A DNA stretch of 41,704 bases, from assembly GCA_020720455.1 (NCBI GenBank), contig DYOQ01000004.1:1-41704 (forward strand), given 5' to 3'. This DNA comes from Bdellovibrio sp. GTDB taxonomy: Bacteria > Bdellovibrionota > Bacteriovoracia > Bacteriovoracales > Bacteriovoracaceae. Position numbers and translations under genes: made by a program. Shown in pieces: positions 1 through 41,704 of this stretch. How positions within the stretch are numbered: the stretch's first letter is position 1; every line of letters starts with the position of its first letter. The notes below the pieces were generated by a model that ran no database searches, was not told the DNA's origin, and saw only the letters and a list, made by a program, of their open reading frames with translations.

Positions 1-31
1 ATTAAAGTTGGCACTGGCCGTAATATTAAGG

Positions 32-73
32 AATTATTTGCCCCCAATTATTTGCCCCCAATTATTTGCACCC
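32..73. repeat. three tandem copies of a 14-bp unit
   Basis: The unit AATTATTTGCCCCC occurs perfectly at 32-45 and 46-59 and with one change (C to A) at 60-73. The third copy contains the stop codon of the pullulanase gene (TTA at 62-64, read on the minus strand). The period is not a multiple of three, and the other copies lie downstream of the stop, so they do not affect the protein as read here. Replication slippage over the 3' end of the gene is the simplest origin. The remaining bases 1-31 show nothing recognisable. Confidence 0.9.
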
Positions 74-2962
74 AATAACAGTACTACTTTTCCTTGGTAC
101 ATATATTTTATGGTTATCTATTTTAACGCTGCTTCCTTCAATAGAGGTAATGCCAGCTGAGTCTTTATCAACGAGGATATCACTGTTGTCACAAGTTATA
201 CCGCTAATAGCTATCTCAATCGCAGCGTCGTCACCGTTATGAATACAAATAAAGCGAGCGTATTTGTCCTCTGGCGAGAGTGATTCTAGTGAGTATGCGA
301 TATAACTATTATTTGGTTTTTCATTGATTCCAGCGGTGTCGTTGACGACGGATAAGTTAATTGTTGCCCTGTTTTTTTCTGTTAGCAATTTTGGCCTAAT
401 AGTATTGTTTCCAGTCGGGGTGTATGAGTCCGGAGGTGAGTCCCACTGGCCAGCTGTTTTTACTAATTTAAACTGTAACCCTTCTGGGTCAGACCAGTTC
501 TTTAGATCAAAACTATTAATTTGCTCTTTAGTGAAAGTTATTTGGCCGTTGCCAAAATTATCAAGAGTTAGACTGTAATGGTTGATTGGAGGATTTTTGT
601 TTTCACTTTGATGAACTTCTCCAACTAAAAATAGGGTTGTGTTAATTGGGCCGGATATAAATTCTATCGTGAGCTCCTCAATATCGCTCCAATCTTTATG
701 TGGATGCTTAGAGATTCCGTTTGATTCGATATCTGCAGTTGGAACAGTTTCAGCGATAAATTTCAGGTGGGAACTAATTTGTTTGCCTGTTTCATATCTA
801 AATGGGGCAAAGCTTTTTCTCAGTTGGATTAACCCTTTTACGTATGCTGGAAGGACTCTTGTTTTTTTGTTTTCGCTCCAGTCAATGCTATTTGTGCTGT
901 CTGGTGATTTATAACTATTTTCGTGGAAATGAGTTACACCATTTTCTGGATTAACTTTCTTTGATGTATGTGCTCGATCTGGATTTGGATCATTAGGAGC
1001 AAGTGGTTTACTTCGCCCTCTTTCAATTCCTCCATGCATAACGATTCGACCTTGAGAGGTAAATAACATTGAGAGTGCCATTTTTGCGTATCTCAAGCGC
1101 TCTTCTTCGCTACCTCTTACAGATAGATTTATTTTATCCCAAAGGGTAAATCCGTCGTGGATTGTTAGGTAGTTGATAGTATTAATTGGCCCATTTGCGA
1201 AACGGTGATATGAGTCGGTGCTAATATTGACATCGTTTTTTCCGTCGTTATTATAATCGGTGTTATAATTTTTGATTCCTCCAACTATTCCAGTTTTAGC
1301 TTGAGGGGCAAAGTTGAATGCTCCTTGGACAAACCCTTCTCCTGACATTTGTCCGGTATATGCGTCTCTTGAACTATCGTTAAAAGCACCGACTGGAATG
1401 TCTTTTGGAAGATTTGATTTTGTTACTGCTTGATTTTCAGGAAGATCTGTAAACTCCCATGCTTCACCATACAAGATGAAATCGTCACCAATTTTTTCAT
1501 GAAGTTTTCGAAGAGTATCTTGATCTAAAAATCCCATGAGGTCGAATCGAACGCCATCAATGTGAAACTCATTTTTAAAATAGAGAATTGAATCTAAGAT
1601 AAGCTTCCTGACCATTTCAATTCTAGTCTCAAGAGATGCTCCGGCCCCAGATTTTAGTGAAACTTCGCCAAAATCATTTCGTCTTAAGTAACATCCCGGA
1701 GCAATTGCTTCAAATTTGATCATGTCGTAGACATGGTTATAGACGACATCCATGACTACGCCGATATTGTTATCGTGGAAATTTTTCACCATGTTTTTTA
1801 GTTCTAAAATTCGACTAGACGGATCTTCAGGTTTTACGGAGTACCACCCTTCTGGAGAGAAGTAGTGTTGAACATCGTAACCCCAGTTGTAATTGATTTC
1901 GTCTTTATCTATATCGTCACCTTGAAACGAGCGATCTAGTTCGTTTACTGTATAAAATGTTTGAATCGGCATGAGTTGAACATGAGTTATTCCAAGGTTT
2001 TTTAAGTATGGAATGGTGTAGTTGACACCACTAAACGTTCCTCGCTCTTCATTGGTAGCATCAGAGCTTGGATGAATCGTAAAGTCTCTAACGTGCATCT
2101 CATACCCGATGTAAGAGGTGAGAGATGGTAGAGCAGTTTTGTTTGAGTAGTTATCATCATTAAACCCAGCTAGCACTACTCTCTTCGGATCGATGATGGC
2201 AGCTTTTGCATACTCATCTTTTTTAGGATTGAAGGCCGCAAGTGATTTTGCGTATGGATCAAGTGCAATCATTGTTTTTTCAAAAGCGGTCACTTTGAGA
2301 GCGTAATACATTCCGTGTAAATCTTTTTGCTCTAACTCGCTGTTTGTCTTTGTTACCGACCAAACACCACAGTCTCCTCTTACTAGTTCTGTTTTAGCAA
2401 CAATTTGATCGCTACCAGTTTTATCAAAGAAGATAGCTTCAACTTTGATTGCAGTAGGCGACCATACTTTAATGGTTAATGTTTTGCCGTCATAAATAGG
2501 CCCAAGGTTACCTTGGTAATTTAAAAAACCGTTTAGCGCTTTTTGGGAAAATAGGGCGTATATTTTTTCTTTGTCGATTATAACGTAGTGATTTCTAGTA
2601 AAATCCAGTTTTTTGTTAAGATATAAAGTGACTCCTCCTGTGTGGTCTTCAATGCGTTCAATTGCTATAGGAGTTTTGTTGTGATCGAAGAGATGAATTG
2701 ATGAAGGATTAAGCTCTTTATTGCTCTTAATTTCAATTTTGTGTTGGTCAATTATCCACGGAAAAAAACTCTTCTCCATATCTTCCTCAACATTTTCGCT
2801 ACTGATACCTCGTGTAGATATTTTATCAGAAAAAGGTTGGGTGTTTTTTGATCCGGCACAACTTACCGCAAGTATTGCCGCACATAGTAAGTTAATGATT
2901 GTAGTAGTTCTTTTAGCTGATATTATACTGGTAAAAATAGATAGACACATCAGTTCCGCCAT
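62..2962 (-). CDS. pulA: pullulanase, type I, surface lipoprotein
   Basis: This is a GH13 debranching enzyme that hydrolyses alpha-1,6 links in pullulan or glycogen-type glucans. The N-terminus has a hydrophobic segment ending AAILAVSC (Cys35), a plausible lipobox, so an anchored outer-surface enzyme is likely. A beta-rich N-terminal region is followed by a CBM48-like module (about 150-250) and the catalytic barrel. The type I signature YNWGYD is near residue 357. DVVYNH (region I) is near 405, GVRFDLMG with the nucleophile Asp near 475, YGEAWE with the acid/base Glu near 500, and TIHDG (region IV) near 600. A second Met (position 5, ATG at 2948-2950) is preceded by GGCGGA and is an equally good start. 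The gene is divergent from the maltodextrin operon, which probably imports its products. Confidence 0.93.
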   Translation of the reverse strand: MAELMCLSIFTSIISAKRTTTIINLLCAAILAVSCAGSKNTQPFSDKISTRGISSENVEEDMEKSFFPWIIDQHKIEIKSNKELNPSSIHLFDHNKTPIAIERIEDHTGGVTLYLNKKLDFTRNHYVIIDKEKIYALFSQKALNGFLNYQGNLGPIYDGKTLTIKVWSPTAIKVEAIFFDKTGSDQIVAKTELVRGDCGVWSVTKTNSELEQKDLHGMYYALKVTAFEKTMIALDPYAKSLAAFNPKKDEYAKAAIIDPKRVVLAGFNDDNYSNKTALPSLTSYIGYEMHVRDFTIHPSSDATNEERGTFSGVNYTIPYLKNLGITHVQLMPIQTFYTVNELDRSFQGDDIDKDEINYNWGYDVQHYFSPEGWYSVKPEDPSSRILELKNMVKNFHDNNIGVVMDVVYNHVYDMIKFEAIAPGCYLRRNDFGEVSLKSGAGASLETRIEMVRKLILDSILYFKNEFHIDGVRFDLMGFLDQDTLRKLHEKIGDDFILYGEAWEFTDLPENQAVTKSNLPKDIPVGAFNDSSRDAYTGQMSGEGFVQGAFNFAPQAKTGIVGGIKNYNTDYNNDGKNDVNISTDSYHRFANGPINTINYLTIHDGFTLWDKINLSVRGSEEERLRYAKMALSMLFTSQGRIVMHGGIERGRSKPLAPNDPNPDRAHTSKKVNPENGVTHFHENSYKSPDSTNSIDWSENKKTRVLPAYVKGLIQLRKSFAPFRYETGKQISSHLKFIAETVPTADIESNGISKHPHKDWSDIEELTIEFISGPINTTLFLVGEVHQSENKNPPINHYSLTLDNFGNGQITFTKEQINSFDLKNWSDPEGLQFKLVKTAGQWDSPPDSYTPTGNNTIRPKLLTEKNRATINLSVVNDTAGINEKPNNSYIAYSLESLSPEDKYARFICIHNGDDAAIEIAISGITCDNSDILVDKDSAGITSIEGSSVKIDNHKIYVPRKSSTVIGCK
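2899..2926 (+). promoter_or_regulatory. candidate promoter of the maltodextrin operon
   Basis: TTGTAG (2899-2904) and TATTAT (2921-2926) are separated by 16 bases and lie inside the start of the divergent pullulanase gene. Transcription from here would give a leader of about 80 bases containing the 2978-2995 inverted repeat. The match is weak and no better plus-strand candidate was seen nearby. Confidence 0.25.
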
Positions 2963-2977
2963 AGGTAAAATTGTGGC

Positions 2978-2995
2978 CCGGCCGATTTTGGCCGG
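2978..2995. promoter_or_regulatory. inverted repeat CCGGCC-N6-GGCCGG between divergent glucan genes
   Basis: Perfect 6-bp arms flank GATTTT. It is the only strong dyad in the short gap between the pullulanase and the binding-protein gene. Its GC-rich arms stand out from the AT-rich surroundings. It could be the operator for a maltose-type regulator acting on both genes, or an RNA hairpin in the operon leader. No regulator gene lies in this locus. Confidence 0.5.
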
Positions 2996-3015
2996 TTCTA
3001 TTAGGAGATTTTACT

Positions 3016-4218
3016 ATGCAAACTGGCCAAGTGGTACTTTTTTTTAAAGTTTTTTTATTAACTTTGGTGACCTGTTTTGCTTCTTTATTTGCTAGTGAAA
3101 AACTGATTCTTTGGACATCCAATGAGCATGTTCAAAAGGCCGTTGACTCTGTATCAAAAGGGTTTGAAAAAGAGTATGGAGTCAAGGTTGAGAGTGTTGT
3201 TCTTAGTAAGGATCTAACTACACAGTTTAAGACTGCTGCTATATCGGGAAAGGGCCCGGACATCTTAACTTGGGGCCATGATGTTGTTGGAGAATTGGCT
3301 TCAACAGGGCTTGTCGAGCCGATCAATTTAAGTGACTCAAAGAAAAAGGAGTTTTTTCCCGTTGCAATAGATGCATTTACATATGAGGGTAAAGTTTACG
3401 GTTATCCATATGATATTGAGGCCGTCGCCCTTTTTTATAACAAGAGTTTAGTTCCGACACCTCCAGCGACTATGGATGAATTAATGAGAATGGCCATTGA
3501 TATAAAAACCAAAAATCCTAAGAGATACGGTTTTTTATATGACATCAGAACGTTCTTTTTCTCATTTCCACTACTCTCAGCACAGGGGGGGTACGTTTTT
3601 AAGCAAAAATCGACAGGATTAGATATTGCTGATATTGGCCTTGCAAATGATGGAGCAATCGCTGGAGGAAATCTTATTAAGCAGTTAATTGATAAAAAAA
3701 TTGTTCCAGAATCAACCGATAACGGGATCTCCTCGAATTTGATGAAAAAAGGTGATCTTGGAATGACGATTGATGGGCCATGGGCAATGAGTGATATGAA
3801 AAAAAGTGGTGTTGATTTTGGCGTTGCAACGCTTCCTACATTTGATGGAAAACCACTTCGGCCATTTGTTGGAGTGCATGGTTTTATGATTAGAAGATCC
3901 AGCAAAAATAAGGAACTTGCAAAGGAGTTTATTGAAAACTATCTAGTGAGTAAGGGAGGAATAACCGCTCTTTATGGTGTTGATCCTCGTCCACCAAGTA
4001 GACCAGATGTTCTTCAAGAGCTAAAAGAAGATAAAAACTTAGTTAAATTTGTTGAGAGTGCAAGTATCGGGATACCGATGCCAAATGTTCCTCAAATGGG
4101 TGCGGTTTGGGCAGCGATGGGCGGTGCTTTGCAAAATATTGTTGGTGGTAAGCAGCTGCCAAAGCAGGCACTAACTATTGCAAAAAATCAGATTGAAGAG
4201 TCGTTAAAGAAAAAATAA
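3016..4218 (+). CDS. malE: maltose/maltodextrin ABC transporter, periplasmic binding protein
   Basis: This is a solute-binding protein of the MalE family that captures maltodextrins in the periplasm for the MalFG permease. The ATG at 3016 is chosen because AGGAG (3003-3007) precedes it at correct spacing. An in-frame TTG at 2971 would destroy the signal peptide. Residues 1-26 form a Sec signal ending near ASLFA, and the mature protein starts SEKLILWTS, the usual first strand. The family pattern GKGPDILTWGHD, the YPYDIEAVALFYNK stretch and the C-terminal VPQMGAVWAAMG follow in order. Length (about 400 residues) is normal. The gene opens a plus-strand operon, and the next gene starts 11 bases downstream. 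A run of seven G at 3585-3591 lies in the coding region. Confidence 0.93.
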   Translation: MQTGQVVLFFKVFLLTLVTCFASLFASEKLILWTSNEHVQKAVDSVSKGFEKEYGVKVESVVLSKDLTTQFKTAAISGKGPDILTWGHDVVGELASTGLVEPINLSDSKKKEFFPVAIDAFTYEGKVYGYPYDIEAVALFYNKSLVPTPPATMDELMRMAIDIKTKNPKRYGFLYDIRTFFFSFPLLSAQGGYVFKQKSTGLDIADIGLANDGAIAGGNLIKQLIDKKIVPESTDNGISSNLMKKGDLGMTIDGPWAMSDMKKSGVDFGVATLPTFDGKPLRPFVGVHGFMIRRSSKNKELAKEFIENYLVSKGGITALYGVDPRPPSRPDVLQELKEDKNLVKFVESASIGIPMPNVPQMGAVWAAMGGALQNIVGGKQLPKQALTIAKNQIEESLKKK

Positions 4219-4229
4219 CGGGGTTTAGC

Positions 4230-7085
4230 ATGTCTTTTTGGTCAAAAAGTCTTTTCTATTTTTTAATAGCAGTTATTTTCTCTACGTTACTTTTTGCAGA
4301 TGATGGCGTTGTTAAAACATTTTATACAGATGAGTCAGACTACTATCTGAAGCTCCATAAAGATGGATTTTTTCAAAGGTTTCGTGTTAGGCAAGAAGTC
4401 TGTAACGATGTAACAGGGGCACAACTTGAAGTGCAGGGCAGAGGTATTGTTGCTATTTTCGAAAAAAGAGAACCGAGTGAAATGAGTGGATTTTGGCCAA
4501 AAATCTATGGCCAAGATGAGGGGTTATTTTGTTGGTTTGAAGCAAAGGTCTCCGGTTTAAATTTAAACGACCCTCAGTCAAATAAATACGTCATTAGAAT
4601 TAATGTTTATGGTAACGCTAGTCCGATTTTTTTTGGTGGATACCAAAAATCAGTCCTTCCTTCGAGTAGGTTTTATCGAAATAATCAAGAGCTTGAATGG
4701 ATCGACTTAGGAGGGTTTGGAGCAACTCCAGTTATAGGTGGCGGTGTATTTTTTAAAGTATGGGAACCATTATCCGAAAGAGTCGATCTATTTTTAAATA
4801 GCGATGATATTGCGATTCAAATGGTTTCAGACAATAGAAGTCGTTTGAACCAGAAGCTTTCTCATGTGGTCTACGTAAGTAACGCAAGAGTTGGTGATCA
4901 ATACTATTTTAAATTTGTGAAAAATGGAAAGTATGAAAGATTAGAGGTTGCTAATGGTGGCTACTTTAGTGAAGCAAAGATGGACCCTTTTGCTAGAAAG
5001 ATTGTCTACGGTAAAAAAGGTGGTTTTTATAACGGTTATATTGATGCTAAAGCTGTAGTCGTTACTCATGAGGATAAGAAATTTAAGAGCGATAACAGAA
5101 TAATGGCCCTCTCTCAAAGCGAGATTGATAACTGGATCATATATCAACTATGGCCTGCAATGTTTAACCCAGAACAAGAAAGTGGGAAGTACAAAGTTGG
5201 AACTTTTAATTCAGTATCTAAACGACTCGATTATCTCGAAGATTTAGGTGTTAATGCAATTGAGTTGTTACCAATAAACGTATCAAGATTTAATGTCTCA
5301 TGGGGATATGCTCTTGACTCACTTATTGCACTAGAGGACACATTAGGAACTGATGCAGATCTGGTTAATCTTGTTGATAATATGCACGCTCGTGGAATGA
5401 GAGTTCTGTTTGATGTAGTAATTAATCACGTTAATAATAGTTTATTAAGAGAGCCACTTAGTAAAACTCTTCATAAAACCAAGTATTATGCTGGAGATAC
5501 AGAGTGGGGCCCAATGCCAGACTTTAGTAATGTTATGGTAAGACGTTGGCTTAAAGATGGCCTGTTAGAGTTTGCAAGAATATACCATATTGATGGTTTT
5601 AGATTTGATATGACAGGGAGAATTCATAACGGTAACAGTGATGGTTACATGTTTCTACAGGAGCTAAATACAATTCTTAAAATGGATAACCAAAGATTTT
5701 ACACTTCGGCGGAAGAGTTGCCAGATAATGTTTGGGTAACTAAACCTGTCACTGAAGGTGGTGTCGGATTTGATTCTCAGTGGAATGATATTTTTAAGAA
5801 TGTGTTTGAGGAAGAGTTTAATGGATATAGAACCTACAACAGGTGGGTAAACTTATACTCATTACAAATGGCGATGCAAGGGTACAGTAGTCACAAAAGT
5901 ATTGGCCAGCACTATCATTATGGGCCACCTCTTAGAGCTGTTAGTTACCTTGGAAGTCATGATTTTATTGGCAACAAAGACCCTTTTGTCCGCATTATTT
6001 CTGACTATGTGGGGATGGAACGTGATGGCCACAATGAGTTCTACCAAGTTCGACCACTTGAAGATCCAAGTGATACCGAGGCAAATTTCAGACTCATTCA
6101 TAACGATTTTACTCACGATGTGACAAGGTTAGCATACGGGGTTCTTTTTTCAAAACCAGGAGCGCTTCTTTTCTATCAGGGTGAAGAGTTGGCCTCAGAC
6201 ATTAATATAGAGAACGAGTGGCGTTACGTTGACGCTAAAAATAACGATTCGGAACCTACTAAGAATGTTGATGTTAATAGATATGTCTCATCGAATAGGA
6301 TGCCGTGGGAGTATTTTAGGCCAAGTTCATATGGACCTCTTGGTTTTTTAAGCGAGGGAGAGAGATCTCTTTTTACTGGCCATCATAGATATTTTAAAGA
6401 GCTTATTAAATTTAGAAATGATAACCCACGATTGAATGAACAAGACGCTTTTAATGTTAATGTTGATTATCCAAAATCGTTAATGACTTATCAGATTAGG
6501 GCCGGAATAAAAAACTATTTCGTTATTGCTAATTTTGGAGGTGAATATAAGGGAAAATGGATAAATTTTCCTCACTCTCATGGTGGACAGTGGTGGAGTG
6601 AGAAAATTAATTCGAGTGATAAAAAGTTTGGAGGCATTACTGGTAGGTATGCAAACATCATAAGTAATTTTGGTGGCAGGTCCAACATGGTGCGAATTGC
6701 TCCGAGTTCATTTATACTGTTTGAAGTTGTAGAAAAACCTGCGATCTCAAAAGAACTTTTTTTGATGGGTAGTTTTAATAACTGGCAAGCGTATGATGAG
6801 TATAAGTTAGTTGAAGATGCAGATGGTAAACATGTAGTTGATTTTTACTGTAGTAATCCAGGTCTATATGAACTAAAAGTTGCTACTGAAGATTGGGAAG
6901 TAGCTCTTGGTAGTGGTATGATGGATAATAATGGAGATCCTTTTAATAAAACGATTAGCGGGACCTTGAACTATGTTATTGATTCACCAAATGTAAAAGT
7001 CTATCTTGAAAAAGGCCACTATAGGTTTACGTTTGATGTCTCAAGTTTTAAATACACTTTTGTTAAGGTGGCAACGTTTCTTTAA
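4230..7085 (+). CDS. exported GH13 alpha-amylase family enzyme with CBM48-like and C-terminal beta modules
   Basis: A signal peptide (cleavage near LLFA/DDG) directs this 951-residue enzyme to the periplasm or beyond. After an N-terminal beta domain, residues of about 165-250 resemble the CBM48 module of branching and debranching enzymes. The GH13 barrel follows: DVVINH at 395, GFRFD with nucleophile Asp460, SAEEL with acid/base Glu495, and GSHD (region IV) near 575-578. The final 120 residues (from LFLMGSFNNW) look like another starch-binding or CBM48-type beta-sandwich. The fold is nearest to branching-enzyme and maltogenic-type subfamilies, but the exact linkage specificity cannot be read from sequence. 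Its place between malE and malF implies it trims incoming dextrins for this transporter. Confidence 0.85.
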   Translation: MSFWSKSLFYFLIAVIFSTLLFADDGVVKTFYTDESDYYLKLHKDGFFQRFRVRQEVCNDVTGAQLEVQGRGIVAIFEKREPSEMSGFWPKIYGQDEGLFCWFEAKVSGLNLNDPQSNKYVIRINVYGNASPIFFGGYQKSVLPSSRFYRNNQELEWIDLGGFGATPVIGGGVFFKVWEPLSERVDLFLNSDDIAIQMVSDNRSRLNQKLSHVVYVSNARVGDQYYFKFVKNGKYERLEVANGGYFSEAKMDPFARKIVYGKKGGFYNGYIDAKAVVVTHEDKKFKSDNRIMALSQSEIDNWIIYQLWPAMFNPEQESGKYKVGTFNSVSKRLDYLEDLGVNAIELLPINVSRFNVSWGYALDSLIALEDTLGTDADLVNLVDNMHARGMRVLFDVVINHVNNSLLREPLSKTLHKTKYYAGDTEWGPMPDFSNVMVRRWLKDGLLEFARIYHIDGFRFDMTGRIHNGNSDGYMFLQELNTILKMDNQRFYTSAEELPDNVWVTKPVTEGGVGFDSQWNDIFKNVFEEEFNGYRTYNRWVNLYSLQMAMQGYSSHKSIGQHYHYGPPLRAVSYLGSHDFIGNKDPFVRIISDYVGMERDGHNEFYQVRPLEDPSDTEANFRLIHNDFTHDVTRLAYGVLFSKPGALLFYQGEELASDINIENEWRYVDAKNNDSEPTKNVDVNRYVSSNRMPWEYFRPSSYGPLGFLSEGERSLFTGHHRYFKELIKFRNDNPRLNEQDAFNVNVDYPKSLMTYQIRAGIKNYFVIANFGGEYKGKWINFPHSHGGQWWSEKINSSDKKFGGITGRYANIISNFGGRSNMVRIAPSSFILFEVVEKPAISKELFLMGSFNNWQAYDEYKLVEDADGKHVVDFYCSNPGLYELKVATEDWEVALGSGMMDNNGDPFNKTISGTLNYVIDSPNVKVYLEKGHYRFTFDVSSFKYTFVKVATFL

Positions 7086-7104
7086 TCTTGTGTGGTGAAC
7101 AGTT

Positions 7105-8631
7105 TTGGGTAAATTACTAATTGCTATTTTTGATGCTGTTTTAATCTGGTTTGTGTGGATGGCAATTTCATATGGAGAGTTCGTCGTTGCTTCTTTGACA
7201 TTGGTTATTCTCATCACTTTTAATGTGATTTTTTTAAAAGAGTCAGCATACCCATTTAGGTATATGTTTCCAGGGCTGATCTGCTTTTTTTTGTTTTTAG
7301 TCCTACCTATTATTTTCACTATATATGTTGCCTTTACTAATCTAGGAACTGGCCATTTGCTTTCTGATGTTGATGTCAAAAATATTTTATTAAATGAAAG
7401 ATCATTAGGTGAAGGGAGTGAGCTTTATAAAGCAGATATTGGTGAGTCTAAAGGACAGAAATATATTATACTTAAGCTTTTGGAGAGTGAGTCAGTAGTT
7501 GCGCTAGTGCCATTTTTTTTTGATAGAAAAATGGTAATTGATGCTACAGTGATCCCAAACAACGATGTTGAAAAATTCTTATTAGATAATCAAATATCAT
7601 TGTTACCAAAAGGAGAGATTTTTAAGCTTGGTGAATCTTTAAGAAATATTGAGATTAAACTCCCTGACTCAACAGTTCTAACGTCAAATGGTCGAGCTAC
7701 GTATGCCAAATTTTTAAGCCGCTTTGTTAACGATGAGAATGGAAATCTTAAAGAGGTTAGTAGCGGTGAGGTTTTTTTTCCTAATTATCAAACCGGTTTT
7801 TTTGCTAGTAAAACTGAACAGCTCTCTCCAGGTTTTAGAACGACTGTTGGTTTTAGCAATTTCTGGAGACTTTTTAAGGATACGAAGATTGCCAAACCAT
7901 TTGCTAAAGTTTTTACATGGACCTTTGTCTGGGCGCTCTGTACTGTCTGTTTAACTTTTGTTTCTGGCCTTTTTTTGGCGATAACAATTAATAATAAAGG
8001 TATGCGTTTTAAGCCACTCTATCGGATACTTCTTATCGTACCCTATTCGATTCCATTTTTTATAAGCGTTCTAATTTTTAAAGGGCTTCTTAACAAAGAT
8101 TTTGGGATAGTTAATCAACTGGTCGCGCCGTTAATTGGTGGGACAAACGTTCCTTGGCTTGAACATCCAACGTTTGCAAAAATTAGTTGTTTGCTTGTAA
8201 ATTTGTGGCTTGGATTTCCATATATGTTACTAGTTTTAACTGGAATTTTGCAGGCAATTCCTGAGGATATTTATGAAGCGGCAAGACTTGATGGAGCATC
8301 AAAGTGGATTACCCTAAAAAAAATTACCATGCCATACGTAATGAGTGCTGTTGGCCCACTGTTAGTTGGAAGTTTTGCGTTTAATTTTAATAATTTTGTT
8401 GGGATTTATCTTTTAACTGGAGGGCTTCCTCCCATGGATAATGTCACAACGCCTGCTGGTGAAACAGATATCTTGATCTCTTATACGTACCGGCTTGCTT
8501 TTGAAGGTGGTCAAGGTCAGGATTTTGGGCTTGCTTCAGCAATCGCTATTTTGATATTTATAATTATTGCAATTATAACGCTTCTTAATTTTAAATTTTC
8601 AGGTGTGTTTGACAATGAGGTTAAAAAATAA
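7105..8631 (+). CDS. malF: maltodextrin ABC transporter permease, MalF-like
   Basis: This inner-membrane permease subunit forms the translocation path with MalG. The start is a TTG preceded by GGTGA (7094-7098). The next Met is residue 19, inside the first membrane helix, which supports the TTG. N-terminal helices are followed by a large extracytoplasmic segment (about residues 90-255), matching the MalF P2 loop, then by the conserved transporter domain. The cytoplasmic EAA motif reads EAARLDGASKWITLKK and is the contact site for the ATPase. At 508 residues it is close to the E. coli MalF length. The stop codon shares one base with the ATG of the next gene, indicating translational coupling. 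Confidence 0.93.
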   Translation: MGKLLIAIFDAVLIWFVWMAISYGEFVVASLTLVILITFNVIFLKESAYPFRYMFPGLICFFLFLVLPIIFTIYVAFTNLGTGHLLSDVDVKNILLNERSLGEGSELYKADIGESKGQKYIILKLLESESVVALVPFFFDRKMVIDATVIPNNDVEKFLLDNQISLLPKGEIFKLGESLRNIEIKLPDSTVLTSNGRATYAKFLSRFVNDENGNLKEVSSGEVFFPNYQTGFFASKTEQLSPGFRTTVGFSNFWRLFKDTKIAKPFAKVFTWTFVWALCTVCLTFVSGLFLAITINNKGMRFKPLYRILLIVPYSIPFFISVLIFKGLLNKDFGIVNQLVAPLIGGTNVPWLEHPTFAKISCLLVNLWLGFPYMLLVLTGILQAIPEDIYEAARLDGASKWITLKKITMPYVMSAVGPLLVGSFAFNFNNFVGIYLLTGGLPPMDNVTTPAGETDILISYTYRLAFEGGQGQDFGLASAIAILIFIIIAIITLLNFKFSGVFDNEVKK

Positions 8632-9515
8632 TGGATATTTATAAAAAGAAAGAACAAGCGACGATGCTAGCAAGGCATCTTTTCTTAATAGCAATAAGTA
8701 TCGTTGTTATCTTCCCGGTTTTCTATGTTATCTCAATCTCGTTTAATCCGTTAGGAGCAATAGGTAGCGATTTTATTCCGGATAAATTTTCACTTACTCA
8801 TTGGAAATATATTTTAGGTTTACCTTACATAGAAGGTGAGAGTACGGTGACTAATTTTCCAATTATTAGATGGTTGTTTAATAGTTTGAAAATCTCATTT
8901 TTAACTTCGTTACTAGTTCTTTTTTTATCGACAACATCTGCTTATGCGTTAAGTAGGTTTAAATTTAGAGGTAGAAAGACCTCTTTGCTCGTGCTTATGA
9001 TTGTTCAGATGTTTCCAAGCATTATGGCCTTGGTTGCGTTCTATTTGATTTTAACATTTATAGGTAAGTATTTTCCATGGTTAGGAACGGATACTCATTG
9101 GGGACTGATTTTAGTCTATCTTGGAGGTACCCCATTTAATATTTGGTTGATTAAAGGTTATTTTGAAACAATTCCAGCATCTATGGAGGAGGCGGCAATT
9201 ATTGATGGTTGTAGTCGTTGGCAAGCGTTCTATAAAATTTTGCTTCCCTTATCTGTTCCAATTTTAGCAGTCGTTGGACTATTAACATTTATTGGTACAT
9301 TTGCAGATTTTATTGTTCCATCGGTATTGCTAAAATCGCAGGACCAGCTTACGTTTGCAGTTGGAATACAGCTCTTTATTTCAGAATCGTTTTCAAATCG
9401 TTGGGGCCAGTTTGCGGCCGCAAGTATTTTAGGGGCGCTTCCTATTATGTTAGTTTTTTTTAGCATTCATAGATATATTATTTCTGGACTTTCAGCAGGA
9501 GGAGTAAAGGAGTGA
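8631..9515 (+). CDS. malG: maltodextrin ABC transporter permease, MalG-like
   Basis: This is the second inner-membrane permease subunit, with about six hydrophobic helices. The EAA motif is EEAAIIDGCSRWQAFYK, with conserved neighbours TFADFIVPSVLL and the C-terminal RYIISGLSAGGVKE typical of MalG. Length (294) is normal. The ATG overlaps the malF stop (TAATG), so both are made in step. No ATP-binding subunit follows: the next genes encode unrelated exported proteins, so a shared MsmX/MalK-type ATPase must be supplied from elsewhere in the genome. Confidence 0.94.
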   Translation: MDIYKKKEQATMLARHLFLIAISIVVIFPVFYVISISFNPLGAIGSDFIPDKFSLTHWKYILGLPYIEGESTVTNFPIIRWLFNSLKISFLTSLLVLFLSTTSAYALSRFKFRGRKTSLLVLMIVQMFPSIMALVAFYLILTFIGKYFPWLGTDTHWGLILVYLGGTPFNIWLIKGYFETIPASMEEAAIIDGCSRWQAFYKILLPLSVPILAVVGLLTFIGTFADFIVPSVLLKSQDQLTFAVGIQLFISESFSNRWGQFAAASILGALPIMLVFFSIHRYIISGLSAGGVKE

Positions 9516-10060
9516 GAGCAATATTTTTGTTTTTTCTGTCAATTGTTAGCGTATCAGTTATTGCTAGTGATTTATCAAAGTTAAAAAAAGAGTGTCTCCA
9601 AGGAAATCTTGCTTCTTGTGTAAAGAAAGAGGCGATTCTTAATGGTGTTGGAAGTGATGGAGAGCTAAATCAGGTGATTGGTGAGGTTAAAAGCACAGAA
9701 GAAGAGAGAATGAAACAGTACCGTTTAGATTGTGATGCAAATGTCTGGATCAGTTGTCATAATTTAGCGGTTAAATATGACAAGTTAAATGAGAGAGAAA
9801 AATCGATAGAGCTTTATAATAAAGCCTGTTTTTCTGGATCGGTTCTGGATAGTTGTTATAACCTTGGAGTTATATTTAATAAAACAAAGAGCAAAAAAGA
9901 GGCAAAAAATGCCTTTAAAAAGGCGTGTCAGTTAGACCATTTTGTAGCTTGTTATAATCTTGGTATACTTGAGTTTGATACTGGTAATAAGGGTGTTGCT
10001 GGTAAATTATTCAAGAAGGCGTGCAATGGAAAAGTCTCTCAGGCTTGTCAGAAAATTTAA
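9512..10060 (+). CDS. exported cysteine-rich Sel1/Hcp-like repeat protein
   Basis: A GTG start overlaps the malG stop by four bases and follows a strong AGGAGGAG (9497-9504). A signal peptide ends near SVIAS. The rest is a chain of helix-turn-helix repeats, each with a paired cysteine: CLQGNLASC, CDANVWISC, CFSGSVLDSC, CQLDHFVAC and CNGKVSQAC. The last three are followed or preceded by FKKA and YNLG patterns. This spacing is that of Sel1-like and Helicobacter Hcp repeats, in which the two cysteines form a disulfide across each repeat, fitting an oxidising periplasm. Such proteins usually act as protein-binding scaffolds. Why one sits in a maltodextrin operon is unknown. The family call is firm, the role is not. 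Confidence 0.8.
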   Translation: MRAIFLFFLSIVSVSVIASDLSKLKKECLQGNLASCVKKEAILNGVGSDGELNQVIGEVKSTEEERMKQYRLDCDANVWISCHNLAVKYDKLNEREKSIELYNKACFSGSVLDSCYNLGVIFNKTKSKKEAKNAFKKACQLDHFVACYNLGILEFDTGNKGVAGKLFKKACNGKVSQACQKI

Positions 10061-10847
10061 ATGGGTAGTCTTTGTAGGATTATATTTTTTATCGAACACT
10101 GTTTTTGCAGAGTTTTGTTACCACAAACATTATATTGTTAGCGATTTTGATGACACTATCAAAACGTATCACTCTAAAAGTTTAATGAGTAAGCTTTATT
10201 ATGCACTTTGGAAAACGGATATCAATGCTGGCTTTGCTACTCTTATAAATGGAATGGCGAATGGTTCGATTGCAAAAGGTGAAGAACGAAAAGATTGTAC
10301 TAACGAGATGTTTACCGTGCTAAGTGCTTCTGGAAAAGTTTTGAAAAGTTCGGTTGTAGAATTGCTAGAAAAAAACAGATTTGTTAACAATGAAGTTATT
10401 CTTAAGCCTGTTGGACTAAAAACGTTTGATTATAAGCTAAATTACTTGTACCAGCTTGTCACAAGGGTGAACAACCCTTTTATTTTAATTGGTGATGACA
10501 CAAGTTTTGATCCCTCCGTATATCGTAAGTTTTCACTAATGGGTTTTGATGTTCTTGCGACTTATATTCATAATGTAAAGAATGTGAGTGTATACCCAGA
10601 TCAGAAGGTTTACCTTACAGCGTTTGATATTGCGGTGAGTGAATATAGCGAAGGAAGATTGGGTGTGGATGTTGTTTTAGCAGTAGGAAGAGAGGTCTTG
10701 GAGGCAAATGATGATTTGGTAATTCCTCCATACGGTTACTGTCCAACAGATGCATATAAAAAGCAGTTAGAGTTACCAGCAAAAATTGCAGAGCTAAGAG
10801 AAGAGATTGGCAAAAAAATATCGGCCATTTGTAAAAAGAGAAATTAG
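10026..10847 (+). CDS. exported App1/DUF2183-like HAD phosphatase
   Basis: The frame is open further upstream, but the ATG at 10026 is chosen because it gives a clean signal peptide (KWVVFVGLYFLSNTVFA). It overlaps the previous gene by 35 bases. Motif I of HAD phosphatases is VSDFDDTIKT (Asp40, Asp42). Near residue 156 the protein reads LIGDDTSFDPSVYRKF, which resembles the LIGDSGQxDPEIY block of the App1 phosphatidate phosphatase catalytic domain. A lipid or other periplasmic phosphoester substrate is therefore possible, but not shown. The gene is the last of the operon, and its stop overlaps that of the convergent response regulator gene. Confidence 0.7.
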   Translation: MEKSLRLVRKFKWVVFVGLYFLSNTVFAEFCYHKHYIVSDFDDTIKTYHSKSLMSKLYYALWKTDINAGFATLINGMANGSIAKGEERKDCTNEMFTVLSASGKVLKSSVVELLEKNRFVNNEVILKPVGLKTFDYKLNYLYQLVTRVNNPFILIGDDTSFDPSVYRKFSLMGFDVLATYIHNVKNVSVYPDQKVYLTAFDIAVSEYSEGRLGVDVVLAVGREVLEANDDLVIPPYGYCPTDAYKKQLELPAKIAELREEIGKKISAICKKRN

Positions 10848-11245
10848 TTAAGAATCCTTGCCATCTCTTTTACAAGAGTCTGTTGAGTGAATGGCTTTAA
10901 TAGAATGTATTTGATTCCGATATCTCTTGCCTCAAGAATAAAATTTTTATCACTCATTCCAGAAATAAGAAGAAAAGGGATTTTTACAGCTTCTCCACCT
11001 CTATCTTTTAAGGATTGAAATACGGAGACCCCTGTCATCCCAGGCATATCGTAGTCGCACATAATAAATTGAGGGAGGCTTAGTCCATCTTTAAGTTGAG
11101 CATCAATGTACTCGATAGCATCTTTACCATTTGGTGACATTTTGATGGTTTTAAATCCGATATTTTGCAAAATCAGGTGCAATGTTTGTCTGATCTCTGC
11201 ATCATCGTCAATAACGAGAATTCTTAGAGATGATGAAATTGCCAT
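10844..11245 (-). CDS. single-domain response regulator (receiver only)
   Basis: This 133-residue protein is a complete CheY-type receiver with no output domain. The acidic pocket is Asp13-Asp14, the phospho-acceptor is Asp64 in CDYDMPGMTG, the switch Ser lies in LLISG, and the conserved Lys is in LLKPF. It must act through protein partners after phosphorylation by a kinase that is not encoded here. GGAG sits eight bases before the ATG, and an extended -10 element lies upstream. The 3' end overlaps the convergent phosphatase gene by four bases. Confidence 0.92.
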   Translation of the reverse strand: MAISSSLRILVIDDDAEIRQTLHLILQNIGFKTIKMSPNGKDAIEYIDAQLKDGLSLPQFIMCDYDMPGMTGVSVFQSLKDRGGEAVKIPFLLISGMSDKNFILEARDIGIKYILLKPFTQQTLVKEMARILN

Positions 11246-11279
11246 TGTCGCTACTCCAAAGAAAGATTGTCTTTAAATT

Positions 11280-11288
11280 ATTGTAACA
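11280..11288 (-). promoter_or_regulatory. extended -10 promoter element of the response regulator gene
   Basis: On the minus strand the sequence reads TGTTACAAT, an extended -10 (TGn plus TACAAT), about 35 bases before the ATG. A convincing -35 hexamer is not visible, as is usual for extended -10 promoters. An AT palindrome (11290-11305) sits directly upstream. Confidence 0.45.
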
Positions 11289-11328
11289 GATTTTTTTAAA
11301 AAAATAGAACAAATAATAATCTAGTTTA

Positions 11329-13374
11329 CTATATGGAATCGATCAGGTTTTGAAAAAAACTACTCTTGTAATCTTCCGCCTCTTCGTCGCTCATGTGGCC
11401 AAAGGTGGTGCAATTTTCTACTTTGAAAAATTTATTATCGATATCGTGTAGAAACCGCGATCTGTGGCGTGGAACGTCCTTTCCAAAAATTTTTCTTTCT
11501 TTCGCATATGTCATGTAGAGCTCTTTTTTTGCTCTAGTTATTCCAACGTAAAATAGCCTCCTTTCTTCACTGATATCGCTACCTTCATGGAGAGTTTTTT
11601 TGTGCGGAAGAAAATCTTCTTCTACACCAAGAATAAATACAGTGTTAAACTCAAGTCCTTTTGATGAGTGAAGGCTCATTAAGCATAATTCATCACGAGG
11701 TTCTTCGTTTTCAAGACTATCTTGTTTATCTTGTGAGTCTTGAAGCAAGATTTTTTCTATGAAGTTTCTTAATGAATCATCTCCTTGGCAGTAGTTTGAA
11801 AATCTAGTCGCCGAATCGATAAACATCAGAACATCTTTTTTTCTGGCATCAACCTGTTTTGGATTATCATAGGATTTTTCTATGAACTCCATGTAGGAGA
11901 GATCTTCAATTAATGAAGATATTGTTGATGATAACTTTTCTGTTTCAAAAAGTTTTCTATATTTTCCAATGAGTGTAGTAAAATGTTTTATTTTTTCTAC
12001 GCCTGTTGGAGATAGTTCAGGATATTTTACGAAACAGTCAAAAAGGGTCTCTTTTTTTTCTGCTGAGATATCTAAAAATTTTTGAAGGGTGGCCATACCT
12101 ATTCCTCTATTGGGAACATTTAATGCTCGCCTCAGCGCAATCTCATCTCTTTGATTGTTGATTAAATGAAGGTAGGCGATTATATCCTTAACCTCTTTTT
12201 TGTCATAGAATTTTTGGCCACCAATAATTTTATAAGGGATTCTTGATAGTATTAATTGATCTTCTATTGGGGGGGCCTGATTTGCCCCTCGATAGAGAAC
12301 GGCCATATTGCTTAGCTTTTCACCCTCCATTCGTTTCTTGTCGATGGTATCGACTACTACTCCGGCCTCATGGCCACTGTTTGCTGTTAACCATAATTTC
12401 GGAGTAACATTTAAACTTTTTTGGCCACGTAATGTTTTATCAGTTCTTTTTTTATTTTGCCTGATAACTTCATTCGCTAGAGCTAAAATCTCATTCGAGG
12501 ATCTATAGTTGGCCTCAAGTTTTATGATTTTAGTTCCAGGGAACTGTTTTTCAAAACTCAAAATATTTGTAATGTCTGCACCTCTAAAAGAGTAGATCGC
12601 TTGATCATCATCTCCAACAACACAGATGTTGTTATGAGTTGACGTAAGGCCTTGAACTATTTCAAACTGTAGTGGATTAGTATCTTGATATTCGTCAATC
12701 ATTATGTATTGATAAATGTTTGAATATTTTTTAGCGACATCTGGAAACTTTTTAAAAAGCTCATTGGTTAAAAAGAGGATATCATCAAAATCAATTGCAT
12801 TATAAAATTTCAGTTTGTTTTGATAGTATTTATATACGGACTCTGTAGCATGATCGTAACTGCTCTCTCCATCAAAATGTGGTGAGTTTCCAAACGCTTC
12901 TGGAGTGATCGATCTATTTTTTAAAAAACCTATTTTTGCTAAAATGGTTTTCATGTCAAAACTTTTGTCCCCAAATTTAAACTGTTTAAGTGCTTCTCTT
13001 ACAATGGAGATTTGGTCTGATGTATCATAAATATTAAAGCGTCGATTCATTCCAAGGTGGTGAATATCTTGCCGTAAGATTCGTACGGCAAGAGCGTGAA
13101 ACGTTGTGAGTGTCAGCTCTTTGGTTTTTGAAGGTGCAAGAAGAGAGGTCGCCCGCTCTCTCATCTCTTTTGCGGCCTTGTTGGTGAAAGTGACCCCCAA
13201 TATTTTTCTTGAATCTATGTTACAGTTTTGGATCATGTGAGCAATTCTAAAGGTAACTGTTTTTGTTTTACCACTTCCAGCTCCAGCTAGAATGAGAACT
13301 GGCCCTGAAATTGTTTCCGCTCCTCGCCTTTGCGCATCATTTAGCTCGTTTAATGAAAAAATAGTTGGCTCCAT
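11329..13374 (-). CDS. uvrD: ATP-dependent DNA helicase, UvrD/PcrA/Rep family
   Basis: This superfamily 1 3'-5' helicase is used in repair and replication restart. Motif I is AGAGSGKT (30-37), motif Ia TVTFRIAHMI, motif II DEYQDTN (near 227), motif III GDDDQAIYSFRGAD and motif IV EANYRSS. Motif V is near GLEFNTVFILGVEEDFLPH and motif VI is GITRAKKE (near 611). All family motifs are intact. Length (681) is nearer to Rep than to E. coli UvrD (720), and the C-terminal tail is short. No strong Shine-Dalgarno sequence precedes the ATG. The upstream gap is shared with the divergent fumarase promoter. A C7 run (G7 on the plus strand, 12269-12275) encodes part of a proline-containing stretch. Confidence 0.93.
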   Translation of the reverse strand: MEPTIFSLNELNDAQRRGAETISGPVLILAGAGSGKTKTVTFRIAHMIQNCNIDSRKILGVTFTNKAAKEMRERATSLLAPSKTKELTLTTFHALAVRILRQDIHHLGMNRRFNIYDTSDQISIVREALKQFKFGDKSFDMKTILAKIGFLKNRSITPEAFGNSPHFDGESSYDHATESVYKYYQNKLKFYNAIDFDDILFLTNELFKKFPDVAKKYSNIYQYIMIDEYQDTNPLQFEIVQGLTSTHNNICVVGDDDQAIYSFRGADITNILSFEKQFPGTKIIKLEANYRSSNEILALANEVIRQNKKRTDKTLRGQKSLNVTPKLWLTANSGHEAGVVVDTIDKKRMEGEKLSNMAVLYRGANQAPPIEDQLILSRIPYKIIGGQKFYDKKEVKDIIAYLHLINNQRDEIALRRALNVPNRGIGMATLQKFLDISAEKKETLFDCFVKYPELSPTGVEKIKHFTTLIGKYRKLFETEKLSSTISSLIEDLSYMEFIEKSYDNPKQVDARKKDVLMFIDSATRFSNYCQGDDSLRNFIEKILLQDSQDKQDSLENEEPRDELCLMSLHSSKGLEFNTVFILGVEEDFLPHKKTLHEGSDISEERRLFYVGITRAKKELYMTYAKERKIFGKDVPRHRSRFLHDIDNKFFKVENCTTFGHMSDEEAEDYKSSFFQNLIDSI

Positions 13375-13414
13375 TTTTAGTTTGAATAATGAGGATAGTT
13401 GTTTGAAAGAAAGA

Positions 13415-13443
13415 TTGCAAGGAGCAGCTCTTTACGGTATAAA
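13415..13443 (+). promoter_or_regulatory. sigma-70 type promoter of the fumarase-metG operon
   Basis: TTGCAA (13415-13420) and TATAAA (13438-13443) are separated by exactly 17 bases. The predicted start near 13450 leaves a leader of about 57 bases ending with the GGAGGG ribosome binding site (13494-13499) of the first gene. Confidence 0.6.
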
Positions 13444-13506
13444 TTTATTTTCAAAACCAGTGTTTATTCAAAAACTTATGTCATTTTAATATCGGAGGGT
13501 TGGGCA

Positions 13507-14469
13507 ATGGCAGCAAACAAAAAAACAACTAAGAAAAAAGTTATCGCCAAGAAGAAAGCGACAACCAAAAAAAAGGTCACTATCAAAAAAAAACCATCAC
13601 TTTATGATTCTTTATTAGAGCTTGTTAGAGTTACGTCAACGGTACTTCCTGATGATGTAGCACGAGTTCTTTTAAATGCTAGAAAAGCCGAGACAGAGGG
13701 TTCAAGCGCAAGTTACGCTCTTGGAATTATTGCGGATAATATAGAGTTGGCAAAAATTAAATCTTCTCCAATTTGCCAAGATACAGGAACGCTTCTATTT
13801 TTTGTTAATCATCCTGTAGGATTTAAGCAAAGTGAGTTTATCGAGACAGCAAAAAAAGCGGTAGTTAAAGCGACACAGGTCGGTTACTTAAGACAAAACT
13901 CAGTTGATTCTTTAACTGGAGCAAATACAGGAATGAACGTTGGGCCAGGACATCCAAGTTTTCATTTCCATGAACATAAATCGGATAAGGTTGAAATAAG
14001 ACTTGTGTTGAAGGGGGGAGGAAGTGAGAATGTTAGCACTCAATACTCACTACCAAATGTTGAATTAGGGGCCGGAAGAGATCTTGAAGGCGTAAAAAAA
14101 GTTATTCTCGATGGAGTTATAAAAGCACAGGGAAAAGGGTGTGGCCCTGGTATTCTTGGAGTCTGTATCGGAGGCGATAGAGGTGCTGGATATATTAATT
14201 CAAAGGAGCAGTTACTTAGAAAACTTGATGATAAAAATCCAAGTGCAGATTTAAACAAGTTAGAAAATGAGATCGTTGAGATTTCAAATAAATTAGGAAT
14301 TGGGCCGATGGGATTTGGTGGAGCAACAACTCTTATCGGTTGTAAAATAGGAGTTCTAAATAGATTGCCTGCATCTTTCTTTGTCTCAATATCATATATG
14401 TGTTGGGCATCGAGAAGACAGGGCGTAGTTCTTACAAAGAGTGGCGACATAAAAAACTGGTTGTATTAG
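13507..14469 (+). CDS. class I fumarate hydratase, alpha subunit, with lysine-rich N-terminal tail
   Basis: With the next gene this forms the two-subunit, iron-sulfur fumarase (fumarate plus water to malate). The related tartrate dehydratase cannot be fully excluded. The start is fixed by GGAGGG at 13494-13499, seven bases upstream; the longer open frame has no such signal. Three cluster ligands are visible: Cys90 in SPICQDTGT, Cys212 in GKGCGPGILG and Cys279 in LIGCKIG. GIGPMGFGG is conserved too. The first 30 residues are not part of the family: four hexapeptide repeats of the form xxKKKx, with 14 lysines in the first 29 residues, resembling histone H1-like bacterial tails. The catalytic part is of normal length (about 285). 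The beta-subunit gene follows after eight bases. Confidence 0.9.
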   Translation: MAANKKTTKKKVIAKKKATTKKKVTIKKKPSLYDSLLELVRVTSTVLPDDVARVLLNARKAETEGSSASYALGIIADNIELAKIKSSPICQDTGTLLFFVNHPVGFKQSEFIETAKKAVVKATQVGYLRQNSVDSLTGANTGMNVGPGHPSFHFHEHKSDKVEIRLVLKGGGSENVSTQYSLPNVELGAGRDLEGVKKVILDGVIKAQGKGCGPGILGVCIGGDRGAGYINSKEQLLRKLDDKNPSADLNKLENEIVEISNKLGIGPMGFGGATTLIGCKIGVLNRLPASFFVSISYMCWASRRQGVVLTKSGDIKNWLY

Positions 14470-14477
14470 GAGGAGCG

Positions 14478-15047
14478 ATGAAAAGATTGGAGTATCCATT
14501 TACAAAAGAGCAGATAAGAGATCTTAAAGTTGGTGATACTGTTTTAATAACAGGAAAAATGTATACGGGTAGAGATGCTGTTCACAAGAGGCTTCACGAA
14601 GGGACAAAGCCACCTGTTGATTTGAATAATCAGATTATTTATCACTGTGGGCCAGTCGTTGTAAAAAACAGCAAGAATGGAAAATATGAAGTTAAGGCAG
14701 CTGGGCCAACTACTTCTATTCGTGAGGAACCTTACCAGTGGGAAGTTATGAGAGATTATGGCATTTGCGGAGTGATCGGTAAGGGTGGAATGGGAGCAAA
14801 AACATTAAAGGCCTGTCAAGATTATGGATGTGTTTATTTGCACGCAGTAGGTGGTGCCGCTCAAGTTCTTGCGGAAAAAATTGAGTCAGTGGATGGTGTT
14901 TACTGGGAAGATCTTGGATCTCCTGAAGCGATCTGGGAATTAAGTGTTAAAGATTTTCCAGTTGTAGTGACGATGGATTCACATGGAAATTCACTACACG
15001 ATAAAGTTCTTGAGAGCAGCAAGGCGAAGTTAAAAGAGTTTATCTAG
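14478..15047 (+). CDS. class I fumarate hydratase, beta subunit
   Basis: This is the C-terminal half of class I fumarase as a separate chain. Starting at the ATG that follows AGGAGGAG gives 189 residues, the usual size; the longer open frame overlapping the alpha gene is not needed. Diagnostic stretches are VGDTVLITGKMYTGRDAVHKR, AAGPTTSIRE, GVIGKGGMG and DFPVVVTMDSHGNSL. The swivelling domain contributes the substrate-binding arginine in TSIRE. Tight spacing with the alpha subunit and with metG suggests a single transcript. Confidence 0.92.
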   Translation: MKRLEYPFTKEQIRDLKVGDTVLITGKMYTGRDAVHKRLHEGTKPPVDLNNQIIYHCGPVVVKNSKNGKYEVKAAGPTTSIREEPYQWEVMRDYGICGVIGKGGMGAKTLKACQDYGCVYLHAVGGAAQVLAEKIESVDGVYWEDLGSPEAIWELSVKDFPVVVTMDSHGNSLHDKVLESSKAKLKEFI

Positions 15048-15060
15048 TTTTTTGAGGTAG

Positions 15061-16740
15061 ATGGTGAAACATTTAGTAACAGCAGCATTGCCGTATGCAA
15101 ATGGCCAAGTTCATTTTGGCCATATAGCTGGAGCATATCTTCCAGCAGATATTTATGTCAGGCACTTAAGATTAAAAGGACATAACGTTAAGTTTGTCTG
15201 CGGTACAGATGAGCATGGTGTAGCAATTATGCTCTCAGCGAAAAAGCAAGGGCGTGACTATAAGAGCTATGTGGATAACTGGCACAAGAAGCAGAGTGAA
15301 CTTTTTAAGCAGATTGGAATTGAGTTTGATGTTTTTGGGCAAACTTCTGCCAAATATCATGAAGAAGAGGTTTTGATCTGGTTTAAAGAACTTCATGCAA
15401 AAGGGTTTATTGAACCAAGAGATGGCCGCCAGCTTTTTTGTAATGATTGCAAAAATCATCTGCCAGATCGCTTTGTGGAAGGAGTTTGTTACGAGTGTGG
15501 ATATGAAAAGGCCAGAGGTGATGAGTGCCCAAATTGTGGAATTTGGATTGACTCAATTCGTTTGAAAAAACCTGTGTGCATGATTTGTGGTAGTAAAAAT
15601 ATCGAAGAAGTTACAGTGACTCAATACTACTTATTGCTATCAAAAGCTTTTGATCAGTATCGAGAATGGTTTAAAACAAAGAGTCATTGGAGAAAGACGG
15701 TTTATCCTTATGTCGAATCTTTAACAAACAAAGGGCTTATTGATCGTGCGATCTCAAGAGATCTCGATTGGGGAATTGATGTTCCGCTACCTGAAGCTAA
15801 GGGAAAAAAACTCTATGTCTGGTTTGATGCTCCGATTGGTTATGTTAGTAATTTGAAAAAGCTTTTAGAAGATACCAAATCTACGGAACATTATTTAAAA
15901 GATTGGTGGAACAGTAAAGATGTTCGGATTACAAACTTTATTGGCAAAGATAATATAATTTTTCATGCAGTAATTTTCCCGATCATGAGTATGATAGCAG
16001 GACGTGTAAGGACAGTTGATGATCTTCCTGCTAATCAGTTTTTAAATTTAGAGGGTAAGCAGTTTTCTAAATCAAACAACTGGTACGTAGATGCAGAACA
16101 GGCGCTAGCAGATTTTGGCCAAGATGCTATTCGTTATTACTTAACATCAATAATGCCAGAGTCGAGCGATTCAAGTTTTACTTGGGCAAATTTTGCAGAC
16201 AGAGTGAACAATGAATTAGCAAATAACATTGGAAATTTCATAAACCGTTCGATGAAATTTTTTGATAAAAATTGGAAAGATGGTATTAGCTCAAAACTAA
16301 TTTCAGATTTTTCTTCAAGTGAGCATGGTAAGCGAGCAGTCGAACTGATTAAACTAATAGTTGAAAGTTTAGATGGTGTTCACATTAAGAAGGGGATTGA
16401 GACGGTAATGAGTCTTGGTAAAGAGGCCAATAACTATTTTTCTGATAATGAACCGTGGGCAAAAATTAAAGTAGATAATGAGGGTGCTGCTAAAGTTATT
16501 GGCCACTCAGCTTGTTACTCAATTGTTCTTGCAACTATGTTAGAACCGTTCTTACCTCTTTTGTCGGCAAAAATATTTGCACTGTTTGGTAGTGCCGTAT
16601 CTGTAGAGATGAAGAAAAAAATTTATAATGGTGACGTAACTATTTTTGATCACTGGAACGGTAGCTTGAAACTTGTAGAAGTTCCAACTGTTTTAGTTCC
16701 TAAAATTGAGGATGATGTAGCGGCCAGAAAAATCACTTGA
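15061..16740 (+). CDS. metG: methionyl-tRNA synthetase
   Basis: It charges tRNA-Met and initiator tRNA. The HIGH-type signature is HFGH (18-21) and the KMSKS equivalent is KQFSKS (333-338). Between about 127 and 175 are four CxxC knuckles (CNDC, CYEC, CPNC, CMIC), the double zinc arrangement of the E. coli-type enzyme. WFDAPIGY and FIGKDNIIFHAV follow. At 559 residues it stops after the anticodon-binding helical domain and lacks the C-terminal tRNA-binding/dimerisation domain found in E. coli (677), so a monomeric form is likely. GAGGT precedes the ATG, and the gene follows the fumarase beta gene by 13 bases. Confidence 0.95.
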   Translation: MVKHLVTAALPYANGQVHFGHIAGAYLPADIYVRHLRLKGHNVKFVCGTDEHGVAIMLSAKKQGRDYKSYVDNWHKKQSELFKQIGIEFDVFGQTSAKYHEEEVLIWFKELHAKGFIEPRDGRQLFCNDCKNHLPDRFVEGVCYECGYEKARGDECPNCGIWIDSIRLKKPVCMICGSKNIEEVTVTQYYLLLSKAFDQYREWFKTKSHWRKTVYPYVESLTNKGLIDRAISRDLDWGIDVPLPEAKGKKLYVWFDAPIGYVSNLKKLLEDTKSTEHYLKDWWNSKDVRITNFIGKDNIIFHAVIFPIMSMIAGRVRTVDDLPANQFLNLEGKQFSKSNNWYVDAEQALADFGQDAIRYYLTSIMPESSDSSFTWANFADRVNNELANNIGNFINRSMKFFDKNWKDGISSKLISDFSSSEHGKRAVELIKLIVESLDGVHIKKGIETVMSLGKEANNYFSDNEPWAKIKVDNEGAAKVIGHSACYSIVLATMLEPFLPLLSAKIFALFGSAVSVEMKKKIYNGDVTIFDHWNGSLKLVEVPTVLVPKIEDDVAARKIT

Positions 16741-16765
16741 CCTTGATCCCAATTTAGCCGATAAT
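16737..16765 (+). promoter_or_regulatory. strong promoter predicted to give a leaderless mRNA
   Basis: TTGACC (16737-16742) and GATAAT (16760-16765) stand 17 bases apart, close to the sigma-70 consensus. Transcription would begin around 16772-16773, one or two bases before the ATG at 16774. The -35 box overlaps the metG stop codon. GGGAG at 16768-16772 is too near the ATG to serve as a normal ribosome binding site. Confidence 0.6.
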
Positions 16766-16773
16766 ATGGGAGT

Positions 16774-17937
16774 ATGTTCCACAGAATAGTTAACTACTCA
16801 AAATCTAAAAGCTTTTTTCTCTTTGGCGCAAGAGGAACAGGCAAAACATTTTGGATAAAGCAGACTTTTAAACAAAATATATTTATGATAGATCTTTTAA
16901 ATTTAAATTTAGAAGATGAATTTACAAAGAACCCAATGTTATTAGAAGAGAGGCTTCTGGCCCTGAATCCTCTTCCTGATTGGGTTATAATTGATGAAAT
17001 TCAAAAAATCCCTCAACTGCTAGACGTTGTTCATAGGTTGATAGAATCTCATAGATTAAAATTTGTTTTAACTGGTTCTAGTGCTAGGAAATTAAAAAGA
17101 GGGGCCGGGAATTTACTTGCTGGTAGGGCGTTTATCAACAAACTATTTCCACTTACTTATTTAGAGCTAAAAGAGAGTTTTGTTTTAGATGATTATCTTA
17201 ATTTTGGAGGATTGCCTGAGATTTACAAATTAAACAATGAGGACCGCCAAGAATTTTTAAGGTCATATAGTTTAACCTACCTCAAAGAGGAGATTCAAAC
17301 TGAACAGTTAATTCGCAACATTCCTCCATTTCGTAAGTTTTTAGAAATAGCAGCACAAACTAATGGCCAGATTTTAAACTATTCCAAGATAGCTAGGGAG
17401 TTAGGCCTTGATCACAAGACAGTTCAAAACTATTATCAAATTTTAGAAGAGACATTAGTAGGATTTTTTTTACCGTCTTGGCACAAGTCAGTTAGAAAAC
17501 AGCAAATTTCCTCTCCAAGGTTTTATCTTTTTGACTTGGGAGTAAAGCGTGCCTTGGAAAACAGTTTAACTATCCCCTTAAATTCAAAATCGGCCGATTA
17601 TGGTTATGCTTATGAACATTTTATTATTTTACAAATTATCTATTTATCTAACTATTATAAAAATGACTGGAGTTTTTATTATTTAAAAACCAAGGATGGA
17701 CAGGAGATAGATCTTATAATTGAACGACCAGGCCTACCTACGATTTTTTTAGAAATAAAATCTTCAACTCAAGTTTCAGATGAGAAACTAAAACCACTTA
17801 TTCAGCTTTCTCATGGGCAAGCTAATGTTGAAGCGTTCTGTTTTTGCCAAGAGGCCCAAAAGCGTATTCACAACTCAGTTAAAATTTTTCCGTGGCAAGA
17901 GGGAATCAAATCTATTTTTGCCGAAAAGTTTTCTTGA
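16774..17937 (+). CDS. AAA_14/DUF4143 family ATPase
   Basis: This is a widespread bacterial and archaeal P-loop family of unsettled function. Walker A is GARGTGKT (18-25) and Walker B is WVIIDEIQ (Asp74, Glu75). The sensor region TGSSARKLKRGAGNLLAGR follows, then a winged-helix-like stretch near GLDHKTVQNYYQILEE. The C-terminal DUF4143 part contains FYLFDLGVKRAL and then an EIDLIIE ... LEIKSS pattern that resembles the PD-(D/E)XK nuclease core. Length (387) is typical. It has its own promoter and is unrelated to its neighbours, as is usual for this mobile-looking family. The ATPase call is firm; any link to nuclease or toxin activity is conjecture. Confidence 0.88.
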   Translation: MFHRIVNYSKSKSFFLFGARGTGKTFWIKQTFKQNIFMIDLLNLNLEDEFTKNPMLLEERLLALNPLPDWVIIDEIQKIPQLLDVVHRLIESHRLKFVLTGSSARKLKRGAGNLLAGRAFINKLFPLTYLELKESFVLDDYLNFGGLPEIYKLNNEDRQEFLRSYSLTYLKEEIQTEQLIRNIPPFRKFLEIAAQTNGQILNYSKIARELGLDHKTVQNYYQILEETLVGFFLPSWHKSVRKQQISSPRFYLFDLGVKRALENSLTIPLNSKSADYGYAYEHFIILQIIYLSNYYKNDWSFYYLKTKDGQEIDLIIERPGLPTIFLEIKSSTQVSDEKLKPLIQLSHGQANVEAFCFCQEAQKRIHNSVKIFPWQEGIKSIFAEKFS

Positions 17938-17968
17938 ATTATTTAGCTATTGCTGTATTGATATAAGT

Positions 17969-17984
17969 CTCTGGCCCACCAGAG
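17969..17984. other. short hairpin after the DUF4143 gene
   Basis: CTCTGG-CCCA-CCAGAG forms a six-pair stem with a four-base loop in the gap between the convergent ATPase and rhodanese-like genes. It is not followed by a run of T on either strand, so it is not a standard intrinsic terminator. The rest of the gap shows nothing. Confidence 0.35.
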
Positions 17985-18031
17985 TCGTGCTGACATTTTA
18001 TTAGTTGTTTTATCTCGATCTCTTCCTAATT

Positions 18032-18505
18032 TTAGACAAGATACTGGTATCCGCCGGAGACATTTTTTAGGCTTAAGAAATTTTGAGAAAATAGATATTC
18101 ACATGCTGCAATTGATTTTATCCCATCTTCGGAAACTACGATTATAGTTGTCGACTTAGATGTAATCTTATCTAAGTTATTTGATAATTCTGCAAGAGGA
18201 ATATGAATTGCTTCTTTTGGCCGCTTAGGTGTCGAAAAGCTTTGGTCTGAAACATCTAATACGATGTGATTAGATGTGGAATCGTCTATTTTTTTTCTTG
18301 CTTGAGTTGGGGTTAAATCGCAGTATTTTGCCATTCCAGACATTGTACATAGTGAGATTTTATCTCCGTTGTAGAGAGCTAATATTTGGCCTCTTTGAAT
18401 TTTTTCACTTTCAATGACCTTTCTTTCGAGTGATTTCAATTGAAGATCTAGTTGTTCAACTTTTTCTTTTAAATTTTCGATCAGTGGTGATGTCAGTAAA
18501 TTCAT
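18032..18505 (-). CDS. coiled-coil protein with catalytically inactive rhodanese-like domain
   Basis: Residues of about 8-37 are a heptad-rich coiled coil (LKEKVEQLDLQLKSLERKV). From about residue 80 the sequence follows a rhodanese fold: HIVLDVSD, then EAIHIPLAEL, then IIVVSEDGIKSIAACEYL and a final NVSGGYQYLV. The active-site loop, normally CRxGxRS, is SEDGIKS, with Ser125 in place of the sulfur-carrying Cys. A role in binding or regulation is thus more likely than sulfur transfer. AAGGA lies six bases before the ATG, and a perfect TATAAT lies about 45 bases upstream. Confidence 0.75.
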   Translation of the reverse strand: MNLLTSPLIENLKEKVEQLDLQLKSLERKVIESEKIQRGQILALYNGDKISLCTMSGMAKYCDLTPTQARKKIDDSTSNHIVLDVSDQSFSTPKRPKEAIHIPLAELSNNLDKITSKSTTIIVVSEDGIKSIAACEYLFSQNFLSLKNVSGGYQYLV

Positions 18506-18549
18506 ATTGAATCCTTAGGATAAAGATATTAATAAAGAGGTCACTAATA

Positions 18550-18555
18550 ATTATA
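18550..18555 (-). promoter_or_regulatory. -10 element (TATAAT) upstream of the rhodanese-like gene
   Basis: A perfect TATAAT on the minus strand lies in the 65-base gap before the rhodanese-like gene. It is embedded in an imperfect dyad whose arms are GTCACTA (plus strand) and TAGTGTGAC. The -35 region is poor (TATTCT at 17 bases). Confidence 0.4.
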
Positions 18556-18570
18556 GTGTGACGATAGAGT

Positions 18571-19455
18571 TTAGAATATTGGGTAAAAAGTACCAAAGTG
18601 AACCTGTTCAGTAATAATTGAGATTAAAAAACAAGAGGTAAAGTAGATTGTTCCTTCAAAAACTCCGTACCCAACGTCTGCGCTTTCACTATTTGCTTGA
18701 AAGTCATCTTTAAGAGAAAAAATCCATATAATTCCAAAGCGAAAAAGTGGAAAGACGATAATAGAGAGAAGTATCTTTAAGATTATGTAAATAGCGTAGA
18801 GTTTTATATTGGTGATATCGCCATTAATAGAGGATGCAATAATAATCCCCCAGCCCCAGATAAAACCCATGTAAGAGAGAGCGATGGCCATGTTTTTTTG
18901 AACAACTAGTTTGTTAAACGGGAGCTTCGATAACATAGGATAGGCCTTAATTGTTAATCCTATGATGACAATCGCAAAGAGCCATAAAAAGATAAATATA
19001 ACTAATGAGTTATTTGAAACTTTAATTATAGTTTTGATCAAATATGAAGCGACAATTGCGTTAGTGAAGCAAATTAGTGCATAAGAATAATTTTTCCTTT
19101 TTAAGATTTCATCAGCGTATTCAAAGTTATAAAGCGCGATGCTTTCTAGGATGTATAACGATGCTAAATAGGTTACTACGGCCAGAAATGCTCTAATGGA
19201 AAAATCTAACACAGCGATGGCAATACCGTCTGACATGTAGAAATGAAATTCAGAAAGAAGTAGGCCGATACCAATAATTCTCGAGAAGAGATGAATGGTA
19301 TCGCTATTATTGTTGGTCGGTTTAAAAGTTTTAAAAAGTTGTAATTTAGCAGATGGGTATAAAATTATATGAAGATATTTATACATTGCAATTATTGCGC
19401 ATAGAAAAATTGTGAAAAAGATTCGAATGATCAGTTTGTCGTAGATTTCATTCAT
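18571..19455 (-). CDS. multi-pass membrane protein, DUF350-like duplication
   Basis: About eight hydrophobic helices fill this 294-residue protein. It looks like two related halves. Each contains a basic/polar turn followed by an A-rich helix, for example EILKRKNYSYALICFTNAIVA in the first half and VVQKNMAIALSYMGFIWGWG in the second. This resembles the DUF350 (YjfL) arrangement; the assignment is moderate. The second Met (ATG 19453-19455) is preferred to the one 18 bases upstream because CGGAG precedes it. The gene overlaps the end of the upstream exported-protein gene and is probably co-translated with it. Function is unknown. Confidence 0.6.
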   Translation of the reverse strand: MNEIYDKLIIRIFFTIFLCAIIAMYKYLHIILYPSAKLQLFKTFKPTNNNSDTIHLFSRIIGIGLLLSEFHFYMSDGIAIAVLDFSIRAFLAVVTYLASLYILESIALYNFEYADEILKRKNYSYALICFTNAIVASYLIKTIIKVSNNSLVIFIFLWLFAIVIIGLTIKAYPMLSKLPFNKLVVQKNMAIALSYMGFIWGWGIIIASSINGDITNIKLYAIYIILKILLSIIVFPLFRFGIIWIFSLKDDFQANSESADVGYGVFEGTIYFTSCFLISIITEQVHFGTFYPIF

Positions 19456-20125
19456 CTTTGCTGTTCTCCGCATGTATGTATTTTTTTAAGAATAATTTCC
19501 AATTTACTTTCTCTTTCTTGTGGACACTAGACGGATGTAAGTCGACCTGTTTGGTGATAGTACCATTAGTGCCAAACTCATTATGTTCGCCATAAAACGG
19601 TTGACTATTTTGTTCGTAGTTATCTTTTAATGTTTTATAGAAATGTTCGGTTGGCCTGAAATCTCCCCAGAAAAGTTTTTCTGGAAGTTCTCTGTAAGCT
19701 CGATAAAACTCCCATTGCTTGATACCATTCTTTACTATCCAAGTACCATATGCTGTATCGTTTAGGTAGACTGTCCCTGGCGGCATGGGTAGGGTGCTCT
19801 CCATGTTGGCAGCGCCAGTTCTTCTAAATATGGACATCCCGATATTATTTAAATTTTGTTGGTAAAAATCTGAGGAGACTCTTGCTGTGACATTTTCGAT
19901 GTTGCCTACCCCTCTTACTACTCGGTATTTATGAAAATAGGTTTTGATAAAAAATCCAGCATAGTAATAATCAGTCAATATGACGGCCACTGGTGCACCG
20001 TTAAAGATTGATGGTAAAAAAAATCTACTCTTAATATACTCGGTACCTGTTTCGGATAACGAAAAACTTTTTGTTAGGCCAAGGTATATAAAAATAGAAA
20101 GAATATAGAGTGGGATTTTATTCAT
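19448..20125 (-). CDS. exported protein of unknown function
   Basis: I do not recognise this 225-residue protein. It starts with a Sec-type signal (KIPLYILSIFIYLGL). The mature part is rich in aromatic residues (many Tyr and Phe, with WEFYRAYRELP and FWGDFRPTEHFY near the middle). It has no cysteine or obvious catalytic motif, so a binding or structural role outside the cytoplasm is possible. It overlaps queC by four bases (ATGA) and the membrane protein gene downstream by eight, so the three are likely one transcriptional unit. The partner most likely to share its function is the DUF350-like protein, not queC. Confidence 0.6.
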   Translation of the reverse strand: MNKIPLYILSIFIYLGLTKSFSLSETGTEYIKSRFFLPSIFNGAPVAVILTDYYYAGFFIKTYFHKYRVVRGVGNIENVTARVSSDFYQQNLNNIGMSIFRRTGAANMESTLPMPPGTVYLNDTAYGTWIVKNGIKQWEFYRAYRELPEKLFWGDFRPTEHFYKTLKDNYEQNSQPFYGEHNEFGTNGTITKQVDLHPSSVHKKEKVNWKLFLKKYIHAENSKDE

Positions 20126-20832
20126 GACTCTTTTTTACCATAGAGTGGTCTAGTTACATATTCGATAGGGTCGGTTATTCCCGCAAGTTCAAATCCTCGG
20201 AGTCTAAGTGCGCACGAGTCGCATATCCCACACGCCTTATCATTTCTTTCATAACATGAATAACTAAACTCAATTGGTGCTTTTAACTCAAGGGCCTTTT
20301 GAACTATCTCTTTTTTACTAAGAGAAATTATTGGAGTTATAACCTCAATGTCGCCTTTTGGGGTTCCTTCTCTGATGAGATTGTTCATAGCTTGATAATA
20401 ACTTGGTCTGCAATCGGGATATCCTGAAGAGTCTTCGTGAACAGCTCCGATATAAATTTTTTTAGCACCGATTACTTCGGCCCACGATACCGCAATTGCG
20501 ATAATATGAGTGTTTCGAAATGGAACGTAGCTTGATGGAATCTCTTTGCTTTCACCTTTATACTTAGTTACGTCTATACTCATATCGGTTAGTGAGCTTC
20601 CACCTATCTGTTTTAAAAAAGTAGTGTCAACAACAAGTCTACGCTGTACTGGGACTTTGTAGAAATCAGCGATTTCGGTAAATGATTTTAATTCTCTTGC
20701 TTCTGTTCGTTGGCCATAATTCATGTGTAAAAGCGCAAGTTGTTTGTGTTTTTTTGCGGCAATGGCAGCGGCCACAAGTGAATCCATGCCTCCACTGACT
20801 AAAACGATTGCCTCTACGTCTCTTTCCTTCAT
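20122..20832 (-). CDS. queC: 7-cyano-7-deazaguanine synthase
   Basis: This enzyme converts 7-carboxy-7-deazaguanine to preQ0 with ATP and ammonia, on the queuosine tRNA modification pathway. The PP-loop is VSGGMDS (12-18). HMNYGQRTEARELKS and VPFRNTHIIAIAVSWAE are typical. The C-terminal zinc site is CYERNDKACGICDSC. Length (236) is normal. The other queuosine genes are not in the window. The ATG lies six bases after the phosphoglucomutase stop, preceded by AAGGCGTGA. Confidence 0.95.
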   Translation of the reverse strand: MKERDVEAIVLVSGGMDSLVAAAIAAKKHKQLALLHMNYGQRTEARELKSFTEIADFYKVPVQRRLVVDTTFLKQIGGSSLTDMSIDVTKYKGESKEIPSSYVPFRNTHIIAIAVSWAEVIGAKKIYIGAVHEDSSGYPDCRPSYYQAMNNLIREGTPKGDIEVITPIISLSKKEIVQKALELKAPIEFSYSCYERNDKACGICDSCALRLRGFELAGITDPIEYVTRPLYGKKES

Positions 20833-20838
20833 GATCGA

Positions 20839-22596
20839 TCACGCCTTCTCAGATCTTTCCGTTAAATACTTTACTATCTTTGCGGCCTTTCCTGATGTTT
20901 GTTTTTTCTTTTCTATTAGCGTTCCATTTTTATTAGATAGTAGTAAGTAAAATTTAATTTTCGGCTCTGTTCCACTCGGTCTGAGTAGCACCTTGTCTCC
21001 ACTAGCTAAAACGTAACCAATTACATCACTTCTTGGTAGATCGATTCTGCTGAGCAGGTTATTTTTATTATCGGTTATTGTTTGTAGCTGATAATCTTCG
21101 ATCGTTTTAATTTCATCCCCAATAATATTTTGTGGTGGATTTGATCTAAAATCCTTCATGATGCGAATAATTTTCTCTGCTCCTTCTTTACCATGATAAT
21201 TTAGGCAGAGTAGATCCTCATGGGAGAAGCCAAACTGATCATAAATAAGATTGAGCGCATCGATAAGAGTCATACCCTGACGCTTATACCAGAGCGCCAT
21301 TTCGCCCATAAGGCCAACAGCAGTTACTGCGTCTTTATCTCTTGCATGAGGATGGTTTAAATAGCCAAACGATTCTTCCGTACCAAAAAGAAATTTTGAT
21401 TTCGGATCAAGTTGTTCTTTCTCTCTTACTTTCCCACAAATCCATTTGAAGCCAGTTAGGGTGTTATAAATATTAACGCCAAAATGTTTGGCAATTTTAG
21501 TTTGTAACTCAGTAGTCACTATAGTTTTAATTACATAACTATTTTCTGGTAATTTGTGTTGGTGGGATAAGTTTGTAAGGATGTAATGAAGCATTAAGCT
21601 TCCAATTTGGTTCCCACTTAAATAGTGAACTTCACCTTTATGAGAGATTGCAACTCCTAGGCGATCAGCATCAGGATCAGTTCCCATGACGATATCGGCA
21701 TTTTCTTTTTTCATTAGTTCGACGGCCATTTTTAGAGCACTAGCATTTTCTGGATTAGGACTAGTAACAGTAGGGAAGTTCCCATCTGGTTCAGCTTGTT
21801 CACTAACAATTTTATAATTGGTTAGCCCAAGATCGTTTAAAAGTTTACAGCAAGGGACTCGTCCTGTGCCATGAATCGGAGTGTAAACGATTTTTAAATC
21901 TGTTCCATGTTTGTGACATAGTTCTTTGTTAATAAAATAAGGCATAACAGTTTTGAAGTAGACTTCTTCTACATCTTCACCAACTTCCACGATTAACCCA
22001 TTAGCAAGGCCTATTTTATAATCGAGATATTTGATACTGTATAGGTCAACAATTGCGTTGTACTGTTCGATAATATTTTTATCATGAGGTGAGGTTACTT
22101 GGGCCCCATCATTCCAATAAGCTTTGTATCCATTATATTCAGGTGGGTTGTGGCTAGCAGTTATCATGACACCGGCATCGGCCTTATGGTGTCTTACTGA
22201 AAATGAGAGCATCGGAACTGGATTTAACCTAGAGTAAATGTAAGCGGTGATACCGTTTCCAGCAAAAACAGATGCTGTCTCTTTTGCAAACTCTTTTGAC
22301 ATTCTACGAGAGTCAAAACTAATGGCCACCTTTTTCATTGGTTTTTCAAGTTTCAAAATGACATTTGCTATAGCTTGGGTCGCCTTTTTGACGTTGTACT
22401 TATTCATCATGTTTTGGCCATTACCTAAAATGGCCCTAAGCCCACCAGTACCAAATTCTAGATCACGATAAAAACGCTCAACGATCTCTTTGTCATTATT
22501 ACTATCGATAAGTTTTTTAATGTCGAGTCTGTCGACTTCATCAATTGCATTGTTATTAACCCACTCTTTCGCTCTTGCAATGGCATCAAATCCCAT
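20839..22596 (-). CDS. pgm: alpha-phosphoglucomutase / phosphomannomutase
   Basis: It interconverts glucose 1-phosphate and glucose 6-phosphate (or the mannose equivalents), connecting glucan breakdown to glycolysis. It belongs to the alpha-D-phosphohexomutase superfamily in its PgcA/PGM2-like branch (585 residues, full length). The phosphoserine loop is TASHNPPEYNG (Ser148), the metal loop DPDADR (307-312) and the sugar-binding loop GTEESFGY. The C-terminal phosphate-binding loop is RPSGTEPKIKFY. GGTGA lies just upstream of the ATG. It heads a run with queC and two membrane/export genes. It is divergent from the antiporter gene. Confidence 0.93.
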   Translation of the reverse strand: MGFDAIARAKEWVNNNAIDEVDRLDIKKLIDSNNDKEIVERFYRDLEFGTGGLRAILGNGQNMMNKYNVKKATQAIANVILKLEKPMKKVAISFDSRRMSKEFAKETASVFAGNGITAYIYSRLNPVPMLSFSVRHHKADAGVMITASHNPPEYNGYKAYWNDGAQVTSPHDKNIIEQYNAIVDLYSIKYLDYKIGLANGLIVEVGEDVEEVYFKTVMPYFINKELCHKHGTDLKIVYTPIHGTGRVPCCKLLNDLGLTNYKIVSEQAEPDGNFPTVTSPNPENASALKMAVELMKKENADIVMGTDPDADRLGVAISHKGEVHYLSGNQIGSLMLHYILTNLSHQHKLPENSYVIKTIVTTELQTKIAKHFGVNIYNTLTGFKWICGKVREKEQLDPKSKFLFGTEESFGYLNHPHARDKDAVTAVGLMGEMALWYKRQGMTLIDALNLIYDQFGFSHEDLLCLNYHGKEGAEKIIRIMKDFRSNPPQNIIGDEIKTIEDYQLQTITDNKNNLLSRIDLPRSDVIGYVLASGDKVLLRPSGTEPKIKFYLLLSNKNGTLIEKKKQTSGKAAKIVKYLTERSEKA

Positions 22597-22682
22597 ACTT
22601 CACCAACCTCTTTGATCGAACTTTTTATTTATAAATGATATGGCCTTCTCGTTATTTTGAACAGAGTTTAAATAGTTGCCTC

Positions 22683-22700
22683 TGCAATTTATAATTTGCA
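22683..22700. promoter_or_regulatory. near-perfect palindrome in the pgm-antiporter gap
   Basis: TGCAATTTATAATTTGCA pairs at eight of nine positions around its centre. It overlaps the -35 box proposed for the antiporter gene and faces the divergent phosphoglucomutase gene, so it could be a shared operator. No regulator is identified. Confidence 0.35.
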
Positions 22701-22723
22701 AAAAATTTGGATAGATGTAAAAT
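22696..22723 (+). promoter_or_regulatory. candidate promoter of the antiporter gene
   Basis: TTGCAA (22696-22701) and TAAAAT (22718-22723) are 16 bases apart. The predicted transcript would start near 22730, immediately before the 22735-22749 palindrome. Confidence 0.4.
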
Positions 22724-22734
22724 TTTGAATGTGC

Positions 22735-22749
22735 ATAGAATTATTCTAT
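22735..22749. promoter_or_regulatory. perfect 15-bp palindrome in the antiporter leader
   Basis: ATAGAAT-T-ATTCTAT is perfectly symmetric. It lies just after the expected transcription start and 22 bases before the ATG, the usual place for a repressor operator. Confidence 0.45.
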
Positions 22750-22771
22750 CCAGCTCAGGTGAGGTCGATCC

Positions 22772-24073
22772 ATGAATCCGAGTGTTATTGAGATTGTTGG
22801 TACACTACTGTTTCTTTGTGCAGTTTTGCACACGTTTTCAGTTAATTATTTCGTCAAGCTAGCGCATAAATATCCAGAAGGATCGATTAGAGAAAATCTC
22901 TTTCACTTACTTGGAGAAGTTGAAGCGGTCTTTGGGATGTGGGGTGCGTTGTTTCTTGCGATCTACGCTTACTTCCATGGCTTTGCTCTTTATGGCGAAC
23001 ATCACCAGCTAATTGGTGGTGCGGTAAAATATATTGAAGATAGAGATTATACTGAACCAGCATTTGTTTTCGTTATCATGTGTATGGCCGGAACGAGACC
23101 TGTTATTTCGTTGGCAGAAAAAATTATTTTTATCGTTGCTAAATTATTACCAGTGCCTGGTAAAATGGCATTTTATATTTCGGCCCTTGTGCTTGGGCCA
23201 CTTCTTGGTTCATTTATTACTGAGCCAGCAGCGATGACCGTTACTGCATTAATTCTTTATGAATATTTTTATAAAGGTGAGATGTCTAAAACTTTTAAAT
23301 ATGCAACTATTGGCGTGCTGTTTGTTAACGTCTCAATTGGTGGAACGTTAAGCCACTTTGCTGCTCCTCCGGTTTTAATGGTTGCTGGAAAATGGCACTG
23401 GGGGCTAATGCACATGATTTCTAATTTTGGTTATAAAGCTACAATATCAGTCGTTATTACGGCAATTGGTACAGCACTATTTTTTAGAAAAGAGTTAACA
23501 GGTGGGTTAGAAGCTCATAAAAAAGATAAAGATCATCTTGAACCTACTTGGTGGATTACACTGTCACACATTCTATTTTTAGTCGCTGTAGTTTATACAG
23601 CTCACCACATGTCATTTTTTCTTGGTATCTTTTTATTCTTTATCGGTTTTGTAAAAATCACTAGCGAGTACCAAGATCAGCTTAAACTGAGAGAGTCATT
23701 ATTGGTTGGTTTTTTCTTAGGAGGACTTGTTACTCTTGGATTTATGCAGCAGTGGTGGCTTCAAATTGTACTAGTAAAGCTGAGTGATTTTGTCCTATTT
23801 CTTGGAGCAACAGGACTTACTGCTATTACTGACAATGCTGCCCTGACATATCTTGGTTCTCTCGTAGAACTATCAGATAGTGCTAAGTATAACTTAGTAG
23901 CTGGAGCTGTTGCCGGTGGTGGTTTAACAGTTATTGCTAATGCTCCAAATCCTGCTGGATTTGGAATCTTAAAAGGAGCATTTGGAGAAGAGGGTGTGCA
24001 TCCCGGCAAACTATTTTTAGGAGCATTAATTCCTACAATTATAAATATGATCTGCTTTCAATTGTTGCCGTAG
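22772..24073 (+). CDS. putative Na+/H+ antiporter (ion transporter superfamily)
   Basis: A 433-residue integral membrane protein with about ten or more helices. It resembles the PF07399-type putative Na+/H+ antiporters of the ion transporter (IT) superfamily. Two re-entrant-like, glycine/asparagine-rich segments are seen: GPLLGSFITEPAAMTVTALIL with GGTLSHFAAPPV in the first half, and TAITDNAALTYLGS with GGGLTVIANAPNPAG in the second half, the inverted-repeat design of these carriers. Ion specificity cannot be read from sequence. GGTGAGG precedes the ATG. The stop codon is one base from the end of the convergent response regulator gene. Confidence 0.8.
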   Translation: MNPSVIEIVGTLLFLCAVLHTFSVNYFVKLAHKYPEGSIRENLFHLLGEVEAVFGMWGALFLAIYAYFHGFALYGEHHQLIGGAVKYIEDRDYTEPAFVFVIMCMAGTRPVISLAEKIIFIVAKLLPVPGKMAFYISALVLGPLLGSFITEPAAMTVTALILYEYFYKGEMSKTFKYATIGVLFVNVSIGGTLSHFAAPPVLMVAGKWHWGLMHMISNFGYKATISVVITAIGTALFFRKELTGGLEAHKKDKDHLEPTWWITLSHILFLVAVVYTAHHMSFFLGIFLFFIGFVKITSEYQDQLKLRESLLVGFFLGGLVTLGFMQQWWLQIVLVKLSDFVLFLGATGLTAITDNAALTYLGSLVELSDSAKYNLVAGAVAGGGLTVIANAPNPAGFGILKGAFGEEGVHPGKLFLGALIPTIINMICFQLLP

Positions 24074-24074
24074 T

Positions 24075-24503
24075 TTATTTTTTCTTACTATTAATTATTT
24101 TTTGGTAGGTAGAGTTCCAATGGCCAACTCTTTTTTTGGCCCGATCAATGACAGTTATTAGTTGGTTTTGAGTGAAGGGTTTTGATATGTATGCGAAGGC
24201 GCCAGCTTTAAAACTGGCCATTAATTCAGTCATATTATGCTTTCCTGAAGTTACTACTACATCAACTCCTTTCTCTAGGTTAAGAATTTTTCTGAGTAGG
24301 TCATCGCCGGCCATCTCCTTCATTTTGATATCCGTAATAACAATATTAACGGTGTTGTTTTCGATAAACTCCATGGCCGATAAAGGAGAATCAAATTTGG
24401 TAACTTTCAAATCTTGATCATCTTCTAGAAAGGTTTCCATAATTTCTAAAATATCTTCTTGGCCATCAACTAAAACGACTTGTAAAGGGTACTGTATCAG
24501 CAT
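24075..24503 (-). CDS. single-domain response regulator, second of a duplicated pair
   Basis: This 142-residue receiver domain keeps the phospho-acceptor Asp58 (VITDIKM), Thr/Ser in VVVTSGK and Lys in ISKPF. The acidic pair is VDGQED: the second Asp of the usual DD is Gly14. It shares its plan with the gene directly upstream, including an MLIxxPLxVV start, an FLxxDxDL segment and a C-terminal tail of the type WNxxYQxxIxS beyond the receiver. The two are tandem paralogues, two bases apart. Altered metal binding may lower phosphorylation. No output domain or kinase is present. Confidence 0.87.
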   Translation of the reverse strand: MLIQYPLQVVLVDGQEDILEIMETFLEDDQDLKVTKFDSPLSAMEFIENNTVNIVITDIKMKEMAGDDLLRKILNLEKGVDVVVTSGKHNMTELMASFKAGAFAYISKPFTQNQLITVIDRAKKRVGHWNSTYQKIINSKKK

Positions 24504-24505
24504 AA

Positions 24506-24931
24506 CTATTTCCTTGATTTGATCAATTGTTGATACTGATCATTCCAGTTATGAAAGTTTTCTTTAATTGAGAAGATAACCCCTTCAAGATCACTTTTGT
24601 TGATTGGTTTGCATAACATGTATGAGGCACCACTATTTTGGCACGATTTAAATGTTATCATATTTAGATCGGCAGTCATTGTGACAACAGCTATACCCTC
24701 GTCTAGAGATTTTAGTTTTCTTAAAATCTGATCCCCAAATGCTGTCGTTAAATTTATATCAACAAAAGCGATATCGGTGTCATTGTCAGAGATGTAGTCA
24801 CACGCCTCTTTAGGATCTACGAAAGTCTCAATTCGAAGGTCGGGATCGTTTTTTAAAAAGTGGGAGATGATTTGACAGATGTCTTCATCATCATCCATGA
24901 CAACAACCTTTAACGGGAATTTAATTAACAT
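24506..24931 (-). CDS. single-domain response regulator, first of a duplicated pair
   Basis: This is a 141-residue receiver with all key residues: Asp13-Asp14, phospho-acceptor Asp58 (AFVDINL), Thr in VVTMTAD and Lys in LCKPI. The C-terminal extension NWNDQYQQLIKSRK matches that of the downstream paralogue. This tail is not part of the CheY fold and may be a docking helix. A shared mRNA with the downstream copy is implied by the two-base gap. The neighbouring tRNA gene lies 30 bases upstream on the same strand. Confidence 0.9.
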   Translation of the reverse strand: MLIKFPLKVVVMDDDEDICQIISHFLKNDPDLRIETFVDPKEACDYISDNDTDIAFVDINLTTAFGDQILRKLKSLDEGIAVVTMTADLNMITFKSCQNSGASYMLCKPINKSDLEGVIFSIKENFHNWNDQYQQLIKSRK

Positions 24932-24961
24932 TTAATGCTCACTACTTAAGTTTGTTAAAAC

Positions 24962-25038
24962 TGGTAGGAATGCTCAGATTCGAACTGAGGACCTCCTGCG
25001 TGTCGAGCAGGCGCTCTAACCAACTGAGCTACACTCCT
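24962..25038 (-). tRNA. tRNA-Val (anticodon GAC), CCA encoded, unusual C33
   Basis: Read on the minus strand, the 77-base cloverleaf has acceptor AGGAGTG paired with CATTCCT (one G-T pair), D-arm GCTC/GAGC, anticodon stem CCTGC/GCAGG and T-arm CTCAG-TTCGAAT-CTGAG. Discriminator A and an encoded CCA complete it. The anticodon loop is TCGACAC, giving anticodon GAC (Val, codons GUC and GUU). Position 33, almost always U, is C here. All stems are sound, so it looks functional. The isotype rests on reading the seven-base loop in the normal register. Confidence 0.9.
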
Positions 25039-25108
25039 ACAGATATGGTAATTGATCGATAAACTCTACTACAGGTTGGGTAGTTTTTACAGTAAAAAAA
25101 TAGAAAAA

Positions 25109-26095
25109 TCAGAGTTTGAGCTGTTTATAGATTCGTAACATAAATTCATCATTGTAGATATTTGTTTCAAGTTGATCTCGATATGGCCTTAAAGAGTAGG
25201 ATGGTACAACACCTAGCCACTCTTTGATCTGTGTCTCTTTGTGTCCAGCTCTAATCCACCTGAAAATGGCGGCCTGCCTTAAAGATTTTGGGGTTATTTT
25301 CAGCATGAGTTTTTTTCTAAACTCTTCAAAAATGATCTCTTGTCCTCTGGCCGAGAGCCCTCCAGAAAGGATGTGGTAAGGGTTAGCGTTGAAGAGTAGG
25401 TCGTCAAAAATAGTTCCGTCTAGCTCTTTCTGTTTGTTTAGAGCTAAAATATAGTTTGAAAAAATTTGGGTAAAAATCTCAGGGGTGGGAATTGTGTATG
25501 GGTCTCGATTAGAGTGGTTAATCATCACTCTAGCAAGGGAGTTGGCCTTACTACTATTATCTGGTAGAATCACATCTTTGACCTTTAAGTTTTTTATTTC
25601 TGAAACTTTTAAGGCGGCACCATATATTAATAAGAACAAAATTTGATTTCTCATTGTTATTAGTTTTGAGAGTGAGGCAGTGGTTTTTTCTTCGGTAATA
25701 AGGAACTCCCACAATGTCTTTATATCAGAAAATGGGGCGGGCCGTGGAATGTCTAAAAATTTTGGTGAGGTTTGAAATTTTCTTACGGGGTTAGTTGCAA
25801 AGAGCCCCTTCTCAACTAGAAAATCAAAAAACATACGTAATGTTTGAATCCGCCTTCGTTTGGAGTTGTTTGAACTATATTTTTTTTGAAGGTAGCTGTT
25901 GTATTGTTCTAGGTGGGATAGTTCAAAATCATCAATATTTTTAGAGGGCCTCTCTTTTTCGACAAACGAGTTAAAGCAGCCTAAGTCTGTTCGGTAATTT
26001 TTAACTGTGTTTATACTTTTTCCAGTCTTTATCAGTCTTTGAACAAACTCTTCCTCAATTTGAGCGAGGTTGACTATCTGTTGTTTTGTCTGCAT
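25109..26095 (-). CDS. tyrosine-recombinase-like (Xer-type) protein with altered catalytic residues
   Basis: The N-terminal part (about 12-100) is a SAM-like core-binding domain (FVQRLIKTGKSINTVKNYRTDL). The rest follows the Xer/phage integrase catalytic fold. Alignment by eye with XerC/D shows replacements. The first Arg (GLRxSEL) is Lys163 in GAALKVSEI. The HxLR box is PKSLRQAA, so His is Lys270 and Arg273 is kept. The LGH motif is LGV, with Val296. The nucleophile Tyr305 (LRPYRD) is kept. Full recombinase activity is doubtful. Length (328) is near that of XerC/D. It lies beside a tRNA gene, but no phage genes or attachment repeats are seen. A TATAAT lies just upstream. Confidence 0.75.
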   Translation of the reverse strand: MQTKQQIVNLAQIEEEFVQRLIKTGKSINTVKNYRTDLGCFNSFVEKERPSKNIDDFELSHLEQYNSYLQKKYSSNNSKRRRIQTLRMFFDFLVEKGLFATNPVRKFQTSPKFLDIPRPAPFSDIKTLWEFLITEEKTTASLSKLITMRNQILFLLIYGAALKVSEIKNLKVKDVILPDNSSKANSLARVMINHSNRDPYTIPTPEIFTQIFSNYILALNKQKELDGTIFDDLLFNANPYHILSGGLSARGQEIIFEEFRKKLMLKITPKSLRQAAIFRWIRAGHKETQIKEWLGVVPSYSLRPYRDQLETNIYNDEFMLRIYKQLKL

Positions 26096-26117
26096 ATTTT
26101 GTGGCCTGTCTGTAATG

Positions 26118-26123
26118 ATTATA
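26118..26123 (-). promoter_or_regulatory. -10 element of the recombinase-like gene
   Basis: A perfect TATAAT on the minus strand lies 22 bases before the ATG. The -35 position holds only a weak AGTAGT. The rest of the gap (26096-26230) shows a short dyad CTACT-TT-AGTAG (26142-26153) and the 26206-26215 palindrome. No clear promoter for rnc was found. Confidence 0.4.
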
Positions 26124-26205
26124 GTCCTATAAATAAAGATACTACTTTAGTAGAAACTATTGTACAACGGCGACATTGCGAAAAGCATGACATTTTAATA
26201 AAAGG

Positions 26206-26215
26206 GCCCTAGGGC
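26206..26215. promoter_or_regulatory. perfect 10-bp GC-rich palindrome before rnc
   Basis: GCCCTAGGGC lies 15 bases upstream of the rnc start codon. GC-rich dyads are rare here. RNase III often represses its own mRNA by cleaving a leader hairpin, but this dyad has no loop and is too short for that, so a protein site is more plausible. Confidence 0.3.
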
Positions 26216-26230
26216 AAGCGAGACGACCTT

Positions 26231-27022
26231 ATGAAAACAAATAGTTTATTTTCAGATATACTGTTTCGTGAGGAGTCATCTTTAAATATTTTCCGAGAGC
26301 ATTTGTCAACAAAGCCAGATTTCAATAGTTTAGTTACAGTTTTGTCACATCAATTTTATCGTGGTGATCTTCTTATTACTGCATTAACTCATTCCTCTTT
26401 TGCGAATGAAATGTTTGAAGCTAGAGACAATGAAAGATTAGAGTTTATTGGTGATGCGGCAATTCAACTTGTTGTCACTTCTCTTCTTGTCGACCGTTAC
26501 AAAAGTTTTCCTGAGGGCCAATTATCAAAATTTAGAAGTTCATTAGTGAATAAGGATGCGTTAGCTGAACTTGGATATCTGCTTGGCCTTCAAAACTCTT
26601 TGCTTGTTGGTGAAGGTCTAAAAAATGGGCCGCTTGCGCCGTCACTAATTGCTAACTGCTTTGAGGCAGTAATTGGGGCGGTCTATTTAGATGGTGGATT
26701 TGATGATGCAAAAGGTTCATTTGCTAATGTTTTAGCAGAGTATGAACGTGTTGTTGGTGAAGAGTTTATTCAAATTTCTAGACTTGAAGATTTTGATGCG
26801 AAAAGTAGATTGCAAGAAGAGTGTCAGCACAGGTTTGGTGAGTTGCCTGAATACGTGGTAATAAACGAGTTCGCTGAAGGGTTTGAAATTGATTTAAGGA
26901 TCAAGGGTAAAAAGATTTTGTCTCATAAAGGTGTAAGTAAAAAGAAGATACAGCAAGAGATTGCGAGAACGCTTGTTAGAAGTGAATTTCAAGAGTTATC
27001 GCATATAACAGAAGGTGTGTAG
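26231..27022 (+). CDS. rnc: ribonuclease III
   Basis: It cleaves double-stranded RNA, including rRNA precursors. The signature DNERLEFIGDA (66-76) carries catalytic Glu/Asp. The second acidic site lies in NCFEAVIGAVYLDGG. The C-terminal double-stranded RNA-binding domain (about 190-258) ends KGVSKKKIQQEIARTL. At 263 residues it is longer than E. coli RNase III (226) because of about 30 extra residues at the N-terminus. No strong Shine-Dalgarno sequence precedes the ATG. The gene is followed after two bases by era, the classic rnc-era pairing. Confidence 0.95.
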   Translation: MKTNSLFSDILFREESSLNIFREHLSTKPDFNSLVTVLSHQFYRGDLLITALTHSSFANEMFEARDNERLEFIGDAAIQLVVTSLLVDRYKSFPEGQLSKFRSSLVNKDALAELGYLLGLQNSLLVGEGLKNGPLAPSLIANCFEAVIGAVYLDGGFDDAKGSFANVLAEYERVVGEEFIQISRLEDFDAKSRLQEECQHRFGELPEYVVINEFAEGFEIDLRIKGKKILSHKGVSKKKIQQEIARTLVRSEFQELSHITEGV

Positions 27023-27024
27023 TT

Positions 27025-28008
27025 ATGTTAATAGAGAATCAACATCCAAACAATCGTTCAATTATGGTGGCCGTGCTTGGTGCTCCCAATGCTGGCAAAA
27101 GTTCATTGATAAACTATTTGATTGGAACGGATCTAAGCGTAGTTACTTCAAGAGCGCAGACAACAAGAAATAAGTTTCACTGTGTTTTTACAATAGATCA
27201 CACAGAGGTAATTTTGGTAGACACTCCGGGTATTCACTCTTCTAATTTAGAGATTAATAAGAGGATGAATAAAGAGGCGATGGACGGGATGCTAGGAGTT
27301 GATCTTAACCTCTTGTTGATTGATATAACCTCAAATATTTTTCCGCAGTTCGAACAGTTTCACAAAAGAGTGTCTCAAAGAGTCGGGTTCAAGCTTGGTC
27401 CAACTAGAGTGGTCTTTACTAAAAGCGATAAGATTGAAAGAGTAGAGGAGTTACCTCTAAATGAAATTGTTAAAGAAGCAAAAAAATTAATACCAGAGAT
27501 TGAGGGATATTTTGTTCTTAGTTCTGTTAGTGGAGATGGGATTCATACGCTTACTGGTGCTCTTTGTGACATGGCCAAAAGTAGTCCACACCATTATAAA
27601 GATGGAGCGATGTCAAATAAAAATGAACGTTTTTTTGTTACCGAGTATGTTAGAGAGCAACTTTTTTTGCGTTTAAAAGATGAGATTCCGTATGAGGTCG
27701 CTGTGACCATTGATGAGTATAAAGAAAATTATGATAGAGAGACTAAGACTTCGGATAAAGTTGATATTAGCGCAACAATTCTTGTTAATAGGCCAAGTCA
27801 AAGAGCTATTGTTATTGGTAAGCAAGGAAGCATGATTAAAGAGATAGGTACTAGCGCTAGAGAGAGGATCGAGAAGTTTTTGGATACAAGAGTGTTTCTT
27901 AAGCTTCACGTAAAAGTTTCTCCTAAGTGGTTTAAAAACAATATGGTTCTTGAAGAGATTGGACTTTTTAGAGCAGAGGATTCTGCGCGAGTATGGCATA
28001 GACGTTAA
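27025..28008 (+). CDS. era: GTPase Era
   Basis: It assists 16S rRNA maturation and 30S assembly. G1 is GAPNAGKSS, G3 DTPGIH and G4 TKSD. The TTRNKFH switch I matches Era. The KH domain at the C-terminus contains RAIVIGKQGSMIKEIGTSAR and ends KLHVKVSPKW. The first 14 residues, before VAVLGAPNAGKSS, are a short extension. There are about 25 residues more than in the E. coli protein (301). It lies between rnc and der and is translated in series with them. Confidence 0.95.
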   Translation: MLIENQHPNNRSIMVAVLGAPNAGKSSLINYLIGTDLSVVTSRAQTTRNKFHCVFTIDHTEVILVDTPGIHSSNLEINKRMNKEAMDGMLGVDLNLLLIDITSNIFPQFEQFHKRVSQRVGFKLGPTRVVFTKSDKIERVEELPLNEIVKEAKKLIPEIEGYFVLSSVSGDGIHTLTGALCDMAKSSPHHYKDGAMSNKNERFFVTEYVREQLFLRLKDEIPYEVAVTIDEYKENYDRETKTSDKVDISATILVNRPSQRAIVIGKQGSMIKEIGTSARERIEKFLDTRVFLKLHVKVSPKWFKNNMVLEEIGLFRAEDSARVWHRR

Positions 28009-28018
28009 GAGGTAAAGT

Positions 28019-29698
28019 ATGGAGCGTTCAATAGTAGTTTCGTTAATAGGTCGGCCAAATGTTGGCAAGAGTTCAATCTTTAATCGACTCGTCTCTAATA
28101 AAATGGATAAAGCAATCGTTTATGATCAACCAGGTGTTACAAGAGATAGGCATTATGCGATTTCAACTATGGATGAGTTAGAGGGTGAATTACCAAGAGA
28201 GATAATCTTAGTTGATACCGGAGGGTTTTATCCTGATAAAATTGTTCAATCTGCCAATGATAAGAATGCTTTTTTTGATATTATGGTTGAGCATGCACAT
28301 ACGGCGATAGAAGAATCAGATATTGTTTTGATGGTAGTCGATGTTAGAGAGGGGTTTTCTCCGTTTGATAGAATCGTTGCAGATCAGATCAGAGCGCGTA
28401 AAAAAACTCCATGGTTGTTAATTAATAAATATGATTCAGATAAGCAGTTGGGAGATGAAGTAGATTTTTACTCTCTTGGTGTTGAGTATGATGATATGTT
28501 TAAAATCAGTGCTGCAAATTTACTTGGGATTACTGATTTGAAAAAAAGATTGCAAGAGTTTGCAGCTAGAAGTGATCTTAAAACTCGTCCTGTATTGCAG
28601 ATGGGTGTTACGCCGAGAGAGAGTGTTGTAGCAAAAATAGCAATTGTAGGTGCCCCTAATGCAGGTAAATCTACTTTGATAAATAAGTTAGTTGGATCAA
28701 ACCGTTCTCTTGTGAGTGATATCCCAGGAACCACAGTTGATCAGGTAGATGGATATTTTGATCTCTATTTTGGAAAATCTGTTTCAGAGCTTAACTCTAT
28801 TTCAGCAAAGAGTGAGGATGACGATTTTCAAAAAGATTATGATCTTTATCGACAGAATAACCCGGCCGTTTATTCCGCGATGCTTAAAGCTTATGCAAAG
28901 GAAGAGGGCGTTGAAGATGAAGAGCTAGAGTTAACAGAGGGAGATTTTAACAAGGATCAATCGGAGCCAAGTAGTAAACTTAGTTTCGATGGTGATAAAA
29001 GTGATAATTCGCTATGGAGAACTGTTCATATTATTGATACGGCAGGGATTCGTAAGAAAAAAAGTGTTGAAGAAAATGATATTGAGTCGATGGCCGTTTA
29101 TACTGCGCTTCGAGCGATCAGTAATGCAGATATAGTTATTTTTATGTCTGATGCAAGTAAAGGAATTACTCATCAAGATAGAAGGCTTATCGACATCTCA
29201 ATTGAAAAAGGTTGTTCGGTAATTATCTGTCTTAATAAGTATGACCTCGTTGCAGAAGAGTTATCTGATAAGCGTGAGAAAAAAGAGTGGATGGATGATG
29301 TTAGAGACACTGTCCCTTGGCTTGAGTATTGTGATATTGTTCCAATCTCTGCGAAGTATGGAAAACGAATAAAAGAGTTGAGACAGGTAATTGCAAGAAC
29401 TATTCTTGTTAGAAGAAGGACGATCAGATCAGGTGAGTTAAATCGAACGATCTATAAGTTAGTAGAGAAGCATTCTATAATGCCGGAAAGATCTCGTGGA
29501 GCTTATCTGAAAATTAGATATGCAACGATGATTAAATCGACACCACCAACGTTCTTACTCTTTTCTAACAGGTCACAAGGAATTCCTGATAATTATCGAA
29601 GGTATTTACAAAAAGGATTAAGAGAGGAGTTTGATCTGGCGAATACTCCTGTTCATTTAATTTTTAGATCAGGTAAAGATCTTGAGCGAATTCGTTAA
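28019..29698 (+). CDS. der: GTPase Der (EngA) with acidic insert in the second G domain
   Basis: A double-GTPase for 50S ribosome assembly. The first G domain has GRPNVGKSS (11-19), TRDRHY, DTGG and NKYD. The second has GAPNAGKST (211-219), GTTVDQVDG (Thr238-239), DTAGIRKKKS (from Asp340) and NKYD. A C-terminal KH-like domain follows. In known Der proteins the switch I threonines and the DTAG motif are about 20 residues apart. Here they are about 100 apart, giving roughly 80 inserted residues (about 255-333) rich in Asp, Glu and Ser. The total of 559 compares with 490 in E. coli. GAGGT precedes the ATG. Confidence 0.95.
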   Translation: MERSIVVSLIGRPNVGKSSIFNRLVSNKMDKAIVYDQPGVTRDRHYAISTMDELEGELPREIILVDTGGFYPDKIVQSANDKNAFFDIMVEHAHTAIEESDIVLMVVDVREGFSPFDRIVADQIRARKKTPWLLINKYDSDKQLGDEVDFYSLGVEYDDMFKISAANLLGITDLKKRLQEFAARSDLKTRPVLQMGVTPRESVVAKIAIVGAPNAGKSTLINKLVGSNRSLVSDIPGTTVDQVDGYFDLYFGKSVSELNSISAKSEDDDFQKDYDLYRQNNPAVYSAMLKAYAKEEGVEDEELELTEGDFNKDQSEPSSKLSFDGDKSDNSLWRTVHIIDTAGIRKKKSVEENDIESMAVYTALRAISNADIVIFMSDASKGITHQDRRLIDISIEKGCSVIICLNKYDLVAEELSDKREKKEWMDDVRDTVPWLEYCDIVPISAKYGKRIKELRQVIARTILVRRRTIRSGELNRTIYKLVEKHSIMPERSRGAYLKIRYATMIKSTPPTFLLFSNRSQGIPDNYRRYLQKGLREEFDLANTPVHLIFRSGKDLERIR

Positions 29699-29730
29699 GT
29701 AAGATTTTCTTTGAAAAAATAAAAATGGTG

Positions 29731-29736
29731 TATAAT
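29731..29736 (+). promoter_or_regulatory. -10 element of the small barrel protein gene
   Basis: TATAAT lies 29 bases before the ATG of the next gene, and GAGGAGG (29753-29759) is its ribosome binding site. TTGAAA (29711-29716) is only 14 bases upstream, too near for a standard -35, so the promoter assignment rests on the -10 alone. Confidence 0.45.
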
Positions 29737-29764
29737 TGTTATTATCTAACAAGAGGAGGATGCC

Positions 29765-30472
29765 ATGAGGGCAATCTATACAATTTTATCACTGTTATCT
29801 TTATCAACTTTAATCTCTGTTAATGCTGTTGAGTTTTCATTTGGCCCAATTGGTGGCTCAATTGGAAGTGAACAAAAAAACATTAATACTTTAATTGGAA
29901 GGGCCAACACTAGGGCCGGCGGTATTTCAACTGCCGACCTAAACAGTGCGTGGGAGTTTGGAGGGTTTTTACAGTGGAAGTTTGATTACTTTGGAATTCA
30001 GCTTAGGCCAACATATTTTACCCAGAGTGAAGATGGTTCAGCTCCGGCCGGATCAAGTTACCCTGGAAACTATGAATACAGCGTAAAAGGGACAAACATT
30101 GCTACTATTTTTAAGCTTTACCCAATGGAAAACGCAAATATGCGCCTATATTTTCTAGGAGGCGTTACTTGGGGAATGACCACGATGAAAGTTGTCGAGG
30201 GTGACTTTAATGTAGAAGCGAGTGGTTCTTCTTTAGGATATCAGTGCGGCGCTGGAATCGATTTTATTTTTGACTCACATATTTTGTTTGGTGAGGTCAG
30301 TTGGAGATACTTAAACGTTGAACGTAATATGGTTGATTCTACGAGTGGAACACCAGCGGCCAATAGCGTTTCGCAATACGGCAGTGGTTCTGAGTTAGAG
30401 TTTGATAATAGAGATATCTCGGCCAATATGAGTGGTTCTCTCATTATGGCCGGTTACGGATTTAGATTTTAA
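29765..30472 (+). CDS. outer-membrane beta-barrel protein (OmpA/OmpW-like size)
   Basis: A signal peptide (cleavage near VNA/VEF) is followed by alternating hydrophobic and polar strands with many Gly and aromatic residues, such as FGGFLQWKFDYFGIQLRPTYF and LYFLGGVTWGMTT. The chain ends GYGFRF, the terminal Phe expected for outer-membrane insertion. Eight to ten strands would fit the 235 residues. It is not assigned to a named family. The gene has its own -10 and a strong ribosome binding site. Its stop codon overlaps that of the convergent large lipoprotein gene. Confidence 0.7.
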   Translation: MRAIYTILSLLSLSTLISVNAVEFSFGPIGGSIGSEQKNINTLIGRANTRAGGISTADLNSAWEFGGFLQWKFDYFGIQLRPTYFTQSEDGSAPAGSSYPGNYEYSVKGTNIATIFKLYPMENANMRLYFLGGVTWGMTTMKVVEGDFNVEASGSSLGYQCGAGIDFIFDSHILFGEVSWRYLNVERNMVDSTSGTPAANSVSQYGSGSELEFDNRDISANMSGSLIMAGYGFRF

Positions 30473-33400
30473 GGTTTGATGTAATCGTCTGTTTCTAAAT
30501 CATCGTCACTTTCAATCTCTTCTGTTTTGTTCTCTTGGTTAAAATCTGGGCCCATTGTGTAGATTCCAGGGAATGTTGGGGCCACTTGCTCATATGTTTT
30601 AGTGAGTTGATCTATTGGGTCATTTGCTAAGTTACTATCTTTAGCTATATATGAAGCCTCAATTTCTTTACGATTATCGAAATACCATTTTACACCACCG
30701 TCAATTTTATACTTGTGTTTTGCAATTCCAAAAAGATCTGTTTGCATCTCTCTTGCACTAACCTGATTATGACTACCTTTGATCAAACTTACAAAATTAA
30801 CATAATCTCTTTCTCCTCTAAGCGCTAGCAACCACGGATAGTTTTGTAAATCATCGTGATCGATTAGATCTGTGTCTGAGATGTTTTGAGTGAAGTAATA
30901 ATATTTTTCTGGGTAGTATTCATTAATTTGTTCATCTTCACCTTTACAAATAAAGATTCCCTCTGTGACGGCCTTGTGTAATCTGTTTTCATCGAGATTA
31001 TTTTCTAATTTTTTTATTACGTCTGATTTTTCTAAAAAGAAACTATTGAATCTAATACTTGCACATTTTTCAACGACATTAAATTTAATACCCAGTTGCG
31101 CTTGTTGCATCGCCAAGTATATTCCTGAAGAAACAGAAGAGCCAAGAGTGTATCCGTTACTGGTACTTCCATTTGTTGTAAATGTAATGGTATCGTTAAT
31201 AACGCCAAGTGCATTTCCTGCTATTGTTGAACCTACTGTACCACCTACCATCCCGCCGACCATTGAGCCGATCTGTTTTATCCATTTTAATGGATTGATA
31301 GATACTCCTCTTGAGATTGTCTCACCATAGTTTAGATTAAAACCTGAGTAAATATTAAAGTTAAGTGTTTGGCCATCTTGATAATGATAATCTCCAATCT
31401 CTTTGACTCTTAGGTGTCTACCAATAGCAAAAGCATTTTGTTGGTCAGGCATCGCAAATTTAAGACACTGATGATAAATTTCTCGTTGAACAGAAGTTTT
31501 ATCAAAACTGATTTTTTCTCCAGCAAGATAGTAAGTAAATAGGTAACACATCCTTCTTGTCATGTTCTGATCAATTAAACCAGTCTCAATAAAATCGACA
31601 ATCTCTTTGTCTCCAATTTTTAATGGTTCATAATTATCAAGATACTCTGGCATAGTATTTAGGAAATATTTTTTATCATGGTAGTCCCAGTCTCTAAAAG
31701 CATCACGTTTAAATGGCATAGAAGCAGAATAGTCCCACGTTGTTGATTTGTTTAATCCTGGCCGATCTTTAAAATTTAGCCACTCTTTCAACTTGCTATA
31801 TGATAGTTCGTTTTTGTCTTCACGAACTAAACAATCTTCAAGATTCAGTGATCCACATGTCCCATCTTTGGATTTTAATTTGGGTAATGGTTCATCATTC
31901 ATCGCCACATAATTTAGCCGATATTTGTCGAGGTAGTGTGAGAGTAAGGTGTTATATTTTTTAGTAAAAATAGTGGCCCAGTTGATCTCATAAGAACGAG
32001 AAATGTAATCATCAACAGTTTTGTTTTTAAATTGTAAAATGTCGTTACTATCTTTGATGGAGCTCTCTTTGTCGTCTAGTGTTATTTTCATGATGCTTGA
32101 ACCAACATGCTCTGCTATATCGAGTTCATCTGTTGGCATTAGTCCAGCACTAAAATTATTTGAAAGAAGGATAATTGGCCCAACAAATGTTCTAGTACTT
32201 GATTTTCCATCAACGCTCTTACCTAGTATTGTGTTTTTATCAATGAATTTTTCAAGATCTACAATGATCTCTTTATCTTTATCCCAAGAGTAGGTACCAG
32301 TCTCATTGGTATTTTCAGATAAGCTTTCAGCGATTTTCTTTTTTGCTACTTTCCAATCTAGGATGTTTGGTTCACTAATTGTTTTTGCTACAGCTTTAAG
32401 TGCATCGTTAGTATCACTCATTGCATTTATTATTTGCTCTTCGTTAAAACCAGTGTCAAGAGTTTGGTTGGCACTATTACTCATTTCTAGTGCCTTGTTT
32501 CTATACAGTGTTCTTAGTTTATCGTTTATTTCTTTTTGGCCAAGATCACTAAAACTAGTATTATTGTTTAAGTTAAGGAGATGTTCATCAATAGGTTCAA
32601 TCTGAATTAAGAGATTGGCCCTTGAACGCATCACTCTAAGATCGGAAATTGTAAATTCAAGAGGTGCAATGATTTGGCCAGCTTGAACTCGAATAAGTTT
32701 TTTAACAATCGATAAGAACTCAATCGGCCTATTCTTGACGTTATCTTCAATTGTAAACTGAGAAAACATCACATCTTTTTTGCTTGGACTAATCTTGATA
32801 CCAGAACGGTTTCCATCAAAATAATTTTTCTGAAGGGCAACTTTTAAGAGGTAAATTCCATCTCGAAGTGGCTCAATCTCTTTTCTGCCGTTTGTTAAGC
32901 TGCCGTAGCGTAAAATTTTGGGTTTTATTCGTAGCAAAATAGCTTTTTTAACATTAAGGTTTAAATTGTCATCTAACTCATACCTAATCCCTAGTGCTTG
33001 GTAATTGTATGAGTTGATAAATAGAGTTGGTGAGATCGCATTTTCAATTTTTAATCCAACGGTACTACTGCTATCTTTGTCTGTTCCAAATGTCCAGCCA
33101 ATATCCCAAGGGTTGAATAATGCTATTTTTTCATAAAAGGATTTTGATAAAACCTCTTTTAATCTGTATGTTCTTTTATAACGTTGCTCCTTTACATAAT
33201 AGTTGTGAGTAAGGGTGTCATCCCAGCGAAGCTCACCTTGCTGATTCGTTCTCCAACTGTTTTCATAAGAGGTGATTGAACCAGAATCATCAAGCACTGG
33301 TCGCTGAATTAGGATCTCTTCCCCTGTTGTTTTGTCTAGTCGATAGATTTCAAAATCTCTTTCTGAAGCGATAAATTTTTGATTATAGCTATACCTGACT

Positions 33401-34650
33401 TGCGTTGAGACGTTAAATAGCATTGTTCTTTGTGTCGCTGTCTCTTTTTCAGATATAAATCTCAAAAACCGAAAATTTAATAGACCTATTTCAAACGGTT
33501 TTGTTGGCATTATTCCAAGATCTTTTTTTGAATATTGTGATTGGTTAAGATCACTTAATATTTTATCTAGTGAGAACTCTTTTGTGGTGTAGTTGTTTTG
33601 AGTAGGAGTTAGGGCCGAAGAGTGATTTTTTCCGACATATCCAGTGGCATTGCCAAGAGTGAAAACTGCTTCAAATGGGATGGCCTCACTTAGTCCAGTA
33701 GATGGAACAATTCTTATGTATGCCTCAAGGGTACCGTGAGTTGGTGCCTCTTTTATGTGTACCTTAATACCATCATCGACAAATGTTCCATCGTTGTATG
33801 TTATAAAATCAGGCGAAGCATATGAAGATAATAGGTACGAGTTTTTTTCTCCATTAATAATATGAGTATTTACTAAGCTTAGATAGACTCTAAATTCCCC
33901 TTTTTTGATTGGTTCCGTTGTCTCTCTCTTGTTTGAGTCAATTTTAGAGATTTTAGGATTGAAACTAATTTTCATTCCCATGATAATACCATCAGTCGAT
34001 TCTTGCTGTTGGTTAGTTTCAATATTAATTTTATCTATAATAATATTTTTCCTTTCAACAAACTCTCCAGTTTCGTTAATCCCTCTAGATGATAGTGCTA
34101 TTTGCTCTGGTGTAGCAGTGTTTGCATTTTGCAATTCTGTCGGATTTTTTAAAATTTGAGAGCTACTTTGTTCCCATGGATTTCTGTAAAAATTAAATGT
34201 AACACTACCCTTAAATGGAGAATTGCCTACTGCTCGTACCACTCTTTCTTCAATTAAATATTTCGCATCTGCAATGTCATTATATGTAACGTTATCTTCT
34301 CTCCATGTCAGCGTTCCACCACTCTTCGTAGTTGCTGTAAACATTTTTTTTGATGAAGGGTCTTCAATTTCAAACGAAAACCCAGCTGCTAAATTTTTAC
34401 TGTTATTTTTTAAATCTTGTAAAACGATAGAGTAGGTGTAGTTTTTAGAAAGAACTCGATCCCACTTTTTTGCAACATTTCCAATTTCTGCATACCAATC
34501 AGATAACATCTCATCTTTAATCTGAAACGTTGCAAGTGACTCATTTGTCACAGCACCATTTCCAGATTCGCTAGATCTCGGCTTTAAGCACCCAGACGCT
34601 ACGATAATTAGAAGGGCAATGATCAAGACGTTAACTTTAGATAGATTCAT
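30469..34650 (-). CDS. very large lipoprotein of unknown function
   Basis: I do not recognise a family. The ATG at 34650 is preferred because GGAGA lies seven bases upstream and the signal peptide is then compact: VLIIALLIIVASGC, with lipidated Cys21. A longer start at 34686 has no such support. The 1393-residue product has beta-rich stretches in its first half and helical stretches in the middle. A glycine-zipper segment (GSMVGGMVGGTVGS, about 1125-1145) could insert into a membrane. A highly acidic C-terminus (TEEIESDDDLETDD) ends the chain. The gene overlaps the upstream barrel gene by 14 bases, so the two products probably work together at the outer membrane. A secretion or attachment complex is possible but unproven. 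Confidence 0.65.
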   Translation of the reverse strand: MNLSKVNVLIIALLIIVASGCLKPRSSESGNGAVTNESLATFQIKDEMLSDWYAEIGNVAKKWDRVLSKNYTYSIVLQDLKNNSKNLAAGFSFEIEDPSSKKMFTATTKSGGTLTWREDNVTYNDIADAKYLIEERVVRAVGNSPFKGSVTFNFYRNPWEQSSSQILKNPTELQNANTATPEQIALSSRGINETGEFVERKNIIIDKINIETNQQQESTDGIIMGMKISFNPKISKIDSNKRETTEPIKKGEFRVYLSLVNTHIINGEKNSYLLSSYASPDFITYNDGTFVDDGIKVHIKEAPTHGTLEAYIRIVPSTGLSEAIPFEAVFTLGNATGYVGKNHSSALTPTQNNYTTKEFSLDKILSDLNQSQYSKKDLGIMPTKPFEIGLLNFRFLRFISEKETATQRTMLFNVSTQVRYSYNQKFIASERDFEIYRLDKTTGEEILIQRPVLDDSGSITSYENSWRTNQQGELRWDDTLTHNYYVKEQRYKRTYRLKEVLSKSFYEKIALFNPWDIGWTFGTDKDSSSTVGLKIENAISPTLFINSYNYQALGIRYELDDNLNLNVKKAILLRIKPKILRYGSLTNGRKEIEPLRDGIYLLKVALQKNYFDGNRSGIKISPSKKDVMFSQFTIEDNVKNRPIEFLSIVKKLIRVQAGQIIAPLEFTISDLRVMRSRANLLIQIEPIDEHLLNLNNNTSFSDLGQKEINDKLRTLYRNKALEMSNSANQTLDTGFNEEQIINAMSDTNDALKAVAKTISEPNILDWKVAKKKIAESLSENTNETGTYSWDKDKEIIVDLEKFIDKNTILGKSVDGKSSTRTFVGPIILLSNNFSAGLMPTDELDIAEHVGSSIMKITLDDKESSIKDSNDILQFKNKTVDDYISRSYEINWATIFTKKYNTLLSHYLDKYRLNYVAMNDEPLPKLKSKDGTCGSLNLEDCLVREDKNELSYSKLKEWLNFKDRPGLNKSTTWDYSASMPFKRDAFRDWDYHDKKYFLNTMPEYLDNYEPLKIGDKEIVDFIETGLIDQNMTRRMCYLFTYYLAGEKISFDKTSVQREIYHQCLKFAMPDQQNAFAIGRHLRVKEIGDYHYQDGQTLNFNIYSGFNLNYGETISRGVSINPLKWIKQIGSMVGGMVGGTVGSTIAGNALGVINDTITFTTNGSTSNGYTLGSSVSSGIYLAMQQAQLGIKFNVVEKCASIRFNSFFLEKSDVIKKLENNLDENRLHKAVTEGIFICKGEDEQINEYYPEKYYYFTQNISDTDLIDHDDLQNYPWLLALRGERDYVNFVSLIKGSHNQVSAREMQTDLFGIAKHKYKIDGGVKWYFDNRKEIEASYIAKDSNLANDPIDQLTKTYEQVAPTFPGIYTMGPDFNQENKTEEIESDDDLETDDYIKP

Positions 34651-35773
34651 ACATCGTCTCCAGCGCAATAAAAATTTGTTGATCATCGCTACTACTTGTG
34701 TTGTTTACGTTAATAATTATTGATTCAGAATATCTTGTCTTAATGCTAAAGTTGTTACCAAAGGTTGTAGTTAGCGCTACCGCATTTCCTTCACGATTAT
34801 TATGTCCATAAGAGGAGCTGTTATAATATCCAGGGCCAGAGTCAGACTCATTGAAGAATTTTTCAACTCTAGGAGTTATTGTTGTGTAACCAAAAACAAG
34901 ATTGCTCTCGATGAATGCTAGTTCGCCTCGGTTTTTTCCTGTCGGTGCCTCTTTGTTTTCTAATCGTTGAAACCCAACTCTTAACTCATGGCCAAATATA
35001 TTTATGTCGCTTTCGACCCCAAGCAATAAACCTTTAAATTGGTATTCAAACATAAAACTACTTTCAGAAATTGCCGTTATCGAGTTACCAAGAAGAATGC
35101 TCTCTTTTGCGACTAGAGATGGAAGGTTCTTATATTGAAAGCTCGTCCCATAAGTTTTGATGTTTAATGCATCTAGAATTGTTGATTCGACTTCAACAGT
35201 ATGAGCGTTAAACGTAGGTTCGGCCTCTTTTTCCGTCCGATCGCGATCAAGACTATCAGATGATGGGATAGAATAAAGAGACATTAATTTTACGTTTGCT
35301 AGCGAACCAATCGGAAAGAGGGCGCTCCCTTTGACTCCTGGAAAAGTGGTTCCGGAAATAAGAATAGGTGAGTTGATATATGCCAAAGATGGTGCACCGG
35401 CTGCAAGCTCAAGATCAACAAATGTGCTTGGCCTTAACCTAACAACGATTTCATTAAATTTTATTCCGCTCTTGTTTTTACTACTTCCATACCAGCTCTG
35501 ATTTCTACCAGATGTCCATTGCAAATTCATGTCACCATAAATAGAGAGGTAGCTAGTTAAGTTTCCCGTACCCTGTAGTCCGATTGTTGCATTTATTAAG
35601 TTTGAGCTATCTGTTTCGCTATCGTAGTGGTTGTTAGTAAGAGAGGTATTCCATTTTAGTTCATATTTTTTAGAGGCCATGGTTTTGTTTATTTTTAATG
35701 CCGAATCAGCTGCAGCAGTGAAATTACTTCTGAACATCAAGAGCAAAATGATAAAAATCGACCATATTTTCAT
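34637..35773 (-). CDS. predicted outer-membrane barrel or surface beta protein
   Basis: The signal peptide ends near SNFTAAA/DSA. The mature 355 residues alternate polar and hydrophobic positions and carry repeated short strands, for example YELKWNTSLTNNHYD, KFNEIVVRLRP and FVDLELAAGAPSLAY. Strands near the end are separated by Asn/Ser-rich turns. Aromatic girdle residues and paired strands suggest a porin-like barrel of about 14-16 strands, although the last residues (TMYESI) lack a terminal Phe. No named family is recognised. AAAGGA precedes the ATG. It is translated together with the giant lipoprotein. Confidence 0.6.
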   Translation of the reverse strand: MKIWSIFIILLLMFRSNFTAAADSALKINKTMASKKYELKWNTSLTNNHYDSETDSSNLINATIGLQGTGNLTSYLSIYGDMNLQWTSGRNQSWYGSSKNKSGIKFNEIVVRLRPSTFVDLELAAGAPSLAYINSPILISGTTFPGVKGSALFPIGSLANVKLMSLYSIPSSDSLDRDRTEKEAEPTFNAHTVEVESTILDALNIKTYGTSFQYKNLPSLVAKESILLGNSITAISESSFMFEYQFKGLLLGVESDINIFGHELRVGFQRLENKEAPTGKNRGELAFIESNLVFGYTTITPRVEKFFNESDSGPGYYNSSSYGHNNREGNAVALTTTFGNNFSIKTRYSESIIINVNNTSSSDDQQIFIALETMYESI

Positions 35774-35945
35774 AACTTAATCCTTTTATGGATTTATATA
35801 AGTATGTCTAATATATCATTTTTAGTTGTTGGATGGGGTAGTGTATCTGGGGGGGGCGGTAGTTTTTACACGGAGTGTTAACAATCTAACACCTTGTTTA
35901 TAGTAGATTACGAAGAGTCAACACCTTAAGGTATGTAAATTAAAT
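35774..35945. promoter_or_regulatory. upstream region of the barrel-lipoprotein operon
   Basis: This 172-base gap has three notable items. G8 runs from 35849 to 35856. A dyad GTGTTA-N6-TAACAC lies at 35875-35892. The octamer AACACCTT occurs at 35888-35895 and again at 35920-35927, 32 bases apart, about three helical turns. TTGACT (minus strand) lies further upstream but no -10 fits it at normal spacing. The layout suggests regulated expression of the operon, but the regulator is unknown. Confidence 0.4.
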
Positions 35946-36419
35946 TTATTGATGTTTGGTTATAGATATTGTCACATCATCTTTTAATGATTGAATAAAT
36001 AGCGCTTTAGGTATTCCAGCATTGTCAGCAATTGTAACGGTCCCTAAAAGCTCTCTCGAATCTTGGTAGGGGATATTTTTTTCATCAAGAGCTTTTTTAT
36101 CAAATTTTAGGTCTGTAACACTGATAGAGTTAGATGAAGGATCAATTGATAGCTTGTATGAAAAAAAGTTTTGGCCATTTGTCGTAAACTCCGCAATAAC
36201 AGTTGTGCCAACAAAACAAGATGTAAAGACACCCTTTCCTGGAATTTTGTACTTGCTTGGGGCGACTTTAGTGATCTGAAATTTACTACTACTATAAAGG
36301 GTATCATCATTTACGACAGTTGGTAGATCTATCTTATTTGTCTCGTCACAAAGTTGAGTAGTATAGTGTGATTTGCATGATACAATTAGCAGAATAGCTA
36401 TCAAGTAAATTAGTTTCAA
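35946..36419 (-). CDS. small lipoprotein of unknown function
   Basis: A TTG start gives the lipoprotein signal KLIYLIAILLIVSC, with lipidation at Cys15. The mature protein (about 143 residues) is mainly beta, with FQITKVAPSKYKIPG and LLGTVTIADNAGIPKALF. It contains two further cysteines (TTQLC and FTSC) that could pair in a disulfide. A GC-rich GGGGGC stretch lies ahead of the start codon. No family is recognised. The gap before the next divergent gene contains a perfect inverted repeat. Confidence 0.6.
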   Translation of the reverse strand: MKLIYLIAILLIVSCKSHYTTQLCDETNKIDLPTVVNDDTLYSSSKFQITKVAPSKYKIPGKGVFTSCFVGTTVIAEFTTNGQNFFSYKLSIDPSSNSISVTDLKFDKKALDEKNIPYQDSRELLGTVTIADNAGIPKALFIQSLKDDVTISITKHQ

Positions 36420-36439
36420 TAGTGCCCCCGTATAACTAT

Positions 36440-36456
36440 TTATTTAAGATAAATAA
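36440..36456. promoter_or_regulatory. perfect inverted repeat TTATTTA-AGA-TAAATAA
   Basis: Seven-base arms flank three bases in the 89-base gap between the divergent small lipoprotein gene and the small exported protein gene. The dyad is AT-only in its arms, so chance is not negligible. It is placed where an operator serving either gene would lie. Confidence 0.35.
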
Positions 36457-36483
36457 TTTTAGAAATTAAATCTGGTATTGGCA

Positions 36484-36506
36484 ATCATAACTTTGATATC
36501 ATAACT
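36484..36506 (+). promoter_or_regulatory. direct repeat ATCATAACT abutting a start codon
   Basis: The 9-mer occurs at 36484-36492 and 36498-36506, a 14-base period, and the second copy ends two bases before the ATG. No Shine-Dalgarno sequence is present. TTGGCA followed after 16 bases by CATAAC could be a weak promoter placing the transcript start at the ATG. Confidence 0.35.
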
Positions 36507-36508
36507 CT

Positions 36509-36895
36509 ATGAGCAAGTTTTCAAAGATTTTATTATTAACGATATTTTTAGTGGCCATTCAGAGTAAGATTGTAGGCGGTGCTGAATTTTCATATACGTT
36601 TATTATTCAAATTTTTGGAGATAGAGTTAAAGTTGTTTCTCCAAAAGCGTACTCAAAAGAGATTAGTGTAATAATTGAGAATAAATCTTTAGAAAAACAG
36701 ATTGGTAAACTTATTAACACAAAGGGAGAGACGTTATCGTTTGTGGTTGTGCCACCAAATGATTCAATCTCAAAAAAATTGAGCGTAGTACAGGGTAATA
36801 AAGTTATCTTTATTCCTTTGTCACCGCCATTTCAGGAGATTGAGCTTATAGAGGGAAAAGAATCATATGAGATTCCTCCGCGACAGAAGTATTGA
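36509..36895 (+). CDS. small exported protein of unknown function
   Basis: The 128-residue product has a signal peptide (ILLLTIFLVAIQSKIVGGA) and a beta-rich mature part (KVVSPKAYSKEISVIIENK, LSFVVVPPNDS, KVIFIPLSPPFQEIELIEG) that might adopt a small sandwich fold similar to cupredoxins or fibronectin-type domains, but no metal ligands are seen. Its 3' end overlaps the metallophosphoesterase gene by 29 bases, so both are read from one mRNA. No ribosome binding site is visible. Confidence 0.5.
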   Translation: MSKFSKILLLTIFLVAIQSKIVGGAEFSYTFIIQIFGDRVKVVSPKAYSKEISVIIENKSLEKQIGKLINTKGETLSFVVVPPNDSISKKLSVVQGNKVIFIPLSPPFQEIELIEGKESYEIPPRQKY

Positions 36896-38009
36896 CAAAA
36901 CCATTATCGTCATTTCAGATACCCACTTAGGGGCGGGGGCCTATGTTAGTGGTAGGAAAAATCTTTTGGAAGATTTTTTTTATGATGCTGAGTTAGTCGA
37001 TCTGCTCGATTATTATTCAACAGGAAGTTTCGCAAATAGGTATGTCGAGCTAGTTATTAATGGAGATTTTGTTGATTTATTAGCAGTTCCATTTGTGAAT
37101 TTTTTTGATGATGAGTTTTGGAGCGAAGAGGCTTCAATTGAAAAATTAAAGTTAGTCCATGAAGCACATAAAGAGGTTTTTACTGGCCTTGAGCAGTTTC
37201 TAGTTCAAAAAAATAAAAAGCTAACTTACATAATTGGCAATCATGATGCTGAGTTGATATTACCAAGAGTAAAAAATAGTTTTATGGATTTTTTTTCACA
37301 AGAGGTTAGAGAGAATATTCAAATAATTTGTAATGAGGATAGTGGTTATTTTCCTTCGAAGGGAATCTGTATCAAACATGGCCACGAGTATGAGGTGGCC
37401 AACTCTTTTCAACCAAAAGATTCTGTTATTGTAGACAAAGAGGGCCGGCGGTTTTTTCTGCCATCTTGGGGACATTACTATGTGACTAGAATAATAAATA
37501 AATTCAAAGAAGAGAGGCCATATATTCATTCTGTTCGGCCCATTAGAAAGTTTATAATTAATGGCCTTATCTATGATGCTTTTTTTACAATGAGATTTTT
37601 GGTCGCAAATATTGTCTATTTTGTTATGGTACGATTTATCTATTTTTTTAAACAAGAGAGAAGGATTCGTTCAACATTTATTAATGCCAAGAAGGAACTA
37701 AACTTTTTTTTAGATACGGAAGAGGTTATAAGGGATACGTTAGAAGATAGCGATGAGATAAATACTTTGATAGTTGGCCATACTCATCGGCCAGAGTATA
37801 CTTCAACTGGAAGTGGTAAAGTTTTTATTAATACTGGCACCTGGACAAAAATGCACGATCTAGATTTTGGTAAACGCAGAGAGGGTATTGCTCTTACTTA
37901 TGCTAAAATTGATATTCTTGAAGAAAAGAAAACAATGAACCATAACGTTGAAGAAGGGCTCTTCGTTTGGAAGGGGAGGGATCGCTCTCCGTTTGTGGAG
38001 TTTATCTAG
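36867..38009 (+). CDS. calcineurin-like metallophosphoesterase
   Basis: All five metal-binding blocks are present: ISDTHLG (16-22), INGDFVD, IGNHD (123-127), KHGHEYE and VGHTHRP (from Gly304). The order and the extra helical region between the HGH and GHTH blocks resemble LpxH/YbbF-like and UDP-sugar phosphoesterase families, but the protein (380 residues) is longer than LpxH (about 240). The central insert includes a hydrophobic stretch (MRFLVANIVYFVMVRFIYFF) that could bind the membrane. The substrate is unknown; a lipid phosphoester is plausible. AGGG lies about ten bases before the ATG inside the preceding gene. Confidence 0.82.
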   Translation: MRFLRDRSIDKTIIVISDTHLGAGAYVSGRKNLLEDFFYDAELVDLLDYYSTGSFANRYVELVINGDFVDLLAVPFVNFFDDEFWSEEASIEKLKLVHEAHKEVFTGLEQFLVQKNKKLTYIIGNHDAELILPRVKNSFMDFFSQEVRENIQIICNEDSGYFPSKGICIKHGHEYEVANSFQPKDSVIVDKEGRRFFLPSWGHYYVTRIINKFKEERPYIHSVRPIRKFIINGLIYDAFFTMRFLVANIVYFVMVRFIYFFKQERRIRSTFINAKKELNFFLDTEEVIRDTLEDSDEINTLIVGHTHRPEYTSTGSGKVFINTGTWTKMHDLDFGKRREGIALTYAKIDILEEKKTMNHNVEEGLFVWKGRDRSPFVEFI

Positions 38010-38022
38010 GTCAAATTATTCT

Positions 38023-38514
38023 CTACGTTTCTTTGTAACACAACTCAATGAAAAAGCTACCGTGTGCTGATGCTATTGGAATGGCTATCGTTGTTGTTCC
38101 CGATGGATACTTAATTGTATGATTTTTTCCTTCGATCATTGATGGGATCGCCATATTTGTCTTGTATCCTAGTACTGCTAGCTCTCTTTTAGCATTTCCC
38201 ATGACCATATTACAGATTTCTCCTCCAACATCTGAGATCTCATCTGTATAAGAGTCAAATGTTTCCATTAGCATGGCGCTAGCAACCTTGTAATAAGTCT
38301 GATACGGCCAAGAGATAACTAGCATCCCTTGAAAATCCATGTTGTTGTGGCTTCCTGTTATTCCAAGAACAGCAGAGACTTCACCCTTTGATAAATTATC
38401 TGCTTTAAGAAAAGGTTTTCCTGGTTCAAGTTTTGAAAAAACCATTGTCTCAAAAATGTTTTTGGCAGCATCGATAAATGGTTTCGAAAATTCAAGGAAA
38501 CTATTTGCAGTCAT
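38023..38514 (-). CDS. cheX: CheX-like chemotaxis phosphatase
   Basis: This 163-residue protein matches the CheX/CheC family that dephosphorylates CheY. A helix with FIDAAKNIFETM comes first. A middle strand has VLGITGSHNNMDFQGMLVISW. The active ExxN motif is GGEICNMVMGNAK (Glu99, Asn102), and the dimer region IEGKNHTIKYPSGTTT is typical. It would reset the CheY encoded two genes upstream. AAGGA precedes the ATG. It is the last gene of the minus-strand signalling operon. Confidence 0.85.
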   Translation of the reverse strand: MTANSFLEFSKPFIDAAKNIFETMVFSKLEPGKPFLKADNLSKGEVSAVLGITGSHNNMDFQGMLVISWPYQTYYKVASAMLMETFDSYTDEISDVGGEICNMVMGNAKRELAVLGYKTNMAIPSMIEGKNHTIKYPSGTTTIAIPIASAHGSFFIELCYKET

Positions 38515-38532
38515 AAACTTAGTCCTTATGTC

Positions 38533-39042
38533 TTAAAGTCCTAAACTTGCCATCAAATCGTCGATGGAGTTTTGGGACAATGTTTTCTTATCATCTTTCT
38601 TAATTGTACATGATGCTCGTTCAATATCCTTAAATTTTTCAGATAACCATTTTAATCGTGTAACGAAAGCTTCAGTGTTTAATCCTTTGAGTTGAGTGTC
38701 GTCACCTGTTTTAATTTTTTCCATCATTTTTGTTAGCAAATCTACAGCATCAAATAAGACTGCGACTACAACATTTAAAAGTGGAACATCTTTGACTTGG
38801 CTTGATTTATATCCAATTAGTTTTCCGAGCTCACAAAATGTTGCAATTTCTGTGGCCCCAATAGACCGAGCTGCACCCATCACTCTATCAATTATTTGTC
38901 CAAAATTTTCTAAGTTATGCCCGCTTGTTGGATTGTCCTCTAAATTTTCTAAGTGTTCTTCAAGTTTTTTAAAAAGCCCAAGAGATTCATTCGCAAATTC
39001 TACAACAACCTCTTTCATGCTTGGATCATTTAATATATCCAT
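38533..39042 (-). CDS. HPt-like protein without phospho-histidine, with FliM-type CheY-binding tail
   Basis: The first 115 residues form amphipathic helices like the HPt domain of CheA (FANESLGLFKKLEEHLENLE, then IIDRVMGAARSIG). In HPt domains the second helix reads HxxKGxAxxxG. Here the His position is Asp52, so phosphotransfer is unlikely. The extreme C-terminus is LSQNSIDDLMASLGL (155-169), very close to the LSQxEIDxLL peptide at the N-terminus of FliM that binds phospho-CheY. The tail is joined by a basic, flexible linker (KKDDKKT). I infer a CheY-P-binding adaptor. GGAGA precedes the ATG. Confidence 0.65.
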   Translation of the reverse strand: MDILNDPSMKEVVVEFANESLGLFKKLEEHLENLEDNPTSGHNLENFGQIIDRVMGAARSIGATEIATFCELGKLIGYKSSQVKDVPLLNVVVAVLFDAVDLLTKMMEKIKTGDDTQLKGLNTEAFVTRLKWLSEKFKDIERASCTIKKDDKKTLSQNSIDDLMASLGL

Positions 39043-39067
39043 GAAACGTTCTCCAGTTGTTAACGGC

Positions 39068-39463
39068 CTAAGTGAAAATTTTCTCTATTTTTTCTTTTAA
39101 CACTTGAGCTGAAAATGGTTTAACAATGAAGTTGCTGACACCGGCCTTTACTGCAATAACAACGTTTCCTTGTTCAGCTTCTGCTGTAATCATTAAAAAT
39201 GGTAGATCTTTAAACTGATCGCTACTTCGAATATTTTTTAAGAGTGTAAGTCCATCCATCTCTGGCATGTTCCAGTCGGAAAGAATAAATTCAAACGGAA
39301 CTCCAGCCTCTTTTGATTGTTGAATCATTGGCCAGGCACGTGCTCCATCATCGGCTTCAGTTATATCTTTAAACCCGACTTGGGTTAGCATATTTTTGAT
39401 AATTTTTCTCATCGTTGCCATGTCATCTACAATTAGAATTTTCATGTTTGCTCTTATTGCCAT
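39068..39463 (-). CDS. cheY: CheY-type response regulator
   Basis: A complete 131-residue receiver: Asp13-Asp14, phospho-acceptor Asp63 in LSDWNMPEMDG, Thr in MITAEAE and Lys in IVKPF. It is the closest to classic CheY among the four receivers in the window. AGAGGAG, six bases ahead of the first ATG, supports the start used rather than Met7. It is encoded between a GYP protein and an HPt-like protein and followed by a CheX phosphatase; no CheA kinase is nearby. Confidence 0.93.
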   Translation of the reverse strand: MAIRANMKILIVDDMATMRKIIKNMLTQVGFKDITEADDGARAWPMIQQSKEAGVPFEFILSDWNMPEMDGLTLLKNIRSSDQFKDLPFLMITAEAEQGNVVIAVKAGVSNFIVKPFSAQVLKEKIEKIFT

Positions 39464-39481
39464 GTTGAACTCCTCTGCTAT

Positions 39482-40519
39482 TTATGCTGCGCGCTTTAGC
39501 TCATCTGTAAAACGTGATATATTTTCAATGTTCTTAGATATTGTATCTCCAAAATCAAATTCAAGTCCAGCATCAATAGAGTGATTTTGAATTTTTTTTA
39601 AAACATCGTTAATGTTATATTTTGATCCAGTTATTCTTCCGCTAGCGTAGTCAATGATATGTGAAATTGATCCAAGAATTAGAGAAGCCGGATGAATCGC
39701 CCTTTCCATCTTTTGGTATGGGTATCCGCTGCCACTAGATCTTTCATGATGGTCGAGTATTGTGTCGATGCTGCTAGAGCTTAATTCAAGTTTACATTTT
39801 TTAATTAAGTGCTGTGCTAGTCCTGGATGCTTTTGAAAATCGCTCTTTTCTTGACCATGGCACTCAACTTCTGGGCGTAGTATCATTGCTCTATCAAGTT
39901 GGGTTACACCGATATGATGAAGAAAAGTTGAACAGATAATGTCGGATAATGGTTCGTAACCATCTATGTTGTTTTGTTTAGCAAACAGGTATGTGAGGGC
40001 CACTGTTCGATTAATATTATTGTCATCAATTAGGAGTTGCCTTGCAAAATATCTGGCAAGACTTACAGTATGAGAGATGGTTACTTTGAAAGTAAGAACC
40101 TCTTTTCTAACTCGTTCAATTAGAGGTAAAAAACAGTTACGATTAATTGCATCGTTTATTTCTTTTGCAAAATTTAACGGTGGAAGAGGTGATGCTTCTA
40201 ATTCTTTTATATACTGGTCTCGTTCTATTTGTAGTTTATGAATTTTGGGACGAGCAAGGTCTGGTATATCTGATTCACTTAGGCCGCATACGTTTAAAAA
40301 GGTTCGTTTTTGATTGATCGGTATTGCTAAAATAGCACCTTTGGAAATTATATACTTGAGGAATGATTTTTTTTCTTCAATTAATGGTGAGTTGCCATAT
40401 AGATATGGAGAGTAACTATTGTTAACTTGGTTGTAGACGTATAGGTGAAATGGAAAAATCTCTACTGATTTTGGTAACATCTCAAATTGAATGTGAAAAA
40501 AAGATCTTTTTTCTTCCAT
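39482..40519 (-). CDS. HD-GYP family protein with altered metal site
   Basis: The first 130 residues are an unassigned N-terminal region. From about 150 the HD-GYP pattern is visible: ISHTVSLARYFA, FLHHIGV (201-202), KHPGLAQHLIKKC, LDHHERSSGSGYP (GYP at 265-267) and ASLILGSISHIID. HD-GYP proteins hydrolyse cyclic di-GMP using a metal site in which HD is essential and LHDIGK is conserved. Here HD is HH (His202) and the following Lys is Val. The protein may bind rather than degrade cyclic di-GMP, or use a different metal arrangement. It follows the GAF-like gene by one base and precedes cheY by 18. Confidence 0.8.
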   Translation of the reverse strand: MEEKRSFFHIQFEMLPKSVEIFPFHLYVYNQVNNSYSPYLYGNSPLIEEKKSFLKYIISKGAILAIPINQKRTFLNVCGLSESDIPDLARPKIHKLQIERDQYIKELEASPLPPLNFAKEINDAINRNCFLPLIERVRKEVLTFKVTISHTVSLARYFARQLLIDDNNINRTVALTYLFAKQNNIDGYEPLSDIICSTFLHHIGVTQLDRAMILRPEVECHGQEKSDFQKHPGLAQHLIKKCKLELSSSSIDTILDHHERSSGSGYPYQKMERAIHPASLILGSISHIIDYASGRITGSKYNINDVLKKIQNHSIDAGLEFDFGDTISKNIENISRFTDELKRAA

Positions 40520-40520
40520 G

Positions 40521-41704
40521 TTAACTCGCCTTTAGTTTTCCAAATAGTGTTGCAAAGAACCCTTCTTTTTTTTCATTGTCTTTTTTGTTCTTGGAGCTTG
40601 TTCCTAAATATTTACCCTTAGTTCCTAGGTTGTGTGATTTTTCAAGCAGTATTCCTCTTGAACTTTCAAGAAGTACTTCAATTTGATTGCTATTTTTTTC
40701 TTCAAGTTTGCTATAAAAGAATACAATACCAACTCCTATTTTGTTAGCACCTTCCATAAATGGATAGACGAACTGATTAGATGAAGCTTGAAATGAGGAA
40801 TCGCTCCACGTTGGAAGTGTTGCCCTCTTCCAATCTTCTATGTGAGTATTAAACTCATCCTCCCATTTTTTTTCGGTTTGTAATACATTATGGCCAACGA
40901 CCTCTTCAGCAAAATCGTTCGTAGTATTGTTATAACTTAAAATTACGGCAACTCCATTATAGTGCTGGTATATCTGCTTCATTGTGAACAGCAAAATATT
41001 TTCGTTGTTTACTTCTTTGTTTAAGTACATGTTTAGTATTGGAATTAGATGCTCAAACCCTTTTGAATCAGGCCCAATGACATCGTTATCGCTTGTGTCT
41101 TCTTCTTCAGCTAGCTTGAGTTTGCTCGTTTGGTTTAGCTGATCCTTGAAATCTTTAGAGTGAGTATCATCTCGTCTTATCTTTTCAGGTGTAGACATGG
41201 AGATAGCAACCTCTTCAAACTCTTTTTTCAATCGCCCATAGTCTATTGTTTGTTCGCTAGATTTTGAAATATCCCATGAGATGGAGATCTCATTTTTCTT
41301 CTTCTTTGTATAGTCAAGTTCGAATTCTGCTTCATTGTTAACAATTAAACCTTCCCATGAATTGGATGTGGTATCGTCATCTTTTGCGTTAGAAACTTCA
41401 GCACTATCACTTAGTGTTAGTTCTGTGTTTTTTTGTTTGTTATCTTGAATGAGCTCTAGATTTGATTGGTCTTTTGAGCTGATTTTTTTTAGTTCACTCA
41501 GATTGCTCTCTAGCTCTTGATTATTAACAACATCATCTTGATTTATTAGTTCTAGGGTGGTTGACTCTGTCTTGTTCTTGTTTGAATTAGTCTCGTCTAA
41601 AATAAGTTCAGTGGCCTTAGCATCATTTTGATTTCCATCTTCAGTTAGCTCGAGTTCATTTCTATTTTTATGTTTTTGATCATCAGCTTCAAGATTTAAA
41701 GAAG
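40521..41704 (-). CDS. GAF-like sensory protein with acidic repeat region, 5' end beyond window
   Basis: The frame is open with no stop to the window edge and no ATG, GTG or TTG between 41232 and the edge, so the gene is cut off at its 5' end. A TTG at 41231 is not a credible start. The visible N-terminal part (about 160 residues) is acidic and low-complexity with a recurring hydrophobic-acidic motif (ELELTED, ELILDET, LELINQD, LELIQD, ELTLSDS). The C-terminal part (about 90 to 200 residues after position 41231) alternates strands and helices in the manner of a GAF domain (ILLFTMKQIYQHYNGVAVIL, VYPFMEGANKIGVGIVFFY). It ends in a basic tail GFFATLFGKLKAS that could touch the membrane. It is the first visible gene of the signalling operon. 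Confidence 0.65.
   Translation of the reverse strand, partial: SLNLEADDQKHKNRNELELTEDGNQNDAKATELILDETNSNKNKTESTTLELINQDDVVNNQELESNLSELKKISSKDQSNLELIQDNKQKNTELTLSDSAEVSNAKDDDTTSNSWEGLIVNNEAEFELDYTKKKKNEISISWDISKSSEQTIDYGRLKKEFEEVAISMSTPEKIRRDDTHSKDFKDQLNQTSKLKLAEEEDTSDNDVIGPDSKGFEHLIPILNMYLNKEVNNENILLFTMKQIYQHYNGVAVILSYNNTTNDFAEEVVGHNVLQTEKKWEDEFNTHIEDWKRATLPTWSDSSFQASSNQFVYPFMEGANKIGVGIVFFYSKLEEKNSNQIEVLLESSRGILLEKSHNLGTKGKYLGTSSKNKKDNEKKEGFFATLFGKLKAS

Follow-up and report, generated by a model that had tools for sequence, protein, structure and literature searches.

A five-gene locus beside flagellin in Bdellovibrionota encodes CheY, CheX and a His-less HPt-like protein and may control CheY-P

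Five adjoining genes at the end of the window (the whole stretch of 41,704 nucleotides that was analysed) are fairly likely to form a CheY-P control module of flagellar chemotaxis, in which a His-less HPt-like protein is a CheZ-like partner of CheY. The gene order, the protein families, their residues, their conservation and their co-occurrence can be read directly from the sequence. The HPt-like protein is a member of a previously undescribed His-less family. A literature search by locus tags, CheX + CheY + HD-GYP operons, and His-less HPt/CheZ found no description of such a module within its coverage, which left out most subscription papers.

Organization of the locus

ORF calling gave five adjoining minus-strand frames at 40521-41702, 39482-40519, 39068-39463, 38533-39042 and 38023-38514. 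They are separated by 1, 18, 25 and 18 bases, which confirms the preliminary description, where five neighbouring genes on this strand were placed 1 to 25 bases apart. The features discussed below are as follows.

36867..38009, plus strand: metallophosphoesterase gene, convergent with the five-gene operon
38023..38514, minus strand: predicted CheX-family CheY-P phosphatase (Pfam PF13690, PDB 3iic)
38209..38220, minus strand: CheX catalytic motif E99-x-x-N102 (alignment; motif role, PMC3035606)
38533..39042, minus strand: His-less HPt (CheA-P1 fold) with a FliM/CheZ-like C-terminal peptide (profile, model, alignment)
38536..38580, minus strand: C-terminal CheY-binding-like peptide LSQNSIDDLMASLGL (sequence pattern)
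38875..38910, minus strand: pseudo-phosphosite helix, residues 45-56, ENFGQIIDRVMG, with E45, Q49, D52, R53 and G56 (alignment)
39068..39463, minus strand: motor-type CheY (Pfam, alignment, structure-sequence matches)
39482..40519, minus strand: degenerate HD-GYP protein of the Bd1817 (PDB 3TM8) type (Pfam, profile, alignment)
40521..41704, minus strand: first gene, C-terminal part of a protein of about 799 aa (ORF extent, 55-bp overlap, structure model)

The frame at 40521-41702 is open at its 5' end, where the window edge cuts the first ("GAF") gene. A scaffold gap of 100 N lies immediately past the window end (C54:41705-41804). Its flanks share an identical overlap of 55 bp; therefore, the gap is probably artificial. 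When it is closed up, the first gene runs on to C54:43075 and has an ORF of 799 aa. On the other side of the operon, the metallophosphoesterase gene is a conserved neighbour in most family relatives.

CheY and CheX

The receiver and the CheX named in the preliminary description are both present. The CheY receiver domain scored 95.5 bits in Pfam, and the acid pair D13 and D14, the phospho-Asp D63, T93 and K115 are all in place. The protein is 56% identical to a Vibrio cholerae CheY (PDB 3to5/4hns; E 6.6e-41), and the remaining receivers of the genome reach at most 43% identity to the same protein. By sequence comparison, it is the most motor-like CheY in the genome.

CheX matched PF13690 with 72 bits against a cut-off of 27 and the CheX-like structure 3iic with an E-value of 6e-32. 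Its ExxN motif, kept in 11 of 11 relatives, is the catalytic motif of the family, and CheZ and CheX share an acid-plus-amide chemistry (PMC3035606). The window protein resembles the CheX of Thermotoga maritima and Borrelia burgdorferi in its family match, the ExxN motif and its proximity to cheY, with no notable difference. From its sequence, it looks like an enzyme that dephosphorylates CheY-P.

The His-less HPt-like protein

The gene between cheY and cheX encodes a protein whose Pfam HPt score (21.4 bits) is under the cut-off of 24.6, and no Pfam or NCBIfam family was matched above cut-off. A profile match to the T. maritima CheA P1 domain (2ld6) had an E-value of 2.5e-5, and the best Foldseek match of the structure model was CheA3 P1 in complex with CheY6 (probability 1.0). 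As modeled, the protein has an HPt/CheA-P1-like fold, and both fold and sequence profile are shared with the P1 domains of T. maritima CheA (2ld6) and Rhodobacter sphaeroides CheA3 (3kyj). Unlike these domains, it stands alone and carries an extra C-terminal peptide.

The preliminary description had called this HPt His-less, and the alignment bears this out. D52 falls where T. maritima CheA P1 has its phospho-His, and Asp occupies this position in 31 of 31 relatives. Because Asp replaces the phospho-His and Met replaces the Lys at H+3, the protein cannot carry phosphate on His. An ordinary phosphotransfer HPt was rejected, since the phosphorylatable His is missing in all 31. Elsewhere in the same genome, scanning with a simple motif picked up a regular HPt His at two che loci (C12, "FHTIKG"; C42, "VHTVKG") and none at a third (C70).

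The pseudo-phosphosite helix places an acid and an amide on one helix, as in CheZ. Q/N49 and D52 are invariant (each 31 of 31), E/D45 is found in 26 of 31 relatives, and most members read E/DxxxQ. The exact DxxxQ of CheZ is not universal in the family because members from Bdellovibrio sensu stricto have Ala45 and Asn49 (AxxxN). The C-terminal CheY-binding-like peptide, a second likeness to CheZ, was recognized by its sequence pattern in 26 of 31 family members and in 0 of 759 other ORFs. It resembles the FliM N-terminus of the same genome (LSQDEVDALL), and the linker ahead of it (residues 144-157) has low confidence in the model. The putative CheY-P adaptor of the preliminary description is strengthened by this peptide, with CheY binding as a prediction. 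Adjacency to cheY in many Bacteriovoracaceae is a third likeness. However, CheZ is a long hairpin rather than a CheA-P1-type bundle, and the tether peptide is nearer to that of FliM. The CheZ profile (PF04344) matched 4 of 11 HPt members, all below significance and with no match above the Pfam cut-off (best E 0.011); membership of the CheZ family was rejected.

A partial parallel is R. sphaeroides CheA3. It is a bifunctional kinase-phosphatase that acts as a CheY6-P phosphatase (PMC2924250) and contains two His-less HPt domains (PMC10542144). In both cases, an HPt-fold protein is paired with a motor CheY, although here the action on CheY is predicted. CheA3 is a large CheA and not a separate protein of 169 aa, and no FliM-like tether is reported for it in the passages cited.

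The His-less HPt could possibly, but rather doubtfully, be a mere CheY-P adaptor or buffer with no phosphatase activity of its own, which competes with FliM or hands CheY-P to CheX or to a polar HD/GAF scaffold. The FliM/CheZ-like tether, the CheX already encoded next door, the loss of ExxxQ in Bdellovibrio sensu stricto and the HD gene as the most constant neighbour of HPt would all agree with such a role. However, an acid/amide pair at the phospho-site in 31 of 31 members goes beyond the needs of a plain tether, and it fits the chemistry of CheZ and CheX (PMC3035606).

The degenerate HD-GYP protein and the first gene

The variant HD-GYP gene of the preliminary description is present, with an HD_5 match of 39.9 bits (cut-off 27.2) and changed ligands. 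The protein consists of an N-terminal domain, a helical linker and an HD domain. This layout is shared with Bd1817 of Bdellovibrio bacteriovorus, and the profile comparison covered residues 20-284 of 3TM8 (E 1.2e-11). The window protein retains HHE and GYP, but His replaces Asp at positions 202 and 287, the HD Asp and the D305-type Asp, both metal-binding. The first His of the HD motif is variable in relatives and missing from many. An active c-di-GMP phosphodiesterase was rejected as the most likely identity; with these canonical ligands lost, the sequence indicates that the protein is probably not such an enzyme.

Bd1817 has a similarly degenerate site, although it has HD without the Tyr of GYP, and the window protein has GYP with HH for HD. 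It is an HD-GYP pseudoenzyme without phosphodiesterase activity, its structure has been available since 2011, and its regulatory role was described as yet to be revealed (PMC4159591). The bd1817 gene also adjoins, divergently, a gene of the HPt family. Within about 6 kb of this pair, the B. bacteriovorus HD100-type locus (cheY - cheX - receiver/HD protein) has the same ingredients as the window locus. It differs in gene order and in the fusion of the receiver-like and HD parts, and has no flagellin in the stretch examined.

The preliminary description proposed a circuit linking CheY phosphorylation to cyclic di-GMP or another second messenger. A cyclic di-GMP circuit of this kind, in which the HD protein would be the enzyme and either CheY or the HPt would switch it, is in our estimate improbable. 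The HD_5 match, the retained HHE and GYP, and the enzymatic activity of distant relatives such as PmGH and V-cGAP speak for it. However, the replaced metal ligands at 202 and 287, the first His lost in many relatives, the inactivity of Bd1817 (PMC4159591), the motor-type CheY and the adjoining flagellin all speak against it.

The first gene has no Pfam or NCBIfam domain. It looks like a protein with a receiver-like N-terminus (outside the window), an acidic repeat-rich linker and a GAF-like C-terminal domain. The top Foldseek matches of the C-terminal model were GAF domains (probability 0.9-0.99, with E-values of only about 0.01), in line with the GAF-like sensor of the preliminary description. 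The N-terminus gave a weak hhalign match to a receiver (probability 50%, 47 columns). A profile comparison gave nothing to equate it with the receiver portion of the fused protein at the HD100-type locus, and this identification was dropped.

Conservation and flagellar context

The operon is divergent from a flagellin gene (PF00669, E 5e-38) at C54:43269-44129, 1.6 kb past the window. This gene is conserved at the same place in relatives, which keep the order flagellin<- ->GAF-HD-CheY-HPt-CheX. The neighbourhood is conserved, as one of the checks set by the preliminary description asked. CheA/CheW and MCP genes are on other contigs of the genome, and FliM is on contig C55. The earlier statement that the set comes with no CheA, methyl-accepting protein or flagellar gene therefore holds inside the window but not for the flagellin just beyond it or for the rest of the genome. 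No che cluster accompanies this flagellin past the edge, where an ordinary che/flagellar locus might have explained the genes. The HPt family was found in 145 of 291 genomes of the phylum sample. FliM is present in 144 of these 145 and in 113 of the other 146 (p 6e-10), and CheZ was above cut-off in 0 of 291. A stand-alone circuit from CheY to a second messenger away from motility is not supported, given the motor-like CheY, the CheA, MCPs and FliM in the genome, the adjoining flagellin and the occurrence of HPt almost only with FliM.

There is only a small chance that the locus holds no special module and is an ordinary one for chemotaxis, in which a dispersed cheY-cheX pair has unrelated neighbours. 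CheY and CheX are both standard, a strong HPt match is missing in 12 of 51 genomes carrying the HD protein, and HD and HPt are on different contigs in 14 of the 39 genomes having both, as such a locus would allow. However, the two lie within 7 kb in 25 of these 39, and their adjacency reaches Bdellovibrio and other families. In one genome (G020), the CheY-HPt-CheX trio forms a unit away from the GAF-HD pair, again beside an HD protein (L114). Among 20 loci fetched by HPt alone (L099-L118), an HD gene is at most 600 bp from HPt in 16. In one relative (L116), HPt follows immediately after CheA within a full che operon.

Proposed mechanism

In the CheY-P control module that we favour, CheA kinases from other loci would phosphorylate the motor-type CheY, CheY-P would act on FliM, and CheX would strip the phosphate. 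That the HPt-like protein binds CheY, that it might act as a phosphatase and what the HD and GAF proteins do are all inferred from the features above. The flexible FliM/CheZ-type peptide of the HPt-like protein may tether CheY, and its CheA-P1-like bundle would offer the invariant D52 and the amide Q/N49 where a normal HPt has the phospho-His. The protein may thus hold CheY-P or hasten its hydrolysis, replacing the CheZ missing from the phylum sample. A second phosphatase may be redundant because CheX is already one, which counts against this reading. The Bd1817-type HD protein and its receiver/acidic-linker/GAF partner may regulate the HPt/CheY step, probably as ligand binders or a scaffold rather than by cyclic di-GMP hydrolysis.

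A bolder version is speculative and rather unlikely. It holds that the His-less HPt family is a CheY-P phosphatase class of its own, derived from a CheA P1 domain, with Asp for the phospho-His, an invariant amide nearby and a FliM-like tether. The family would replace CheZ in much of Bdellovibrionota, and a Bd1817-type HD-GYP pseudoenzyme sensing a cyclic dinucleotide would gate it; second messengers would therefore tune the motor reversals of predatory bacteria. The CheY-P control module offers a testable role for two orphans, Bd1817 and the His-less HPt family. Bdellovibrionota are fast swimmers, many of them predatory, and cyclic-nucleotide signalling controls Bdellovibrio predation. Action of the HPt-like protein on CheY-P, if real, would explain how they manage without CheZ, and a phosphate carrier would have been converted into a switch-off protein. 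A link to the HD protein would join cyclic-nucleotide signalling to swimming direction.

Promoter-like sites

A strict sigma28 consensus scan found little. In a weighted scan, 8 of 13 relatives have a sigma28-like site immediately next to the first gene (combined p 4.5e-5), and the site in the window's own genome had a p value of 0.14. At the sequence level, sigma28 support for the operon is modest. As placed, these sites would mean a nearly leaderless mRNA.

Conserved organization of the locus

The preliminary description of five adjacent minus-strand genes was correct: an ORF check found the five open reading frames with gaps of 1, 18, 25, and 18 bases, and their order is sufficiently conserved to be meaningful. 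They are best explained as a flagellar CheY-P control module that includes a Bd1817-type pseudoenzyme and a His-less HPt protein resembling CheZ. We consider it probable that the CheY of this locus is of the motor type and is accompanied by CheX and an HPt-like CheY partner. A cyclic-dinucleotide input via the HD protein is possible, though less likely than not. A literature search with partial coverage found no description of this module and, within that coverage, the CheZ-like His-less HPt protein appears to be undescribed so far.

The order of a divergent flagellin gene, REC/GAF, HD, CheY, HPt, CheX, and a convergent metallophosphoesterase gene is kept in whole or in part in about 17 loci of the host's family, which bears out the neighbourhood conservation that had been proposed as a check. 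All five genes are side by side in six relatives' loci (L042, L043, L045, L049, L051, and L055). The metallophosphoesterase gene (window 36867–38009) lies beside the operon in most family relatives, with 45–54% identity. A strong HPt-family match is present in 39 of the 51 genomes having a strong HD-family match, and the two genes are at most 7 kb apart in 25 of these 39. In 16 of the 20 loci chosen solely for carrying an HPt-family gene (L099–L118), an HD-domain gene is no more than 600 bp away from it. In four relatives (L044, L047, L048, and L050), the acid pair of the local CheY is damaged and no HPt or CheX gene is found next door; this CheY has degenerated towards a pseudo-receiver. One of their genomes (G020) has an intact CheY-HPt-CheX trio at another site, beside an HD-domain gene (L114). 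In a further locus, the HPt gene immediately follows the CheA gene of a complete che operon that also carries CheB, CheR, MCP, and CheY genes:

L116:1–9481, che operon: CheW-receiver, MCP, CheB, CheY, CheR, CheY, receiver-HPt-CheA, and the His-less HPt gene last

In a Bdellovibrio genome (single contig, 3,782,950 bp), which we take to be that of B. bacteriovorus HD100, an HPt-family gene adjoins, divergently, a gene whose product could be matched to PDB 3TM8 (Bd1817) over 309 residues with no visible difference. The cheY and cheX genes and a gene for an HD-domain fusion protein are located about 4 kb from this pair. The N-terminus of the fusion protein has no Pfam match and reads as receiver-like. 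Thus, these components are found again across the phylum, though in another order.

First gene and scaffold gap

The window takes up positions 1–41704 of contig C54, which is 65 kb long and belongs to a 2.7-Mb genome in 92 contigs. A 100-N scaffold gap (C54:41705–41804) follows the window end at 41704. Because the 55 bases on both sides are identical, the gap is most likely artificial, probably a join that splits the first gene. When it is closed up, a single open frame of 799 aa starts at C54:43075; the gene is unbroken in the closest relatives (831–1091 aa), where a long acidic linker separates the N-terminus from the C-terminal domain, both of them conserved. The linker (L041:5806–7076; window 40521–41702) contains short [ST]xLxL repeats (10 versus 2.3 expected from shuffling), in place of which some relatives have repeated IDxxYxG motifs. 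These repeats suggest a multivalent scaffold.

CheY, CheX, and the His-less HPt protein

The window CheY has the complete receiver residues (D13, D14, D63, T93, and K115). With V. cholerae CheY as the query, it was the best of the genome's 36 receiver matches (56% identity, E 6.6e-41), followed by matches at E 1.7e-24 and 39–43% identity. Two more stand-alone receiver proteins in the window (10844–11245 and 24075–24503) are 27–29% identical to V. cholerae CheY. The CheX protein matches its family, with the ExxN motif retained.

Both the profile and the AlphaFold model (mean pLDDT 80; five bundle helices and a separate C-terminal helix) of the HPt-like protein agree with a CheA P1 domain. The top Foldseek match was P1 of R. 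sphaeroides CheA3 from the CheY6 complex (probability 1.0, E 0.013). CheA3 provides a precedent for a His-less HPt in a CheY6-P phosphatase: one report describes dephosphorylation of CheY6-P by CheA3 (PMC2924250), and another describes its two HPt domains without the His (PMC10542144).

Asp52 occupies the phospho-His position in all 31 aligned relatives. Position 49 holds Gln or Asn in 31/31 and position 45 Glu or Asp in 26/31, and there is no variation at R53, G56, A58, K74, Y78, and R129. Phosphatases of the CheZ and CheC/CheX types place an amide and an acid in the active site of CheY (PMC3035606). The conserved acid/amide pair could supply chemistry of this type, and phosphatase activity of the HPt-like protein is conceivable, if somewhat less than an even prospect.

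The C-terminus, LSQNSIDDLMASLGL, is similar to the N-terminal CheY-binding sequence of FliM from this genome (LSQDEVDALL) and also to the CheZ C-terminus. This pattern is found in 26 of 31 family members but in 0 of 759 further ORFs from those loci. The family is present in 145 of 291 phylum genomes, and FliM accompanies it in 144/145 versus 113/146 of the others (p 6e-10); no CheZ scored above the cut-off among the 291. A pattern scan across 84,980 species genomes, which reaches only relatives sharing the chosen HPt peptides, gave matches solely in records bearing the name of this phylum or group and in one labelled as an unplaced Proteobacteria MAG. Several genomes have second copies that are shorter, more divergent, and devoid of the C-terminal peptide (e.g., G002:C1:2356433–2356858).

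HD protein

The HD family profile spans 3TM8 nearly end to end. The site differs: the family keeps K-H231, H257, H258, E259, and a GYP/GFP motif, but most members have His in place of both the HD Asp and the D305-type Asp, and the first H of HD varies. Because the site is altered and Bd1817 is without phosphodiesterase activity (PMC4159591), ligand binding or a scaffold role is more likely than hydrolysis.

Putative regulation

The divergent flagellin gene lies about 190 bases beyond the first gene start. In 8 of 13 relatives, the first gene is preceded by a sigma28-like site that ends 1–8 bases upstream of it (p 4.5e-5 combined and 3e-6 for position alone, but only p 0.14 for the site in the window's own genome). 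Its position would mean a nearly leaderless transcript; therefore, the sites count as support for regulation, not proof. A second sigma28-like site faces flagellin and most commonly lies some 125 bases ahead of that gene.
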